64,000 bases of DNA, taken from positions 434,001 to 498,000 of the forward strand of contig JNJD01000006.1 of NCBI GenBank assembly GCA_000702685.1, read 5' to 3'. Source of the stretch: Lachnospiraceae bacterium AC2028. Its GTDB lineage: Bacteria; Bacillota; Clostridia; Lachnospirales; Lachnospiraceae. Under the pieces are notes generated by a model. The model searched no databases. It was not told where the DNA came from and worked only from the letters and a program-made list of their open reading frames with translations. Positions 1-64,000 of this stretch are shown piece by piece. The stretch's first letter is position 1. The number at the start of each line of letters is the position of its first letter. The position numbers and the translations under genes were made by a program.

Positions 1-490
1 TCATAGTGATCTCCTTGCGTTTTCCGGCCAGCTGAAGATAGAAAACCGGAGAATAAAGCATCATAAAGGGAAGTGCACCCAGCAGCGATACATAAATATA
101 CCGGTATATGTATTCATTTAACGCACTGCCCTGCGCGAGAAGATCCGAAAGAGGTCTGCAGAAAAACGCAAATGCCGAAAAAAGAATTCCGCAGATGAAT
201 GTAAGCGTCAGGGAACTGTGATAATACCTGACGGCCGATTGAATGTTCTCTTTTCCCGCCTCACGCGCGGAAAGGAGGCTTCCGCCCGAAGCTATCAGGG
301 CACCGATACTGCAGAGCACAAGATACACAGGCATCGACAGCGTGACCGCACTGAGTCCGTCCTTACCGAGTACAAGCGAGATAAAGACGCTGTCTATCAG
401 AGCATTGACCGTTCCACCCAGTATTGAGAACATGATCGGGAAAAGATTGATCAGATATTGTCTGCGTAAAAAACTGTCGTCGTAGTTCAT
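1..490 (-). CDS. MATE-family transporter, 5' part only (cut by window edge)
   Basis: The reading frame is open from an ATG at 490 to the window edge, giving about 163 residues of the N-terminus. It reads MNYDDSFLRRQYLINLFP and continues with at least four hydrophobic segments of about 20 residues. The stretch LINLFPIMFSILGGTVNALI is typical of the first helix of MATE (NorM-like) drug/metabolite:cation antiporters, and a polysaccharide flippase of the same superfold is the main alternative. The ATG overlaps the stop of the upstream ATP-grasp gene (ATGA), so the two are translationally coupled. Its substrate cannot be told; the neighbour suggests export of a cell-surface building block, which is inference. 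Confidence 0.75.
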   Translation of the reverse strand, partial: MNYDDSFLRRQYLINLFPIMFSILGGTVNALIDSVFISLVLGKDGLSAVTLSMPVYLVLCSIGALIASGGSLLSAREAGKENIQSAVRYYHSSLTLTFICGILFSAFAFFCRPLSDLLAQGSALNEYIYRYIYVSLLGALPFMMLYSPVFYLQLAGKRKEITM

Positions 491-1647
491 AGTAAAGTCG
501 AGAACTTAGCCTTCTTTCCTTTAAACACTTCATCAAGCATCTTTTTGGTATCATCCCCGAAAAGAGGTCCGCAGGTAACCTGCATATCATTGATACCGCA
601 AAGAGTGAAATTCACTTCAACAAGTACGGCTTCACCGTTCTCATCGATCGCAACATCCCATCCGACAAGTCTGAAATGGCTTATTGAGGGGTGTGCATTC
701 TTTACCAGTTCATACGCCTTGTCCATATATGCAAGACGCTTGTCTCCGAATCTGTATCCGAGTTCAGGATGCGTATCCGTCTGTCGCCCGTCATGGAAAA
801 CTCCCGTTGCGGTGAGCTGTCCGTTTTCACCTATCCCGCAGATGACCCCTCCGTGGGAACTGTTATCGACGCGGTCTCCGCCCACACCGATCCTCGACAT
901 TGCACGAAGAACCTTGACCTCGCATCCGTCCATCCAAGTCATGATGCGGATGGTATTTACAGAGGAAGGATTAAGTGCGGCCATATCCGCATGCTGCTTT
1001 ATAGGCTCCTGTATGATCGCATCCGTCTTAATGCCGCGTAGAATCCTGCGGAATTCATTGAATTTATCGTCGCCGGAAATAAAATGCACTCCGAAACCGC
1101 CCTCGGAAAGCACCGCCTGCTTGAGGACCACTTCGTCCTCCGCAAGGATGCGCTTTTTTACCTGCTCGGGAGTGATCAGCCTGCCGCTTCCATCAAGCCA
1201 GCTTTTGCCGACACGCATGGCAACGGTCCTCGGCTGAGGAGTGTCCGGAAAGAGCTTACTATAGTAACACTTATTGTCCATATAACACGATTCACGCCTG
1301 TCATTGTAGAACCGGTCAATGTACATAAAATAAAAATCTTCCGGAAGGTATTCCGGATAGAATTTTCCGCCGGAGCGGTATGTGTAAAGCCTGTGATATT
1401 TATCGTCCATATGACGTACATAGGGACGATAGAAATCATCTATGGCCTTCTTCTGCTCGGCGGTCAGTTCCGGTATATCCTTAAAGGAAGGCAGCGTGAT
1501 CTTACGCGAAAGACGCATTACGGCCGCGTTGTTCAGAAGATCGAGACTGGTACTTCCTTCATGATATTTACCGGTAAGTATTGTATAGACGTTATCTTTA
1601 AATACCTGAAAACCGGAAGGTAAAGTATTCATATAAAAAGAGATCAC
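487..1647 (-). CDS. Sugar-transfer-associated ATP-grasp protein
   Basis: 386 residues. The C-terminal two thirds look like an ATP-grasp fold of the sugar-transfer-associated type: a lysine strand (EVVLKQAVLSEGGFGVHF), the hinge segment IIQEPIKQH, the core SVNTIRIMTW, and a late acidic metal/ATP site (GWDVAIDENGEAVLVEVNFT). Proteins of this kind usually sit in surface-polysaccharide clusters and are thought to ligate or decorate sugars; the exact reaction is unknown. The gene overlaps the STAS gene upstream and the transporter downstream by 4 nt each, so the three are made together. Family assignment is fairly firm, role is inference. Confidence 0.7.
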   Translation of the reverse strand: MISFYMNTLPSGFQVFKDNVYTILTGKYHEGSTSLDLLNNAAVMRLSRKITLPSFKDIPELTAEQKKAIDDFYRPYVRHMDDKYHRLYTYRSGGKFYPEYLPEDFYFMYIDRFYNDRRESCYMDNKCYYSKLFPDTPQPRTVAMRVGKSWLDGSGRLITPEQVKKRILAEDEVVLKQAVLSEGGFGVHFISGDDKFNEFRRILRGIKTDAIIQEPIKQHADMAALNPSSVNTIRIMTWMDGCEVKVLRAMSRIGVGGDRVDNSSHGGVICGIGENGQLTATGVFHDGRQTDTHPELGYRFGDKRLAYMDKAYELVKNAHPSISHFRLVGWDVAIDENGEAVLVEVNFTLCGINDMQVTCGPLFGDDTKKMLDEVFKGKKAKFSTLL

Positions 1648-1943
1648 TCCTCAATATTGAGTATATCGATGAATCCGGTGACCTCGAAGATCTCCATGAC
1701 TTCTTCGTTGGCATTTCTGATCGTCATGCTTCCCTGCTTGTTCATGATCTTCTGTGCGGATAAAAGAACACGAAGACCTGCGGAAGAAACATACGCAAGA
1801 TTCTTAAGATCAAAGATGAGTTCCTTGATGCCTTCGATGTTGTTCTTGACCTCTTCTTCAAGCTGAGGTGCCGTCATGGTATCAAGTCTTCCTTCAAGAG
1901 CGATCTCAAGTTTTGTTCCGTCAAGAGTTTTGTCGATAGTCAT
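1644..1943 (-). CDS. STAS-domain protein, anti-sigma factor antagonist type
   Basis: 99 residues, one STAS domain of the SpoIIAA/RsbV type. The phospho-acceptor region is intact: AYVSSAGLRVLL contains the conserved Ser-Ser-Ala-Gly turn in which a serine is phosphorylated by a partner-switch kinase in the family. No kinase (RsbW/SpoIIAB) or PP2C phosphatase lies within the window, so the partner may be beyond the left edge or elsewhere. The gene starts about 20 nt after the diguanylate cyclase gene and overlaps the ATP-grasp gene by 4 nt. Inference: it gates the surface-polysaccharide/export module it is coupled to rather than a sigma factor. Confidence 0.85.
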   Translation of the reverse strand: MTIDKTLDGTKLEIALEGRLDTMTAPQLEEEVKNNIEGIKELIFDLKNLAYVSSAGLRVLLSAQKIMNKQGSMTIRNANEEVMEIFEVTGFIDILNIEE

Positions 1944-1964
1944 ATTGTTCTCCTTTTTATATGA

Positions 1965-3185
1965 TCACCTGGCGTTGGGATCTTCACCACGTGACAATTT
2001 AATGGCTACTTTATTCTCATACATGCGGTCATCCGCAAGTTTAAGAAGCTCCTTAAGATCGAAATCATCCTTGCCGTATGCAAGGCCGCAGGCAATGACG
2101 CACTCGACTTCTTCCTTGTTCTCATTGAGCTTTGCAAGTGCATCTTCCCAGTCCTTCCTGAGCTTTTCCGCTTCCGTCTCGGTCATGTCCCAGCCCAGAA
2201 GCATGAATTCGTCTCCGCCCATACGGAAACCGTAAACATTGTCTCTCTCGACAGCCTGAAGACTTCTGGCAGCCTTGACGAGGAGTGCATCACCCGCCTC
2301 ATGTCCGAGGTTGTCATTGGTACGCTTAAGGTAGTTGACATCCATGTTATAGATGGCAACCCGACTTTGCTTTGGCATGAAATCGGAAAGCATGGACATA
2401 TACTTACCCTTATTGTACAGACCGGTAAGCTTGTCATGCTCACTTTCATAAGTGATCTGTTCACGCAGCAGTCCGTTTTCAATGAACAGCTTTATAACGT
2501 TGTAATGCATGCTGAAATTGTCGTCATCCTCGAGACCGTCGGCATACAGATACAATGCATAATCGGTGCCATGGATTGCACGGTCGCAGATATAGCAGAG
2601 ATAATCTTTCTCTCCGAGATCGGGAAGCCTTCTGAACTCACCCTTGGTGGACTCGAAAACATCCTCTCTTTCAATACGTGAACTCTGTATCGACTTGGTC
2701 TCTTTATCAAGAAGATGTCTCTCCATCTTCCTTCCGCGGCCGATATACATGACGACGCTTGATACTTTGAAATATTTGAGAACAACCGGCAGACAGGATT
2801 CGTAGTTGCCTGAAAGCTTTTCCAGCATTGCCGTCTGGAATGCGCTCAGCTCTCTCCAATCCTTAAGATAGCCTGAAACATCACGCAATAGAGTTGCATA
2901 CTGACTGGTGTTATAGACATGATGCAATATCACCTCGGTTCCGTCCTGAGTTACGGGAAGGGAACGCGCTGTGTAATAATTGCCGCCGGTCCTGTCTGAT
3001 ATTTCCCAGTCTTCCTCATGATCGATAGTCTCCGTATCAATGTTGAACGCAGACCATGCCGACCACTGTTCATCGGAGAAATTCTCGACTCTGTTACGAT
3101 AGAGTATCTTACCCTGTCTGTCGGTAATGATGAATTCTCCGGCACGATTTTTTACAAAATCACTGATGATCTTCTCATAATCCAT
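1965..3185 (-). CDS. GGDEF-domain diguanylate cyclase with N-terminal sensor region
   Basis: 406 residues from the ATG at 3185, chosen because GGGGGG lies 5-10 nt upstream; a longer frame from 3215 has no ribosome site. The N-terminal 230 residues form a PAS/GAF-like sensor region (start DYEKIISDFVKNRAGEFIIT). The C-terminal GGDEF domain has FRMGGDEFMLLG near residue 325, so it should be catalytically active in making c-di-GMP from GTP. The RxxD product-inhibition site is not conserved (RDNV at the expected place). No membrane segment is seen, so it is probably cytosolic. A TATAAT box at 3218-3223 on this strand could drive this operon. It is the first of three GGDEF proteins in the window; no EAL or HD-GYP protein is present. 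Confidence 0.85.
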   Translation of the reverse strand: MDYEKIISDFVKNRAGEFIITDRQGKILYRNRVENFSDEQWSAWSAFNIDTETIDHEEDWEISDRTGGNYYTARSLPVTQDGTEVILHHVYNTSQYATLLRDVSGYLKDWRELSAFQTAMLEKLSGNYESCLPVVLKYFKVSSVVMYIGRGRKMERHLLDKETKSIQSSRIEREDVFESTKGEFRRLPDLGEKDYLCYICDRAIHGTDYALYLYADGLEDDDNFSMHYNVIKLFIENGLLREQITYESEHDKLTGLYNKGKYMSMLSDFMPKQSRVAIYNMDVNYLKRTNDNLGHEAGDALLVKAARSLQAVERDNVYGFRMGGDEFMLLGWDMTETEAEKLRKDWEDALAKLNENKEEVECVIACGLAYGKDDFDLKELLKLADDRMYENKVAIKLSRGEDPNAR

Positions 3186-3281
3186 AAATACCCCCCGATA
3201 TGAAAAATCACTCATTAATTATACACGATACAGGGATTATTATCATCTGTTTTATGCTCATAAATATGTATGATTTTACTC

Positions 3282-3318
3282 TTTACTTTCACAAGATAAA
3301 GTATTAAAATTTTATCTT
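3282..3318 (+). promoter_or_regulatory. Promoter with perfect palindrome over the -10, upstream of yerC-like gene
   Basis: TTTACT (3282-3287) and TAAAAT (3305-3310) are 17 nt apart, a good vegetative promoter. The -10 lies within a perfect inverted repeat, AAGATAAA (3293-3300), ten bases, TTTATCTT (3311-3318). A palindrome centred on the -10 is what an autorepressor operator looks like, and the gene it drives encodes a TrpR-like DNA-binding protein. Operator function is inference. Confidence 0.6.
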
Positions 3319-3378
3319 GGTAAAGCATTATAACCATCACCCGCAACACGGGTGCCGTCATAAAGGAGAATCCTTAAG

Positions 3379-3678
3379 ATGAACGATAAATTAAGATCTG
3401 AATCGGTGGATCAGCTGTTCAAGGGAATCCTGGAACTTGAGACCGTGGATGAGTGCTATTCATTCTTTGAAGATCTCTGCACGATCGGCGAACTCGTAAG
3501 TATGTCCCAGAGATTCGAAGTTGCCAAGATGCTCAAGGAAGGCCAGACCTATCTAGCCATATCCGCTAAGACCGGCGCTTCTACCGCAACTATAAGCCGT
3601 GTAAACAGAAGCCTTACATACGGCAATGACGGATACGATATCGTCCTTGCCAGAATGAAGGACGAAGACAAACAGTAA
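3379..3678 (+). CDS. yerC: YerC/YecD-family TrpR-related regulator
   Basis: 99 residues, a single all-helical Trp-repressor-like domain. The helix-turn-helix is the segment TYLAISAKTGASTATISRVN (about 58-77), typical of the YerC/YecD family found across Firmicutes. The ribosome site AAAGGAGAA precedes the ATG at 3379. The family's ligand is not established; a tryptophan or other small-molecule co-repressor is plausible. The gene stands alone on the plus strand between minus-strand units, has its own promoter with a palindromic operator candidate and its own terminator. Autoregulation is inferred from that palindrome. Confidence 0.85.
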   Translation: MNDKLRSESVDQLFKGILELETVDECYSFFEDLCTIGELVSMSQRFEVAKMLKEGQTYLAISAKTGASTATISRVNRSLTYGNDGYDIVLARMKDEDKQ

Positions 3679-3732
3679 TCCCGGAAACGAGTGAAGGTTT
3701 CGTCCGCTCACCATATATGATCACTGCATAAT

Positions 3733-3767
3733 AAAGGACGGTTGCAACTGCAACCGTCCTTTTTCTT
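3733..3767 (+). terminator. Intrinsic terminator after the yerC-like gene
   Basis: A perfect stem AAGGACGGTTG / CAACCGTCCTT with a six-base loop is followed by TTTTTCTTT on the plus strand. It separates this gene from the convergent bactofilin gene. Confidence 0.85.
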
Positions 3768-3774
3768 TATATTT

Positions 3775-4269
3775 TCATTTCTCGGAATCAGCCTCGACTA
3801 TGTTCTCTTCTACGGGTTCAGGCTCCGTATCCTTGGCGTCTTCCAGCGCATCCCTGACTTCGGCCTCGGCTTCCCTGCGGTCTTTTCTTTCCTTGGCCTT
3901 GTAGGATAGCTTATCTTTATTTCTCTCCGGCACCCCGTCCTCACTCATTATGATCTTGCCCTGGAAAAGAGCCTTCTCATCAATAATGATATTACCGGTG
4001 TGGATATCACCTATGATCCTGGAGGTCGATGAAAGCTCAGCTCTTTCGGGAGCGATGATATTGCCTTCAATATCCCCTCCGACAATGATGCCGCTGCATT
4101 TAACATTGCCTTTGATGACGCCGCTGGTTCCGACAACAAGTGTACCCTCGACATTCACGTTTCCCGTGATCTTACCGTCTATTCGCGCAGATCCCGGAGC
4201 GGCAAAATCTCCGTTCACAACAGAGCCCTTGCCAAGAAGCGTGCTTATATTCAGTTTCTGATTTTTCAT
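3775..4269 (-). CDS. Bactofilin
   Basis: 164 residues. The core (about 15-120) is a run of short beta strands of the pattern GKITGNVNVEGTLVVGTSG, GNVKCSGIIVGGDIEGNI, GDIHTGNIIIDEKALFQGKI, the right-handed beta-helix of polymer-forming bactofilins. The tails are polar; the C-terminal 45 residues are rich in Lys, Arg and Glu. Bactofilins polymerise without nucleotide and position cell-envelope enzymes. The gene lies 34 nt downstream of a membrane-anchored M23-like protein, the same pairing seen in organisms where bactofilin organises peptidoglycan remodelling for cell shape. Confidence 0.9.
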   Translation of the reverse strand: MKNQKLNISTLLGKGSVVNGDFAAPGSARIDGKITGNVNVEGTLVVGTSGVIKGNVKCSGIIVGGDIEGNIIAPERAELSSTSRIIGDIHTGNIIIDEKALFQGKIIMSEDGVPERNKDKLSYKAKERKDRREAEAEVRDALEDAKDTEPEPVEENIVEADSEK

Positions 4270-4303
4270 TACCTTTACTCCCTTATAATAGGTGCGGCAA
4301 AGA

Positions 4304-5128
4304 TCAGCCGCTTATTATCATAACCTCGTCGGGATCGATGTATTCTCCGTTACGGATCATCTCATATCCCAGTGAGGTATTTCCCGATTTGAGATTGTAA
4401 AGTGTATTTCCTACAGAAACAGTATCACCCTCGGATACGACAGGGTCACCGTCATTCATATACACGGTCATATATCCGTTACCGTGATCGATGGTGATGA
4501 CATTATAGAATCCGAGGTCTTTAACTTCATTATCGCTGCCGTCGGTGCTCTCGCCCGCGACATAATATTCGGCTATTGAGCCGTTGTCATTTCTCTTGGG
4601 ATTTGTCCTGATCTCGATGACGGTTCCGCATGCGGTTGCCCTGACAAAATCACCTTCGGAACCGGTCAATATGACTACAGGTATATCTCCGTCAGCCGTA
4701 ATGCGCATCGAAGCCGATCCGCTCATGGGGAAATCGGTCGGAACATACATGTTCTCGATCTGGGTGCTCATCACTCCCAGCTCTTCGCTCTTTGCATTGA
4801 CTGTCTGACTCAGAACCTGTATTTCATTATCTTTGGAAGCTATAGTGGAATTAAGGCTTATAACCTGAGCTTCAAGCTCGGCTATCTTCGCATCCCTTAT
4901 GCCTATGCTTTCGTTATAGCTGTTTATGATACCGGCTTCATTGGCAAAGTATCCGATGGATATGCCGATAAATACGGCAAGAAAGATCACGCCGAACCAG
5001 ATAAGTCCCTTATGAACGACAACGGGTCTGATCTTCTCATTTACATCGCTCGATGCAACGATCATCTGGCGATTGATTTTTTTTCTGTGCCTGGAATCCT
5101 TAAGCACATACACAAAGCGTGAATCCAT
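4304..5128 (-). CDS. Membrane-anchored coiled-coil protein with degenerate M23 (LytM) domain
   Basis: 274 residues. A basic cytoplasmic N-terminus, one membrane segment near residues 42-64 (LIWFGVIFLAVFIGISIGYF), a coiled coil at about 70-122, then a LytM-like beta domain (about 130-274). Active M23 enzymes carry an HxxxD and an HxH that hold zinc. Here the HxH position reads TSLGYEMIRNGEYIDP, where family members have HLHFE, and no HxxxD is seen. I therefore predict a catalytically dead domain that binds peptidoglycan or regulates an active hydrolase, like FtsEX-partner or DipM/EnvC-type factors. It is the first gene of a two-gene unit with bactofilin. Confidence 0.8.
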   Translation of the reverse strand: MDSRFVYVLKDSRHRKKINRQMIVASSDVNEKIRPVVVHKGLIWFGVIFLAVFIGISIGYFANEAGIINSYNESIGIRDAKIAELEAQVISLNSTIASKDNEIQVLSQTVNAKSEELGVMSTQIENMYVPTDFPMSGSASMRITADGDIPVVILTGSEGDFVRATACGTVIEIRTNPKRNDNGSIAEYYVAGESTDGSDNEVKDLGFYNVITIDHGNGYMTVYMNDGDPVVSEGDTVSVGNTLYNLKSGNTSLGYEMIRNGEYIDPDEVMIISG

Positions 5129-5166
5129 TAAACCTCCGTATCCGGTTCGAAACCGATTATTGGGTA

Positions 5167-5195
5167 ATTATATCCGTTTAAAAAAATGAATGCAA
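5167..5195 (-). promoter_or_regulatory. Promoter for the M23-like/bactofilin unit
   Basis: On the minus strand TTGCAT (5190-5195) and TATAAT (5167-5172) are 17 nt apart, with the ATG about 40 nt further on. Confidence 0.65.
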
Positions 5196-5266
5196 TTAAA
5201 TTGCAATAATATCGTAATAATTTCGAAAATTTTAACCATATCTGATCAAAAAAGAATGATTTTTGG

Positions 5267-5299
5267 TAAAAAAAAGGGCTCCGGTGGGAACCGAAACCC
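5267..5299 (-). terminator. Intrinsic terminator after hisA
   Basis: On the minus strand GGGTTTCGG and CCGGAGCCC pair (two G-U pairs) around a short loop, followed by a run of eight or more T. It ends the dapA-dapB-hisA transcript. Confidence 0.8.
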
Positions 5300-5321
5300 T
5301 TTTTTGGATCATTTTTCAGTT

Positions 5322-6095
5322 TTACGAACAGATCTTTACGATCTCATCCATCTCAAGCTTTCCGCCGTAGATATCAAGTGCGGAACCGACAGTGATGTCA
5401 ACTTTTCCTTCGCACAGATCTCTTATGGAAATAATATCTTCATACGATGCAATGCCGCCCGCATATGTAACAGGTCTGAGATCGAAGTCCTTAAGGATCT
5501 CAAGCACTCCTTTTTCGGGACCGTTTGCCTTCCCCTCCGAATCAACCGCATGTACGAGGAACTCATCACAGAATGCGGACAATTCTTCCAGCAGTTTCAG
5601 TGTGAGTATCTCGTCGGTCTTCTTCTGCCACCTGTCCGTCATGACAAAATACGAACTGTCGATCTTCTTACAGCTGAGATCAAGGACGAGTTTATCGGGC
5701 GTGGCCGCTTTGCTTATCTTATCGAGATTATCCTTGTTGATGATACCGTCGGCAAAAACATATGAAGTCACGATCACATGAGATGCACCGGCATCCAGGA
5801 ACTCACCTGCATTTTCAGGATTTATTCCTCCGCCGACCTGCAATCCTCCCGGATATGCCTTCAATGCTTTAATGCACTCTTCATATGATGCTTCATATTC
5901 GGGAGTGCCCTTCCTGTTCAGGATTATCGCATGCCCGCCGCTCAGCCCGCGTTCTCTGAACATATCCGCATAATGAACCGAATCATATGCCGATACATAA
6001 TTCTCCGATGCCGACGAGCCTTCATCCTTAAGGGATGAACCTATTATCTGCTTTACTATTCCGTTGTGGATATCTATACAGGGACGAAATCTCAT
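5322..6095 (-). CDS. hisA: Phosphoribosylformimino-AICAR-ribotide isomerase, eukaryotic (His6) type
   Basis: 257 residues, a (beta/alpha)8 barrel that isomerises ProFAR to PRFAR in histidine synthesis. The sequence follows yeast His6 rather than ordinary bacterial HisA: CIDIHNGIVKQIIG, LQVGGGINPENAGEFLDAGA, HVIVTSYVF, KLVLDLSCKK, VTYAGGIASYEDI and DITVGSALDIYGG all line up with His6 from memory. The catalytic aspartates (Asp in CIDIH, Asp in LDLSC) are present. It is not in a his operon but overlaps dapB by one base (TAATG), so it is expressed under lysine-riboswitch control. A regular hisA may exist elsewhere in the genome. Confidence 0.85.
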   Translation of the reverse strand: MRFRPCIDIHNGIVKQIIGSSLKDEGSSASENYVSAYDSVHYADMFRERGLSGGHAIILNRKGTPEYEASYEECIKALKAYPGGLQVGGGINPENAGEFLDAGASHVIVTSYVFADGIINKDNLDKISKAATPDKLVLDLSCKKIDSSYFVMTDRWQKKTDEILTLKLLEELSAFCDEFLVHAVDSEGKANGPEKGVLEILKDFDLRPVTYAGGIASYEDIISIRDLCEGKVDITVGSALDIYGGKLEMDEIVKICS

Positions 6096-6868
6096 TATTT
6101 CTTAAGCGACTCCTCTATGACGTTACTCATATCATAGAACCCTGCGGGCTTTCCTGCAAGGAATACCGCAGCGCTTACCGCACCCTTTGCAAATACGGCT
6201 CTTGAATATGCGGTATGCGAGAAGGTGATGACCTCATCGGTTCCGGCGAAAATGACATCATGGTCGCCTACGATCGTTCCGCCTCTTACGGCACTGATAC
6301 CGATCTCTTTATCGGGTCTCTTCTCTCTTCTCTGCGATCTGTCGAATACATATTCATATTCATTGCCCAGAGCTTCGTTAACGGAATCCGCAAGTGCAAG
6401 GGCTGTTCCGCTGGGTGCATCGAGCTTCATGCGGTGATGCTTTTCAACGATCTCGATATCGAATCCCGAAGGAGCAAGTATAGCCGCAGCCTGCTTAAGA
6501 AGATTCTGGAGAAGGTTGATGCCGAGGCTCATATTGGCGCTCTTTAAAACTGCGATCTTTTCGGAAAGAGCCTTTGCTCTGCCAAGCTGCTCCTCCGAAA
6601 GTCCGGTAGAGCACAGAACAAGCGGAAGGTTCTTAGCCTCGCAGTAATCCATCAGTTTGTCGACTGCAGCTGCGGATGAAAAATCGATGACAACATCCGC
6701 CTGTACATCGCATGCATTTATGTCAGTGAAAACAGGATATCCGTTAGTGGAAATATTGTCGGCGATATCGATGCCGGCAACGATCTCAGCATCGCTGCGC
6801 TCTTTGACGATCGCGGTGATCATCTGCCCCATACGGCCGTTGCAGCCGTGCATGATTATTCTTGTCAT
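6095..6868 (-). CDS. dapB: 4-hydroxy-tetrahydrodipicolinate reductase
   Basis: 257 residues from the ATG at 6868, selected because AGAGGAAAA precedes it; a longer frame to 6889 would start inside that ribosome site. N-terminal Rossmann motif GCNGRMGQMI binds NAD(P)H. The catalytic segment EKHHRMKLDAPSGTALALA contains the His-His and Lys of the active site and the substrate-binding SGT. It reduces the DapA product in the lysine/diaminopimelate pathway and works as a cytosolic tetramer. It sits between dapA (64 nt upstream) and hisA (1-nt overlap). Confidence 0.95.
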   Translation of the reverse strand: MTRIIMHGCNGRMGQMITAIVKERSDAEIVAGIDIADNISTNGYPVFTDINACDVQADVVIDFSSAAAVDKLMDYCEAKNLPLVLCSTGLSEEQLGRAKALSEKIAVLKSANMSLGINLLQNLLKQAAAILAPSGFDIEIVEKHHRMKLDAPSGTALALADSVNEALGNEYEYVFDRSQRREKRPDKEIGISAVRGGTIVGDHDVIFAGTDEVITFSHTAYSRAVFAKGAVSAAVFLAGKPAGFYDMSNVIEESLKK

Positions 6869-6931
6869 ATCATTTTCCTCTTTTAACATACAGCCCGCAA
6901 AGTTTCCTTCACGGGCCGTTTCCTTACTTCA

Positions 6932-7867
6932 TCAGTCTTTGGAAAGATCGTTGAATTTGATTACTGCGCCTTCGGCTACCTTGATGCCGTAATCGGAAAG
7001 GGACTTCTTGAGTCTTGCGGCATTTGCATCTTCCATTTCGGTAAGGGGAAGACGAAGCGGTCCCGCATTCATTCCCATAAGGTTAAGAGCGGTCTTAACG
7101 GGGATGGGATTGACTTCACAGAAGAGGCTTCCGATGAGGTCGAGTGCTTCAAGCTGGAGCTTGCAGCTCTTCTTTACATCACCTTCAAGGTAAGAAGCAA
7201 CGATGTCGTGAGTCTGCCTGGGTGCAACATTGGAAAGAACGGAGATGACTCCGAGTCCGCCGAGTGCAAGCAGGGGAACGATCTGATCGTCATTGCCGGA
7301 GTAGATTGCAAAGTCCTCATCCATGATCGATGCAAGTGTTGCAACCTGGGAGATGTTACCGCTTGCTTCCTTGATCGCAACTACATTCTTAGCTCTCTCA
7401 TTGATCTTCTTGACGGTTGCGGGAAGGATGTTGCAGCCGGTTCTTGAAGGAACATTGTAAAGGATGACGGGAATCTTTACGGCTTCCGCAGTCTTTACGA
7501 AATGCTCGACAAGACCGTTCTGTGTAGCCTTGTTGTAATAAGGGGTAACAAGAAGGAGTGCATCTGCTCCTGCCTTCTCTGCTTCTACGCTGAGGTAAAT
7601 GGCGGTCTCGGTTGAGTTGGAGCCGGTTCCGGCAATGACGGGAACTCTTCCGGCTACCTTCTCTACGGTATGTCTGATAACATTCAGGTGCTCCTCATGG
7701 GTAAGGGTAGATGCCTCACCTGTTGTTCCGCACGCTACGATTGCATCGGTTCCGCCCGCGATCTGGAATTCGATAAGCTCGTCAAGCTTTTCGAAATTAA
7801 CGCTTCCGTCTGCGGTCATGGGTGTTACGAGTGCAACTGCTGCTCCTGTGAAAATCGGTTTGCTCAT
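6932..7867 (-). CDS. dapA: 4-hydroxy-tetrahydrodipicolinate synthase
   Basis: 311 residues, a TIM-barrel aldolase condensing pyruvate with aspartate semialdehyde, the first committed step to diaminopimelate and lysine. Key pieces are CGTTGEASTLT (the Thr-Thr pair), LYNVPSRTG with the catalytic Tyr, and NVVAIKEASGN with the Schiff-base lysine. The ATG at 7867 follows AGAGGAG. The leader of about 325 nt carries a lysine riboswitch and terminator, so the enzyme is expected to be shut off by lysine. It is the first gene of dapA-dapB-hisA. Confidence 0.96.
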   Translation of the reverse strand: MSKPIFTGAAVALVTPMTADGSVNFEKLDELIEFQIAGGTDAIVACGTTGEASTLTHEEHLNVIRHTVEKVAGRVPVIAGTGSNSTETAIYLSVEAEKAGADALLLVTPYYNKATQNGLVEHFVKTAEAVKIPVILYNVPSRTGCNILPATVKKINERAKNVVAIKEASGNISQVATLASIMDEDFAIYSGNDDQIVPLLALGGLGVISVLSNVAPRQTHDIVASYLEGDVKKSCKLQLEALDLIGSLFCEVNPIPVKTALNLMGMNAGPLRLPLTEMEDANAARLKKSLSDYGIKVAEGAVIKFNDLSKD

Positions 7868-7900
7868 TTTAGTACTCCTCTCGAATTTTGTTTACGTGTC

Positions 7901-7929
7901 ATAGTTAACGTCACCATGACGTTTACTAT
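7901..7929 (-). other. Long hairpin in the dapA leader, downstream of the riboswitch terminator
   Basis: ATAGTAAACGTCA and TGACGTTAACTAT pair with one mismatch around a three-base loop. There is no T run after it, so it is not a terminator. It lies about 35 nt before the dapA ATG and may protect or shape the read-through mRNA. Confidence 0.5.
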
Positions 7930-7956
7930 TCGTCAGCCTTCTTCATACCTTCCGAG

Positions 7957-7994
7957 AAAAAAGAAGACTGACACGTAATAAAATACGGTCAGCC
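7957..7994 (-). terminator. Lysine-riboswitch terminator (expression platform)
   Basis: On the minus strand GGCTGACCGTA pairs with TACGTGTCAGTC (one unpaired T) around a six-base loop, followed by TTCTTTTTT. It directly follows the lysine aptamer and should stop transcription when lysine is bound. Confidence 0.8.
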
Positions 7995-8012
7995 GTTATC
8001 AACAAATAATTT

Positions 8013-8182
8013 GATAGCTCCCCATCCCTTCCGGGATGACAGTCATACGACTCTTCATCGTATGCCCAGGATCCGGATCTTCCGTTTGAACCGTTCCTTC
8101 GGCGTCTCACCCTTTCATAAATCCTCATCTGTGTACGGCACATCAGACTTACTACTGTTGATCAACGCAACCTCTACCGTTT
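8013..8182 (-). ncRNA. Lysine riboswitch (L box) controlling dapA-dapB-hisA
   Basis: The minus strand carries the L-box core signatures in order: GGTAGAGGTTGCG, then AGTAGTAAG, AAAGGGTGAGACGCCGAAG, CTGGGC, GACTGTCA and finally GGGGAGCTATC. GGTAG and CTATC close helix P1. The layout and the downstream terminator match lysine riboswitches that regulate by transcription termination. The downstream genes are the first lysine-pathway enzymes, as expected. Aptamer limits are approximate. Confidence 0.92.
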
Positions 8183-8199
8183 TTATTAACTTGAAATGA

Positions 8200-8228
8200 A
8201 TACTAACACCATCATCCCGATGTGTCAA
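8200..8228 (-). promoter_or_regulatory. Promoter of the lysine-riboswitch/dapA transcript
   Basis: A consensus TTGACA (8223-8228) and TAGTAT (8200-8205) with 17 nt between, placing the transcript start about 10 nt before the aptamer. Confidence 0.85.
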
Positions 8229-8265
8229 GCACAGAACCGTGTAACCATACCCGTGCTCATCTGCA

Positions 8266-9726
8266 TCAGATCTCTATCACTGTATATGCATCACGTGTCT
8301 TCTTGGATTCATAAAGTGCTTTATCCGCAGTTCCTATCAGATTATTCACAAGTTCCGTGCCGAAAGCCGCTCCAAAGCTCATGGTTATCCGGACATCGGG
8401 ATTACCGTCAATGGTTATCTCCCTTAGCGAGGACTTAATACGTGCAAGTTTATTCTCCAGATCTTCCTTAGTTATATTGAAGAACACCATCATAAACTCA
8501 TCCCCGCCGTAACGGATGACCACGTCATCTTTCCTGACCGAGCGCTCCAGAAGTTTTGCGACCAGCTTGATTGCTTCATCACCGCCGCGGTGACCTATAG
8601 TGTCATTTATCGTCTTAAACAGATCGATGTCCGCCATGACAACCGCTCTGCAGGGTTCGAAAACAAGCTTCTCATCCAGGAACTTCCTGTTCCTGATCTC
8701 TGACAGAGAATCGATATATACCTTCTCCTCATATTCGGAGATCTTCTTTTGCTGGGCCAGACTATGCAGCTTGGCATCGGTAGTATCCTGACAGCCGTAT
8801 ACGATGTGTGCAAGAGTTCCGTCCTCGTTACGGTCTCCCACCATAAAGACGCCGTTGAACCAGCGGCCCGCACCGTCACTGTAGAACTCCATACTCGTAG
8901 ACCCCTGTTCTTCTATCGCAGCAAGGATCTTATCCTTATCGAGCCAATCGTATAAACTGTTTTTAAAGCTCTCGGCAACCGTTGCATCGACGTTATTTCT
9001 CAGGAACACGAAAGCATCCGGATCCTTCGGTGCCATCTCCACAAATTCATTTGTACTGATCATGCGATAGCTCATATCGCTGACATCAATGAAAAGGGAG
9101 AAATTGAAAACTTTGCCGATCGCCTCAATGATCTTAAGATGTTCCTCAAGCTCCAGCTGTGCCGTGATATCACGGTAACAGCCCATATAGATCTCAAGCG
9201 AACCGTCATCGGGTCGTCTTACGAACCTGCCTGCTCCGGTCACCCAGATGATGCTCCCGTCCTTCCTGCGCATACGATATGTTGCATGGGTTATATCAGG
9301 CAGTTCGCGGTGAATACGGACCGAATCCCAGAACAGTTTGACTATGGCCTCCTTCTCTTCGGGAACCAGTGTCTTTACCCAGCTGTCAAACTCATTGGGC
9401 AGATCTTCAAGACCATCGTATCCCAGCATCTGCCTTGTCTCATCGTTGAATTCAAAACCGAGCATGTTCTCATTGCGGTCGAAAGTACAGAAATACATAC
9501 CTGCCCTTAATCCCTTGGCGAACATATCCTCTCTGATCCTGGCAATTCTGTACTTACTGTTTGCTTCATCGATCCTTCTGTTACATTCGGTGACGAGATC
9601 CCGCTGTTCCTCAGGGTAGGAGGATACATCGAATAACGGCGTCAGATCATCAACTGTTATGCCGGCTTCGGCGGCAAATTTTCCTATACCGTAATCAATG
9701 CTGTCAGCAGCTTCATTCTTTTCCAT
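8266..9726 (-). CDS. PAS-GGDEF diguanylate cyclase
   Basis: 486 residues from the ATG at 9726, preceded by GAGGGGGAA; a longer frame to 9759 overlaps that ribosome site. One clear PAS/PAC module (about 50-190, ending RFVRRPDDGSLEIYMGCYRDI) and a second PAS-like region (about 200-310) precede a C-terminal GGDEF domain with VIRYGGDEFMMVF near residue 410. The inhibitory I-site RxxD is intact (RKDD, five residues before GGDEF), so product inhibition is expected. No membrane segment, so the PAS domains probably sense a cytosolic signal. It has its own promoter and lies just before the dapA promoter. Confidence 0.88.
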   Translation of the reverse strand: MEKNEAADSIDYGIGKFAAEAGITVDDLTPLFDVSSYPEEQRDLVTECNRRIDEANSKYRIARIREDMFAKGLRAGMYFCTFDRNENMLGFEFNDETRQMLGYDGLEDLPNEFDSWVKTLVPEEKEAIVKLFWDSVRIHRELPDITHATYRMRRKDGSIIWVTGAGRFVRRPDDGSLEIYMGCYRDITAQLELEEHLKIIEAIGKVFNFSLFIDVSDMSYRMISTNEFVEMAPKDPDAFVFLRNNVDATVAESFKNSLYDWLDKDKILAAIEEQGSTSMEFYSDGAGRWFNGVFMVGDRNEDGTLAHIVYGCQDTTDAKLHSLAQQKKISEYEEKVYIDSLSEIRNRKFLDEKLVFEPCRAVVMADIDLFKTINDTIGHRGGDEAIKLVAKLLERSVRKDDVVIRYGGDEFMMVFFNITKEDLENKLARIKSSLREITIDGNPDVRITMSFGAAFGTELVNNLIGTADKALYESKKTRDAYTVIEI

Positions 9727-9747
9727 CAGCAATTCTTCCCCCTCTAA

Positions 9748-9769
9748 AAGACTGTGCATAAACAGTCTT
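9748..9769 (-). other. 5' leader hairpin of the PAS-GGDEF gene
   Basis: AAGACTG and CAGTCTT pair around eight bases between the promoter and the ribosome site. Function unknown; possibly mRNA stability. Confidence 0.4.
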
Positions 9770-9774
9770 TATGC

Positions 9775-9803
9775 TTATAAAGAAAGTTTACCACTTTTTA
9801 CAA
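9775..9803 (-). promoter_or_regulatory. Probable promoter of the PAS-GGDEF gene
   Basis: TTGTAA (9798-9803) and TTATAA (9775-9780) at 17 nt spacing on the minus strand, just after the terminator of the preceding small ORF. Confidence 0.5.
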
Positions 9804-9833
9804 AAAAAAGTCAGGAATCTTCAGATTCCTGAC
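9802..9833 (-). terminator. Intrinsic terminator overlapping the 22-codon ORF
   Basis: GTCAGGAATC / GATTCCTGAC hairpin followed by eight T on the minus strand. The stem includes the last codons of the small ORF at 9811-9879. Confidence 0.85.
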
Positions 9834-9879
9834 ATATAAAAGCCGTCTCGGGATCAAGCCATTCGGGACGCTTAGCCAT
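9811..9879 (-). CDS. Possible 22-residue peptide
   Basis: The frame reads MAKRPEWLDPET then AFICQESEDS and stops. A canonical GGAGG lies 6 nt before the ATG at 9879, far better than chance. Its last codons form the 5' arm of a terminator hairpin. It sits about 20 nt after the typA terminator with no room for a promoter in between, so it would be translated from typA read-through. I do not recognise the peptide; charge is mildly acidic and there is no membrane segment. It may be a real small protein, a leader peptide acting on the terminator, or the remnant of a gene. Confidence 0.45.
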   Translation of the reverse strand: MAKRPEWLDPETAFICQESEDS

Positions 9880-9898
9880 AATCTTCCTCCGTACGGGT

Positions 9899-9953
9899 AA
9901 AAAAAGGACGGCCATTTCGTTCACGAATTTTTGTGAACAAAGGAACCGTCCCC
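9899..9953 (-). terminator. Terminator of typA within a REP-like palindrome
   Basis: Minus strand GGACGG pairs with CCGTCC and, inside it, TTTGTTCAC with GTGAACGAA, followed by seven T. The arm GGGGACGGTTCCTTTGTTCA resembles short mobile palindromes found scattered in clostridial genomes, so the terminator may have been supplied by such an element. Confidence 0.75.
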
Positions 9954-9960
9954 GTGTTTA

Positions 9961-11793
9961 TCAGTTATTGAAATTAGCTCTCTTACGCATACGCGAATCA
10001 AGGATCTTCTTGCGGATACGCAGCGTCTTGGGTGTTACCTCGAGAAGCTCGTCCGTTTCGATAAAGTCGAGCGCCTGCTCAAGTGAAAGGATCTTGGGAG
10101 GAGTAAGCCTGAGTGCTTCATCTGCGGATGACGATCTGGTGTTGGTCATCTGTTTCTTTTTGCAGACATTGACCTCAATGTCTTCCGACTTACCGGTCTC
10201 GCCGACGACCATTCCCGCATAAACCTTCTCACCGGGTCCGATGAAAAGACTGCCTCTTTCCTGTGCATTGAATAGTCCGTAGGTGACTGCTTCACCTGCT
10301 TCGAACGCTATGAGCGAACCGAGCTTTCTGTAAGCGATATCCCCTTTATAAGGTGCATATCCGTCGAACTCGGTATTGATGACGCCGTTACCCTTGGTAT
10401 CGGTGAGAAATTCTCCCCTGTATCCGATAAGTCCTCTTGAGGGGATCGAGAACTCGAGTCTTGTATAGGTTCCGCCGCTGATGGAGCTCATATTGCGGAG
10501 CTCACCCTTTCTGGCGCCGAGCTTTTCGATGATCGCACCGGTATTGTCATTGGGAACATCAATGTATGCGACTTCCATAGGCTCTGTCTTCTTGCCGTTT
10601 TCATCGGTCTTGTAGAGAACCTCTGCCTTGGATACGGCAAACTCATAACCTTCACGTCTCATCGTCTCGATAAGGACTGACAAGTGGAGTTCTCCTCTTC
10701 CGGATACCTTGAATCTGTCGGTGTCCTCAGTCTCCTCCACCCTGAGGGAAACGTCGGTATTAAGTTCCTTGAAAAGCCTGTCTCTTAAATGTCTAGAGGT
10801 TACGTACTTTCCCTCCTGACCTGCAAGAGGCGAATCGTTTACGCAGAAATCGATCGCAATCGTAGGCTCGGAGATCTTCTGGAAAGGAATCGGACTTACT
10901 TTGTCAGGGCTGCAGAGAGTATCACCGATATGTATCTCGGAGATACCTGATATGGCTACTATGGAACCTATACGAGCCTCGGTAACCTCAACCTTCTTAA
11001 GTCCGTCGAATTCATAAAGCTTGCTTATCTTGGTTTTGATAAGCTTATCGGGATCGTGATGGTTACAGATGACAACTTCCTGGTTAACCTTAACCGAACC
11101 GTTCTCTACTTTTCCGATACCGATACGTCCGACATACTCATTGTAGTCGATGGTGGAAATAAGAACCTGTGTGCCCGCATCGGGATCTCCTTCGGGTGCG
11201 GGGATGTAATCAAGGATGGTATCGAAAAGAGGAGCCATCGAGGTTCCCTGCTCATCGGGATCCATGCTTGCTATGCCGCTCTTTGCCGATGCATATACGA
11301 AGGGACAGTCGAGCTGTGCATCATCCGCATCAAGCTCTAGGAAGAGCTCCAGCACTTCATCGACAACCTCCCTGGGACGTGCCTCGGGTCTGTCGATCTT
11401 GTTGATACATACGATAACGGGAAGTTTAAGCTCAAGTGCCTTTCTGAGAACGAACTTGGTCTGGGGCATTGCACCCTCGAATGCATCAACGACAAGGATA
11501 ACGCCGTTGACCATCTTGAGCACACGCTCTACCTCGCCGCCGAAATCGGCATGTCCCGGGGTATCGATGATGTTGATCTTGGTATTTTTATATGTTACCG
11601 CGGTATTCTTGGAAAGGATCGTGATACCGCGCTCACGCTCGATATCTCCCGAGTCCATGACACGCTCTGCCACTTCCTGGTTCTCCCTGAATACACCGCT
11701 CTGCTTCAAAAGTTCATCGACCAGGGTGGTCTTACCGTGGTCTACATGCGCGATGATCGCTACGTTTCTGATGTCTTCTCTCTTGGTGACCAT
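9961..11793 (-). CDS. typA: TypA/BipA ribosome-binding translational GTPase
   Basis: 610 residues, the usual family length. G1 AHVDHGKTTLVDELL, the switch region RERGITILSKNTA, G3 DTPGHADFGGEVE and G4 NKIDRPEARP are intact, followed by the EF-G-like domains II, III and V and the TypA-specific C-terminal domain ending in a basic tail (RKKILDSRMRKR). TypA binds the ribosome under stress and in the cold and aids assembly of the large subunit. Preceded by AGAAGGAGAAAG and by a good promoter. It appears to be a single-gene unit ended by the palindromic terminator. Confidence 0.96.
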   Translation of the reverse strand: MVTKREDIRNVAIIAHVDHGKTTLVDELLKQSGVFRENQEVAERVMDSGDIERERGITILSKNTAVTYKNTKINIIDTPGHADFGGEVERVLKMVNGVILVVDAFEGAMPQTKFVLRKALELKLPVIVCINKIDRPEARPREVVDEVLELFLELDADDAQLDCPFVYASAKSGIASMDPDEQGTSMAPLFDTILDYIPAPEGDPDAGTQVLISTIDYNEYVGRIGIGKVENGSVKVNQEVVICNHHDPDKLIKTKISKLYEFDGLKKVEVTEARIGSIVAISGISEIHIGDTLCSPDKVSPIPFQKISEPTIAIDFCVNDSPLAGQEGKYVTSRHLRDRLFKELNTDVSLRVEETEDTDRFKVSGRGELHLSVLIETMRREGYEFAVSKAEVLYKTDENGKKTEPMEVAYIDVPNDNTGAIIEKLGARKGELRNMSSISGGTYTRLEFSIPSRGLIGYRGEFLTDTKGNGVINTEFDGYAPYKGDIAYRKLGSLIAFEAGEAVTYGLFNAQERGSLFIGPGEKVYAGMVVGETGKSEDIEVNVCKKKQMTNTRSSSADEALRLTPPKILSLEQALDFIETDELLEVTPKTLRIRKKILDSRMRKRANFNN

Positions 11794-11819
11794 TTCTTTC
11801 TCCTTCTCAAAACCTAAAT

Positions 11820-11848
11820 ATATTACCTTAATATATGGGATTTTTCAA
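11820..11848 (-). promoter_or_regulatory. Promoter of typA
   Basis: TTGAAA (11843-11848) and TAATAT (11820-11825) at 17 nt spacing on the minus strand, 26 nt before the ATG. Confidence 0.7.
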
Positions 11849-11900
11849 GTATCGGTTGAAAAGGAGGGATATATACGCCGGAAATGCTTTAAAAAACGCA

Positions 11901-11927
11901 AAAAAGGATCCGGCCTCAGCCGGATCC
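11901..11927 (-). terminator. Terminator after the lipoprotein array
   Basis: A nine-pair perfect stem GGATCCGGC / GCCGGATCC with a four-base loop, followed by TTTTTT on the minus strand. Confidence 0.85.
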
Positions 11928-11938
11928 CTTAAACCTGC

Positions 11939-13249
11939 TTATTCAACTCTTTGGAATATCCAGTAACTGCCTGTCAGCCATTCTCCCGAAAGATCATAGA
12001 CATCATAGAACAGTTCGAGATTTTCATCGTCCACATAAACGATCTCATATACGTCCCTGGCGGCGCCCCAATCCGATGTCGAACCGGTACGTGCAACTAT
12101 ATTGTCCTCAAACAAAAGATGGCCGCTGTCATTCTCCGTTATAGACGCCCAAAAACTGTACTCGAGAGCGGTTCCTTCATATGACTCGAAATATGCCTGG
12201 GCATTATCCGTTATCTGCAGTTTATAGAACCAGGGCGAACCCCAGTAATAATCCGTCACGGATCCTTCGATCTCTGTGGAAACTATCTCCCAGTTACCGA
12301 TGGAAGCATCGAACATGTTTTTATACATCTCGGCTTTTCCGAATGAATTATACTTGTCATAAAACTCGACATCATCCATAGTGCCGGCAAAGACATGATA
12401 GGAATCGGTCAGGATCCCCTTCAGTTCTTCGTCACCGATCTGTTCCAGGGAACGGCTTTCTTCGTCATATCCGCTTCTGTCCCTGTAAGCTCCGTAGTTG
12501 TACTGCTTTCTTACTTTCCCTTCGGGATAAGCCTGAACATATTCGTAAAATTCCGTCTCACCGATTTCTTCATTCGGAAGCCTGTAGGTGCACTCGGGCT
12601 CGCCGTCATCCCATGCGTAATTCATTTCAGAAACCGCGTAAACATCAACATACAGCGTTCCTTCAAGCAGAGTCACATCGGTATATCTGGTAGTCCATGC
12701 AGTCTCATCGTAATTGTGATAATAATCCTCGATAAGATAATGGAACGCCTGGTTTCTCTTATCGAAATACGAATAGGGTGCTATGTTTGTCGCCATATCG
12801 GGTGCTATGTCTTCATCGGAATCCATGCCGGAAACTTCCATAGTGATAAGTTCTATGTCATTTCCTTTTTCGTTGATCTCATAGATGCTGTTCTCGGTAA
12901 ATTCGAACTCGGAAGACCAGCATGCGGTGACGAGCTCAATGCGTCCGTTATGGTCAAGATCCGTGACATAATATCCGACGCTGTCATAGACCGCAACCTC
13001 ATCACGCGGGATCTGCCATGTATCGCGTTTTTCAATAAGAACATCTATCTGCGGATCGAGGTCCTTATCTTTTATCTCTTCAACGATGGCAGGCTTTTCA
13101 CTCTCGACATGATGTGGAGTCTCCTCCTCTTCTTCCTCTTCCTCTTCTGCCGTTTCCTCGGTAACCTCTTCGGTCTTGCCGCATCCGGAAAAGAAAACGG
13201 ATGAGCATAATACGGCTGACAGCAGTATCGCAAAATACCTTTTTTTCAT
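11939..13249 (-). CDS. Acidic lipoprotein, paralogue 3 of a three-gene array
   Basis: 436 residues. A lipoprotein signal peptide with lipobox FSGC (Cys23) is followed by an acidic Glu-rich linker of about 20 residues, so the protein should be tethered to the outer face of the membrane. A central region carries YYVTDLDHNGRIELVTACW, a DxDxNG loop like FG-GAP/VCBS repeats that bind calcium. The C-terminal 120 residues (GNWEIVSTEIEGSVTDYYWG onward) form a beta-rich, possibly lipocalin-like domain shared with its two neighbours and the short gene at 15999. I do not recognise a named family. It lies behind a terminator-like hairpin, so it may be expressed less than, or separately from, the other copies. 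Confidence 0.75.
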   Translation of the reverse strand: MKKRYFAILLSAVLCSSVFFSGCGKTEEVTEETAEEEEEEEEETPHHVESEKPAIVEEIKDKDLDPQIDVLIEKRDTWQIPRDEVAVYDSVGYYVTDLDHNGRIELVTACWSSEFEFTENSIYEINEKGNDIELITMEVSGMDSDEDIAPDMATNIAPYSYFDKRNQAFHYLIEDYYHNYDETAWTTRYTDVTLLEGTLYVDVYAVSEMNYAWDDGEPECTYRLPNEEIGETEFYEYVQAYPEGKVRKQYNYGAYRDRSGYDEESRSLEQIGDEELKGILTDSYHVFAGTMDDVEFYDKYNSFGKAEMYKNMFDASIGNWEIVSTEIEGSVTDYYWGSPWFYKLQITDNAQAYFESYEGTALEYSFWASITENDSGHLLFEDNIVARTGSTSDWGAARDVYEIVYVDDENLELFYDVYDLSGEWLTGSYWIFQRVE

Positions 13250-13265
13250 TCAGATCCCCTCGTTA

Positions 13266-13300
13266 AGAAAAATCTAAGTCAGGGGATCCCTCCCCTGACT
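13266..13300 (-). terminator. Terminator/attenuator between lipoprotein paralogues 2 and 3
   Basis: AGTCAGGGGA / TCCCCTGACT with a four-base loop, then TTAGATTTTTCTT on the minus strand. It probably sets a lower level of the distal paralogue. Confidence 0.7.
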
Positions 13301-13309
13301 CTTAAAGCT

Positions 13310-14635
13310 TTAATCAACCGTTTGGAAATACCAGGTGCTTCCCGGGAAGTATTCATTTCCGTTCCATGAATCACACATAACTACAAGATGACCGTCCTCG
13401 TCGATCGTAGTAAAGGTCAGAAGCATGAAATCGTACGCCATTCCGTCGGATGCAGGCGGCATATACTGTACTATAAGCATCCCGTCTGCCTTATCCAGAA
13501 GTTCACCTTCTATTGTGTACTCATAATCGGTATTCAGATACTCTTCCAGATGCATTGTCCTGTCTTCAAACACATCAAGAGTCATATAATACTGGTCATC
13601 GGGCTCATAATATTCAACATAGCCTTCGGCATCGGTCATATAAAGTCCCCAGCTTCCGATCATATCCATGAAAAGTCCTTCAGAGGTCTGTTCGGGGCTG
13701 TTTACGGAAATATATCTTTCGAAGAAATCTTCAAATGTGATCCTTCCTGCGAACAGAAGGTAAGAGTCCGTCAGAATACCCTTTATCTCATCATCGGACA
13801 TATCTTCCACTATATGTCTGTTCTGTGAATAGATGGAATCCGCGTCAAAAAGTCCGAGCCAGAACTCTTTTGTGGTATAACCATCAGGATATGAACCCAG
13901 ATAATTAAAGTATGCATTTTCACTCATCTCACCGTCAGGTCCGGTAAATGTCGTCACCTCGTCGCGATCGGAACCCTTGGATTCGCTCTTTGCATATACT
14001 TCGTCGATCACCTTACCGTCTGCGAATGATACGTCGTGCATTCTGCATCCGCCGTGGGAAAAGGAATACGCATAATAATCATTGAAAAGATAATGGAATA
14101 CGCCGTTATCCTTGTCATAATAACCGTTTAGTGCATTGAAATATCCCACATCGGGAAGGGACTTCTGCTCCTTATCGATTCCTTCAAACTCCCACTCAAG
14201 AAGATCGTATCCGTCTCCCTTTTCATTGATCTCATAGATATAAACGGTGCTGACTGTTCCCATGCCTTCCCAGTATGTGACAATGAGTTCGGTGCGCCCG
14301 TTGTAATTCAGATCGCTCAGGGAATAAGTCAATCCTTCATAGAGCACGGCTTCATCGTGAGGAATGACCCAGTCTTTTCTTCCGTCAATAAATACATCTA
14401 TCTGCGATTCAAGTACCTTATCATCTATCGACTTAACAACTTCGGGAATCGATGGTTTTTCATCCTCATCCTCATCTTCGTCGTCATCGTCATCCTTATC
14501 ATCTTTGTCATCGTCCTCATCCTCGTCATCATCTTCTTCGATGACAGGCTCATCAGCGGTCTTTCCGCATCCGGAAAAGAAAACGGATGAGCACATGACA
14601 AGCGACAATATCAGTGCAAGATATTTTTTTCTCAT
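13310..14635 (-). CDS. Acidic lipoprotein, paralogue 2 of a three-gene array
   Basis: 441 residues. Signal peptide with lipobox FSGC (Cys23), then a linker of about 35 residues made almost only of Asp, Glu and Lys (DDDDEDEDEDE type). The shared central loop reads YSLSDLNYNGRTELIVTYW and the shared C-terminal domain begins IGSWGLYMTDAEGYVEYY. The Asp repeat is coded by mixed GAT/GAC codons, so it is under length drift. Begins 16 nt after paralogue 1. Function unknown; exported solute-binding or surface sensor protein is the broad possibility. Confidence 0.75.
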   Translation of the reverse strand: MRKKYLALILSLVMCSSVFFSGCGKTADEPVIEEDDDEDEDDDKDDKDDDDDEDEDEDEKPSIPEVVKSIDDKVLESQIDVFIDGRKDWVIPHDEAVLYEGLTYSLSDLNYNGRTELIVTYWEGMGTVSTVYIYEINEKGDGYDLLEWEFEGIDKEQKSLPDVGYFNALNGYYDKDNGVFHYLFNDYYAYSFSHGGCRMHDVSFADGKVIDEVYAKSESKGSDRDEVTTFTGPDGEMSENAYFNYLGSYPDGYTTKEFWLGLFDADSIYSQNRHIVEDMSDDEIKGILTDSYLLFAGRITFEDFFERYISVNSPEQTSEGLFMDMIGSWGLYMTDAEGYVEYYEPDDQYYMTLDVFEDRTMHLEEYLNTDYEYTIEGELLDKADGMLIVQYMPPASDGMAYDFMLLTFTTIDEDGHLVVMCDSWNGNEYFPGSTWYFQTVD

Positions 14636-14651
14636 GATCGTCTCCTCAGGG

Positions 14652-15971
14652 TCAATTCCAGTCTTTGATCAGTTTAAGAGTGCTTCCTCCAAGGCATCCG
14701 TCCTCACCGTAGAATGTTACATCCACAGTTATAAGATCCCTGTCGGAATTCATGCCCAGAACGGTATATCTGTCACATACATAGCCGTCGGGAAGGCGTG
14801 AGGTGTCATCCATATCGAAGTAAGGACGCATATCGTCATCCATATTGATCTCTGCTCTCCAGACATTTGTCACTTCACCGTTTTCATAATTGGTCATGAC
14901 AGCCTCATAATCAGAGGTGAATTCGATCGTCATATAGTGAAATGACGAAGAAGTATAATACTCCTCATATCCGTCGACTTCGCTGTAATAAAGGCCCCAG
15001 TTTCCTATGTACTGCTCGTAATAGGTTTCGGTGTCACTTCCCGGTGCCCAGGGATCATTGTAGGACTGATAGAAATCGGCGTAATCCATCTTACCGGCGA
15101 AAACCTTGTAGGAATCGGTCAGAACACTTACAAGCAGGGAATCCTCCAGTTTCATGACGCCGTAATCGTCAGACCATCCGCGGTAATAGATCCCGAATTC
15201 CATATCACTGCATCCGTGCGCCTCCGGATAACCGTCAATGGTATCGTAATATTCCTTCTCACTCATCTCGCCGTCGGGAGATGTATAAGTATATTCGTAA
15301 TCGAATTGCTGGGTATCAAGAGAAAACGACTCATTGACCCTTACGGAAGCATATGTATAAACCCCGGCTTTGCCTTCCGAGTAGGAAAGGTCACAAAAGC
15401 AGTTGCCGTATTCACCGTTACCGTTATCGTATCGGTTGTTTATAAGATAATGCGATACGCCTTTTTTTTCATCGTAATAAGTCTCTGAAAGCGGAAAATA
15501 GATAAGATCGGGAACGAGGCTTGAACACTCATCCATGATCCCGGTGTAATCAAATTCGGCTTCCCTGAATGCGTCGCCCTTCTCGGTGATCTCATATATA
15601 CGCATATCCGTTACGGTGGAATATGCGCTTTCCGTCAGGACAATGATCTCGCATCTTCCGTTATGGTCCAGATCGGCGACACAGTATCCGGAATCCGCAA
15701 GCACGATCGTTGAGTCATCCGTAACGGACCATAGTTTCTTGTTTTTGACAAAGACCTTGATCTGATCGGCAAGCGTATCGTCATCGATCGTTTCTACATA
15801 GACGTTTTTATCATCGTCTTCATCGTCATCGTCTTTATCGTCATCATCGTCTTCTTCATCATCTTCATCTTCTTCGGCGGCAGGCTCTTCCGCAGTCTTG
15901 CCGCATCCGGTGAAGAACACCGATGAACACATGATCACAGACAGAAGCATTGCAAGATACTTTTTCTTCAT
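14652..15971 (-). CDS. Acidic lipoprotein, paralogue 1 of a three-gene array
   Basis: 439 residues. Signal peptide with lipobox FTGC (Cys23), a linker of about 30 Asp/Glu/Lys residues, the central loop YCVADLDHNGRCEIIVLTE, and the shared C-terminal domain beginning IGNWGLYYSEVDGYEEYY. Ribosome site GGAGGGGG before the ATG. The three proteins align over their whole length and clearly arose by tandem duplication, but have diverged strongly outside these motifs. Together with the 176-residue protein just upstream this makes a four-member family cluster. Confidence 0.75.
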   Translation of the reverse strand: MKKKYLAMLLSVIMCSSVFFTGCGKTAEEPAAEEDEDDEEDDDDDKDDDDEDDDKNVYVETIDDDTLADQIKVFVKNKKLWSVTDDSTIVLADSGYCVADLDHNGRCEIIVLTESAYSTVTDMRIYEITEKGDAFREAEFDYTGIMDECSSLVPDLIYFPLSETYYDEKKGVSHYLINNRYDNGNGEYGNCFCDLSYSEGKAGVYTYASVRVNESFSLDTQQFDYEYTYTSPDGEMSEKEYYDTIDGYPEAHGCSDMEFGIYYRGWSDDYGVMKLEDSLLVSVLTDSYKVFAGKMDYADFYQSYNDPWAPGSDTETYYEQYIGNWGLYYSEVDGYEEYYTSSSFHYMTIEFTSDYEAVMTNYENGEVTNVWRAEINMDDDMRPYFDMDDTSRLPDGYVCDRYTVLGMNSDRDLITVDVTFYGEDGCLGGSTLKLIKDWN

Positions 15972-15998
15972 GATTCCCCCTCCGGAACAGATCTTTCT

Positions 15999-16529
15999 TT
16001 ATCTTTCGAAATACAGGGTATAACCGCCTTCAAGATAATCGTCTTCATCGTAGAACATAAGATAGAGATACATGAAGTCATCATCGGCAAAAAGAACCAT
16101 ATATTCTTCGTAAGCTATATCTGCAGGAAGAATATCCGGATCATCACAGATAAAAGATACATAGATATCGTCATATTCGATATCCATATCTTGGAACAGA
16201 GTCTGGACACCGTCGGTGAATTCATAAAGGTATACGGTCTGATCGTCATTAAATTCAAGTTTCATGTCAAAACTCGAATCCTCGTCGAAATACTGCATCT
16301 CACCGTCCATCTCGGCCATATAGAGGCTCCACTCACCGATCAGCACGTCATAATCATTTCTGTCATCATCGATCACCGGTTCGGTTTCGACAGTTTCGTA
16401 AGTGAGCAGCTCCTCCATTGCTTCCGCCTCCTCAGCATAGTGCTGCTGAGCCTGCTGGGACATCTGCATATAATGTCCGTACTGGTGCAATGTGCTCGCA
16501 AGCAAAAATATAATGATCATCACTCTCAT
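15999..16529 (-). CDS. Membrane-anchored short relative of the lipoprotein array
   Basis: 176 residues with GGAGGAACG before the ATG. A single N-terminal hydrophobic segment (VMIIIFLLAST) without a lipobox, a linker rich in Gln and Glu, then one domain from about residue 60 (LIGEWSLYMAEMDGEMQYF) equivalent to the C-terminal domain of the three following lipoproteins. It therefore represents that domain alone on a different anchor. It starts 35 nt after recN, with no terminator seen between, so it may be cotranscribed with the recN operon. Function unknown. Confidence 0.65.
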   Translation of the reverse strand: MRVMIIIFLLASTLHQYGHYMQMSQQAQQHYAEEAEAMEELLTYETVETEPVIDDDRNDYDVLIGEWSLYMAEMDGEMQYFDEDSSFDMKLEFNDDQTVYLYEFTDGVQTLFQDMDIEYDDIYVSFICDDPDILPADIAYEEYMVLFADDDFMYLYLMFYDEDDYLEGGYTLYFER

Positions 16530-16564
16530 ATCCTACGTTCCTCCTTCATAAAAAACACAAACCG

Positions 16565-18247
16565 TTATCTGCCTTTTTTCACTTCCGCAGCTTTTGCCTT
16601 CAGTTCCCTCGCGTTTTCAAGAGAGCTTTCCGATACCGAATCCGTACCGAGAAGTCTTGCGATCTCTGCGATCGAAGCATCCCCTTCGGCGCTGATCACA
16701 TCCGTGGTGGTGGATGAATCATCGGAAGATTTTACGATCATAAAATGATGATCCGCCATCGCTGCGATCTGGGGAAGATGCGTGATGCAGATGACCTGAT
16801 GATGCTCCGAAACACGTGCCAGAGCCCCCGCGACCTTCCATGCCGTAATACCGCTGATACCCGAATCGATCTCATCGAATATAAGCGTTCCGGTAGATTC
16901 CCTTCCGGCCATTACAGTCTTGACGGCAAGCATCATACGGGAAAGCTCACCGCCCGATGCAACATCCGCAATAGGCTTTCTGTCCTCACCGGGATTTACC
17001 GAGATGAGGAAATCCGCGGAATCACTTCCCTTTGCGGAAGGTTCTGTCTTTTCAAGCTTTATTTCAAGATCCACGGTCTCGAAATTCAGTTCCTTAAGTC
17101 TTTCGGTAAGCTGCTTTTCAAGAAGCGGTGCATTTTTCTTACGTATCTTATGCAGCTTATCGGCAGCATCAAAATATTTATCTTCCGCTTCCTTAAGATC
17201 TGCTTTCAATCCTTCGATATATGCATCATAGTCTTCGAATTTCGCTATGATCTCTTTTCTTGATCCTGCATATGCGAGAATATCGGGAATTGTTTTTCCG
17301 TATTTACTCTTCAGTTTATTGATAAGATCGAGTCTTTCTTCGGTGAGAGCAAATCTCTCATCATCAAATTCCATCTGGGAAAGATATGATCCCAGTTCCA
17401 TCTGCAGATCGGAAAGAATGGATTCCGCCGATCTTAATTCTTCTTCAAATCCCGACAGGCTGTCATCATATTCGGAGACTGCGGACAATTCTCTAAGTGC
17501 CTGCGATGTCAGACTGCCCGCATTCTCGTCGTCTCCTCCGATGAGTTCATGCGCTCTGCTGACTCCTTCGGCGATCTTCCTGAAATTACTCATCCTGCGA
17601 TAAGCATTTTCAAGTTCCTCGTCTTCTCCTTCCTTAAGTCCGGCCTCTTCTATCTCATCAAGTTCAAACCTTGCAAGAGAAGCTTCTTTCTCAGCCGAGC
17701 CGGTATCACTCAGTTCTTCATCAAGCTTATCCTTAAGTTCACACATTACATGATACTTTTCGGATACGTCGCCGAGAAGCTTTCCGGTATCACCGCCCGA
17801 ATAAAGGTCCAGGATATCCAGAAGCTCAGATCTGTGGAGAAGTGTCTCATAGTCTCTCTGTCCGTGCACATTAATGAGCACCTGTGAAAGACGCTTCATT
17901 TCCCTGACGGCAACATTGCTTCCGTTGATACGGCATGAACTTTTCTGGGAATTACACGTTCTCTTGACAATGACGCTTCCGTCATCTTCGGGAGAGATGT
18001 CGAGATCTCTCAGAACGGCAAGAGCCGGTTCCGGCAATGAATCAAATACAAGTTCGACGGATGCGTTCTCGGCACCCTTTCTGATCATGGAAGTATCGAA
18101 TCTCGAGCCCAGTGCCATAAGCACCGAACCCATAAGAAGGCTTTTTCCCGCACCGGTCTCACCGGTAAGGATATTAAGCCCGTCTGAAAAGTCTATATCG
18201 GCATCTTCGATAAGTGCCAGATTTTTAACATGAAGATTTTTAAGCAT
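16565..18247 (-). CDS. recN: DNA repair ATPase RecN
   Basis: 560 residues, normal length. SMC-like: Walker A GETGAGKSLLMGSVLMALG at the N-terminus, a long coiled coil in the middle, and the signature ASGGELSRMMLAVK with Walker B TLIFDEIDSGISG at the C-terminus. RecN gathers broken DNA ends in double-strand break repair. GGAGGATGA precedes the ATG. It closes the asp23-to-argR operon. Confidence 0.96.
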   Translation of the reverse strand: MLKNLHVKNLALIEDADIDFSDGLNILTGETGAGKSLLMGSVLMALGSRFDTSMIRKGAENASVELVFDSLPEPALAVLRDLDISPEDDGSVIVKRTCNSQKSSCRINGSNVAVREMKRLSQVLINVHGQRDYETLLHRSELLDILDLYSGGDTGKLLGDVSEKYHVMCELKDKLDEELSDTGSAEKEASLARFELDEIEEAGLKEGEDEELENAYRRMSNFRKIAEGVSRAHELIGGDDENAGSLTSQALRELSAVSEYDDSLSGFEEELRSAESILSDLQMELGSYLSQMEFDDERFALTEERLDLINKLKSKYGKTIPDILAYAGSRKEIIAKFEDYDAYIEGLKADLKEAEDKYFDAADKLHKIRKKNAPLLEKQLTERLKELNFETVDLEIKLEKTEPSAKGSDSADFLISVNPGEDRKPIADVASGGELSRMMLAVKTVMAGRESTGTLIFDEIDSGISGITAWKVAGALARVSEHHQVICITHLPQIAAMADHHFMIVKSSDDSSTTTDVISAEGDASIAEIARLLGTDSVSESSLENARELKAKAAEVKKGR

Positions 18248-18283
18248 TTCATCCTCCGCCTTTTTGCGGGCGGGTCGAAGGTG

Positions 18284-18742
18284 TCAGGGATTTACTATAT
18301 CCTTTATCTTAGTCATGAGTTCATCGGCTTTGTCCGCGTATCTTACAGCGATCATAACGGTGTCATCGCCCGCTATGCATCCGGACACTTCTTCAAGATG
18401 CATTGCATCGATGGACGCGGCAACAGCCATAGCCATTCCCGCCACCGTCCTTAAGACAAGTATGCTCTGTGCCTTGTCCATAGCCACGAATCCGTCACGG
18501 AGCACTCTGGAGTATTTCTCCTCCATAGCGCCGGAATCCGTAGTGATACGCACATATTTCAAGCCGTTTTTTTCGGAGGGCATTTTGGACAGGGACAGTT
18601 CACGGATATCCCTGCTTACGGTGGCCTGCGTTGCCTTAAAGCCCTCCTTCTCAAGAAGTTCGCAAAGTTCTTCCTGAGTGGCTATATCGTTTTTTTCGAT
18701 GAGATCGATTATCGCTCTCTGCCTGGCATCCTTTTTAAGCAT
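18284..18742 (-). CDS. argR: Arginine repressor
   Basis: 152 residues. N-terminal winged-helix DNA-binding domain (QEELCELLEKEGFKATQATV) and the C-terminal hexamerisation/arginine-binding domain with GCIAGDDTVMIAVR, in which the two Asp contact arginine. Controls arginine synthesis and catabolism genes. It overlaps the nadK stop by one base (TAATG) and lies just before recN, an order common in Clostridia. Confidence 0.95.
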   Translation of the reverse strand: MLKKDARQRAIIDLIEKNDIATQEELCELLEKEGFKATQATVSRDIRELSLSKMPSEKNGLKYVRITTDSGAMEEKYSRVLRDGFVAMDKAQSILVLRTVAGMAMAVAASIDAMHLEEVSGCIAGDDTVMIAVRYADKADELMTKIKDIVNP

Positions 18743-19593
18743 TATTCATCTCCCATCTTTTTGTGGAGATTCTCGAGGAAGCTCAGATTGTTCAGTATCA
18801 TGAATTCGGTGGACTTCTCGGACTTTCTTATCCTGATGATATCTCCCTTTTGAAGCATGGTCCTGCCCTGTCCGTCCAGGGAAAACTCGATCTGTCTTTC
18901 TGCCCACATCCCCTCTTCGGGAATTCTCACTTCAATGCAATCATCGGAAGAAAGGATCAGCGATGCACGGTTGAGCGAGTGCGAGCATATGGAAGTGAGC
19001 ACCATGACCTCAGCGGAAGGCTCAACAATGGGACCGCCTGCCGAAAGGTTATATCCCGAAGAACCTGTGGGAGTGGTTATGATAATTCCGTCGCCCTTGT
19101 ATTCGTGAAGGAACTGTCCGTTGATATACACGGGAAGGTTCACCATATTCATACCGCCGAAACGCGTGATAACGATATCGTTGAGTGAACGTCCGCTGAA
19201 CACCTCACCGTTCTTTCTTATGATCTCACCGCGGAGCATCATTCTCTTCTGGGTCAGGAAGTCTCCCATAAAGATGCGGTTAAGGCTGTCTTCGATCTTA
19301 TCTACTTCGATCTCTGTAAGAAAACCGAGTCTTCCGAGATTGACTCCGACTATGGGAACATCAAGCTTCCACGCTTCCCTGGCAGCCTGAAGCACGGTGC
19401 CGTCTCCGCCGAGAACAAGTATGCAGTCGTATCCGGGATGATCTATCTCGGCATCGAGATCTTCCGTCCTTTTTTTATCGGAGATGAGCACGTCATATGC
19501 AACATTCTTGGATTCACAAAAGTCAGACACTCTCTTTGTGATCTTGCCGTTTGGATCCTTGAATTGATTTGTGTAGATCAGAACTCTTTTCAT
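18742..19593 (-). CDS. nadK: NAD kinase
   Basis: 283 residues. Motifs LGGDGTVLQAAR (catalytic GGDGT), VNLGRLGFLTEI and TTPTGSSGYNLSAGGPIV mark the ATP-NAD kinase fold. It phosphorylates NAD to NADP in the cytosol, the only route to NADP. The start ATG overlaps the end of the tlyA gene by 4 nt and its stop overlaps argR, so translation is tightly coupled. Confidence 0.96.
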   Translation of the reverse strand: MKRVLIYTNQFKDPNGKITKRVSDFCESKNVAYDVLISDKKRTEDLDAEIDHPGYDCILVLGGDGTVLQAAREAWKLDVPIVGVNLGRLGFLTEIEVDKIEDSLNRIFMGDFLTQKRMMLRGEIIRKNGEVFSGRSLNDIVITRFGGMNMVNLPVYINGQFLHEYKGDGIIITTPTGSSGYNLSAGGPIVEPSAEVMVLTSICSHSLNRASLILSSDDCIEVRIPEEGMWAERQIEFSLDGQGRTMLQKGDIIRIRKSEKSTEFMILNNLSFLENLHKKMGDE

Positions 19594-20480
19594 TTTGTAA
19601 GCTCCGTATGTGACATTCCCACAAGTTCGCTGATCCTGTTCTTCCAGACTTCATCGGATGCCAGAATGCGTTCCTCGGCTCTTGCGGCTTCAAAACCTTC
19701 TATGGCTTCTTTTTCATTCATCGACAGGATCTCTCCGGGCACGGTATCCTTCCTGATAAGGTTCATCAGGTATTCAATATTGCCCTCGGGACCTTTTATC
19801 GGTGAAAAATCAATTCCGAGAACTTCAAATCCGACATAGTCGGCGAAACTGACCGTACGTGCTATGACTTCTTCATGAACGGATATATCCCTTACCACAC
19901 CGTTCTTGCCGACCTTGCCCTTTCCGGCTTCAAACTGAGGCTTTATCAGGGCTACGATCCTTCCTCCGTCCTTAAGAAGATTTCTGGCGGGTATAAGGAT
20001 CTTATCAAGCGAGATGAACGACACATCCACACTCGCAAAATCAATTCTTTCGGGGAGATTGTCCGGAGTCAGGAACCTGAAATTGGTCTGTTCCATCACA
20101 ACGACCCTGTCATCATTCCTGAGTTTCCAATCGAGCTGTCCTTTTCCGACATCAACGGAATAGACCCTGGAAGCACCGCTCTGGAGCATGCAATCCGTAA
20201 AGCCTCCGGTAGACGATCCGATATCCATACAGACTTTGCCGGTAAGATCAAATCCCCAGACCTGCATTGCCTTCTCAAGCTTGAATCCGCCGCGGCTTAC
20301 ATACTTCAGCTGCTTGGATCTTACCTCTATATTTACTTTTTCCGGATCGAAGGATGTTCCGGGCTTGTCTTCCTTCTGGCCGTCAACAAATACTTCGCCG
20401 GCCATGATGAGAGCTTTCGCTTTTTCCCTGGAAGGTGCCAGCCCTTTTTCCGTAAGGATCAGGTCAAGTCTTTCTTTCAT
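19590..20480 (-). CDS. tlyA: TlyA-family rRNA 2'-O-methyltransferase
   Basis: 296 residues. An N-terminal S4 RNA-binding domain (RLDLILTEKGLAPSREKAKA) is followed by an FtsJ/RrmJ-like methyltransferase domain whose SAM site is VCMDIGSSTGGFTDCMLQSG. TlyA enzymes methylate ribose 2'-OH positions in 16S and/or 23S rRNA; older records call them hemolysins. It starts two bases after dxs ends and overlaps nadK. Confidence 0.9.
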   Translation of the reverse strand: MKERLDLILTEKGLAPSREKAKALIMAGEVFVDGQKEDKPGTSFDPEKVNIEVRSKQLKYVSRGGFKLEKAMQVWGFDLTGKVCMDIGSSTGGFTDCMLQSGASRVYSVDVGKGQLDWKLRNDDRVVVMEQTNFRFLTPDNLPERIDFASVDVSFISLDKILIPARNLLKDGGRIVALIKPQFEAGKGKVGKNGVVRDISVHEEVIARTVSFADYVGFEVLGIDFSPIKGPEGNIEYLMNLIRKDTVPGEILSMNEKEAIEGFEAARAEERILASDEVWKNRISELVGMSHTELTK

Positions 20481-20481
20481 A

Positions 20482-22350
20482 TCACAGTCCCATGGAGATC
20501 TTCGCTCTTACGGCTTCCGCTATTCCCTCCGGATCGAGTCCGAGTTCTTCACGGAGCTTGTCCACACTTCCCTGATGTATGAATCTGTCTGGAATTCCGA
20601 GACAGAGAACTTCTTTTTCCACGCCCTCCGCAGCAAGGCATTCAAGCACCTGTGAACCGAAGCCTCCGATGAGAACATTGTCTTCAACGGTCACGATAAG
20701 GGAATGGGTACGTGCGCATTCGATTATCATATCCTTATCGAGCGGCTTTACGAATCTTGCGTTGACAAGGCTTACATGGATTCCTTCGGCTTTCAGTATT
20801 TCTCTTGCTTTCTCTGCCGCTTCCATCATTCCGCCGAGTGCCAGAATGCACACACCGTCTTCCTTGTAGATCCATTCGCTCTTACCGAGCTCGACAGGCT
20901 GTCTGAATTCCTGAAGTCCGGTATACGCACATCCTCTCGGATATCTTACCGCTATGGGGCCGTCGTATCCGACAGCGAATTTGAGCATGTCGGAAAGCTC
21001 CCATTTATTCTTGGGAGAACATACCGTCATTCCGGGTATCTGTGAAAGGTACGACAGATCGAAAACACCCTGGTGGGTTTCACCGTCGGCGCCTACGAGT
21101 CCCGCCCTGTCTATGGCAAATACTACGGGAAGATTCTGGAGGCACACATCCTCAACAACCTGGTCGTAAGCCCTTTGCAGGAATGAAGAATACACAGCAA
21201 CAACAGGCTTGTATCCGCCCTTTGCAAGGCCTGCCGCAAATGTCACGGCGTGCTGCTCGGCTATCCCAACATCGAAGAATCTGTCCGGATATTTATTTCT
21301 GAATCTCTTAAGACCGCACCCTTCTGCCATTGCGGCGGTTATTGCGACTATCTTCTCATCCTTTTCTCCGAGCTTGCACATAACGGTAGAAAAGATATCC
21401 GTCCAGCCCGCTACGGTCCTGGGATGAAGGGGAACACCGTTCGTTACGTCAAAAGGCTCTGTTCCGTGGAATCTTGCAGGATGCTTTTCCGCAGGTGCGA
21501 AGCCCTTTCCCTTCTTCGTAAGGACATGGATGAGAACGCATCTCTTAAATCTCTTGGCTTCCCTGATGGCATTTCTCATTGCTTTGATATTATGTCCGTC
21601 AACGGGTCCGAGGTATACGATGCCCATCTCCTCGAAAAGCATTCCCGCGGGAACCATCAGTGATTTGAAACTGTTCTTCGCACGTCTTATCTTACCTACG
21701 ATCTCCTGACCATAGGGCTTGTCGATAATGCTCTTATAAACGCTGGCCTTAAGCCCGAGATAACCGTTTGATGTACGGATCGAATTCAGGTACTTCGGAA
21801 TCCCGCCTACATTCTCCGAAATGGACATATTGTTGTCATTAAGGATTATGATGAAATTGGAATCAGTACGTCCCGCATTGTTCAGCGCTTCAAAAGCAAG
21901 ACCGCCGGTAAGCGATCCGTCTCCGATAACGGAAACTATCGTCTCGTCCCCGCCTCTTAAGTCTCTCGCACAGACCATTCCGAGGCCTGCGGATATCGAT
22001 GTAGAGCTGTGACCGGTATCGAAAGTATCGCACTCACTTTCACAGGCTTTGGGAAATCCGCTCATTCCGCCGTACTTGCGCAGATTGTCAAAGCCTTCTT
22101 TTCTTCCCGTAAGTATCTTATGGGTATAAGCCTGATGTCCCACATCCCATATGATCTTATCCTTGGGAAGATCGAGTTCAAGATGAAGTGCCATCGTAAG
22201 TTCGACAACACCGAGATTGGCACCCAGATGTCCTCCCGTTTTGGAAACCTTATCGATCAGAAATTCCCTGATCTCGGATGCGAGTTCACCGTAGTGCTCT
22301 TCTTCTATGTTTTTTATATCACCGGTACGGTTTATTTTTTCTAAGATCAT
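20482..22350 (-). CDS. dxs: 1-deoxy-D-xylulose-5-phosphate synthase
   Basis: 622 residues, a thiamine-diphosphate transketolase-like enzyme starting the MEP isoprenoid pathway from pyruvate and glyceraldehyde 3-phosphate. The TPP motif GDGSLTGGLAFEALNNAG, the substrate histidine in DVGHQAYTHKIL and the pyrimidine-domain GLVGADGETHQGVFD are intact. It lies 2 nt after ispA, so precursor supply and prenyl-chain synthesis are coexpressed. Confidence 0.96.
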   Translation of the reverse strand: MILEKINRTGDIKNIEEEHYGELASEIREFLIDKVSKTGGHLGANLGVVELTMALHLELDLPKDKIIWDVGHQAYTHKILTGRKEGFDNLRKYGGMSGFPKACESECDTFDTGHSSTSISAGLGMVCARDLRGGDETIVSVIGDGSLTGGLAFEALNNAGRTDSNFIIILNDNNMSISENVGGIPKYLNSIRTSNGYLGLKASVYKSIIDKPYGQEIVGKIRRAKNSFKSLMVPAGMLFEEMGIVYLGPVDGHNIKAMRNAIREAKRFKRCVLIHVLTKKGKGFAPAEKHPARFHGTEPFDVTNGVPLHPRTVAGWTDIFSTVMCKLGEKDEKIVAITAAMAEGCGLKRFRNKYPDRFFDVGIAEQHAVTFAAGLAKGGYKPVVAVYSSFLQRAYDQVVEDVCLQNLPVVFAIDRAGLVGADGETHQGVFDLSYLSQIPGMTVCSPKNKWELSDMLKFAVGYDGPIAVRYPRGCAYTGLQEFRQPVELGKSEWIYKEDGVCILALGGMMEAAEKAREILKAEGIHVSLVNARFVKPLDKDMIIECARTHSLIVTVEDNVLIGGFGSQVLECLAAEGVEKEVLCLGIPDRFIHQGSVDKLREELGLDPEGIAEAVRAKISMGL

Positions 22351-22352
22351 TA

Positions 22353-23303
22353 TTACTTGCGTCTTCCGAGGAGTGAAAGGATCAGCTCCTCCATAAATTC
22401 ATGATTGCCGGGAAGTCCTTCAAGAAGTGACAGCGCTTCCTCGGTCAGTTTCTTTTCATCCGCTTCGGATTGTTCTATTCCGTGAAGCGTTACATAGGTC
22501 TGTTTTCCGTCCTTCTCATCGGATCCCACATTCTTGCCGAGCGTTTCGGTATCACCGATCACATCAAGCAGATCGTCCCTGATCTGGAATGCCACGCCTA
22601 CGTTGTATCCGATCTTTTCAAGTCTTTCTATCTGTCTCTTTCCCGCTCCGGCAAGCACACCGCCGATCATGAAGCATGCCTGTATAAGAGCTGCGGTCTT
22701 ATGCTCGTGAATGAATAAAAGTTCTTCCTCCGACAGATCGAGTCTCTGCTTTTCCGCTTCGACATCAAGACACTGTCCGCCGACCATACCGTAGATGCCC
22801 GCTTTTTCCGCAAGTATATTCAATGCTTTCGCACAGGACTGGTATCTGGACACTTCGGTCTCGGGACTTACTTCAAACGCACTTCCCTCTTTTTCGATAA
22901 GATCGAAGCTCTTCAGAGCGGTTTCATACGCATAATTGAGAAGCCCGTCTCCCGCAAGGAGTGCCATTGCATCACCGTACTTTTTCCAGGTGGTGTCACA
23001 GCCTCTTCTGAGAGTATCGTTATCGAGACAGGGAAGATCATCATGCACGAGTGAATACGTATGTATCATCTCGATCGCAGCCATGAAAGGCTCGACATAA
23101 TCATCCTGTCCCCTGAACATGCGATAGGTCTCCTGTATAAGGAGAGGCCTTAATCTCTTTCCTCCGACCGTTACGGAATAATTCATTGCTTCCATTACGG
23201 AATGCTGGAACTTATCCTCCGGATCCGGCAGATATTTCATTACGATCTTTTCAGAGTTCTCCGTCTGTTTTTTCAGTTCACTGACAAATTGCTTTCTGTC
23301 CAA
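22353..23303 (-). CDS. ispA: Farnesyl/geranylgeranyl diphosphate synthase (polyprenyl synthetase)
   Basis: 316 residues. Both aspartate-rich motifs are present: DDLPCLDND (first) and DDLLDVIGD (second), with the Lys-Arg-Leu-Arg pair GGKRLRPLL in front. It condenses IPP with allylic diphosphates. The frame begins with TTG at 23303, 18 nt after xseB; this start gives the usual family N-terminus, whereas the first ATG would cut off about 22 conserved residues. GGGCGGGAG lies just before it. Product chain length cannot be read safely. Confidence 0.93.
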   Translation of the reverse strand: MDRKQFVSELKKQTENSEKIVMKYLPDPEDKFQHSVMEAMNYSVTVGGKRLRPLLIQETYRMFRGQDDYVEPFMAAIEMIHTYSLVHDDLPCLDNDTLRRGCDTTWKKYGDAMALLAGDGLLNYAYETALKSFDLIEKEGSAFEVSPETEVSRYQSCAKALNILAEKAGIYGMVGGQCLDVEAEKQRLDLSEEELLFIHEHKTAALIQACFMIGGVLAGAGKRQIERLEKIGYNVGVAFQIRDDLLDVIGDTETLGKNVGSDEKDGKQTYVTLHGIEQSEADEKKLTEEALSLLEGLPGNHEFMEELILSLLGRRK

Positions 23304-23321
23304 TTCTCCCGCCCTTTTGAT

Positions 23322-23561
23322 TCAGATCTTTTCAAGTCCCATATCGGAGCCGAGCTTGAGCACTTCCTTCTCGACCGTATCGATCTGGGATGAACACTTT
23401 TTGATAAGATCCATTCCCTTCTTATAATTCTCGAATGCCTCTTCCAAAGGAAGATCGTCCGACTGCAATCTGGAAGTCACTTCCTCGAGCAGTTCGAAAT
23501 TTTCTTCGAGTGTATTTTCTTTTTCACCCGATTCGGGTGCAGTCTTTGTCTTTGCTGCCAT
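23322..23561 (-). CDS. xseB: Exodeoxyribonuclease VII small subunit
   Basis: 79 residues. The family core NFELLEEVTSRLQSDDLPLE followed by AFENYKKGMDLIKKCSSQID is clear; the first 20 residues are a charged tail. Several copies bind the large subunit XseA to form the single-strand-specific nuclease. Located directly after xseA. Confidence 0.93.
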   Translation of the reverse strand: MAAKTKTAPESGEKENTLEENFELLEEVTSRLQSDDLPLEEAFENYKKGMDLIKKCSSQIDTVEKEVLKLGSDMGLEKI

Positions 23562-23573
23562 AGATAAGCCTCT

Positions 23574-24836
23574 TTACAAACTCTCGGTTCCGGTAACATC
23601 TGCATGGATCTCTCCGTCCAGAACCCTTATGTTGATGCTGTCTCCCGCTTTCACTTTCGATACCGATCTGATGTTTTTACCGTCTGCATCGGATGCATAT
23701 GAAAAGCCGCTCTTTAGTCTTCCTACCGGTGACAGGCCTTCAAGCCTGCCGATGAAATTATCAAGCCTGCCCGATGCTCTCTTCACCGACAGATCCATCA
23801 GATGAGGAACGGAAGCGGTGTATTTTTCGAGAGTGTTCTTCCGGGCGTTCACCATCCGGGTCATCGAATTATTCAGGCTCATGCGGTATTTCTCGAGATC
23901 TTTCTTTTTGCGCTCCAGTTTATTCTCCGGAGACGAATACCTGACCGCGGAATAATAATCCTTCAAAAGAGATCTCTTATCCCTGATGCATCTTTCCATA
24001 AGATCCGTCAGGACCTGCGGTGCATCTTCGAGAAAAGAAAGAAGATCCTTCGTCTGCTCCGTCAGGAACAATGCCGCTCCGGTCGGAGTCGATTCATAAT
24101 GATCCGCAATATCGTCGGTAAGGGATCTGTCCCTGTCATGACCTATCGCGGATACGATCGGAGTGCTGCAGTCAAAAACCGCCTGTGCGACGATCCTTTC
24201 ATTGAATGTCCAGAGACTGTCCTTGGAACCGCCGCCTCTGGTAAGGAGTATGACGTCGGGTGAGATGCTGTCCATCGCCGCTATTGCCGAAGCAACGCTT
24301 TCCGCAGCGCCTTCGCCCTCCATAAGTGCGGGAGCAACGATTATCTGTACGTAAGGATCGTTCTTCTTCGCATTGGTCACCACATCACCGACAGCGGCTC
24401 CCGTGAGCGAAGTAATGACACCGATTGTTCTCGGAAATCTCGGGATGTCCTTTTTGTACATCTCATCGAACATTCCGAGTTCTTCAAGTTCCTTCCTCAG
24501 TTCAAGGAGCGCTCTCATGCGCGCACCCTCTCCCGATTCGGAAACTCTCTCAAATACAAAAGAAAGCCCGAACTGCTGGTGATAATTCAGGCTCCCGTAA
24601 AGTGTTACATGCGCGCCTTCCCGAATGATCCGTTTATATTCGTAGGTGCACTTGCTTGCAAACATCATGCATTTAATGTTTGCTTTTTCATCCTTGAGTT
24701 CAAAATAGATGTGCCCGTTTCGGTTAGGCCCGTTATATCCCACGATCTCGCCTTCGATCTCGATCCTGCTTAAGGCGGATGAAAGTCTGATCGCATTATT
24801 CAGATTCTGTACTAATTCAGATACGCTGTATGCCAT
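23574..24836 (-). CDS. xseA: Exodeoxyribonuclease VII large subunit
   Basis: 420 residues. N-terminal OB-fold (YSVSELVQNLNNAIRL to YGSLNYHQQFGLSFVFE), the catalytic domain with GVITSLTGAAVGDVVTNAKK and LTRGGGSKDSLWTFNE, then a long coiled coil for XseB binding. Degrades single-stranded DNA in both directions. Its ATG overlaps the nusB stop. Confidence 0.96.
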   Translation of the reverse strand: MAYSVSELVQNLNNAIRLSSALSRIEIEGEIVGYNGPNRNGHIYFELKDEKANIKCMMFASKCTYEYKRIIREGAHVTLYGSLNYHQQFGLSFVFERVSESGEGARMRALLELRKELEELGMFDEMYKKDIPRFPRTIGVITSLTGAAVGDVVTNAKKNDPYVQIIVAPALMEGEGAAESVASAIAAMDSISPDVILLTRGGGSKDSLWTFNERIVAQAVFDCSTPIVSAIGHDRDRSLTDDIADHYESTPTGAALFLTEQTKDLLSFLEDAPQVLTDLMERCIRDKRSLLKDYYSAVRYSSPENKLERKKKDLEKYRMSLNNSMTRMVNARKNTLEKYTASVPHLMDLSVKRASGRLDNFIGRLEGLSPVGRLKSGFSYASDADGKNIRSVSKVKAGDSINIRVLDGEIHADVTGTESL

Positions 24837-25273
24837 TAAGCAGATTCGTCTCTTACCTTGGTGAGGATGGCATTTACGAATGCTCCGCCGGTATTGTCAC
24901 CGTATGTCTTGGCGATCTCTACGGCTTCATTCATAGCCACGTTCTCGGGAATATCATCATCGTAGAGCATCTCATAAATGCCGAGCCTGAGTGCGGACAG
25001 CTCCGCCTTACCCATACGGTTTCTTGTCCAGCCCACGGCCGCTTTGTCTATCCTTGCGTCTATCTCGGGAAGCTTTTCCCTTACAGCCCTGAACTTGGTG
25101 ACGATATATTCAAGATCTTCGGGGAGATATTCCTCTTCCCTGGCGAACTCCTCGAAGCTGTTTATCTGGTCATCGAGCTCATTTTCCGGATAAAACTCAA
25201 TGCGGAACACAAGTCCGAAGACCTTGTCCCGCAGTTTATGTCTTGTCATGTTCTTTTTATCGCTTACTTCCAC
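24836..25273 (-). CDS. nusB: Transcription antitermination factor NusB
   Basis: 145 residues, all helical, with the family end RVNLAILTKV-like segment here read as FVNAILTKVRDE and NEAVEIAKTYGDNTGGAFVN. Binds boxA RNA with NusE in rRNA transcription. The first in-frame start is GTG at 25273; an ATG at 25249 (MTRHKLRDKVFG) matches the usual NusB N-terminus better, but neither has an ideally spaced ribosome site, so the start is uncertain by eight codons. Confidence 0.92.
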   Translation of the reverse strand: MEVSDKKNMTRHKLRDKVFGLVFRIEFYPENELDDQINSFEEFAREEEYLPEDLEYIVTKFRAVREKLPEIDARIDKAAVGWTRNRMGKAELSALRLGIYEMLYDDDIPENVAMNEAVEIAKTYGDNTGGAFVNAILTKVRDESA

Positions 25274-25274
25274 G

Positions 25275-25649
25275 TCAGATCTCTACTCCGCTTACTCTGA
25301 TATTTACGTCCGTGCAGGTAAGTCCCGTCATATTCTCGACAGAGGACTTGACCCTTGTCTGTACTGCCTGGCAGGTAGCGGGGATGGGATATCCGAATCT
25401 GGTGGAAATGATCATGGATATCTTAACATTGGTTCCTGCAATATCTGCCTTGATCAGTGATCTGCCCTTGGTCTTCTCACTGATTCCTTCGACGCCTTCA
25501 ACCTCGCTTGCGGCAAGCGAAGCGATCTCTTCAACAACAGCGTCTGCTATAAATACGTGTCCGTTGTTCTCGCTGGTTCCGATGGAGATGCCGGACTTTT
25601 CCGTAGTATTCTTAGGTGCTTTGACCTTCTTTTCCTTAACAGCTGCCAT
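25275..25649 (-). CDS. Asp23/Gls24-family envelope stress protein
   Basis: 124 residues. The Asp23 core spans GHVFIADAVVEEIASLAASE to VKISMIISTRFGYPIPATCQ and ends VNIRVSGVEI. Family members are abundant small proteins linked to envelope and alkaline stress and are often found directly before nusB, as here. AAGGAGA precedes the ATG. First gene of the long housekeeping operon running to recN. Confidence 0.9.
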   Translation of the reverse strand: MAAVKEKKVKAPKNTTEKSGISIGTSENNGHVFIADAVVEEIASLAASEVEGVEGISEKTKGRSLIKADIAGTNVKISMIISTRFGYPIPATCQAVQTRVKSSVENMTGLTCTDVNIRVSGVEI

Positions 25650-25703
25650 ATCAGGTCTCCTTTCAAAAAACTATACTCTTAAGGCCTAAAACCATACTGA
25701 ATT

Positions 25704-25709
25704 ATTATA
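25704..25709 (-). promoter_or_regulatory. Extended -10 promoter for the asp23-nusB-...-recN operon
   Basis: TATGGTATAAT on the minus strand is an extended -10 (TGNTATAAT) with no good -35 but lies about 60 nt before the asp23 ATG. Nothing resembling a terminator is seen between there and recN. Confidence 0.6.
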
Positions 25710-25719
25710 CCATAAAACG

Positions 25720-27336
25720 TTAATTTTTGGAAAATTCGGCGAGTTCGAGGCCCTTGTTGCGCTCGACGGTCATCTGGGCGCTCCACTCGTTTACGAAGAG
25801 AAGGAGCGGGTTGCCCTTCATGTCACGGACCTTCTTCATATCGGAGGTTCCGGAAAGCTTTTCGACATCGAATTCGCCCGGATTGGTGATCCATCTTATG
25901 TGCTCGTAAGGAAGCGAATCCATCCTGACTTCGACATTGTATTCATTCTCCATACGGTATTTGAATACATCGAACTGGAGAACACCGACAACGCCTACGA
26001 TGACATCCTCCATGGTTCCGGAAAGCTCGGTGAAGATCTGGATCGCACCCTCCTGTGCTATCTGGGTGGCTCCCTTGACGAACTGCTTTCTCTTCATCGT
26101 ATCCATCAGATGCACCCTGCAGAAATGCTCGGGAGCAAATGTGGGGATGCCGTCATATTTAACGTTCATCGAAGGTGCACATACGGTATCACCGATGGAA
26201 AAGATACCCGGATCGAACACACCAATGATGTCCCCGCCGTAAGCCTCGGTAAGGATCTTTCTTTCGTCCGCCATGATCTGCTGGGGCTGTGAAAGTCTCA
26301 TGGTCTTGCCGCTTGCGGGATGCTTTACTTCCTTGTCAGCATCGAATCTTCCGGATACGATACGCATGAATGCAACCCTGTCGCGGTGTGCCTTGTTCAT
26401 ATTCGCCTGAATCTTGAATACGAATGCGGAGAAATCATTCTTTACGGGATCTATCTCTATTCTCTCTCCGGCACCGTTCTCGGCACTTCTTGAAAGAGGA
26501 GGTGTGGTCATGTTGAGGAAATGCTTGAGGAATATCTCGACACCGAAATTGGTGAGTGCCGAACCGAAGCATACGGGAGTAAGCTCGCCGGCCCTTACGG
26601 CATCCAGATCAAAATCCGCTCCCGCTCCGTCGAGAAGTTCCATCTCTCCGAGAAGCTTATCGGATGCATCATCACCTATAAGTGCTCTCATTGCTGATTC
26701 ATCCGATACGGATACGACCTCGGCGTTACCTTCCTTCGTACCCTTTTCGGTATCGGAATATTTAATGACCGTCTTGCTGTCACGGTCATATACACCCTGA
26801 AAGCTCTTGCCGGAACCTATGGGCCAGTTGACGGGACAGGTTGCAATTCCAAGCTCCTTCTCAATATCATCGAGAAGGTCGAATGTATCCATCGCATCGC
26901 GGTCCAGCTTATTAATAAAAGTGAAAATGGGAATTTGGCGCATTACACAGACTTTGAAGAGTTTTCTTGTCTGTGCCTCAACGCCCTTTGATCCGTCTAT
27001 TACCATGACTGCTGAATCGGCAGCCATAAGAGTTCTGTATGTGTCCTCGGAGAAATCCTGGTGACCCGGAGTATCGAGAATATTGATGCAGTAGCCGTCA
27101 TATTCAAACTGGAGGACCGAGGATGTAACGGAAATACCACGCTGCTTTTCGATCTCCATCCAGTCGGAAACCGCATGTCTTGCGGTTGCCTTACCCTTAA
27201 CGGAACCTGCGAGATTTATCGCTCCGCCGTAGAGAAGAAATTTCTCGGTGAGTGTCGTCTTACCTGCATCGGGATGCGAGATGATCGCAAACGTGCGGCG
27301 ACGGTTTATCTGTGATTCAATACTTTCTGAACTCAT
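25720..27336 (-). CDS. prfC: Peptide chain release factor 3
   Basis: 538 residues. GTPase motifs AIISHPDAGKTTLTEKFLLY (G1), QRGISVTSSVLQFEYD (switch I), DTPGHQDFSEDTYRT (G3) and NKLDRDAMD (G4) with the RF3-specific C-terminal domain. RF3 removes RF1/RF2 from the ribosome after termination. Preceded by AAGGAGATC. Sits between the ArsB/NhaD-type transporter gene and the asp23 operon promoter. Confidence 0.96.
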   Translation of the reverse strand: MSSESIESQINRRRTFAIISHPDAGKTTLTEKFLLYGGAINLAGSVKGKATARHAVSDWMEIEKQRGISVTSSVLQFEYDGYCINILDTPGHQDFSEDTYRTLMAADSAVMVIDGSKGVEAQTRKLFKVCVMRQIPIFTFINKLDRDAMDTFDLLDDIEKELGIATCPVNWPIGSGKSFQGVYDRDSKTVIKYSDTEKGTKEGNAEVVSVSDESAMRALIGDDASDKLLGEMELLDGAGADFDLDAVRAGELTPVCFGSALTNFGVEIFLKHFLNMTTPPLSRSAENGAGERIEIDPVKNDFSAFVFKIQANMNKAHRDRVAFMRIVSGRFDADKEVKHPASGKTMRLSQPQQIMADERKILTEAYGGDIIGVFDPGIFSIGDTVCAPSMNVKYDGIPTFAPEHFCRVHLMDTMKRKQFVKGATQIAQEGAIQIFTELSGTMEDVIVGVVGVLQFDVFKYRMENEYNVEVRMDSLPYEHIRWITNPGEFDVEKLSGTSDMKKVRDMKGNPLLLFVNEWSAQMTVERNKGLELAEFSKN

Positions 27337-27383
27337 GTTTTCAAAGATCTCCTTGGAAAATAAAACTTATAAACGTCAAAATA

Positions 27384-28676
27384 TCAGGCCCAGATGAACC
27401 ATACGAAGAGATATCCGGTCATTACCGCTGTAAGGGTAAAGGGCACACCTATCTTCATGAAGTCGCCGAAGCTGACTTCATATCCCGCTTTCCTGAGCAT
27501 TCCGACACCTGCGATATTGGCGGATGCACCGATGGGGGTGAGGTTTCCTCCGAGGGTAGCGCCTACGAGCAGTCCGAAGAAAAGGAAATATGGTTCGACT
27601 CCGAGCGTTGCGGCTACACTTCCGAGTATGGGAAGCATTGTGGCAACATAAGGTATATTATCAATAAATGCGGAAATTGCAACAGATCCCCATACAACTA
27701 TCGTAAAAAGAAGGAATTTATTGCTTCCTCCGGCACCTGCGATAAGTCCGGCAAGATCATCGATGACTCCCACATTGGTGATGCCTCCGATGACACAGAA
27801 CAGTCCGATGAGGAGAAGTACCATATCGATATCGAGGCTCTTGAAGGAATGCTTAAGTCCCACGGTATTCTTATGTATGAGCAGTTCTCCGATTATCGTG
27901 ATGACTGCACCGGTAATACAGATATATCCGTTGATCAGATCGGGAGTGTTCGGTATGAATGAAGCGATGATAAGTGCAAGGACGTATGCGATCATCATGA
28001 ATGAAGGGAACAGGTCCCTGACCTTCGTACGCTCCTCTGAGGAAACCGGTGCTTTCTCTTTTCTGAACATGAACATCATGATGGGAATGGTAAATAATGC
28101 TCCGAGCTCGGTTGCGAAGAACATTCCGAGCTTGCCGTTCATGACGAAGAAATCCGCAAAATTCATATTTGCTGCGCCCGCAAGCATAATGGAAGTGGTA
28201 TCGCCTACAAGAGTTGCGGCTCCCTGAAGGTTGGACGATACCGCTATGCATATGATCATTCCGACGGGTGATACGTTCAGTTTCTTGCAGATGACCATCG
28301 CAACGGGAGCAACCATAAGTACTGTTGCAACATTGTCGATGAATGCCGAGATCAGTCCCGAGAAAACGGACATAAGAACAGTCACCCACAGAATGTTGGG
28401 TGCGATCCTGAGCAGTGATTCGGCAATGACATTGGGCATCTTGGACTCGATGAAATAATCAACGATGATCATCGTACCCGAGATCATCAGTATGACATTC
28501 CAGTTGACCGCATGCGGTATGTCCGTTATATCAAGTATCTTAATGTCCGCTATCGGAAGCAGTGACAATACGACGAATATTGCCGCGGTGGTCAGCGCGG
28601 TGATCGATCTTCTCTTGGGAAAAGCGATCATAAGAACGTACATTATCACGAATAGTACTATAGCTGTAATCTTCAC
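27384..28676 (-). CDS. ArsB/NhaD-type ion transporter (IT superfamily)
   Basis: 430 residues with about 11-12 hydrophobic segments. Two inverted halves each carry the ion-transporter hairpin signature: SAFIDNVATVLMVAPVAMVI and SAFIDNIPYVATMLPIL, with SSNLQGAATLVGDTTS and GGNLTPIGASANIAG after them. These are the features of ArsB/NhaD/CitM proteins. NhaD-type Na+/H+ exchange, a divalent-metal or an oxyanion substrate are all possible. Its ATG overlaps the stop of a DtxR-family regulator, pointing to a metal-linked role. No arsenic genes are nearby. Confidence 0.75.
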   Translation of the reverse strand: MKITAIVLFVIMYVLMIAFPKRRSITALTTAAIFVVLSLLPIADIKILDITDIPHAVNWNVILMISGTMIIVDYFIESKMPNVIAESLLRIAPNILWVTVLMSVFSGLISAFIDNVATVLMVAPVAMVICKKLNVSPVGMIICIAVSSNLQGAATLVGDTTSIMLAGAANMNFADFFVMNGKLGMFFATELGALFTIPIMMFMFRKEKAPVSSEERTKVRDLFPSFMMIAYVLALIIASFIPNTPDLINGYICITGAVITIIGELLIHKNTVGLKHSFKSLDIDMVLLLIGLFCVIGGITNVGVIDDLAGLIAGAGGSNKFLLFTIVVWGSVAISAFIDNIPYVATMLPILGSVAATLGVEPYFLFFGLLVGATLGGNLTPIGASANIAGVGMLRKAGYEVSFGDFMKIGVPFTLTAVMTGYLFVWFIWA

Positions 28677-29092
28677 TTTGAATTACTCCTTACATAATGA
28701 TCACAGCCCGCACAGTTTACACGCTGCGACATAACATATTTTTTGATTGCTTCAAAACTTTCCCCGGATATATCGTGCTCAACCTTGCACGCATCATCGG
28801 ATGCGGTCTTCGGATCTATCCCGATATTAACGAACCATTCGGTAAGCAGGGTGTGTCTTTCGTAGATCATCTCCGCTATCTGTTTTCCGGTCTCCGTCAG
28901 GGAGATGTAGCCTTCCTCAGAAACCGTTATATGACCCTTTTCACGAAGATTTTTCATTGCAACGCTTACGGATGACTTTTTGAAGCCCATCTCATTGGCG
29001 ACATCAACGCCGCGTACAACGGGCTTTTTCTCTCCGAGTATCAGGATGCATTCGAGATAATCTTCGATCGATTCATTTTTACGAAGTGCCAT
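28673..29092 (-). CDS. DtxR-family metal-dependent repressor
   Basis: 139 residues from the ATG at 29092 (GGAAGG before it; a longer frame to 29107 starts with TTG). Winged helix RGVDVANEMGFKKSSVSVAM, then the dimerisation/metal domain with ACKVEHDIS, where Cys, Glu and His match the primary metal ligands of the iron-type DtxR/IdeR rather than the MntR set. It ends with a Cys-rich tail (VNCAGCDHYV). It overlaps the transporter gene by 4 nt and begins 15 nt after atpC, so it may regulate or be read from the ATPase operon. Confidence 0.88.
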   Translation of the reverse strand: MALRKNESIEDYLECILILGEKKPVVRGVDVANEMGFKKSSVSVAMKNLREKGHITVSEEGYISLTETGKQIAEMIYERHTLLTEWFVNIGIDPKTASDDACKVEHDISGESFEAIKKYVMSQRVNCAGCDHYVRSNSK

Positions 29093-29107
29093 TGTATTAC
29101 CTTCCAA

Positions 29108-29548
29108 TCATTTATCGCCGAAGCCGTCATACGGATTGCCCGCTTCGGAAAGCCTGAGCATCGCCCTGGCCATTGATGCCCTGCTCTGTTCGTATTCCTG
29201 TATGCTCTGATCCTGCCTGAGCTGTTCCATCGCCCTTTTGAGCGCACGCTCCGCTCTAGCCCTGTCGATATCCTCGGGAGCTTCGATCGAATCCACGAGC
29301 ACCATCACGATATCTTTTCTGATGTTGACAAGGCCCAGTCCGTTCACTCCGGTCTTTAAGATCTCTTTCCCTTCATCATTCACGAACCTGAATCTGAGCA
29401 CGCCTTCCTTAAGCGCCATGACGACCGGCTCATGATGGGCAAGTATCTGGTACGAACCGTCGAATGCGGGAATGCTCAGCGATATCGCCTCGCCGTCAAA
29501 AAAGGTTTTGTCGGCAGCTAAGATTTTAAGATGAAAGCCCTCACTCAT
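29108..29548 (-). CDS. atpC: ATP synthase epsilon subunit
   Basis: 146 residues. N-terminal beta sandwich (FHLKILAADKTFFDGEAISL, FDGSYQILAHHEPVVMALKEG) and a C-terminal helical pair (RARAERALKRAMEQL). Part of the central stalk and an inhibitor of ATP hydrolysis. Starts 2 nt after atpD. Confidence 0.93.
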   Translation of the reverse strand: MSEGFHLKILAADKTFFDGEAISLSIPAFDGSYQILAHHEPVVMALKEGVLRFRFVNDEGKEILKTGVNGLGLVNIRKDIVMVLVDSIEAPEDIDRARAERALKRAMEQLRQDQSIQEYEQSRASMARAMLRLSEAGNPYDGFGDK

Positions 29549-29550
29549 GC

Positions 29551-31861
<2,311 letters not shown>

Positions 31862-31862
31862 A

Positions 31863-33638
31863 TCATTCCCTGATGCTCATAAACTCCGTTAACTGCTGCT
31901 GTGCTTTCTGGACAAGGAAATATTTCTCATCATCGTTGAGAACTCCGCCGAGTTCAATATCGTGTACCACAGTCTGTTCCTCGGCATGGACCTTCCCGAG
32001 GTAACCCTCCATGAATTCCCTTACTCTTTCAACGGGAACCGTATCGATCACACCGGAATTGACCACGGTAAGGGTAATGACCTGATCTGCCATGGATCTG
32101 GGATGTCCGATGGGCTGCTTTAACAGTTCCATCAAAAGTCTTCCGTGACGCAGCTGGTTCTTGGTCGCATCATCAAGATCTGAAGAGAACTGGGTAAACA
32201 CTTCCATCTCCCTGTACTGCGCAAGATCTATTCTGACGGAACCGGCCGCTTTCTTCATGGACTTGGTCTGAGCCGCACCGCCGACTCTCGATACCGAAAG
32301 ACCTACATTGACCGCGGGTCTGAATCCGAGGAAAAAGAGATCGCTCTCCAGATAGATCTGTCCGTCCGTTATCGATATGACATTGGTCGGGATATATGCC
32401 GATACATCTCCGGCCTGGGTTTCGATTATGGGAAGTGCCGTGATCGAACCTCCGCCGAGATCGTCGGAAAGTCTCGCACTTCTTTCGAGAAGTCTCGAGT
32501 GGAGATAGAATACGTCTCCGGGATAAGCCTCTCTTCCGGGGCTTCTCTCAAGAAGGAGTGACAGAGCCCTGTAAGCGACCGCATGCTTGGAAAGATCATC
32601 ATAAACGATCAGCACGTCCTCACCCTTGTGCATGAAAAACTCCGCTATCGAAGTTCCGGAATAAGGCGCAATATACTGAAGGGGTGCGGGATCCGAGGCA
32701 GTTGACGATACAACTACCGTATAGTCCATTGCACCTGCATTCTTCAGGGTATTAACAAGTTTTGCTATGGTGGAAGCTTTCTGACCTATCGCAACATATA
32801 TGCACTTAACTCCCTTGCCCTTCTGATTGATGATGGTATCAAGAGCAATGGAGGTTTTTCCCGTCTGTCTGTCGCCTATGATAAGTTCCCTCTGGCCGCG
32901 TCCGATCGGGAACATTGAATCGATCGAAAGTATTCCGGTCTCAAGAGGGGTATCGACAGGCTGCCTGGAAGTTATGGAAGGAGCCGGACTTTCTATCGGC
33001 CTGTATCCTTCGGCTTCAAAAGGTCTTCCGCCGTCTATGGGTTCTCCGAGTGCATTGAGTACTCTTCCGATGAGCGCATCTCCGACGGGAACACCCGCTC
33101 TCATTCCGGTACGCGCAACTTCATCCCATACTCTTATCTCGCTGTCCTTGCCGAAAAGAATGACACCGCAGTCTTCCCTTCTGATGTCCTGTACCATTCC
33201 CTTGACACCGCTTGAAAAGATGAGTATCTCGCCGTATTCGGCACGCTCAAGTCCCTTGACTCTCGCTATTCCGTCACCTGCGGAGGTGACATATCCGGAT
33301 CTTCTGAAACGGGCAGCAAGCCTGAATTCTTCCGTTGTTGTTCTGAGGATGGAAATGACATCCTCATCGGCTCCGACGTTTTTCCTGATGCTCTGAAGCT
33401 TTTCGTTGAACTGGCCGAGTCTTCCTCTTGTACTCCAGTTATAAACTTCATTGCCGCATTTAAGAATGAATCCTCCGCCGAGAGATTCGTCATATTCAAC
33501 GGAGAAATCAATATCTTCCGCACTGCGGTCATCATTTACATATTTTCCGAGAACAAAATTCCAGATTCCCTGAAGCTGTTCTTCACTGGGGGCGGTCACA
33601 TAATAAAGGACGACCTGAAATCCGGGTTTTTTACTCAT
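31863..33638 (-). CDS. atpA: ATP synthase alpha subunit fused to a delta C-terminal domain
   Basis: 591 residues, about 86 longer than usual. Residues 95-591 are a normal alpha subunit: Walker A GDRQTGKT at 255-262, [19 protein letters not shown] and [11 protein letters not shown] with the arginine finger. Residues 7-85 resemble the C-terminal domain of the delta (OSCP) subunit: [18 protein letters not shown], then [20 protein letters not shown] and RGRLGQF match the delta signature (LGG.....G...D.S.RGRL). No separate atpH is present, and only 14 nt separate atpF and this gene. The N-terminal delta domain is missing. In E. coli the alpha N-terminus binds that domain, so the fusion would join stator and hexamer covalently. 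The Met start has GGGG before it. Confidence 0.9.
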
Positions 33639-33652
33639 ACCCTTTATCCCCC

Positions 33653-34129
33653 TTACTTAGCCTGCTCCAGGAATCTGTCGTAAAGCTGTTTATCCATTTC
33701 TTCACTCTGGTCGGCAGTAACGATCCTCTCGGCAGCCTTGGCTACCATATCGGTGATCTCCTGATTGGCCTTGCGGAGTCTGAGCTGTCTTTCCTCCTCA
33801 GCTTCCTTCCTGGCCTGGGCGATGATCTTGTCGGATTCTTTCTTCGCCTGTTCCATCAGTCTGTCATATTCACCCGAAGCCTGATTGCGCGCTTCGGTAA
33901 AACGGCGTTCCTTCTCATTCTCAATATCTTGGATGGATTCGTCGTATTTCTGCTTGGTGGCAAGCGCTTCTTCATTCACCTTGTCGGCCTCGGCATATTT
34001 GTCCTCGACCTCCTGTCTTCTCTTATCAAGTATCTTGTGTACCGGCTTGATAAGAAAGATCTTCACGATGGCGAATAAAAGAAGAACATTTATGATGGTA
34101 AATACCAGATTAATGTCTATCCTGAGCAT
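33653..34129 (-). CDS. atpF: ATP synthase b subunit
   Basis: 158 residues. One N-terminal membrane helix ([20 protein letters not shown]) followed by a long charged helix, [20 protein letters not shown] and so on. It is the peripheral stalk. Length is normal and there is no delta extension, so the delta domain found on alpha is not duplicated here. Begins 15 nt after atpE. Confidence 0.94.
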
Positions 34130-34144
34130 TTTTTACCCCTCGAA

Positions 34145-34360
34145 TCAGCCCAAAAAGAGAATTATCATAACGCCTACAACGAACGCATAGATCGCAGTTG
34201 CCTCAGCAAGAGCTCCGCCCAGGATCAGAAGTTTCATGATCTTGGAATCCGCTTCGGGCTGACGCGCACATGCATCACATGCCTTGGCGGTTGCTATTCC
34301 GAGACTTACTCCCGCTCCCACACATCCGAGTGCCGCAATGCTTGCTCCAATTGCTACCAT
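34145..34360 (-). CDS. atpE: ATP synthase c subunit, proton type
   Basis: 71 residues, two membrane helices joined by ARQPEADS. The ion-binding carboxylate is Glu53 in GGALAEATAIYAF. Na+-driven rings carry Gln in helix 1 and Ser after the Glu (EST); here those positions are Leu20 and Ala54, so I predict proton coupling. RBS AAGGAGG. Forms the rotor ring. Confidence 0.95.
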   Translation of the reverse strand: MVAIGASIAALGCVGAGVSLGIATAKACDACARQPEADSKIMKLLILGGALAEATAIYAFVVGVMIILFLG

Positions 34361-34391
34361 TTTGATTACCTCCTTGGATAAACCTAGAATA

Positions 34392-35081
34392 TTATTCCAG
34401 AGCTTCTTTTATATACATACCTGTCAGGAATACGAATACATATGCCTGAAGGAGTCCGTCGAAAATATCGAAATACAGTGAAAAGGCTGCGGGGATGACC
34501 GCGGGCACGACGCATTTTAAAAGCTCCATGATGACGAATGCGCCGAGGACATTACCGAAAAGTCGCATGCACAGCGAAAGCGGTTTGATCCCGAGTTCAA
34601 GGATATTGATCGGAGTTACCAGCGCTACGGGCTGAGTGAATCCCTTGAGCCATCCTCCGAGATGCTTTTTCCTGATCGCTGCGACCTGCACAAGAATGAT
34701 GCTCATTACCGCAAGTGCGGCGGTGACGTTCAGATCCTTGGTGGGCGGCTTGAAGCCTATAAGTCCGATCATATTGGAAAGACCGATGAAGATCAGGACT
34801 GTAAGAAGATAGGGGATATATTCATGTCCCTCTTCTCCGACCATCGATCCTACAAGTTCCTCACCCTTTATGACGAGCCACTCCGCAAGCGCCTGCCTTC
34901 TGGATATGTTCTTCACCTTAAGTCCCGCGGTAAGAACAAGGCACAATATGAGTACTATGCCTATGACTATCCAGCTGACGACAACGGACTCGGAAACACC
35001 TATCGTATGTCCCGCTATCTCGACCGAGAAAACATCTTCAGTTTGCAGCTGTTCAAGGATTTCTTCAGCTATCCTTTCCAT
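34392..35081 (-). CDS. atpB: ATP synthase a subunit
   Basis: 229 residues, five to six membrane helices. The essential arginine is in LSLCMRLFGNVLGAFVIMELL (the RLFGN motif), and the segment GFKPPTKDLNVTAALAV is typical of clostridial a subunits. It forms the ion half-channels against the c ring. It lies 3 nt after the gene at 35085, so the ATPase operon appears to begin with that gene; no atpI is present. Confidence 0.94.
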   Translation of the reverse strand: MERIAEEILEQLQTEDVFSVEIAGHTIGVSESVVVSWIVIGIVLILCLVLTAGLKVKNISRRQALAEWLVIKGEELVGSMVGEEGHEYIPYLLTVLIFIGLSNMIGLIGFKPPTKDLNVTAALAVMSIILVQVAAIRKKHLGGWLKGFTQPVALVTPINILELGIKPLSLCMRLFGNVLGAFVIMELLKCVVPAVIPAAFSLYFDIFDGLLQAYVFVFLTGMYIKEALE

Positions 35082-35084
35082 TCC

Positions 35085-36308
35085 CTACACTCCCTCGGAC
35101 TGTATCTTTTTGTTTCTTTTCGTGCTCTTTTTACGGATCTGCTTTTCTTCTATCCTGCCCTGGACGGACTCGATCCACTTATCGACGCCTTCGACAAATT
35201 CGCTCCATTCCGCACGGGCTTCGCTCTTTGCCTGCACTCCGGTATCCCTGATAAAAGCATTGATGACCGTGCGGAGGAATTCCTTCTCCTTATCATCCAT
35301 GCCCTCGTATCCGTCGATCATCTGCCTCATGCTCTTGACGGGGGCGACACCCATGCTGACAAGGTCATTGCTGTCGCACGCATCGGCAACACCGAAAACA
35401 ATGTCGATGAATCTGGCGCGGTCTTCCATATCAATCTTGGAAAGCCAGTCCCTGAGGGCACTGCTTATGATGACTGCGCTCTTTTTTAGGCTCTTCAGAT
35501 GGTCGAGATCGATATCCTTTACGACCCATGTATAGGGATCGTGCTGGCCGACGCCCTTTCCGCTGCTCTTTACCACGGAATAAATGTCATCGGTCTCAAA
35601 GAGCATACCGACGAGAGAGCTCTGGGGGACACATTTGATTATCCTGTCCCTGATGCTCCCGTATCCTATCTTCTCTCTGAATTCTTCCCTGACGGCGGGT
35701 CCGTCAAAAGAATACACGTTCATTATACGCTTTTTTATCGGATCTGGCACTAATGACGATGCATATACGGACAAAAGTCCGCCCTTGGAATGACCGCCTA
35801 CGTAAAAATCGCCGGAAAGCAGTCCCGAAGCCGTTTTCAGGTATCCAACGGCCTCTTTTTCACCGGGGATCCTGTCCATAATGGAAAGATTGAAATCCTC
35901 CTTCCATCCGACAACGTTCTCATCGGTGCCCCTGAATGCGACAAAGCCCGTTCCTCCGGGAAGTTTATAGGTAACGGCGGAAAACTGGATATCGCGCTTT
36001 GTGTCGACGATATTCACATAATGAGCCAGCGACAGACCGCCGAAGCGCTTGCCTGAGACCATCAGCGCAAAAAGCTTCCTGTTCACCTTCTCATACCTGG
36101 TATCGGTGAAAAGCCTGTCAAAATCGGTATTCTTTTTTATTGACTTAAGGGTAATAAAAGAATCGCTTTCGCCCGGCCCGGGAACCAGGCCGTCGAATTT
36201 CAGATACGCAAACTGGGAAAGAATAAGAGCATCGACTTCTCCGAAGGGAAGCCGTTCAAAGGTTTTGTCACCGAATTTTTCAAGATAATCAAGAATGTTA
36301 TCGCTCAT
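35085..36308 (-). CDS. Predicted alpha/beta-hydrolase of the Mbeg1/DUF2974 type, first gene of the ATPase operon
   Basis: 407 residues. The middle has lipase-like features: FVAFRGTDENVVGWKEDFNL followed by DFYVGGHSKGGLLSVYAS, where GHSKG is the nucleophile elbow (GxSxG), and later FSFDGPA. These resemble Mbeg1-like/DUF2974 proteins common in gut Firmicutes. No signal peptide, so it appears cytosolic. Likely catalytic Ser is in GHSKGG; the Asp and His partners are not certain. The C-terminus is highly basic (KKSTKRNKKIQ). It ends 3 nt before atpB, so it is translated along with the ATPase genes, which is unusual. Confidence 0.7.
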   Translation of the reverse strand: MSDNILDYLEKFGDKTFERLPFGEVDALILSQFAYLKFDGLVPGPGESDSFITLKSIKKNTDFDRLFTDTRYEKVNRKLFALMVSGKRFGGLSLAHYVNIVDTKRDIQFSAVTYKLPGGTGFVAFRGTDENVVGWKEDFNLSIMDRIPGEKEAVGYLKTASGLLSGDFYVGGHSKGGLLSVYASSLVPDPIKKRIMNVYSFDGPAVREEFREKIGYGSIRDRIIKCVPQSSLVGMLFETDDIYSVVKSSGKGVGQHDPYTWVVKDIDLDHLKSLKKSAVIISSALRDWLSKIDMEDRARFIDIVFGVADACDSNDLVSMGVAPVKSMRQMIDGYEGMDDKEKEFLRTVINAFIRDTGVQAKSEARAEWSEFVEGVDKWIESVQGRIEEKQIRKKSTKRNKKIQSEGV

Positions 36309-36345
36309 TTTACTCTTTTTGTTTCATTATCCGGAGATTTGGGTT

Positions 36346-36351
36346 ATTATA
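36346..36351 (-). promoter_or_regulatory. TATAAT -10 for the ATPase operon, overlapping a plus-strand -10
   Basis: TATAAT on the minus strand lies about 38 nt before the ATG at 36308 with no clear -35. The same bases read TATTAT/TATACA on the plus strand, 7-12 nt before the small membrane gene at 36358, so divergent promoters seem to share one box. Confidence 0.45.
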
Positions 36352-36357
36352 CAATCT

Positions 36358-36642
36358 ATGGAAAAAAAATGGACTCCCAAGAGAATATGTGCTCTGCTGA
36401 TAGTCATCCTTCTGGTACTGATGTATGTGGGTACGCTCGTCGTCGCGATCGTCTGGCCGGCAAATGCATCAAAGCTGTTTGCGATGTGCATCTTCGCAAC
36501 GGTATGCATTCCCATCTGCGCTTACTTAGGCATATGGCTCTATACCAAGGCTACCGGCAAGAAGACCATCGCCAGTGTTCCGGAAGTCCCCGGAGAAGAT
36601 GAGGCAAGGAACGCGTCAGATATTGACTCCGAGGCTCCTTAG
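36358..36642 (+). CDS. Small two-helix membrane protein, possibly leaderless
   Basis: 94 residues from the ATG at 36358. Two hydrophobic segments (ICALLIVILLVLMYVGTLVV and LFAMCIFATVCIPICAYLGI) and an acidic tail (EDEARNASDIDSEAP). I do not recognise a family. No ribosome site lies 5-12 nt before the ATG; instead a TATACA box ends 4 nt before it, which fits a leaderless mRNA. A longer frame to 36295 would begin on the opposite gene's start and is less likely. Its end overlaps the convergent HAD gene by 27 nt. Confidence 0.6.
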   Translation: MEKKWTPKRICALLIVILLVLMYVGTLVVAIVWPANASKLFAMCIFATVCIPICAYLGIWLYTKATGKKTIASVPEVPGEDEARNASDIDSEAP

Positions 36643-37221
36643 ATCTTCACACGCCTTTTCCCGATCCGTAAAAACAAACGCATTGAAGCCGCAAGCCTTT
36701 GCGGCTTTTATATTTCTCTCAAGATCATCAAAAAATACGCACTCCTGCGGAACAAGCGAATATCTCTCACAGAGCAGGTTATAAAATTCGGGCTCGGGCT
36801 TTATGATCTTTACCTCGTAGCTGTATATTCCGCCGTCACAGTACTTGTCGAACTCAAGCGCATCACTGCATTCATGATAAGCCTTTTCGGAGAAATTGGA
36901 CAGATAGAATACCTTGTATCCCGCTGCCCTGAGGCTCTTTATCCAGGGTATCGCATAATCCCTGGCTGTGACCATTCCGTGAACATTTGCAAAGGTTGAT
37001 CTGAGAACATCTTCAAGCTCGGGATCTTCCGAGATGAATCCCTTCATGCACTCCTCATCACTCATTTCACCCCTGTCGAATTCATGCCAGTAAGGGCTGT
37101 CTACGGTGGCTTTTTCGATACGCTCTATCATGGCGTCATCGTGGCCCTTGTCCTCAAGGAATCCTCTCCACCTGAAATCCGTCAATACATTTCCTACATC
37201 AAAAACAATATTTTTTATCAT
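36616..37221 (-). CDS. HAD-family hydrolase, YihX-like
   Basis: 201 residues. Motif I is IVFDVGNVLTDF (nucleophile Asp8), motif II FYLSNFSEKAYHE, motif III Lys with KPEPEFYN, motif IV VFFDDLERNIKAAKACGF. DxGNV in motif I and the helical cap with Gly-rich FKGFISEDPE-like segment suggest the YihX-type glucose-1-phosphate or related sugar-phosphate phosphatases. Substrate not determined. Follows purA after a long terminator. Confidence 0.85.
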   Translation of the reverse strand: MIKNIVFDVGNVLTDFRWRGFLEDKGHDDAMIERIEKATVDSPYWHEFDRGEMSDEECMKGFISEDPELEDVLRSTFANVHGMVTARDYAIPWIKSLRAAGYKVFYLSNFSEKAYHECSDALEFDKYCDGGIYSYEVKIIKPEPEFYNLLCERYSLVPQECVFFDDLERNIKAAKACGFNAFVFTDREKACEDLRSLGVNI

Positions 37222-37232
37222 ATGAAAACCTT

Positions 37233-37305
37233 AAAAAAATCGGAACGCGTATGCGGCCCTGCATTCCATGCTTTTCTGGAACGTCGGGAACCGTCTGCGC
37301 GTTCC
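37233..37305 (-). terminator. Large structured terminator after purA
   Basis: GGAACGCG (5') and CGCGTTCC (3') close a 64-nt structured loop on the minus strand containing a further GTTCCA/TGGAAT stem, followed by TTTTTTT. An outer closing stem with inner hairpin is unusual but the T run is clear. Confidence 0.6.
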
Positions 37306-37324
37306 TCCTTACGTTTATAATTTC

Positions 37325-38617
37325 TTATTTTGAAAGAGGTGACTTCCTGTAGATGATATCGTCTCTGGAAGGTCCGTTGGATATCATGGTTATAGGATAT
37401 CCGATCTCCTGCTCGATGAACTCTACATAGTCGCGGCACTCCTGAGGCAGATCTTCGTAATTCTTGATGCCTCTTATGTCGGTCTTCCATCCCTTGAATA
37501 CTTTGAGAACGGGCTTAGCCTTTTCAAGCTTGCTGGTCACAGGGAAGTCCTTGGTCTCTTTGCCGTCAACCTCATATGCGACACATACGGGGATCTCATC
37601 AAGATACTTGAGGATATCGAGAACGGTAAATGCCACATCGGTAGTTCCCTGAAGTCTGCATCCGTACTTGGAAGCCACACAGTCGAACCATCCCACTCTT
37701 CTGGGGCGTCCGGTAGTTGCGCCGTACTCTCCGCCGTCTCCGCCGTTACGTCTGAGCTGTTCAGCCTCGTCTCCGAAGATCTCGGATACGAAAGCACCGG
37801 CACCTACTGCGGATGAATATGCCTTACATACGGTTACGATCCTCTTTATCTCATAAGGAGGGATTCCCGCTCCGATGGCACCGTATGCCGCAAGAGTCGA
37901 TGAAGATGTTACCATGGGATAGATTCCGTGATCGGGATCCTTCATGGTTCCGAGCTGACCCTCTAAGAGGATCTTCTTGCCCGCTTTGATCGCCTCATCA
38001 AGGAAAAGAGAAACATCACATACATAAGGAGCGATCATATCCCTGTATTCCCTGAGGGTCTTGAGAGTCTCTTCAACGCTTATCTCAGGCTGATGGTAAA
38101 GCTCTCTTAAGAGAACGTTCTTCTGGACAAGCACTCTGGGAACCTTCTCCTCAAGAAGCTCGTCATCAAAAAGCTCGCTTACCTGGAAGCCGATCTTCGC
38201 ATATTTATCGGAATAGAAAGGAGCGATTCCCGACTTGGTGGATCCGAATGACTTGCCTGCAAGTCTCTCTTCTTCATACTTGTCGAAAAGAATGTGATAA
38301 GGCATTACGATCTGAGCCCTGTCGGATACGAGAATATGGGGCTTGGGAACGCCCTTCTCTATGATGCCGTTTAACTCATTTATAAGAACGGGAATGTTGA
38401 GTGCAACACCGTTTCCTATAATGGAAGTGGTATGTGAATAGAAAACTCCGGAAGGAAGCGTATGGAGGGCAAATTTACCGTAGTTATTGACTATGGTGTG
38501 ACCTGCATTTGCTCCGCCCTGAAATCTGATGATGATATCGGAATCCTGAGCAAGCATATCGGTGATCTTGCCCTTGCCTTCATCACCCCAGTTAGCGCCT
38601 ACGATCGCTGTGACCAT
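37325..38617 (-). CDS. purA: Adenylosuccinate synthetase
   Basis: 430 residues. N-terminal GANWGDEGKGKITDMLAQ is the P-loop and catalytic Asp; QGGANAGHTIV follows with the catalytic His, and VGWFDCVASKYGCRLQG and TTGRPRR come later. Joins IMP and aspartate using GTP, the first step to AMP. It has its own promoter with a palindrome and a leader of about 75 nt with a stem loop (TCGG ... CCGA and CGGAC ... GTCCG). Downstream of purC-purB. Confidence 0.96.
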   Translation of the reverse strand: MVTAIVGANWGDEGKGKITDMLAQDSDIIIRFQGGANAGHTIVNNYGKFALHTLPSGVFYSHTTSIIGNGVALNIPVLINELNGIIEKGVPKPHILVSDRAQIVMPYHILFDKYEEERLAGKSFGSTKSGIAPFYSDKYAKIGFQVSELFDDELLEEKVPRVLVQKNVLLRELYHQPEISVEETLKTLREYRDMIAPYVCDVSLFLDEAIKAGKKILLEGQLGTMKDPDHGIYPMVTSSSTLAAYGAIGAGIPPYEIKRIVTVCKAYSSAVGAGAFVSEIFGDEAEQLRRNGGDGGEYGATTGRPRRVGWFDCVASKYGCRLQGTTDVAFTVLDILKYLDEIPVCVAYEVDGKETKDFPVTSKLEKAKPVLKVFKGWKTDIRGIKNYEDLPQECRDYVEFIEQEIGYPITMISNGPSRDDIIYRKSPLSK

Positions 38618-38699
38618 TTAATTTCCGCCTTTCAAATCTAAAACAACTTTGCCTCGGAGTATGCGGACAAAAACGTCCTGTCCGATGCCCCGACTGTCT

Positions 38700-38733
38700 A
38701 TTATATGTTAATGCTTTATTTTAGTAAAGCATT
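38700..38733 (-). promoter_or_regulatory. purA promoter with palindrome over the -35
   Basis: TTTACT (38723-38728) and TATAAT (38700-38705) at 17 nt spacing. The perfect inverted repeat AATGCTTTA / TAAAGCATT (38710-38733, six-base centre) covers the -35. No T run follows, so it is not a terminator for purB and looks like an operator. Confidence 0.65.
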
Positions 38734-38736
38734 AAA

Positions 38737-40194
38737 TCAAACATTTATCTCGGCGCCCATTCCGAGCACGTCCGCATTGGCCTTGAGAACAGGATTCACG
38801 ACATCCCTGAGGTAAACCTCAACCTGTCTGGGAGCCCTTCCGACATAATTTTCGGGCTTAAGGGACTTCTTAAGATCGTCAATGCTCATATTGAAATCGG
38901 GATCTGCGGCGATCATATCGAGAAGATCGTTGTCGCGTCCCTCTTCCTTAACATGTCTGCCTGCTTCCATGGAAAGGGTTCTGATCTTCTCATGGAGCTC
39001 CTGTCTGTTTCCGCCGTTCTTGACCGCATCCATCATGATGTTCTCGGTAGCCATGAAGGGGATCTCTGCCATGAACTGCTTCTCGATGACCTTGGGATAT
39101 ACCTTCATTCCGCCGGGAGCGGTGATATTCATGCACAGATCGAGTATTCCGTCGGTCGCAAGGAAGCCTTCAGGAACGGAAAGTCTCTTGTTGGCGGAAT
39201 CGTCGAGGGTTCTCTCGAACCACTGTACGCTCGAAGTGATGGCGGGATTGAGAGCATCAACCATTACGTATCTTGCAAGGGATGCTATTCTCTCGCTTCT
39301 CATGGGATTTCTCTTATATGCCATTGCGGAAGATCCGATCTGGGTCTTCTCGAAGGGCTCTTCCACCTGCTTTAAGTGCTGGAGAAGTCTGATGTCGTTG
39401 CTCATCTTGTGAGCGGATGCGGCAATGCCCGCAAGAACATTTACGACTCTCGTATCTACCTTACGTGAATAGGTCTGTCCGGAAACGGGATAAACGGCAT
39501 CGAATCCCATCTTCTTCGCGATCATGGGATCGATCTTGTCGATGGTCTCATCATCTCCGTTGAAAAGCTCCTTGAACGAAGCCTGTGTTCCGGTGGTTCC
39601 CTTCGAGCCGAGGAGCTTGAGTGAACCGAGAACATAATCGAGATCCTCGAGATCGATCATGAACTCATTCATCCACAGAGTCGCTCTCTTGCCTACGGTC
39701 GTGGGCTGGGCGGGCTGGAAATGGGTAAATGCGAGGGTGGGCAGATCCTTATATTCATCCGCAAACTTCGCAAGATTGGAAATTACATTAAGAAGCTTCT
39801 TGCGTGTAAGCTCAAGCGCTTCCTTCATAAGGATGATATCGGTATTGTCACCGACATAGCAGCTTGTCGCTCCGAGATGGATGATTCCGGCAGCCTTGGG
39901 ACACTGCTGTCCGTATGCGAAAACATGGCTCATTACGTCGTGACGCACAACCTTTTCTCTTTCGCGGGCAACATCATAATTGATGTCCTCGGCATGACTT
40001 TTGAGTTCATCTATCATCTCCTGAGTGATGACGGGCTTGCCGTTTTCGGAAAGTCCGAGTTCCATCTCAGTCTCTGCAAGTGCGATCCAGAGCTTTCTCC
40101 AGGTACGGAATTTCTTGTCCTGTGAAAAGATGAACTGCATCTCCTTGCTTGCATATCTTTCGGAGAGCGGGCTTGAATAGCAATCTGTAGCCAT
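38737..40194 (-). CDS. purB: Adenylosuccinate lyase
   Basis: 485 residues from the ATG at 40194 (AGAAAGG before it; a longer frame to 40218 lacks a ribosome site). Family signature SSAMAYKRNPMRSERIASLA carries the catalytic Ser loop; THFQPAQPTTVGKRATLW holds the His region. It splits SAICAR and adenylosuccinate, so it works with both neighbours, purC (before) and purA (after). Confidence 0.95.
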   Translation of the reverse strand: MATDCYSSPLSERYASKEMQFIFSQDKKFRTWRKLWIALAETEMELGLSENGKPVITQEMIDELKSHAEDINYDVAREREKVVRHDVMSHVFAYGQQCPKAAGIIHLGATSCYVGDNTDIILMKEALELTRKKLLNVISNLAKFADEYKDLPTLAFTHFQPAQPTTVGKRATLWMNEFMIDLEDLDYVLGSLKLLGSKGTTGTQASFKELFNGDDETIDKIDPMIAKKMGFDAVYPVSGQTYSRKVDTRVVNVLAGIAASAHKMSNDIRLLQHLKQVEEPFEKTQIGSSAMAYKRNPMRSERIASLARYVMVDALNPAITSSVQWFERTLDDSANKRLSVPEGFLATDGILDLCMNITAPGGMKVYPKVIEKQFMAEIPFMATENIMMDAVKNGGNRQELHEKIRTLSMEAGRHVKEEGRDNDLLDMIAADPDFNMSIDDLKKSLKPENYVGRAPRQVEVYLRDVVNPVLKANADVLGMGAEINV

Positions 40195-40246
40195 AATAAA
40201 ACCTTTCTTAATCAACAAAACCTGTAATAAAGATCAGAAGCAAACC

Positions 40247-41119
40247 TTAGAGCTCTTTTCCGGTAAGGAGTCTGTAGCCCTCAAGGTACTTGGCGATAGT
40301 CTTGTCGACGATATCCTGGGGAAGTGTCCAGTCATGATTTCCGTCATTGGCCTTGAGCCAGTCACGAGCAAACTGCTTATCGAACGAAGGCTGTCCCTTT
40401 CCTGCCTCATATCCTTCAAGGGGCCAGAATCTGGAAGAATCGGGAGTGAGCATCTCATCACCGAGTACGACGTTTCCGTTTTCATCAAGTCCGAACTCGA
40501 ACTTGGTATCTGCGATTATGATGCCTCTGGTAAGAGCGTAATCGGCACACTTCTTATAGAGGGCAATGGTGAGATCCTTGAGCTGCTTTGCAAGCTGCTC
40601 GCCCTTTCCGGGATAGAACTTCTCGAGATGGGCAATGGACTGCTCATAGGAGATGTTCTCGTCATGGTCTCCGATCTCAGCCTTGGTCGAAGGGGTGTAG
40701 ATGGGCTCAGGGAGCTTCTCGGATTCCTTAAGTCCCTCGGGAAGCTTGATTCCGCAAACGGTTCCGTTCTTCTGATATGAAGCCCAGCCGCTTCCGGTGA
40801 TATATCCTCTTACGATGCACTCAAGGGGAAGCATCTCGAGCTTTTTGCACATCATGGAATTGCCGACAAACTGAGGCTGTCTGAAGAATTCGGGCATCTC
40901 GTTATTATCAACGGTGATCATATGATTGGGAACAATGTCCTTCGTATAATCGAACCAGAATTTGGACATCTGGGTGAGGACGGTGCCCTTTTTGGTGACG
41001 ATATTGTGAAGGATCACGTCGAAACAGCTGATCCTGTCGGTTGCCACCATGATGAGGGAATCCCCGTTATCATAGATCTCTCTTACTTTTCCTGCTTTTA
41101 CCGGCTTAAGTTCTTCCAT
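40247..41119 (-). CDS. purC: SAICAR synthetase
   Basis: 290 residues from the ATG at 41119, which has GGAGGAGA before it; the longer frame to 41134 would begin in that ribosome site. Motifs VKAGKVREIYDNGDSLIMVA, MCKKLEMLPLECIVRGYITG and IIADTKFEFGLDENG mark the enzyme. It joins CAIR and aspartate in purine synthesis. First gene of purC-purB. Confidence 0.95.
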   Translation of the reverse strand: MEELKPVKAGKVREIYDNGDSLIMVATDRISCFDVILHNIVTKKGTVLTQMSKFWFDYTKDIVPNHMITVDNNEMPEFFRQPQFVGNSMMCKKLEMLPLECIVRGYITGSGWASYQKNGTVCGIKLPEGLKESEKLPEPIYTPSTKAEIGDHDENISYEQSIAHLEKFYPGKGEQLAKQLKDLTIALYKKCADYALTRGIIIADTKFEFGLDENGNVVLGDEMLTPDSSRFWPLEGYEAGKGQPSFDKQFARDWLKANDGNHDWTLPQDIVDKTIAKYLEGYRLLTGKEL

Positions 41120-41139
41120 TTTTATCTCCTCCAAAACGG

Positions 41140-41155
41140 TCTATAAACAGACCAA
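41140..41155 (-). other. 5' leader hairpin of purC
   Basis: GGTCT and AGACC pair around six bases between the promoter and ribosome site. Possible protein-binding or stability element. Confidence 0.4.
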
Positions 41156-41158
41156 AAT

Positions 41159-41187
41159 AATATACACTTTTCTCTATATTCTTGCAA
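41159..41187 (-). promoter_or_regulatory. Promoter of purC-purB
   Basis: TTGCAA (41182-41187) and TATATT (41159-41164) at 17 nt spacing on the minus strand, about 40 nt before the purC ATG. Confidence 0.7.
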
Positions 41188-41263
41188 ATCCCGAAAATCG
41201 CCGAAAACGGGACAGGCCATATGGCTGATGGGCTAAAAAAATGAAACAGCCGTATGGCTCCGG

Positions 41264-42439
41264 TCATTCCTCGGGCTCGAATTTTTCGGTCATTTCGAGG
41301 ATCTCCTGCGCATACATAGGATATGCCTTGGCCACATCGGTGATCTCTTCCTTGGCCGAGCGGGCTCTGGTCTCGTTGTAATCGATCTGTTCGCGCAGAG
41401 CCTGTCTTCTCAGGATAAGCCCGTGGCGCAGCTCGACCATCTCTCTTTTATCGAGAAGTGCGGCAAGCTGGTCGATCCATCTTGCGGGACTGGTCACATG
41501 ATATCTTGCAAGGAGTCTTATAAGGTCTTCCTTGGCCTGATGAAGTCCGACGGTGTTCTCATTGAACTGCCTGCGGTCCTCATATTCCTGCTTATACATG
41601 CTCCAGAGCTGTTCGAGCTCCTGACCGTTCTTGCATTCATATTTGATGTAAAGATATGACAGAAGGTTTCTGTTATTGACGTATCTGATCTTGACAGTGT
41701 TCTGGAGCTGGATGAGCTTGCCCATATTGCCGGAAGCACGGTCATATTCTTTGTTCGCATCGATGTATCTGACGCAGACAACGGTGATCGCGATCGCTGC
41801 CGTCGCGATGCAGAGGAAGTATCCGATGTAAACATTCATATCGAGAGCAAACTGCATTATCGCAAGGATCACCATAAGGCCCGCTGCCGCTGCGGTAAAG
41901 ATAACGGCCATTCCCCTCATGTTTTCCATCGAATCCTTGAGTTCGCTCTTTCTGAATGCCACGGCTTTTCTTTCACCGTCAAGGCGCTTTAAGTCCTTCT
42001 TGATGAGTACGGCCATGCGCTCATTTTCCTTGATCGAAGCAAGTCCGCCCTCTATCTCATTCTCCCTGCGTCTTAATGCCGCAAACTGCTCATCGGTAAG
42101 GGGTGATTTCCTGGTACGGAACTTCTCGATATCGCTCTCATACGAAATGAGTTTCCTCGCAACTGAATTAACCTCGGCTCTCTGAGCATCGGGAAGAGCT
42201 TCTATCTCCTCCATGTCCTTGAGATACGAGGTCACCTTTTCATACTCGCCCTTCAGCATATCGATCTCACGGCTGCCCTCGGCGATCTGCTCAAGGCACT
42301 CCGCTATGTATCTGGTACGCTGCTGCTGATCGTGAAAATTTATACCTTCACGGTCATATACTATGTCTTCGAAAACCGATTCATCATCCGGAGACATTAC
42401 GCGCGATGCTTTTTTGAATAGATTAGAAAAAAATCCCAT
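41264..42439 (-). CDS. Coiled-coil membrane protein, fourth gene of the 41-48 kb unit
   Basis: 391 residues. Cytoplasmic charged helices (about 45-165), two membrane segments (AVIFTAAAAGLMVILAIMQF about 177-198 and YIGYFLCIATAAIAITVVCV about 203-224), then a second helical region (about 230-391) with heptad-like repeats. Both large parts face the cytosol if the hairpin inserts normally. I do not recognise a family. It starts directly after the TPR gene. Likely the membrane anchor of the complex formed by the three preceding genes, which is inference from gene order. Confidence 0.75.
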   Translation of the reverse strand: MGFFSNLFKKASRVMSPDDESVFEDIVYDREGINFHDQQQRTRYIAECLEQIAEGSREIDMLKGEYEKVTSYLKDMEEIEALPDAQRAEVNSVARKLISYESDIEKFRTRKSPLTDEQFAALRRRENEIEGGLASIKENERMAVLIKKDLKRLDGERKAVAFRKSELKDSMENMRGMAVIFTAAAAGLMVILAIMQFALDMNVYIGYFLCIATAAIAITVVCVRYIDANKEYDRASGNMGKLIQLQNTVKIRYVNNRNLLSYLYIKYECKNGQELEQLWSMYKQEYEDRRQFNENTVGLHQAKEDLIRLLARYHVTSPARWIDQLAALLDKREMVELRHGLILRRQALREQIDYNETRARSAKEEITDVAKAYPMYAQEILEMTEKFEPEE

Positions 42440-43300
42440 TTAGTTCACCGGAACCATGCTTCTGTATTTTTCCTTGAGGCCTTCAAGGATGTGTTCGTTA
42501 TCCGCAGTCTCGTCGTCATCGGCTATCTGCTGTCTGATATTCTTCATGATCATATGGGATATGCCTTCACCGGTAGCTTCGTATTCTTTTTTCAGAGCAT
42601 CCATCTCACTTTCGATGGCTATCGAATCGGGGCCCAGATCCTGATGTACGGCGACATATTTGATGAACTGCGTTCCGCTCATGGAAAGTCTCAGAGCGGC
42701 TATGTAACTGTGACGGTGTGCGGGTGTGGCATCATATTCAAATGCTTTCCTGAAGCTTTCCGCGGCAAGGCGGTACTTCATCATCCCGGCATACGAATAA
42801 CCGAGATTGTGATATACGCTTCCCATGAAAACTGCCTTGGCGGGAGATTCGTCACTGCCCTCCGCGCTCCACTTATCTATGATGTTTCTGTAAGCGTGGA
42901 TCGCGGCCTCGTAATTGCCTGCTTCGGCAAGATTGTCCGCCTGTTTCTTCTGACGCTCCATTACGGACATTCCGGCGCCCATGGTAAGTGTCTTGCATGT
43001 CTCAAAGATTACGCTTCTTTCAAAGAGGCCTGTATATTCAAGGATATATCTGCAGAAGTCACCTAAGGATGCTTTGCTGCCGAGAATACCCATCAGTGCA
43101 TCGGCAAGTTCACGGAGTCCCAGATCCCTGTAGATCCACTCGGTCAGATTCTTATTCATTATCTGATCGTCTATCAGCACGGCATTTTCACGCAGCGCAA
43201 CGCAAAGCTCCTCTATGCAGTAGACCGGTATCTCAATGCCGGGTATCACATAGGGGACCTGCGAATATATTCCGATGCCGAGTGAAATCCTTGATGCCAT
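42440..43300 (-). CDS. TPR-type helical protein, third gene of the 41-48 kb unit
   Basis: 286 residues. Start at 43300 because the ATG is overlapped by the upstream stop (TAATG); a longer frame to 43327 would lie within that gene. Helical repeats at about 115-200 include NLAEAGNYEAAIHAYRNII and YHNLGYSYAGMMKYRLAAES then FRKAFEYDATPAHR, typical TPR A/B helices. The N-terminal 100 residues are a distinct helical domain. Probably a protein-protein adaptor. No signal peptide. Confidence 0.75.
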   Translation of the reverse strand: MASRISLGIGIYSQVPYVIPGIEIPVYCIEELCVALRENAVLIDDQIMNKNLTEWIYRDLGLRELADALMGILGSKASLGDFCRYILEYTGLFERSVIFETCKTLTMGAGMSVMERQKKQADNLAEAGNYEAAIHAYRNIIDKWSAEGSDESPAKAVFMGSVYHNLGYSYAGMMKYRLAAESFRKAFEYDATPAHRHSYIAALRLSMSGTQFIKYVAVHQDLGPDSIAIESEMDALKKEYEATGEGISHMIMKNIRQQIADDDETADNEHILEGLKEKYRSMVPVN

Positions 43301-44604
43301 TACGGTAAGGTTATCTCCTCTTCCCATTTATTGGCCTTGGTGCGCGTGAATGCTCCGAGACCCATATCTTCTATCTCTATGCTGAGTGTCTTTATTCCGG
43401 ACATGGATGCGCTAAGCTTCATCCTTGTCAGTTCTCCCTCATATCCTTCGAGGGTTATGATCACATCCGAATTGCCGCCTCCGGTGATCGACGAAACGGA
43501 AAGCGTGACATCATTTCCTCCGGATATATAGAACTCTACCGAAGACTCCGCTTCATACCAGCATGTACCCGCATCCAGAAGAGCATAGTACACATCCGAT
43601 CCCTGGCTCAGAAGATGCATTCCTATATTGCTTGAAAGCTTGTCATCCCCGAGGAAGATATGATCGCTGTGTCCGGCGGGAGCATTGTCATCGTTCCTGC
43701 CGCGGCCTTCGGAGAACAGGTTCTTATCGAAGAGTGCATATACCGCGCCCTTGGAAAAGAGATTGGTACCTCCGAAAACCTTGCCCTTGCTGCACATGTA
43801 TTTAAGCGAATTGGGAAGCGAATCCCCGTTAAAGTCTTCGCCTACCAGATAGTAGGAATAATCCTGACCGAAGGAGCATCCGCTCTGAACCGCTTTGAAC
43901 AGGATGGCATCGAATTCATCGGGGAGCGTTCCCCTGTCTCTGGGAAGCTCGAAGAACGTTGTCTCCGCATGCACAACCTGCGGTCTGGTGTGCTTATTGA
44001 CGGGAAGCGTGGTCATACACAGCTTTTTCTCATCAACGGTAAAAAGCATGGGGTTCGAATAGATCTTGTCCTCACCCTGATGGGAAACGTAATGATAAAA
44101 GCTTTCCGAATGCGTCATAAAGAAGATCTTATCGGTCTTGATGTGAAGACTCTTAAGCGCTTCCCTGATAAGATCCATTGCCTGGGAAGTGACTTCGGGA
44201 AGAGTGAACATCACAGCTTCCATTCTGTCGGATGAACCGACATTCTGAAGAAGTCCGAATGCTCTCTTCAGATAAAGAGTGAACAGTGAATCCGCACTGT
44301 AGACCAGACCGTCGATCTGGGTATCTTCCCCGTTTAACGCCTTATTATATATATCCTCGACAAGAGCGCTTTCACCGGCATCCGAAGAAGCAAACGCTTC
44401 CTTTCCGAAGAACCATTGTCCGGCTCCGTGCCTTTTGGAAAGAGCCATGGGAATGACATACTCCTCCGAACCCGCAACAAGCGATACCGTCCGGATCTCG
44501 CCGTGATCCGAACTGTAGCTTATGCCGCAGGATGTGTCACTGATGTCAAATCCCACAATATACCTTTTTCCGCTGCCGCCAAAGCCGCCGGGAAGTTTTA
44601 ACAT
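43300..44604 (-). CDS. ASKHA-like (degenerate Hsp70/actin-fold) protein, DUF5716-like
   Basis: 434 residues. The start KRYIVGFDISDTSCGISYSS matches the phosphate-1 loop of Hsp70/actin-fold proteins (DxG-like, here DISDTSCG), and MEAVMFTLPEVTSQAMDLIREAL resembles the Hsp70 activation segment in topology. A later GG pair appears at ITGGGNSD. The catalytic phosphate-2 loop is not obvious, so ATPase activity is uncertain. The C-terminal 90 residues are beta-rich. From memory this resembles the Lachnospiraceae DUF5716 family. It starts two bases after the giant gene. Confidence 0.7.
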   Translation of the reverse strand: MLKLPGGFGGSGKRYIVGFDISDTSCGISYSSDHGEIRTVSLVAGSEEYVIPMALSKRHGAGQWFFGKEAFASSDAGESALVEDIYNKALNGEDTQIDGLVYSADSLFTLYLKRAFGLLQNVGSSDRMEAVMFTLPEVTSQAMDLIREALKSLHIKTDKIFFMTHSESFYHYVSHQGEDKIYSNPMLFTVDEKKLCMTTLPVNKHTRPQVVHAETTFFELPRDRGTLPDEFDAILFKAVQSGCSFGQDYSYYLVGEDFNGDSLPNSLKYMCSKGKVFGGTNLFSKGAVYALFDKNLFSEGRGRNDDNAPAGHSDHIFLGDDKLSSNIGMHLLSQGSDVYYALLDAGTCWYEAESSVEFYISGGNDVTLSVSSITGGGNSDVIITLEGYEGELTRMKLSASMSGIKTLSIEIEDMGLGAFTRTKANKWEEEITLP

Positions 44605-44605
44605 A

Positions 44606-47600
44606 TCACTCCAGACTGAACAGTTTTCTGTTCATGTACTCCTTTTGATAATACTCGTCGTATAGCTTGTCGAAGGTTTCGCCGTCCTGAAGAGTGTTGC
44701 TCACGAGCATGTCGGATATAAGACCGAACCTTGTGCCTTCTGCCGGTCCCAATACATCATTTTTTCTGAGCACTCCGCTCGTACGGAGTTCGGATCCGTT
44801 TCCGGTCTCTTCCGTTATGTAGTACTGGACACACTCACCGAAAAAGAGAATGAATTCTTTGAAGCATACTCCTCCGCACACCTCTCTCATCCGCTCTTCC
44901 CTGTACTTGCCCGTATCACCGGAATCGTTCGCGAATGTGTAATGAATGATCGCGCTGTTGCCTTCCGAAGCCCTGTAATCGATGATCGTTCTGTCGCACA
45001 TCACATCAAGCACTTCGAGAAGCTTCATTCTCAGATCGCCCTCGGGGAACGAATCCTCGGAAAGAAAGCTCTGGAACATTCCGAGATGTATCCTTTCCTT
45101 CATCATCATTCCGAGAAGCTTTATGATCCTTACCCTGATATCATCCGTGATCTCCTTGGGATTTTCGGAATAATACTTAAGATATGCAAGTGCGGCTTCC
45201 TTGGGGAACTGCTCTCCTTCATTCGCAAGACTTCCGAGTTCTTCGAATACACCGGGTGATATCAGTTTCTCGTGAACGAAATAGTCGTAGCAGGACTGCA
45301 GAAGGAATGCCTTTACGACTTCGGTATCCGGACTCATTGTCAGGTAGTCGGAGAATATCTCATTCCTCTCGCCGACAAATGCGCCGCTGTACAGCATCTG
45401 TATGAGCATACGCTCTTCAAGGCTCTTACGGTCAACTCCGTATCCGCCCGCCATCTTCCAGATATTCCGAAGATCCTTGCACTGTCCGCGATAATATTTC
45501 GACAGGTACGAAAGAATGATGCCGTCCTTTTTGCCGAGGCTGATGCAGTAGATCGCAGAAGCGGTAAGCACCGGATCCTCTTCCTCCGAAGGCTCCGAAA
45601 GCTGTCTGTCGAGGAAGGTCTGCATATATCTGGGATCCGCAAAATAAGGTCCGCAGTTTTTGATAAGATCGTAGATCGGTTTATAATCCGCGGTCATGAG
45701 CATAAGGCGCATGACTTCGCATCTGTTTGCGGGAGTCATCATTTCGGGACGTGCGTGCTTAAGACCGGTTATCAGAGACGATCTGTCTCCCTTTTGTGCA
45801 AAATGATCGAGAAGCTTCAGCAGATATTCATCCGCGGTACTTCTCTCAAGCTCCTGCGAAGCAGCAAGATTCTGATACCTGAGAATATTATTGTCATCGA
45901 TCCTGTCATCTTTTTTCGAAGATGCCAGTGTGATCATGTTGAACCTGTCGTTGTCATATACGCAGTCCGACACAGCCTTCATGAACTTGCCCGGAAGCAT
46001 GAGCTTTTCGAGAGTGTATTCTCCGCTCTTTACGTATCTGTTGCCGTTAGCGTCTTCAAGTGCTATCACATAATCGCTTCCGTAAACGGATATCCATCCG
46101 CCGCCCTCGCCGAGCTTGTATTCCCAGGGATGCCTGAAGCCTTTCTGATAGACATACGCCTTGACGAATCTCGGATCGGATGACTGGAGCCATACGCTGA
46201 AAAGCATATCCGCAAATATCCTTGCGTTGCTCCTGTCGAGCGATGCCGGACTCAGAACATCATAATAGACAGCCGCAAGGTGCCTTGTGATGATTCCCTT
46301 GGATATCTGGTCCATCGCAAAGCTCTCCATCTTGGGCTGATATACTTCCATAAGACTGCCGAGCTCTCTCTTATGCCTGATCACATAATGATACAGATAT
46401 GCGGTATGAAGAGGATCGAGAGTATCCGACATGGAAAAATATTTAAGGACATTCATGGGGATATCATCGAATGTATCCTCATCCAGGCTCATGACATAAT
46501 TCTCATAAAGATTGGTGAGTCTTATATCTTCGAGAGTTGCCCTCTTATACCAGGCGGCCGATTCAGCGTCGCGTCTGAAGCTTCTGATAAGCTGCGAACA
46601 GATCTCTTCGAGAATACGGTTGTCGGGGCTGACCGTATACATCGCTTCAAGATCCTTCAGAAGAAGCGGAAGTGCGGTCCTGCTCCTTCCGGAGATATAG
46701 AGAAGATTTTCCTTCATCTCTTCTCCGAGCACATTTTTCCTGAGACCGAAAAGAATGGTCTGAAGCGTATATCTGTCGGGCTCGGAAGCAAGTCTGGGAT
46801 TATCCTTGAGGAGCATGGTTCCCTCGGCGAAGATTCCGGGGCTGTTGCATCCCTCCTCGCAGAGCTTTCTCATGGCGTTCCAGAGTCCTTCCGCATCACC
46901 GTTCTCCGAATAGCGGACTTTGGCATGGAGCCATCTGACTCTCCAGTCATCGCTGAAGCGCTTGGACATTTCATCGAGATGCCTGCGTGAACGCTTTGCC
47001 ACAGCTTCATTGGGAAGTGAAGTGCTCAGGTAATCAAGGTATGCCATATCGAGGACGAAAGTCCTTGAATTGGAAGCACGGCCTTTTTCGTTTTTCTCGA
47101 GAAGCTCGCTTGCATATCTGCAGGTCCATTCGGCTTCGCTGTCCCTTCCCTGGATCAGAAGAAGGTGTGCCTGCATAAGCTTTGCGGTAATGTCATATTC
47201 ATCGAGGGTGAGCATCTGGTCTATGAGCCTGCCCATCTCGGCGATAAAGGCGCTGCCGGCTGTGATGCCAAGCATGCTGCGGATATAGCACTCGGTCACC
47301 TTGATCGAAAGATTCTTTCTGGCGCGCTGGGTTTTCGTACTTCCGACACCTCTGTCAACACTCAGCCACACAGGTATGTCGAGTTCGGTGTATGAGTTAT
47401 AGAGGATGACCTTTCCGGGATGAAGTCCGGGCGCACATGCCGAAGGATCGACAAAAAGCTTTAACGGACATATATTGCCGGAAAAATCTGCTCCCGAAAG
47501 AGACTTGGCTTCGGTAAAGATAAAGCCGCCCTCGCATCTGACGGAAAGGTTTGTATATCCCCAGCCGTCCTTGGCGATCTCTATGCCTATCTCTTTGAGC

Positions 47601-48235
47601 TCGGACGATCTGTTCCTTGCGGAAACGTTGATATTGATCTCGTTGCCTCTGTAGGTATATGTAACGCGGTTCTTTTTGCCCGCAAAGATAAGGAACTCCT
47701 CCACGCCCTGCTCGGAGCCGCGCTTATGTGAAAGAGCCTTGTAGGATAACTTGGTCTGGGTATCCGCATCCGCTATCACATAAGGGAATTCCTTGGAATA
47801 GAAAAGCTCTACAGCTTCATCCCAGTTCGATCTTGCAAGATTTGTGAAATGAAAAAGATTCTTAACAGGCCCGATGGAAGAATCCGGAACGGGTCTGATG
47901 ATATTGACGGTGAAAGGGATATAGTACTCTCCCATATTCGAGATGACGGAAAACACACCTTTAACGGTGTCTCCTTCGTTACAGTATTCTTTTTTAAGAC
48001 TGTAGGTGATCTCGGAATCGGATCCGGTAAGAGTGTCGGAAATAAGTTCCATCCTCAGATCGGAGGATATGACCTTTCCCTCGGGAACGGTGCCCGCCGG
48101 GGAATAAACGTGAAATGACCCTTCATATTCCTCCCCCATCGGAATATCAAGCTCAATCCTGGAACAGGAAAAATCAAGAGACAGATCTTCGGATGTGTAA
48201 TTGCCCTGTAAAATCCTCGAAAGAACCCGGCGCAT
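44606..48235 (-). CDS. Giant helical-repeat scaffold protein, DUF5717-like
   Basis: 1209 residues, no signal peptide and no membrane segment. The first 300 residues contain beta-sandwich-like stretches (RIELDIPMGEEYEGSFHVYS), the next 700 are mainly alpha helices with TPR-like spacing (for example AKLMQAHLLLIQGRDSEAEW), and the end is mixed. Ribosome site GGAGAGGGG and a strong promoter precede it. It leads a four-gene operon with the ASKHA-like, TPR and coiled-coil membrane genes. From memory it resembles DUF5717, found next to DUF5716 in Lachnospiraceae. I see no catalytic motif and propose a scaffold role. Confidence 0.75.
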   Translation of the reverse strand: MRRVLSRILQGNYTSEDLSLDFSCSRIELDIPMGEEYEGSFHVYSPAGTVPEGKVISSDLRMELISDTLTGSDSEITYSLKKEYCNEGDTVKGVFSVISNMGEYYIPFTVNIIRPVPDSSIGPVKNLFHFTNLARSNWDEAVELFYSKEFPYVIADADTQTKLSYKALSHKRGSEQGVEEFLIFAGKKNRVTYTYRGNEININVSARNRSSELKEIGIEIAKDGWGYTNLSVRCEGGFIFTEAKSLSGADFSGNICPLKLFVDPSACAPGLHPGKVILYNSYTELDIPVWLSVDRGVGSTKTQRARKNLSIKVTECYIRSMLGITAGSAFIAEMGRLIDQMLTLDEYDITAKLMQAHLLLIQGRDSEAEWTCRYASELLEKNEKGRASNSRTFVLDMAYLDYLSTSLPNEAVAKRSRRHLDEMSKRFSDDWRVRWLHAKVRYSENGDAEGLWNAMRKLCEEGCNSPGIFAEGTMLLKDNPRLASEPDRYTLQTILFGLRKNVLGEEMKENLLYISGRSRTALPLLLKDLEAMYTVSPDNRILEEICSQLIRSFRRDAESAAWYKRATLEDIRLTNLYENYVMSLDEDTFDDIPMNVLKYFSMSDTLDPLHTAYLYHYVIRHKRELGSLMEVYQPKMESFAMDQISKGIITRHLAAVYYDVLSPASLDRSNARIFADMLFSVWLQSSDPRFVKAYVYQKGFRHPWEYKLGEGGGWISVYGSDYVIALEDANGNRYVKSGEYTLEKLMLPGKFMKAVSDCVYDNDRFNMITLASSKKDDRIDDNNILRYQNLAASQELERSTADEYLLKLLDHFAQKGDRSSLITGLKHARPEMMTPANRCEVMRLMLMTADYKPIYDLIKNCGPYFADPRYMQTFLDRQLSEPSEEEDPVLTASAIYCISLGKKDGIILSYLSKYYRGQCKDLRNIWKMAGGYGVDRKSLEERMLIQMLYSGAFVGERNEIFSDYLTMSPDTEVVKAFLLQSCYDYFVHEKLISPGVFEELGSLANEGEQFPKEAALAYLKYYSENPKEITDDIRVRIIKLLGMMMKERIHLGMFQSFLSEDSFPEGDLRMKLLEVLDVMCDRTIIDYRASEGNSAIIHYTFANDSGDTGKYREERMREVCGGVCFKEFILFFGECVQYYITEETGNGSELRTSGVLRKNDVLGPAEGTRFGLISDMLVSNTLQDGETFDKLYDEYYQKEYMNRKLFSLE

Positions 48236-48269
48236 TTACCCCTCTCCATACATTCACAAAGTTACTGAA

Positions 48270-48298
48270 ATTATAGCAAATTTTCTGAATTTAGTAAA
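48270..48298 (-). promoter_or_regulatory. Promoter of the 41-48 kb four-gene unit
   Basis: TTTACT (48293-48298) and an extended TGCTATAAT (-10 at 48270-48275) at 17 nt spacing on the minus strand, directly after the htpG terminator. Confidence 0.8.
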
Positions 48299-48301
48299 CA
48301 A

Positions 48302-48328
48302 AAAAGCCCCGTAAAATACGGGGCTTTT
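48302..48328 (-). terminator. Intrinsic terminator after htpG
   Basis: Perfect stem AAAAGCCCCGTA / TACGGGGCTTTT with a three-base loop and T runs on both strands. Confidence 0.9.
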
Positions 48329-48344
48329 GAGTATTTTTTACCGG

Positions 48345-50414
48345 TTATTTTTCGTCGGCGAGAAGCATCAGAATATCGTTGCTCCTTGCGATGAATGTAG
48401 CCATATCGTCAGCCGAAAGAGGTGCCTGCTGGATCTTGGCAAGATCGTAAAGCTGTTCGCAGATAAGACGGGTGTTCTCGCCGTCCTCGTGTTCGGTAAC
48501 GTACTTGACGAGAGGATGTCCGGCGTTGAGGATAAGGGTCTCTCCCTCGCTTCCGAAATCGCCCATATCCATGCCTCTTGCGGCATACATCTTCATCATA
48601 TCCTGCATACGTCTGGTCTCTTCGGAAAGAGTGAGCATTGAAGCGACCTTCTTGTTCTTGAGCTTTTCAACCTTGATGGTGATCTTGTCCTTCTTGAGGA
48701 CCTTCTTCATGATGCCTTCGATCTTCTTCGTAAGCTCGCCGAGTTCCTCTTCGGTCTTCTTGGAAGTCTTGGTCTTCATGGCATCGGTGACGTCGGCATC
48801 GATACGCTTGAACCTTACGCCTTCATTCTTGCTCTCAAGCTGCTGGATGAAAGGCATATCGATATTGTGTGTGAGGATAACGGCATCCATCTTGGCAGCC
48901 TTGAACATTGCAATGTACTGGCTCTGCTGCTGGGGATCGGTGACGTAGTAGATGGTCTTCTCTTTCTTTTCGTCCTCTTTTTCCTCAGCTGCTTCCTCGG
49001 TCTTCTCCTCTGCGGTCTCCTCCGAAGCCTTCTCACCGTCCTCATCTTCGGTGTCGATGGGCTTGACTTCAAGGCACTCGGGAAGTGTCAGATACTTGCC
49101 GTCGATATTCTTGAAAAGGATGTAGTCATTGATCTTGGTGCAGAATTTGTCATCCTTGAGGCAGCCGAACTTGATGAAGGGAGCGATGTCGTCCCAATAC
49201 TTCTCGTATTCTTCCTTGTCGGTCTTGCACATTCCGGAAAGCTTCTCGGCAACCTTCTTGGTGATATACTCCGAGATCTTGGTAACGAATCCGTCGTTCT
49301 GAAGAGCGCTTCTCGAAACGTTCAGGGGAAGATCGGGACAGTCGATGACGCCCTTTAAGAGCATAAGGAATTCGGGGATGACTTCCTTGATATTGTCCGC
49401 GATGAATACCTGGTTATTGTACAGCTTGATGGTTCCCTCAAGAGAATCGTACTCCATGTTGATCTTGGGGAAATAAAGGATTCCCTTGAGATTGAAGGGA
49501 TAATCCATATTCAGGTGTATCCAGAAAAGAGGCTCCTTGTAATCCTGGAATACCTTGCGGTAAAACTCGAGATACTGATCCTTGGTGCACTCGGAAGGAT
49601 TTCTCGCCCAGAGGGGATTGGGCTCGTTGATGAGCTCGGGACGCTTCTTGATCTTAAGACGCTCCTTGCCCTTGGTCTCCTCGGTTCCGTCCTCTTTCTT
49701 TTCAACGGTGGGATGGATCTCTTCAACTACGACGTCATCGTCCCTCTTATCCTCGAGGTCGATGGTCTCGGTCGCATCGTCATCCTTCTTGGTGAGATAG
49801 ATCTCGGTGGGCATGAATCCGCAATACTTCTTCAGAACCTCCCTTGCCTTATATTCGTTGCAGAATTCAAGGCAGTCCTCGTTTACAAAAAGAGTGATAG
49901 TGGTTCCGACCTCGGTCCTGTCACCGTCCTTAATGCTGTATGATGTGCTTCCGTCGCACTCCCAGTGAACGGCCGCGGCATCCTTTTTGTATGAAAGGGT
50001 GTCGATATGAACCTCATCGGCGATCATGAATGCGGAATAGAATCCGAGTCCGAAATGTCCGATGATCTGATCCGAATTGCTCTTGTCCTTGTATTTCTCG
50101 ATGAAATCGGTTGCACCGGAGAATGCGATCTTGGTGATATATTCCTCGACCTCATCGGCGGTCATTCCGAGTCCGTTATCGGTAATGGTTATGGTCTTGG
50201 CAGTGGGATCGACCTGAACATCTATCCTGCCCTTAAAGCCTTCGGGAAGCTCATATTCTCCCATCATATCGAGCTTCTTGAGCTTCGTAACGGCATCGCA
50301 TCCGTTGGAAACAAGCTCACGATAGAAAATATCGTGGTCCGAATACATCCATTTCTTGATTATCGGGAATATGTTTTCACTGTCTATCGAAAGATTTCCC
50401 ATTTTTTCGTTCAT
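48345..50414 (-). CDS. htpG: Hsp90 chaperone HtpG
   Basis: 689 residues. The N-terminal ATPase domain has RELVSNGCDAVTKLKKLDM, TITDNGLGMTADEVEEYI (DxGxG-type ATP site) and IGHFGLGFYSAFMIADEV. A long acidic/charged linker (about 225-275) and a second acidic Glu/Lys insert (about 455-490) precede the C-terminal dimer domain. GGAGGCG before the ATG. Cytosolic dimer that refolds client proteins under heat stress. Its promoter has a CIRCE operator, so it is expected to be HrcA controlled, unlike B. subtilis htpG. Confidence 0.95.
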   Translation of the reverse strand: MNEKMGNLSIDSENIFPIIKKWMYSDHDIFYRELVSNGCDAVTKLKKLDMMGEYELPEGFKGRIDVQVDPTAKTITITDNGLGMTADEVEEYITKIAFSGATDFIEKYKDKSNSDQIIGHFGLGFYSAFMIADEVHIDTLSYKKDAAAVHWECDGSTSYSIKDGDRTEVGTTITLFVNEDCLEFCNEYKAREVLKKYCGFMPTEIYLTKKDDDATETIDLEDKRDDDVVVEEIHPTVEKKEDGTEETKGKERLKIKKRPELINEPNPLWARNPSECTKDQYLEFYRKVFQDYKEPLFWIHLNMDYPFNLKGILYFPKINMEYDSLEGTIKLYNNQVFIADNIKEVIPEFLMLLKGVIDCPDLPLNVSRSALQNDGFVTKISEYITKKVAEKLSGMCKTDKEEYEKYWDDIAPFIKFGCLKDDKFCTKINDYILFKNIDGKYLTLPECLEVKPIDTEDEDGEKASEETAEEKTEEAAEEKEDEKKEKTIYYVTDPQQQSQYIAMFKAAKMDAVILTHNIDMPFIQQLESKNEGVRFKRIDADVTDAMKTKTSKKTEEELGELTKKIEGIMKKVLKKDKITIKVEKLKNKKVASMLTLSEETRRMQDMMKMYAARGMDMGDFGSEGETLILNAGHPLVKYVTEHEDGENTRLICEQLYDLAKIQQAPLSADDMATFIARSNDILMLLADEK

Positions 50415-50467
50415 AATATACGCCTCCTTAAACGCAGTTTACGGCACTGCATTCTTCAAACAAACCT

Positions 50468-50496
50468 ATCTTATGACCCCTTTCCCGCAAAGTCAA
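50468..50496 (-). promoter_or_regulatory. Promoter of htpG
   Basis: TTGACT (50491-50496) and TAAGAT (50468-50473) at 17 nt spacing on the minus strand, directly downstream of the CIRCE element. Confidence 0.8.
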
Positions 50497-50503
50497 TAAA
50501 AAA

Positions 50504-50530
50504 TTAGCACTCAAATCATCTGAGTGCTAA
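50504..50530 (-). promoter_or_regulatory. CIRCE operator (HrcA site) of htpG
   Basis: A perfect TTAGCACTC, nine bases, GAGTGCTAA. It lies just upstream of the -35 box. This is the exact consensus for the heat-shock repressor HrcA. Confidence 0.95.
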
Positions 50531-50591
50531 CAAAAGCCTGCAAGTCCTTATAAATACTGCGTTTTACGACTTCTAAAACTTTTCTAAAAAG

Positions 50592-50814
50592 AAATCGGGA
50601 CGGCCCTGCCGGCCAGTTCTTCGTCCACGGGTGACGCAGAAGAAAAAAGTCGACGTTGAGGCGCTTGCGAGAAATTCGGTCGCCTGGCCTGAGCGAAGCG
50701 AATGGCCTGCGGCAAGAAGTATAACTTCGGAGTACTAAGAATTTCCGCCTAGCGCCGAAGTAAGGAGACTTTTTTCTCAGCGGCAGGACCCGTGCATAAT
50801 AAAATCGGGACGGC
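50592..50814. repeat. Unexplained inverted-repeat element between htpG and the 86-residue gene
   Basis: About 270 bp without a gene. CACGGGT (50626-50632) pairs with ACCCGTG (50788-50794), AGAAAAAAGTC (50641-50651) with GACTTTTTTCT (50767-50777), and inside these GGCGCT and GAAATTC find AGCGCC and GAATTTC. The 13-base AAATCGGGACGGC stands at both ends (50592-50604 and 50802-50814) as a direct repeat, the second copy being part of a terminator. It looks like a MITE or a structured RNA. No conserved ORF seen within it. Confidence 0.5.
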
Positions 50815-50826
50815 TGGGCCGTCCCG
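50797..50826 (-). terminator. Terminator after the 86-residue gene
   Basis: Perfect nine-pair stem CGGGACGGC / GCCGTCCCG with a three-base loop, then ATTTTATT on the minus strand. Confidence 0.75.
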
Positions 50827-50832
50827 GTGGGG

Positions 50833-51093
50833 TTATTCATCTTCAAGTTCGGAGAGGTACATGTCGTGGATCATATCGAGCTGTGCGATCATCGTGGTGG
50901 CTTCGCGCCCATAAGCTTTGGAGCACTTGTGGGAGACCTTTGAATGCTCTTCCTGATGATCATCCATCTCAACGGTCATCTTGACCGCACCGATCTCAAG
51001 CTCATTGTCGAGATGAGCTATCACCTCATCAATGAATTCTTCTGTCGGCTCCCTTTCGGGATAATCTATTCCCCTGTATCTGTCTTCGTGCAT
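50833..51093 (-). CDS. Small acidic protein of unknown function
   Basis: 86 residues, helical and acidic (pI low), with EEFIDEVIAHLDNELEIGAV and ATTMIAQLDMIHDMYLSELE as probable amphipathic helices. No signal peptide or membrane segment. I do not recognise it. It ends the unit trpS, glycosyltransferase, SseB-like gene and is followed by a terminator. Confidence 0.55.
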   Translation of the reverse strand: MHEDRYRGIDYPEREPTEEFIDEVIAHLDNELEIGAVKMTVEMDDHQEEHSKVSHKCSKAYGREATTMIAQLDMIHDMYLSELEDE

Positions 51094-51155
51094 ATCGTAT
51101 CCTCATTCGGAACGCAGGGTCCCTGTAACGGTTTTAACCGGTGCTGTCCGACGTT

Positions 51156-51626
51156 TTATTCTTCAGCGCTTCCTAGGCCGGCTTCTACATTGGCTGCCCT
51201 AAGGAGCGTTCTGATCGAATCACGGTCAAGGTTGAGCTGCTCTCCGAAGGGATTGATGGTAACACCCTTTACATCATTAACGGAAAGGGCATAATCGAGA
51301 AGCCAGATGATGCCTGTTTCGAGAAGTTCATGGCCTGCGCCGAGAGTCTTCTGCTCATTCGAGGTAAATGCCGGTATCCACGCTCCGTCGGGTGCTCCGA
51401 CAAGGCTGATCGATATCGGTCTTGAACCGTCCGCATTCTTTTCATCGGCAACATCATCAAATGTTGCACCCTTTTTGAGGATCCTTACGGAAGTAAGAAC
51501 CGTATCGTTTCTGTTGATGAATGAAACAAGTTCTTCCCTGAGCTTAAGATTGTTATCTTCCGTCTTTTTGAAAAGATAAGCGTTAACAGCTTCTTCAAGT
51601 GATGCACAACCTTCGTTAAGTGCCAT
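51156..51626 (-). CDS. SseB-like N-terminal-domain protein
   Basis: 156 residues. WIPAFTSNEQKTLGAG and VKGVTINPFGEQLNLDRDSI match the SseB N-terminal domain (AFTS and INPFG motifs). The domain is widespread and of unclear biochemical role; it is often an enhancer-type or immunity-type protein. Cytosolic. Starts after the glycosyltransferase gene with GGAGG before the ATG. Confidence 0.75.
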   Translation of the reverse strand: MALNEGCASLEEAVNAYLFKKTEDNNLKLREELVSFINRNDTVLTSVRILKKGATFDDVADEKNADGSRPISISLVGAPDGAWIPAFTSNEQKTLGAGHELLETGIIWLLDYALSVNDVKGVTINPFGEQLNLDRDSIRTLLRAANVEAGLGSAEE

Positions 51627-51652
51627 GGCAAACCTCCGTTTCCGATCATCGT

Positions 51653-53473
51653 TTACTCATATCTGTAATCCGCATTGTCATTTTTGAAATTGGGATTGTA
51701 ACAGCTGTCTTTGCCTTTCATAGAAGGATGCAGACTGTACAGCCTTTCCATCTCGGCGATCCTGCGCTTGGTCTTCTCGCTGTTCTCATCATCGAGTCCC
51801 CTGCTCACCGATTCGTAATGGGTCAGGGCAACATCCGGTCTGAGCACATTCACATAGCCGAGCTCAAGGAGCGAAAAACATAACGCAACATCATTATAAG
51901 CCACCGCAAAGGATTCATCAAAGCCCCCTGCCTCTTTGTATTTTGACGCTTCCATCATCATGGCCGCTCCGGTCACAACGCTGAAATTATATGGCAGGAG
52001 ATTCCTTCCGCCGTACATGACGACGCCGGTATCTTCTATTCCGTAAAAAGCATGTCCGGGTCCGACTGCGGTATTTACGACTCCGCAATGCTGGATGGCA
52101 TGTCCCCTGGGATAATAGAGTTTGCAGCCGACCGCTCCGACATGGGGAAGCTTAGCGTGTCCGGCCATTACCCCCAGCCAGTTATCGCCTGCGACCTTGA
52201 TATCATCATTCAGGAAAAGAATGATATTTCCCTTTGCATGCGATGCGCCCTTATTGCACATCCTCGAAAAATTGAACTGCTCCGGCTCGTGGAAATACGA
52301 ATCTCCGTATCCGCTCAAAAGCTTTTCATATTTCGCCTTGTTCTTTTCGTTCGATCCGTTGTCCACGACGATGACTTCATACCTGACGCCTGCTGCCACC
52401 GCATGAATGCTGTCGATACACCTCTTAAGTACTTTGTAATTATCCTTGGAAGGTATAACGATGCTTACAAGATCGTCATCGGAAACCGCATAAACCGGAT
52501 AGCACTGAACGACTTCTTTTAACGGACACCATACGATATCCGCCTTAAGACCTCTCCTTTCGAGAGCTTCTTTTTTCAGATTTACGCTCGCATCCTTTAA
52601 GTATTCCTTGGCTCCCATATCAAGCGCAGTCGATCCGCTTATCTCTCTCCAATGGTAGAGAACCTGGGGAACATGGCCGATCTTATCCGTGATCTCGGAG
52701 ATACGCATTACCAGATCGTAATCCTGCGCTCCGTCGAATCTCTTATCAAATCCTCCCACCTTCTCCACAATGCTCTTTCTGATCATGCAGAGATGGCATG
52801 TGTACATGATGGACATGAACGTATCGGGCGACCAGTCGGGCTTGAACTTGGGATCGTGACGAAGCGATCCGTCTTCGGAAAGCATATCCTCATCCGAATA
52901 GACCATATCGGTATCCGGCCGGTCGTTCAGATAGCGGACCATCTCAAGCAGCGAATAAGGCTCCAGCGTATCGTCATCGTCGACAAGTGCAATGAACTCA
53001 CCCTTTGCGATAGAAAGAGCGGAATTGGTATTCTCTGATATTCTTCCGTTCTCGCTGCGGTATACCACATGAAAATTCTCATACTTCGATTCATATTCCG
53101 AAAGGGTTTCGCGTACCGATGCAAGACTTGAATTATCATCGGAAACACAGACCTCGAAATTATCATAGGTCTGGGCCATGCACGAATCGAGACAGGGTCT
53201 TAAGAATCTGTCTTCGATATTGTAGATGGGAATGATGATCGAAATAAGAGGCCTGTAAGACAGATCATCGGGATGCGGGATTTCCGCTTCTCTCTGCCTT
53301 ACAAGCTCATCATAGGGAACAGGCTTGATCTTTCCTATGCAGACAAGAAATGCTTTCTTTACACTGCTTCCGGTAAAGATCATCCTGAAAAAATGCCGTA
53401 TTCTCAAAAATCCGAGTTTTATAACGACAAGAAGCCCTTTTTGTTTAATTTTCTTTATCAGGAAACGGATCAT
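51653..53473 (-). CDS. Two-domain family 2 glycosyltransferase
   Basis: 606 residues. Two GT-A domains in tandem: the first begins LISIIIPIYNIEDRFLRPCL with the metal-binding VDDDDTLEP (about residue 165) and the second begins LVSIVIPSKDNYKVLKRCID with ILFLNDDIKV (about residue 425). Both keep the DxD-like site, so both may be active. An N-terminal basic hydrophobic stretch could associate with the membrane. Bidomain enzymes of this type extend surface polysaccharides such as rhamnans. Overlaps trpS by 4 nt. Confidence 0.88.
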   Translation of the reverse strand: MIRFLIKKIKQKGLLVVIKLGFLRIRHFFRMIFTGSSVKKAFLVCIGKIKPVPYDELVRQREAEIPHPDDLSYRPLISIIIPIYNIEDRFLRPCLDSCMAQTYDNFEVCVSDDNSSLASVRETLSEYESKYENFHVVYRSENGRISENTNSALSIAKGEFIALVDDDDTLEPYSLLEMVRYLNDRPDTDMVYSDEDMLSEDGSLRHDPKFKPDWSPDTFMSIMYTCHLCMIRKSIVEKVGGFDKRFDGAQDYDLVMRISEITDKIGHVPQVLYHWREISGSTALDMGAKEYLKDASVNLKKEALERRGLKADIVWCPLKEVVQCYPVYAVSDDDLVSIVIPSKDNYKVLKRCIDSIHAVAAGVRYEVIVVDNGSNEKNKAKYEKLLSGYGDSYFHEPEQFNFSRMCNKGASHAKGNIILFLNDDIKVAGDNWLGVMAGHAKLPHVGAVGCKLYYPRGHAIQHCGVVNTAVGPGHAFYGIEDTGVVMYGGRNLLPYNFSVVTGAAMMMEASKYKEAGGFDESFAVAYNDVALCFSLLELGYVNVLRPDVALTHYESVSRGLDDENSEKTKRRIAEMERLYSLHPSMKGKDSCYNPNFKNDNADYRYE

Positions 53474-54501
53474 TTAGGTAACACGAATCCTACTTTTTTA
53501 TAGACCTTGTAAAGAGTCTTGTCTGCGACTCTCGATGCCCTTGCGGCGCCATCCTTATATACGGACTCCAGGTATGCCTTGTCCTTTATGATCCTGGATG
53601 CTTCCTCTCTTATGGGACGCAGGGTCTCGATAACGGCTTCTCCTACAGCGGGCTTGAACACGCCGTATCCTTTGCCTTCGAATTCTTTTTCGATCTCTTC
53701 GAAGGTCTTGCCTGTTACGGTTGAATAGATGTTCATCAGATTCGATACACCGGGTTTATTCTCCTTGTCGAATCTTACGCACCTTTCCGTATCGGAATCG
53801 GTTACCGCACGCTTGAACTTACGCGCGATGGTATCGGGATCGTCCATAAGGAATACGCATCCCTCGGGGATGGATTTGCTCATCTTGGAATCGGGAGTCG
53901 TTAGTCCGTAGATCCTTGCACCGGTCTTGGCGATGTAAGGCTCGGGAATCTTGAAAACATCTCCGTAAACCGAATTGAAACGGATCGCAATGTTTCTGGT
54001 AAGTTCCACGTGCTGCTTCTGGTCCTCTCCTACGGGAACATAATCGGGTCTGTAGAGAAGGATGTCGGAAGCCATAAGCGAAGGATATGCGAACAGTCCG
54101 GCATTGATATTGTCCTTATGCTTTTCGGACTTATCCTTGAACTGTGTCATCCTTGTAAGTTCACCGAACATCGTATAGCACTGAAGCACCCATCCGAGCT
54201 GTGCATGTGCGGGAACCTGTGACTGGATGAAAAGAGTATTCTTTTCGGGATCGAGTCCGCATGCGATATAAAGAGCAAGCTGCTCGAGAGTTCTTCTTCT
54301 GAGCTCGGCCGGCTCCTGTCTTACGGTAATTGTATGAAGGTCTGCCATAAAGTAAAAGCAGTCGAATTCTTCACTTCTTGCGCCCCAATTCTTGATTGCT
54401 CCGAGATAGTTGCCCAGATGAAGGTCTCCGCTGGGCTGTATGCCCGAAAGCATAACCTTCTTTGCGGGCGCCTGTGACTGCTGTGTTTCGATTTCACTCA
54501 T
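53470..54501 (-). CDS. trpS: Tryptophanyl-tRNA synthetase
   Basis: 343 residues. Class I signatures: GIQPSGDLHLGNYLGAIKNW (HIGH-like) and KMSKSIPEGC (KMSKS). Charges tRNA-Trp. It starts 19 nt after the membrane diguanylate cyclase gene and overlaps the glycosyltransferase, so it is cotranscribed with them. No T-box leader can be seen before it, and the gap is too short for one. Confidence 0.96.
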   Translation of the reverse strand: MSEIETQQSQAPAKKVMLSGIQPSGDLHLGNYLGAIKNWGARSEEFDCFYFMADLHTITVRQEPAELRRRTLEQLALYIACGLDPEKNTLFIQSQVPAHAQLGWVLQCYTMFGELTRMTQFKDKSEKHKDNINAGLFAYPSLMASDILLYRPDYVPVGEDQKQHVELTRNIAIRFNSVYGDVFKIPEPYIAKTGARIYGLTTPDSKMSKSIPEGCVFLMDDPDTIARKFKRAVTDSDTERCVRFDKENKPGVSNLMNIYSTVTGKTFEEIEKEFEGKGYGVFKPAVGEAVIETLRPIREEASRIIKDKAYLESVYKDGAARASRVADKTLYKVYKKVGFVLPK

Positions 54502-54519
54502 TTTGATCTCTCCGTTTAT

Positions 54520-55686
54520 TTATTTCTTGAATCCGAGCTCGGCATGATGACGTTCCTTCTCTTCGTACATCTGCGCATCTGCCGCTTTGAGCAGATCCTC
54601 GGGATTCTTGATATTATCTTTGGGATAGAACGCGGTTCCGCAGCTGATGCTGAGGCTCATGGGGAAAGCCTTTCTCGAATTAAAATCTTCAAGATTGGCT
54701 CTCAGGTCTCTCATATAACTGTCGATCATCCTGGGGTCGTCAACCTGGGGAACGATCACAACGAACTCATCTCCTCCGTATCTCGAAAGGAAGTTATGTC
54801 CCTGTGAGAAGGATTTTCTGATTATCTCTGATACTTCCCTGAGTGCCACGTCTCCCATATCATGTCCGAGATTGTCGTTGATGAGCTTGAACTTATCAAC
54901 ATCCATAAGGATCAGTGTGAGTCTTTCCTCGGAATCGGAATGCACTCTTTCGAGAAGATACTTATCCAGGCTTCCGCGGTTGTTAAGACCCGTGAGCGCA
55001 TCGATCGATATTTCATCTCTGGATCTGTTTATGTACAGAAGCAGCATGCTGATGCTCGTGAGAGGCCAGATAAGGCTTATTCCGTACATCTGAAGCTGTA
55101 TGATCGCACCAATAAAAGGAGCAACAACGAATCCCGCAAGTATGAGATATTCTCTCTTGGTGCTCGCAAGCTTTTCCTGAGTCCTCTTATAAAGAACCCA
55201 GAGGCTGATCCCGAGAAGATAACCCATAACAAGAAGTGCTACCGGATTGCTGACAGGTCCTCTTTCGTATCCGTTGGAGGGTGTGATCGTGAACACAGCC
55301 GAAGTAAACGGATTGATCAGCATGAGCAGAAGTGTGATGCCGATGGGAACATATGCCGCCGCTATCTGCGCATTTCTTGAACGGACCTTACCGGTCACCC
55401 TGTAGTGAACATAATCGCCCCAGGCCACAACGGACGCTATCTGGGATATGTAATATGCGGAAACATCCAGATGCATAAGTATATGTATATTGGTACCCGG
55501 AGTGTTTTCTATCGCCCACTGTATCAGGTCAAAGAAAAGAGTGCAGGTAAGAAGGATGAATGTCAGTCTCAGAAACCTGACATCCTGGGTATTATCAAAG
55601 CTTGTAAAGCATGTGAAAAGAATGATCAGCATTACAGCCAATCCAAAGCAGTCCACACCGTAATTGAATAAAATAAACTCCTGCAT
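54520..55686 (-). CDS. Membrane diguanylate cyclase
   Basis: 388 residues. Six or more hydrophobic segments in the first 205 residues (for example FGLAVMLIILFTCFTSF and PFIGAIIQLQMYGISLIWP) form a membrane sensor; a GGDEF domain with LSRYGGDEFVVIVP near residue 305 follows. The inhibitory I-site RxxD is missing (QGHN at that place). Makes c-di-GMP at the inner face. It follows the transglutaminase gene by 18 nt and precedes trpS. Confidence 0.86.
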   Translation of the reverse strand: MQEFILFNYGVDCFGLAVMLIILFTCFTSFDNTQDVRFLRLTFILLTCTLFFDLIQWAIENTPGTNIHILMHLDVSAYYISQIASVVAWGDYVHYRVTGKVRSRNAQIAAAYVPIGITLLLMLINPFTSAVFTITPSNGYERGPVSNPVALLVMGYLLGISLWVLYKRTQEKLASTKREYLILAGFVVAPFIGAIIQLQMYGISLIWPLTSISMLLLYINRSRDEISIDALTGLNNRGSLDKYLLERVHSDSEERLTLILMDVDKFKLINDNLGHDMGDVALREVSEIIRKSFSQGHNFLSRYGGDEFVVIVPQVDDPRMIDSYMRDLRANLEDFNSRKAFPMSLSISCGTAFYPKDNIKNPEDLLKAADAQMYEEKERHHAELGFKK

Positions 55687-55704
55687 ATGATTCTCCCTAA
55701 GAAT

Positions 55705-57345
55705 CTACCAGACATAGATATTATGCCAGATCCTGTAGTAGCCTCCTCCGAGCCTTTCAGCCTGTATCACTATGTTGCAGTTTGAAGCACCTATCGTTTT
55801 CAGAGCCGAGTCAAAATAACCCGTTCTGTAATTGCCTTTTCCGTATTCGCTCTCGATGGTCCTGTATAAAGACTCGGGAACCACGTTATAGAAACAGTGA
55901 TCTCCCATTCCGCAGGAAACCATCTGCACTTTGCAATCGGCATAGTATTCGGAAAGCGTAGTGAGCGCATCGCTTTCTTTTAATCCGAATACAGCAAGCT
56001 GGGCCGCTGCATTGGAGTGGTCGATGCTGTTGTTATTGGAGGAGCCGTTTCCGGATCCCGAATTGCCCGATACATCCGGATGCTCCGATTCGTAATCAAG
56101 AGGAACCGAAGGATCGTTATTGATGTACGGATCAAAATATGGATCGTAACCCTCGTATCCGGTACCGGTACCGTCTTCCGCAGCCCCATCCGCAGTCTGC
56201 GCGGATGCCGGTGATGAACTCTCAAGATTTCTGTACTGCGTTCCTTCACAGGCGGGAAGATATATCGAAAGGCTCTTTCTGACATGGGTGCCGGCATAAT
56301 CTCCGTCGGTCCTGTTGAAATAGTCGTACGTAGGGCTTTCCGAATCGTCCCAGGTAACGTCTACATTATAATAACCGTCTCCGAGCCTGACTATGTTCCA
56401 GGCATGGTCCTCACCCGACGATCCCGCACAATAATATGCGGGTATTCCCAGTCTCTGACAAATATACTGGAATGCCCTGGCATATCCCGCACAAACGCTC
56501 TTTCCCTGCACCAGTGCCGAATATGCGCTCTGGTCGAGTGAAGCGCCAGCATCATAGGTAACTCTTTCTATAAGAGCATCATGAACGTATTTTTCCCTCG
56601 AATAATCATCGGGGTACTGTCTGGCTCCCTCTTCTATGGCTGTGGCCGCGGATTCGAAAAGAGCCGTCGCATTCTCGAGGTCATTCGCGATCGTGTAGTA
56701 ACTCAGATCGATCTCAACAACCTTTTTATCCGAAGTGTATTTCACCGTATAAGCGGTCTGTACGTAAAAGAGTTCGGGATGATCTCCGAACACCGCTTCA
56801 AAAACATACTTAACGGCATCAGCCTTTATATCCGTGCAGGGAGCAAAGGATGATACAAGATCGCAGGCATTGGCATATATCTGCTTGTACAGAGCCTGTC
56901 CGTTCGAATCAAGCATTGCATAGTAGGGATATATCTCCGGATCGAATGCAAGATCGGATCCGACGGAACCCTTATCGATGCTGCCTTCAACTTCCCTGGC
57001 CTGTGATTCACTGAGCTGTGTCTCCGTTCCTTCAACAGGCATAAGACCGCTCCTGCCGACTACTTCGTCGGGAATAGCGGTAACGGTGCCGTTATAAGGC
57101 GTATAGGGGATAAGATCAAGCTGTGTGCCCGCCTGCACGGGAAGCGCATCGGGATTGATGCCCGGAAGAATCTGACTCTGCTCACCGGATCCCTGTCCGA
57201 TAAGCCCGCCTTCTCCGTCCTCACCGTAAAGCGCCTTGCTTACCTTATCGGTAAAAGAAGGATTGAACGCACAGAAAAGAACAAAAAGACAAAGGGCAGC
57301 TATGATGGCCGAGAGCCCGATACCAAGCTTTTTCAAAAAGCCCAT
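55705..57345 (-). CDS. Membrane-anchored transglutaminase-like protease/transferase
   Basis: 546 residues from the ATG at 57345 with GGAGGAAGAC before it (a longer frame to 57420 lacks such a site). One N-terminal membrane anchor (LSAIIAALCLFVLFCAF) then an exposed region. The catalytic triad is GKSVCAGYARAFQ (Cys), GEDHAWNIVR (His) and YNVDVTWDDS (Asp). A low-complexity Gly/Ser/Asn linker follows (SGNSGSGNGSSNNN) and a 90-residue C-terminal domain. Outer-face enzyme, substrate unknown. Confidence 0.86.
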   Translation of the reverse strand: MGFLKKLGIGLSAIIAALCLFVLFCAFNPSFTDKVSKALYGEDGEGGLIGQGSGEQSQILPGINPDALPVQAGTQLDLIPYTPYNGTVTAIPDEVVGRSGLMPVEGTETQLSESQAREVEGSIDKGSVGSDLAFDPEIYPYYAMLDSNGQALYKQIYANACDLVSSFAPCTDIKADAVKYVFEAVFGDHPELFYVQTAYTVKYTSDKKVVEIDLSYYTIANDLENATALFESAATAIEEGARQYPDDYSREKYVHDALIERVTYDAGASLDQSAYSALVQGKSVCAGYARAFQYICQRLGIPAYYCAGSSGEDHAWNIVRLGDGYYNVDVTWDDSESPTYDYFNRTDGDYAGTHVRKSLSIYLPACEGTQYRNLESSSPASAQTADGAAEDGTGTGYEGYDPYFDPYINNDPSVPLDYESEHPDVSGNSGSGNGSSNNNSIDHSNAAAQLAVFGLKESDALTTLSEYYADCKVQMVSCGMGDHCFYNVVPESLYRTIESEYGKGNYRTGYFDSALKTIGASNCNIVIQAERLGGGYYRIWHNIYVW

Positions 57346-57445
57346 GTCTTCCTCCTTTCCCGGATGCGATAAAGGCACAAAATCCCATATATATACATAG
57401 TTAAATATATCACAAATCATGACAATATTAAAGTAAAGATTCCGA

Positions 57446-57474
57446 TTGAAATAGGGCGCTCCGAATGTTAAAAT
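57446..57474 (+). promoter_or_regulatory. Promoter of the nitroreductase gene
   Basis: TTGAAA (57446-57451) and TAAAAT (57469-57474) at 17 nt spacing, start about 57481, ribosome site AGGAGG at 57497. Confidence 0.8.
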
Positions 57475-57507
57475 TTTGCGTGAAAAGTTTTAGTCAGGAG
57501 GTACTCC

Positions 57508-58047
57508 ATGGAAACGGTAAAATGTATCAAAGAGCGTCGCAGTGTACGTAAATTCGATGCTTCCAAAGAGATTTCCCGAGAACTTATCGATTCCGTCATC
57601 GATACCGCAAGGTTCGCTCCCAGCTGGAAGAACACTCAGGTAACCCGTTATACCGTGCTTACCGGAGAGGCCAAGGATAAGCTGGCCGGCTGCACCGAGA
57701 TCTGGGCCAAGAACGGCGACATCATGAGAAACGCTCCCATGGTCGTTGCTCTCAGTATCGTTGATAAGAGAAGCGGATATGAAAGAGACGGCTCTCCCTC
57801 CACTCCTCTCGGAAACGGATGGCAGATGTTCGACGCAGGTATCGCTTGTCAGAGTTTTTGTCTCGCAGCTTTTGATGCGGGACTTTCCACCGTCATCATG
57901 GGACTTTATGATGACAATGCCGCTGACGTTATCGGCATTCCCGAAGGACAGATACTTACCGCACTTATAGCCGTCGGTTTCGCAGCGGAATCACCCGAAG
58001 CTCCGAAGCGTAAAGAGCTTTCCGATCTGGTTACATATAAGAGTTGA
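57508..58047 (+). CDS. Nitroreductase-family oxidoreductase
   Basis: 179 residues. N-terminal IKERRSVRKFDASKEISREL (FMN-binding Arg-Ser pattern), PSWKNTQVTRYTVLTG, and MVVALSIVDKRSGY mark the NfsB-like family. It reduces nitro compounds, quinones or flavins with NAD(P)H in the cytosol. First gene of the plus-strand pyrBI unit; separated from pyrB by an attenuator-like hairpin. Confidence 0.88.
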   Translation: METVKCIKERRSVRKFDASKEISRELIDSVIDTARFAPSWKNTQVTRYTVLTGEAKDKLAGCTEIWAKNGDIMRNAPMVVALSIVDKRSGYERDGSPSTPLGNGWQMFDAGIACQSFCLAAFDAGLSTVIMGLYDDNAADVIGIPEGQILTALIAVGFAAESPEAPKRKELSDLVTYKS

Positions 58048-58052
58048 TTTTT

Positions 58053-58083
58053 AAGGACTGATATTTTTATCAGTCCTTTTTTT
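58053..58083 (+). terminator. Attenuator-like hairpin between nitroreductase and pyrB
   Basis: AAGGACTGATA / TATCAGTCCTT with a four-base loop then TTTTTTT. The pyrB ribosome site AGGAGG begins right after the T run. Confidence 0.85.
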
Positions 58084-58101
58084 AGGAGGTATGAGGAATA
58101 T

Positions 58102-59019
58102 ATGAGACATCTGATGAGTCCGCTGGACTTTACACCCGAGGAGCTCGATGCCCTCTTCGATCTTGCCGCAGAGATTGAAAAAGATCCTGCAAGATTTGCC
58201 CACGTCTGTGACGGGCGCATACTTGCCACGGCTTTTTACGAGCCCAGCACAAGAACAAGACTTTCATTCGAGGCAGCCATGCTCAGGCTCGGCGGAAAGG
58301 TCATAGGCTTTTCCGATGCGGGTTCTTCATCCGCTGCCAAGGGAGAAAGCGTATCCGATACGATAAAGGTCATCTCCCAGTATGCGGATATCTGCGCAAT
58401 GAGACATCCCAAGGAAGGTGCCGCATATGTCGCAGCCTCCAAATCGGAGATACCCGTCATCAACGCAGGCGACGGCGGACATCAGCACCCTACACAGACC
58501 CTTGCGGATCTGATGACAATAAGAAGCATGCACGGAAAGCTCGGCGGCTTCACCATCGGACTTTGCGGAGACCTTAAGTTCGGGCGCACGGTACATTCGC
58601 TCATCAACGCACTTGTAAGATATGAGGACATAAGCTTTGTCTTCATCTCCCCTCCCGAGCTGAAGGTTCCCGATTACATCACCGAGATGTTAAACGAAAA
58701 AAACATTCCCTACACCGAAGTCATAAAGCTTGAAGATGTCATAGCCGATCTCGATATGCTCTATATGACAAGAGTCCAGAAAGAAAGATTCTTCAACGAA
58801 GAGGACTACGTAAGACTGAAGGATTTCTACATCCTCACCAAGGAAAAGATGAATCTTGCCGGAAAGGATATGCTCGTACTCCATCCTCTTCCCAGAGTCA
58901 ACGAGATATCGGTAGAGGTGGACGAAGACCCGAGAGCATGCTACTTCAAGCAGGTCAAATACGGAATGTACGTAAGAATGGCTCTCATCATGACACTTTT
59001 AGGAATCAAGGAGGCGTGA
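58102..59019 (+). CDS. pyrB: Aspartate carbamoyltransferase catalytic subunit
   Basis: 305 residues. [19 protein letters not shown] is the carbamoyl-phosphate site, [20 protein letters not shown] the aspartate site, and [11 protein letters not shown] the domain-closing loop. Makes carbamoyl aspartate in pyrimidine synthesis. With pyrI, it forms the E. coli-like class B enzyme inhibited by CTP. Its only possible upstream start point is the nitroreductase promoter or the 54-nt gap. Confidence 0.97.
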
Positions 59020-59025
59020 TAATCT

Positions 59026-59463
59026 ATGCTTAATGTAGGAAAGATCGAAGAAGGCTTCGTCCTTGACCATATACAGGCCGGCAAATCAATGAGCATCTAC
59101 GAGCATCTCGGACTCGATAAGATGGATTGCACGGTTGCGATAATAAAGAATGCCCGTTCCAAGATAATGGGAAAGAAAGACATCCTGAAGGTAGAATGTG
59201 ATATAGATACTCTCGATCTCGATGTCCTCGCATTCATCGATCACAACATCACGATCAACGTCATCAAGGCCGGGGAGATAATAGAAAAAAGAAGCCTCAA
59301 GCTTCCCAAGGAAGTAAAGAATGTCATCAAGTGCAGAAACCCCAGATGCATAACTTCCATCGAACAGGAACTTCCCCACATCTTCTTCCTTGCCGATGAG
59401 GAGAAGGAAATCTACAGATGCAAATACTGTGAAGAGAAATTCTCACAGAAGGATAAATTCTGA
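59026..59463 (+). CDS. pyrI: Aspartate carbamoyltransferase regulatory subunit
   Basis: 145 residues. N-terminal allosteric domain (EEGFVLDHIQAGKSMSIYEH) and a C-terminal zinc domain with Cys4: CRNPRCI and CKYCEEKF. It binds CTP/ATP and tunes the catalytic trimers. The gene lies 6 nt after pyrB. Confidence 0.95.
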   Translation: MLNVGKIEEGFVLDHIQAGKSMSIYEHLGLDKMDCTVAIIKNARSKIMGKKDILKVECDIDTLDLDVLAFIDHNITINVIKAGEIIEKRSLKLPKEVKNVIKCRNPRCITSIEQELPHIFFLADEEKEIYRCKYCEEKFSQKDKF

Positions 59464-59478
59464 TCTTAAAGCAAACAT

Positions 59479-59515
59479 AAAAAACTGCCGCATCGATGCG
59501 GCAGTTTTCTGTTTT
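59479..59515. terminator. Bidirectional terminator between pyrI and the CmpB-like gene
   Basis: AAAACTGCCGCAT / ATGCGGCAGTTTT, T runs on both strands, serving the two convergent genes. Confidence 0.85.
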
Positions 59516-59540
59516 GCTCAGAAACGCTTCACGTTCCGGA

Positions 59541-60515
59541 TTATTTATTCTTTGATGCTTTCTTGAGTTCTTCAAGTGCTTCGTAGTAATCATCCGAAAT
59601 GATCGAAGGATTGGATCTGATGATATTTCTGATGAAGAGCTTCTTAAGCGTTCCCCCAAGAGACGTGAATGAAGCATGCTCCTTGATGACGGAAGCATAC
59701 TTTTCTCCGAGCGTCCTGATCTCTTCCATGATCTCTTTGCCGGAATCGGGAATGATCTTATCGGAAATATCGGAAACATTCTTGCGTACAAATTCCAGCC
59801 TGCGCTTTACATCGTCGCTGAAATCATCGAACTTATCGCTGACACCGTCCGCGAACTCGGCAACCTTTCCGCTCACGCCCTCCGTAAATTCATCATATCT
59901 TTCTCCGACTTCTTCTGCCAGAACCGCATAGATGACATCAAGACGCTTCTGCATGAGCTGCATCTCGTGGCGCGCCTCTTCCATCTTCACAAGTATTGCA
60001 CGCAGATCCATTGCGGCTTTGAACGAAATGATGAAGTCAATCACCGCTATTCCCATGACCACGGAATCCGCTATGGTGATCTGAGTAAGGCTGAACATTT
60101 TCATAAGTGCGGTCACAGGTTTTTGCAGGATCCTGTTGACTACGAATGTGGCAACGAACCAGCCGAGCGAAGCACCGAGACAAATATGGCCGTTTAAGTT
60201 GAATTTCTCCTTGGAATAATCCCAGTATCTGACCTTGAACAGATGCTGCATCAGTTCACCCGTCACATATTCAAGCACCGTGGCACAGATCATTCCCGAG
60301 AAACATTCAAGCAGAACATTTCCTTCAAAGGGAGCTGCGGCAACAAGCATCACACACACTCCGCTTCCGTATATCGGAAGGAAAGGTCCCTTCATGAAAC
60401 CTCTGTTAACAAGCTTTCTTTCCTTGAATGAGCAATATGCGGTTTCCCATATGAATCCGATGACCGAATATATGCAAAACAAAAATATCCATTCGGCGTA
60501 AAGATATTTACCCAT
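59541..60515 (-). CDS. CmpB-like putative ABC-transporter membrane protein with coiled-coil tail
   Basis: 324 residues. The first 190 carry the CmpB-like permease core (EWIFLFCIYSVIGFIWETAY, LVNRGFMKGPFLPIYGSG, RYWDYSKEKFNLNGHICLG) with about five membrane segments. The last 130 residues form an amphipathic coiled coil (VSGKVAEFADGVSDKFDDFS). No ABC ATPase is adjacent, so transport is doubtful. Function unknown; the family occurs widely in Firmicutes. Confidence 0.75.
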   Translation of the reverse strand: MGKYLYAEWIFLFCIYSVIGFIWETAYCSFKERKLVNRGFMKGPFLPIYGSGVCVMLVAAAPFEGNVLLECFSGMICATVLEYVTGELMQHLFKVRYWDYSKEKFNLNGHICLGASLGWFVATFVVNRILQKPVTALMKMFSLTQITIADSVVMGIAVIDFIISFKAAMDLRAILVKMEEARHEMQLMQKRLDVIYAVLAEEVGERYDEFTEGVSGKVAEFADGVSDKFDDFSDDVKRRLEFVRKNVSDISDKIIPDSGKEIMEEIRTLGEKYASVIKEHASFTSLGGTLKKLFIRNIIRSNPSIISDDYYEALEELKKASKNK

Positions 60516-60536
60516 GATCTTTCCTTTATAGATTTA

Positions 60537-60560
60537 CTGCCTGACATTTAAGCCAGGCAG
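60537..60560. other. Hairpin after the CobW-like pair
   Basis: CTGCCTG / CAGGCAG with a ten-base loop, no T run on the minus strand. Possible weak terminator or decay barrier between the 60581 gene and the CmpB-like gene. Confidence 0.35.
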
Positions 60561-60580
60561 ATAAGCATTACGTTTTTCTT

Positions 60581-61534
60581 TTACGCAGTGAACGAAACAA
60601 CCGCATCCTTGGGCTCGCGCGATTTTTCAATGGAAACCGCGTGAAGAACCGGACCTTCTCCTCCGTATTCCGCAAAGAATTCCTTCTTTACCACGGCAGT
60701 GACGACAACCCAGTCCTTATCCTTTACAGGCTCCTGACCGTCTCCGTATTTACATGCATATCCGAGGAATGCCATATCCTGTGCACAGCACGTCATTGCC
60801 ATTCTGCCCGGAATGAAATACCCTTTCGGGAAATCGGGAGGTGTCATGCAAAGTGCCTGGAATACGATTTTCTTGCCTTCATATCTTTCAAGATGATCCA
60901 TAGCATCCAGATAAAAGATACCGTACGCATTGGTGTCGAGTACAAGCTCCTCGGACTTGAGATCATAGGGAAGATCTTCCTCAAAGATCTCGTTGATCTC
61001 ACCGTTTGCATCTTCAAACACGATATCCGCGCTCTGATTGACAGCCTTTATATTTCTTCTGTATGCAGGAAGATCGTTCCTTACATTGTCGCATCTGTTG
61101 AAGACGATCATCTCGGAATTTCTGATCTGCTCCGCAAGAAGCGACTTCATATTTGTGTAATACACAGGGAATGTGGAAGCATCAATAATGGTTATCTGCT
61201 GTGCGAGCTTCCAATTATCCGGCATCTTGAAATCCTTGAAATTCCACATGCCGTTCCACTCGATTATGATCCTGTCGGGCTTGTATGTTTTCTCGATCGC
61301 GGCAAGCTGCATCGGATTCATCTGTTCCTCATCCTCGATAAGGATCATATCGGTATTCGACTTTTTCATCAGCTCAGCCGGATACTCTTCCTCTCCCTCT
61401 TCGCAGAGGATGAGCAGTGTATTTCCCTTGATACGGAAATAATCCTGACCGAGAGTGAACTTGATGAACTCGGTCTTGCCCGCCTCAAGAAATCCGTTGA
61501 TCATATAAACCTGTTTGGGTTTTCCTGCAAACAT
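60581..61534 (-). CDS. Divergent CobW-family GTPase fused to a DUF1980-like C-terminal domain
   Basis: 317 residues from the ATG at 61534, with AAGGAG 6 nt before it. N-terminal P-loop YMINGFLEAGKTEFIKFTLG and FNRCDNVRND as G4; the CXCC motif of canonical CobW proteins is missing. The C-terminal third has GRMAMTCCAQDMAFLGYAC, resembling the C-terminal region of YcgQ-type (TIGR03943/DUF1980) proteins with a double-Cys site. The ribosome site lies in the stop of the upstream gene, so the two are coupled. I infer a metal-trafficking pair. Confidence 0.75.
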   Translation of the reverse strand: MFAGKPKQVYMINGFLEAGKTEFIKFTLGQDYFRIKGNTLLILCEEGEEEYPAELMKKSNTDMILIEDEEQMNPMQLAAIEKTYKPDRIIIEWNGMWNFKDFKMPDNWKLAQQITIIDASTFPVYYTNMKSLLAEQIRNSEMIVFNRCDNVRNDLPAYRRNIKAVNQSADIVFEDANGEINEIFEEDLPYDLKSEELVLDTNAYGIFYLDAMDHLERYEGKKIVFQALCMTPPDFPKGYFIPGRMAMTCCAQDMAFLGYACKYGDGQEPVKDKDWVVVTAVVKKEFFAEYGGEGPVLHAVSIEKSREPKDAVVSFTA

Positions 61535-61544
61535 ATGAAACTCC

Positions 61545-62780
61545 TTAAGCAAAAAGTTCTTTCAGCTTATCTTCTTTAAGATCGGATCCGATGACACAGA
61601 TCTTGCCGGTAACCTGGGGCTTTCCGGAACGTACATTGGTCTCTTCGGGAACATAATCATAATAGATCCAGGTTCCGTCTTCGGCGGGTACCATTCCCTT
61701 TGCCCTGAGGATGACACCGTACTCACCGGAATCAAGTGCCTTGAGGATGGATTCAATACGCTCGGAAGTGAACTTAACGGGTGATTCGATTCCCCAGCTT
61801 GTAAAGATCTCATCGGCATCGTGTCCGTGATGATGGTGATGATGATGTTCGTGATCGTCATCATCGTCATCGTGGTGGTGATGATGGCAGCACTCGTGAT
61901 CATCGTCGTCATCGTCATCGTCGTGGTGATGGTGATGGCAGCACTCGTGATCATCGTCGTCATCGTCGTGGTGATGATGATGACAGCACTCGTGATCATC
62001 GTCGTCATGGTGATGGTGATGGCAGCACTCGTGATCATCGTCGTCATCGTCATCATCTTCATCGTGATGATGGTGGCAGCAGCACTCTTCGTCATGATCG
62101 TCGTGGTCATGATGATGGTGGTGATGATGTTCGGGAGCCTCCTTAGCCTTCTCCATCATTTCTTCGAGAAGCGAATCGATGCTGTCATTTCCCTCAATGG
62201 CGTCGAGAACCGCTTTGGCATCAAGCTGATCGAGAGGTGTGGTGATGACCGTGGCTTTGGGATTGTGCTCCTTGACTATGGCAACCGCTTCTGCGATCTT
62301 TTCCGCGGATGCGGTATCGGTACGGCTGAGGATGACTGTGCCCGCATACTCGATCTGGTTTACAAAGAACTCACCGAAGTTCTTGGAATACATCTTTGCT
62401 TTGGAAGCATCAACAACGGCAACTGCGGAATTGATCTTGACATCAAGTTCTCCGGCAACTCTTTCGATAGCCTTGAGAACATCGGAAAGCTTTCCTACGC
62501 CCGAAGGCTCGATAAGGATCCTCTCGGGAGAATAGGTATTGATAACTTCCTTAAGTGATGTTCCGAAATCGCCTACAAGTGAGCAGCAGATACAGCCCTG
62601 GCTCATCTCCTTGATCTCTATACCCGATTCTTCAAGGAATCCGCCGTCTATTCCGATCTCACCGAATTCATTTTCGATCAGTACGGTCTTGGTTGCATCA
62701 ATGGCATCCTTAAGAAGCTTTTTGATAAGTGTGGTCTTGCCTGCGCCGAGAAAGCCGCTGACAACGTCAATTCTGGTCAT
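61545..62780 (-). CDS. CobW/COG0523 metallochaperone GTPase with giant His/Asp/Cys insert
   Basis: 411 residues from the ATG at 62780 (GGAGG before it). G1 is VVSGFLGAGKTTLIKKLL, then GCICCSLVGDF (CXCC metal motif), EPSGVGKLSDVLKAIERV and LSRTDTASAEK (G4-like). Residues about 215-322 are almost only His, Asp, Glu and Cys: five Cys-Cys pairs, each followed by four or five His and then an Asp run. A C-terminal CobW domain follows. Family proteins hand zinc or nickel/cobalt to client enzymes using GTP. The insert should store or buffer several metal ions. Confidence 0.9.
   Translation of the reverse strand: MTRIDVVSGFLGAGKTTLIKKLLKDAIDATKTVLIENEFGEIGIDGGFLEESGIEIKEMSQGCICCSLVGDFGTSLKEVINTYSPERILIEPSGVGKLSDVLKAIERVAGELDVKINSAVAVVDASKAKMYSKNFGEFFVNQIEYAGTVILSRTDTASAEKIAEAVAIVKEHNPKATVITTPLDQLDAKAVLDAIEGNDSIDSLLEEMMEKAKEAPEHHHHHHHDHDDHDEECCCHHHHDEDDDDDDDDHECCHHHHHDDDDHECCHHHHHDDDDDDHECCHHHHHDDDDDDDDHECCHHHHHDDDDDDHEHHHHHHHGHDADEIFTSWGIESPVKFTSERIESILKALDSGEYGVILRAKGMVPAEDGTWIYYDYVPEETNVRSGKPQVTGKICVIGSDLKEDKLKELFA
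61820..62132 (-). repeat. Tandem codon repeat coding for the His/Asp/Cys insert
   Basis: Five imperfect units of about 45-60 bp, each coding His-Glu-Cys-Cys-His5-Asp(4-8). The trinucleotide runs (CAC/CAT, GAT/GAC) predict replication slippage, so copy number should vary among strains. Confidence 0.9.
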
Positions 62781-62802
62781 TGTATATACCTCCGATAAAT
62801 CA

Positions 62803-62850
62803 TAAAAACCCGCAATGAGTCCGGGAGGAAAAAACTCCCGGATCATGCGG
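62803..62850 (-). terminator. Terminator of RNase P RNA
   Basis: Outer stem CCGCA / TGCGG and inner CCGGGAG / CTCCCGG, then TTTTT on the minus strand. Only 22 nt separate it from the CobW start at 62780, with no room for a separate promoter. Confidence 0.7.
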
Positions 62851-62865
62851 AAAAATTTATTGTTT

Positions 62866-63215
62866 AAGCGAAACTGTAAGCCGGGTTCTGTCTTAAAGCA
62901 TACGCTTCGGGACGATCATCTATCTAGTACGTACGTTGCCGCACGCATCAAGCGACCTACCTGAAAGACGGGCGGGCAGCCCTTAACCTTTCTGTTTGGT
63001 CTTGCTCCGGATGGGGTTTACACGACTTCGCATGTTACCATGCGAATGGTGGTCTCTTACACCGCCTTTTCACCCTTACCTGCCTGAAGCAGGCGGTTAT
63101 TTTCTGTTGCACTGTCCCGGGAGTTTCCTCCGCCGGACGTTATCCGGCATCCTGCCCTCTGGAGCCCGGACTTTCCTCACGGATCCTGAGATCCCCGCGA
63201 TCGTCCGTTTCGCTC
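62866..63215 (-). ncRNA. rnpB: RNase P RNA
   Basis: About 350 nt. The minus strand starts GAGCGAAACGGACGATCGC, then shows the invariant GAGGAAAGTCCGGGCTCC, later GGTAGGTCGC and the 3' signature GACAGAACCCGGCTTA. The ends pair (GCGAAAC with GTTTCGC, helix P1). The catalytic RNA trims the 5' leader of tRNA precursors. TATAAT at 63223-63228 gives the promoter; an adjacent TTGACA is only 7 nt from it and cannot be the -35. Confidence 0.95.
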
Positions 63216-63222
63216 AAAATCA

Positions 63223-63228
63223 ATTATA
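63223..63228 (-). promoter_or_regulatory. -10 box of rnpB
   Basis: TATAAT on the minus strand, 7-8 nt before the inferred 5' end of RNase P RNA. The -35 is poor. Confidence 0.7.
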
Positions 63229-63246
63229 CAGCACGTGTCAAATATG

Positions 63247-63289
63247 AAAAAACACGGATTACTTCATCGCTTCGCGATTCCCGTAATCC
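63247..63289 (-). terminator. Probable terminator of the partial kinase gene
   Basis: GGATTAC / GTAATCC with an inner ATCGC / GCGAT stem, followed by GTGTTTTTT on the minus strand. Confidence 0.7.
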
Positions 63290-63308
63290 TAAAAACATTC
63301 GCAACTCC

Positions 63309-63410
63309 GCGTATTTTTTCAAAATACGCAATTGCTCATGTTTTTGGCGGGGCAATAATGCAGCAATTCGAATTAATGCAAGCATTATTCGCATTGCTGC
63401 ATTTTGCCCC
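63309..63410. repeat. Two further palindromes between the kinase gene and rnpB
   Basis: GCGTATTTT / AAAATACGC (63309-63329) and a long imperfect stem from GGGGCAATAATGCAGCAATT to its partner ending TTTTGCCCC (63349-63410). Together with the terminator this gives three hairpins in about 165 bp. The last has a T run only on the plus strand, where there is no gene. Confidence 0.6.
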
Positions 63411-63416
63411 TGTTTT

Positions 63417-64000
63417 TTACACGTTGAAACACGATCCTCCGACGAACTCCCTGCAGATGGAGTTGTTGGGAAGGAATTCGCTGGGAAGGGACAGGAAATA
63501 ATCAAGGAACTTGAGCAGTCTCTTCGCTTCGTAATATGTAGGATCGTCCTTCTGGATGCTGAAAAGCAGGGGCTCCGCAAACTGCTTAAGAAGCGCAAGC
63601 TCATAAACCTGAGCGGAGTTGAACATTACATCCGCCTCTTCCTGAAACGGGAAGATATTCTCCTCTTCGCCTCTTCTTACGGAATGCCACATTGAAAGTG
63701 TTCTCTTTGCATCCGAACCTCTTGTACGCGCATCCCTTACAAGACGTCTTAAGAGTCTCGCATCGGTTGTAGGGATCCTGTTGTGCTCATCGATATTGAT
63801 CGAAGTAAGTGCGGAGATATAGATCTTGAACTTACTTTCATCGGGAAGAGCATAACTCATCTTGGGATTGAGTCCATGGATTCCTTCTATTACAAGTATG
63901 TCATCCTTTTCAAGCTGCATGTAATTGCCGTGGTATTCTCTCTGGCCGATCTTGAAATTGAAAGTGGGAAGTTCGACTCTTTCACCCGCAAGGAGTTTAA
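63417..64000 (-). CDS. Uridine-kinase-like nucleoside kinase, 3' part (cut by window edge)
   Basis: The open frame continues past the right edge (…LLAGERVELPTFNF…). The last 190 residues are visible: ILVIEGIHGLNPKMSYALPD is the Walker B/lid region of udk-type kinases, and TDARLLRRLVRDARTRGSDA the lid Arg segment. In Clostridia, proteins of this kind usually have an N-terminal TGS/tRNA-synthetase-like domain before the kinase, but that part lies outside the window. Substrate uncertain. Confidence 0.8.
   Translation of the reverse strand, partial: KLLAGERVELPTFNFKIGQREYHGNYMQLEKDDILVIEGIHGLNPKMSYALPDESKFKIYISALTSINIDEHNRIPTTDARLLRRLVRDARTRGSDAKRTLSMWHSVRRGEEENIFPFQEEADVMFNSAQVYELALLKQFAEPLLFSIQKDDPTYYEAKRLLKFLDYFLSLPSEFLPNNSICREFVGGSCFNV

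Follow-up and report, generated by a model that had tools for sequence, protein, structure and literature searches.

A delta C-terminal domain fused to the alpha subunit in a second F-type ATP synthase of a Lachnospiraceae bacterium

As judged from sequence comparisons, the AtpA protein encoded in a 64,000-nucleotide stretch of the Lachnospiraceae bacterium AC2028 genome (the window) is a real fusion, in which the C-terminal domain of the delta subunit is joined to a complete alpha subunit. The best explanation of this arrangement, to which we give a probability of roughly 0.58, is that a second, functional F-type ATP synthase is made from the window operon, in which the stator anchor would be built into alpha and one to three peripheral stalks would be possible.

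The fused atpA gene, of 591 aa, is located on the minus strand at 31863..33638, and the open reading frame, strand, coordinates and length given for it in an earlier sequence-only reading were all correct. The surrounding operon, also on the minus strand, contains a complete F-type ATP synthase set of a, c, b, alpha, gamma, beta and epsilon subunits (7 of 7 proteins by Pfam and NCBIfam) in the order B-E-F-(delta-alpha)-G-D-C, without atpH. It consists of atpB (34392..35081; a subunit, 229 aa, PF00119), atpE (34145..34360; c subunit, 71 aa, PF00137, without the glutamine ligand of Na+ enzymes), atpF (33653..34129; b subunit, 158 aa, PF00430 with E 3e-15), which is the expected partner of the delta C-terminal domain, the fused atpA, atpG (30938..31861; gamma subunit, 307 aa, PF00231 and TIGR01146), atpD (29551..30954; beta subunit, 467 aa, TIGR01039) and atpC (29108..29548; epsilon subunit, 146 aa, PF02823 and PF00401). 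The a and b subunits are encoded by one gene each. Between atpF and atpA, no separate delta gene was found in the window, and none can fit there, because the gap measured is 14 nt, exactly as had been claimed together with a normal length for AtpF.

Several other genes lie next to the operon. A Mbeg1-like gene of 407 aa (35085-36308) on the same strand as atpB ends 3 nt upstream of it, and owing to this distance and orientation it may share a transcript with the ATP synthase genes. Immediately past atpC, positions 27384-29107 of the same strand encode a DtxR-type metal-dependent repressor and a CitMHS/ArsB-like ion transporter. A small hydrophobic open reading frame with no Pfam match is located divergently on the plus strand at 36346-36642; it was rejected as a partner of the fused operon, being present in only 3 of 82 loci (the window, L133 and L090).

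Within AtpA, the delta/OSCP C-terminal domain occupies residues 7-85 approximately (33384..33620, minus strand). It is followed by the kept N-terminal helix of alpha at approximately residues 92-105 (33324..33365, minus strand), recognized by alignment with separate alphas, and by the alpha body (31866..33302, minus strand), which comprises the barrel, the nucleotide-binding domain and the C-terminal domain (PF02874, PF00006 and PF00306). Residues 92-574 match the alpha equivalog model TIGR00962 far above its cut-off (711.8 versus 484.45 bits). The Walker A motif is at residue 255 in the fused AtpA and at residue 169 in the genome's other, ordinary alpha, which reproduces the claimed offset of 86. 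The N-terminal segment of alpha is a helix whose usual role is to bind delta, and the alignment showed that the alpha stretch meeting the delta N-terminal domain is still kept in the short fusions. The delta N-terminal domain is absent from the fused AtpA and from the window operon.

The assignment of the extension to delta was assessed with profiles. Residues 40-81 of AtpA correspond to positions 131-172 of Pfam OSCP (PF00213) with an E value of 3.3e-4 and 21.2 bits (cut-off 22.3), and the same match reached 22.6 bits in the search of the whole genome. Lying around the cut-off, the OSCP check that had been proposed was thus marginal for the window AtpA as a single sequence; scores below the cut-off were also observed in several short relatives (G213 14.7, G034 19.1 and G189 20.9 bits). 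A profile made from the alignment of 63 fused N-termini (A1) matched solved delta subunits over the C-terminal domain, at residues 107-176 of Bacillus PS3 delta (E 1.8e-8) and residues 104-176 of 5t4o_L (E 1.3e-7), which we take to be E. coli delta. These profile matches identify the extension as a delta C-terminal domain, as the sequence-only reading had suggested. No in-frame ATG, GTG or TTG is present between residues 15 and 147 of AtpA, and the ribosome-binding site at its actual start is strong (-10.2 kcal/mol), so all alphas should carry the delta domain, and the proposal that it sits on all three alphas of F1 should hold.

The OSCP search of the genome (2.77 Mb, 14 contigs, 99.6% complete) found two places, namely the fused AtpA and a complete delta on contig 12 (142.5 bits, OSCP positions 1-172, open reading frame of 182 aa). 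The earlier statement that atpH is missing is therefore right for the window operon and wrong for the genome; the complete gene elsewhere disposes of that statement and leaves the fusion untouched. The operon on contig 12 contains atpZ- and atpI-like genes followed by B, E, F, H, alpha (505 aa), G, D and C; the organism thus possesses both a fused and an ordinary F-type ATP synthase. A phmmer search with the atpI- and atpZ-like proteins of the latter (L003) gave no match in the fused operons that were fetched, and the fused and ordinary alphas were split by a supported branch in the tree.

To what extent relatives share the fusion was examined at the levels of genus and family. In the genus of the window, a full-length delta frame was found in 29 of 31 genomes and a C-terminal OSCP match in a separate frame in 28 of 31, with 26 of the 28 frames at least 591 aa long; the window, L132 and L133 were read as genes and the other 25 of the 28 were taken from the match table, where four fused matches (G002, G005, G009 and G021) run through stop codons presumed to lie upstream of the fused gene. 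In the family, represented by one genome per genus, 109 of 298 genomes matched AtpA residues 1-113 at E 0.001. We fetched 60 family loci with long frames, leaving out short frames that are possibly cut fused genes (e.g., G119), and all 60 were read as fused; with the window, at least 61 of the 298 genera carry the fusion. None of the 60 operons contained atpH in a test that overlooked one delta (L119) among the 18 unfused loci. These unfused sister loci (L114-L131), which have a separate delta and an alpha of the window type, were hand-picked and not a random sample. Gene order in the 60 loci is again B-E-F-(delta-alpha)-G-D-C, except that b is inside the fusion in L090, beta is in two pieces in L060 and L064 starts after atpB. 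Counting the window, L132 and L133, 62 fused loci have atpF as a gene of its own, and in these it is never more than 78 nt away from the fusion.

Three architectures were observed among the 60 loci: 20 full delta-alpha fusions, 39 short fusions that lack the delta N-terminal domain as in the window, and one b-delta-alpha fusion. The full fusions (L054-L073) are 669-756 aa long and have an OSCP match starting at position 5-27, which in L057 and L059 was also seen by Pfam, and the short forms are 576-642 aa long. The idea that the fusion dispenses with the delta N-terminal domain thus applies to the window operon, where the domain is absent, and not to the 20 of 60 fused relatives that keep it. 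The b-delta(C-terminal domain)-alpha protein of L090 (3656-5992) has 778 aa, with PF00430 at residues 9-137 and OSCP at 131-249, followed by alpha, and its genome gave no further match to PF00430 (E 0.001) or OSCP (E 0.05). This gene rests on a single assembly, since its genus has only one genome in the set. At the alpha start of L090, an in-frame ATG is served by a fair ribosome-binding site (-7.8 kcal/mol), so that a free alpha is possible there.

An OSCP search at E 0.05 covered 66 genomes (60 fused and six found unfused). A separate delta was found besides the fusion in 36 of the 60 fused genomes, in G105 as two pieces on two contigs, and none was found in the other 24, of which 16 are at least 95% complete; in these 24 genomes, because of the missing separate delta, the fused domain should serve as delta. 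The short form is carried by Lachnospiraceae bacterium P6A3, whose record is not marked as a metagenome assembly. The full form occurs in Pseudobutyrivibrio ruminis DSM 9787, Agathobacter ruminis JK623, Oribacterium sinus DSM 17245 and the complete genome of Lachnospiraceae bacterium GAM79. Fused and separate delta were present together in all eight named genomes tested. The best 80 named loci, a biased set since they were ranked by similarity to the fused query, comprise 36 short forms, 42 full forms, one full form by eye (L186, script-scored as 'long', which reads as a full-length delta-alpha fusion with an early frame start) and one cut locus (L156), which was left out of the named count; L176 borders the short and full classes.

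The c subunits allow the ion type to be predicted. Na+ ligands in c are Gln/Glu32 and Ser/Thr66 (PMC2359735). The window c subunit has Leu and Glu-Ala-Thr at these places, which departs from the sodium-type set, and the c subunit of the ordinary operon in the same genome has Gln and Glu-Thr-Thr, as do the 18 c genes found in 20 other ordinary loci of the genus. The sodium glutamine ligand was found in c of 0 of 63 fused operons, and in none of the 19 c genes of the unfused sisters (18 loci). Under the rule of PMC2359735, the fused enzyme is predicted to be proton-driven and the ordinary enzyme sodium-capable. Ion type appears to be unlinked to the fusion, as the glutamine is missing from c of the unfused sister operons too. 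The short fusions L225, L226 and L228, which are outside the family, have a c subunit with the sodium glutamine.

Some c subunits were unusual in length or number. In 18 short-fusion operons (L076, L081, L084, L086, L087, L091-L093, L096, L099, L101, L102, L105-L108, L111 and L112), the c subunit as read has 111-150 aa, begins with an extension that resembles a signal peptide and contains the motif ETA, ETL or ETV; the a subunits of the same operons were read as 264-393 aa. The unfused sister operon L115 contains two tandem c-subunit genes.

To follow the history of the fusion, we analysed selection and the phylogeny of alpha. In eight close relatives (28 pairs), dN/dS of the delta part was 0.03-0.10 in 17 pairs and 0 in one, and was not computable in 10 because dS was too large; in many of the pairs that could be computed dS was above 1.5, so these values are rough. 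The corresponding dN/dS of alpha was 0.01-0.05. The codon comparison thus indicates that the delta part is under purifying selection. A first tree, built by a quick method from 86 rows of alpha-body sequence (L128 was left out as its alpha is cut at a contig end), mixed the architectures, and 35 of its 83 inner branches were weak. Forcing all short forms, together with L090, into one clade was 117 log units worse (p-AU 0.012), and a single origin of the short form was rejected on this quick tree; the free tree used in the comparison was 37 log units below a tree found later. All fused forms as one clade were not rejected (p-AU 0.78), and this constraint beat the tree of the free search. The simplest reading is one fusion followed by several losses of the delta N-terminal domain, in which separate delta and alpha would have given rise to a full delta-alpha fusion, and this in turn to short forms by repeated loss.

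A wider search of 398 genomes found, among the matches listed, at least six genomes outside the family with clean long frames, of which six were read; G519, with a 246-aa frame across the junction near a contig end, was left out of these. All six carry a short fusion, and no atpH was found in their fused operons. One of them, L223, has an alpha of the window-group type, and the other five (L224, L225, L226, L227 and L228, from three families, with identical alphas in L226 and L228) have an ordinary-type alpha with a short fusion. In a second tree (36 rows, with L229 and L250 left out and 10 of the 19 separate-delta control loci giving no alpha frame by motif), L224-L228 grouped with the separate-delta alphas and were divided from the window group by a fully supported branch. 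This placement suggests two or more separate origins of the short form. The fused OSCP match was the only one in five of the six genomes, including the single-contig genome G348, which had no OSCP match beyond the fusion, and G602 also has a separate delta.

Fusions of stator subunits are known from other systems. In the mycobacterial b-delta protein, delta is joined to b and alpha is free; this is likewise a stator fusion with delta, and its match to A1 was weak (7jg5 chain d, E 0.0011). The window was rejected as an enzyme of this type, its AtpF having 158 aa and scoring 29.8 bits on NF009961 against a cut-off of 328. N-ATPases have no delta gene in their operon, are often the second F-ATPase of a cell and differ in gene order. 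This identity was also rejected for the window, whose alpha scored 594.1 bits on TIGR03324 versus a cut-off of 750.5; moreover, the window has a delta C-terminal domain in alpha, whereas N-ATPases are described as lacking delta altogether (PMC5706428).

The closest counterpart is an engineered enzyme. In known F-type synthases a single peripheral stalk goes with a single a subunit, and the H+/ATP ratio varies among species with the size of the c-ring (PMC12229609). Ueno et al. (2025) argued that the delta N-terminal domain, located on the threefold axis of F1, permits one stalk only, and in the enzyme of Bacillus PS3 they deleted this domain and fused the remainder of delta to alpha (PMC12229609). 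The product carried up to three b2 stalks with an a subunit each, two on average, with three-stalk particles rare and single-stalk particles also seen, and its H+/ATP ratio was 5.8 compared with 3.0 in the wild type (PMC12229609). The solved chain closest to AtpA across the junction is 9jc1_I ('delta subunit, alpha subunit', 580 aa). AtpA 47-200 aligns without gaps to its residues 39-192 (E 1.6e-23), and AtpA 47-546 to 39-538, of equal length on both sides. We infer that 9jc1_I is the engineered chain of Ueno et al., since its delta letters equal PS3 delta wherever both are shown.

The window fusion resembles the engineered PS3 FoF1 in having the delta C-terminal domain before alpha and lacking the delta N-terminal domain, so that the question whether the fusion changes stator geometry or leaves spare copies, raised by the sequence-only reading, was apt, given that an enzyme of like design makes one to three stalks (PMC12229609). 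The construct contained no separate delta, and the window operon likewise has none; the full delta in the genome of the window lies in the other operon. The two differ in that the engineered enzyme is a laboratory product that lacks the epsilon C-terminal domain and whose stalk number and H+/ATP ratio were measured, whereas the window fusion is natural and its epsilon is complete. Natural delta-alpha fusions without the delta N-terminal domain were named in the same paper for Acidaminococcus fermentans and for UniProt G4Q3K6 and A0A1I2C5T3, and its Discussion proposes multi-stalk enzymes for them (PMC12229609). By its description, the Acidaminococcus fermentans fusion is like that of the window. 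The earlier statement that no delta-alpha fusion was known has thus been overtaken by one engineered and one named natural case of 2025 (PMC12229609).

If the window enzyme works as the engineered one does, each of the three alphas would put one delta C-terminal domain on top of F1, where every such domain could hold a b dimer by its tip, and every b dimer in turn one a subunit. Without a delta N-terminal domain on the threefold axis, one to three stalks and one to three a subunits could then be accommodated, and on our analysis the enzyme probably has more than one stalk. More ions would be used per ATP, which may allow ATP to be made at low proton-motive force, and running backwards the enzyme would move more protons per ATP. 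As predicted from the c subunits, the two enzymes of the cell could act as a low gear (protons, fused) and a high gear (sodium, ordinary). Counting against the multi-stalk reading are the alpha stretch facing the delta N-terminal domain, which the short forms retain, the ordinary delta carried by the genome of the window and by all eight named genomes, and the scarcity of three-stalk particles in the engineered enzyme. We would give even odds to the most far-reaching version, in which this is a natural multi-stalk synthase whose single rotor serves as many as three b dimers and as many a subunits, with two to three times the protons per ATP of a one-stalk enzyme at the same c-ring, operating beside a sodium-type single-stalk enzyme, in which the repeated loss of the N-terminal domain is a stalk switch reached separately elsewhere, and in which L090 locks three stalks with its three b chains.

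A tentative alternative, doubtful but to be taken seriously, is that only one of the three domains binds a b dimer, with a and b limiting or geometry restrictive, so that two domains stay idle and the fusion merely secures the supply of delta and replaces a weak contact. It would account for the 20 of 60 fused relatives that keep the N-terminal domain, which by the argument of Ueno et al. implies a one-stalk state; by the same argument, the three N-terminal domains of a full-length fusion cannot all occupy the threefold axis. A multi-stalk function cannot explain the whole fusion family for the same 20 relatives. The ordinary gene order with single a and b genes is also consistent with one stalk, as are the single-stalk particles of the engineered enzyme (PMC12229609). 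Purifying selection says little about idle copies, because one gene yields all three. What speaks against the single stalk is that the repeated loss of the N-terminal domain, together with a separate short form elsewhere, suggests that loss was favoured.

The working synthase with its anchor in alpha was weighed against three further explanations. Hybrid complexes, in which the fused alpha is combined with ordinary delta or diluted by ordinary alphas to give one stalk, are improbable: both deltas do occur in the genus (29 of 31 genomes with the full-length and 28 of 31 with the fused one) and in all eight named genomes, but no separate delta was found in 24 of the 60 fused genomes and a supported tree branch divides the two alphas. 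Slightly less credible still is that a protease or an internal start frees alpha, leaving a mature enzyme that is ordinary except for the missing delta N-terminal domain. An in-frame start codon lies near the junction in 37 of 63 fused genes, a few of them with fair to strong sites (L104 -12.7, L107 and L075 -10.0, L056 -8.1 and L090 -7.8 kcal/mol), but the window has none at residues 15-147, and -6 kcal/mol was reached by 24% of the best sites in the 37 loci versus 21% of 860 in-alpha start codons and 66% of 189 atpF, atpG and atpD starts; an internal start for a free alpha was rejected in the window and is unsupported across the fusion family. An error of sequencing or assembly, or decay of the gene, for which the marginal OSCP match of the window might be adduced, is in our view already refuted by the genus counts (at least 61 of 298 genera when the full, short and b-fused forms are added up, and the P6A3 record), besides the purifying selection and the complete operon, and its likelihood is negligible.

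A trimmed delta-alpha fusion is already in print for another species (PMC12229609), and we found no natural fusion shown to be multi-stalk in the open-licence literature searched. As far as that literature goes, the spread of the fusion through one family, the full-length delta-alpha intermediates and the repeated trimming are new, and so are the b-delta-alpha form and the presence of a fused enzyme alongside an ordinary one of sodium type; no mention of full-length delta-alpha or b-delta-alpha forms was found in the Discussion of PMC12229609. The authors of that paper asked whether nature broke the one-stalk rule (PMC12229609). The family provides a large natural set for this question, with full-length, trimmed and b-fused forms in at least 61 genera, unfused sisters and named strains, and because the N-terminal domain was lost repeatedly, forms with and without it can be compared in pairs, so that the natural existence of multi-stalk ATP synthases is now directly testable. 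The layout of the window enzyme matches the engineers' design for multiple stalks and a higher proton-to-ATP ratio, and machines of this sort may already exist in nature; for fermenters whose proton-motive force is weak, a proton-driven enzyme that passes many ions per ATP would be well suited.
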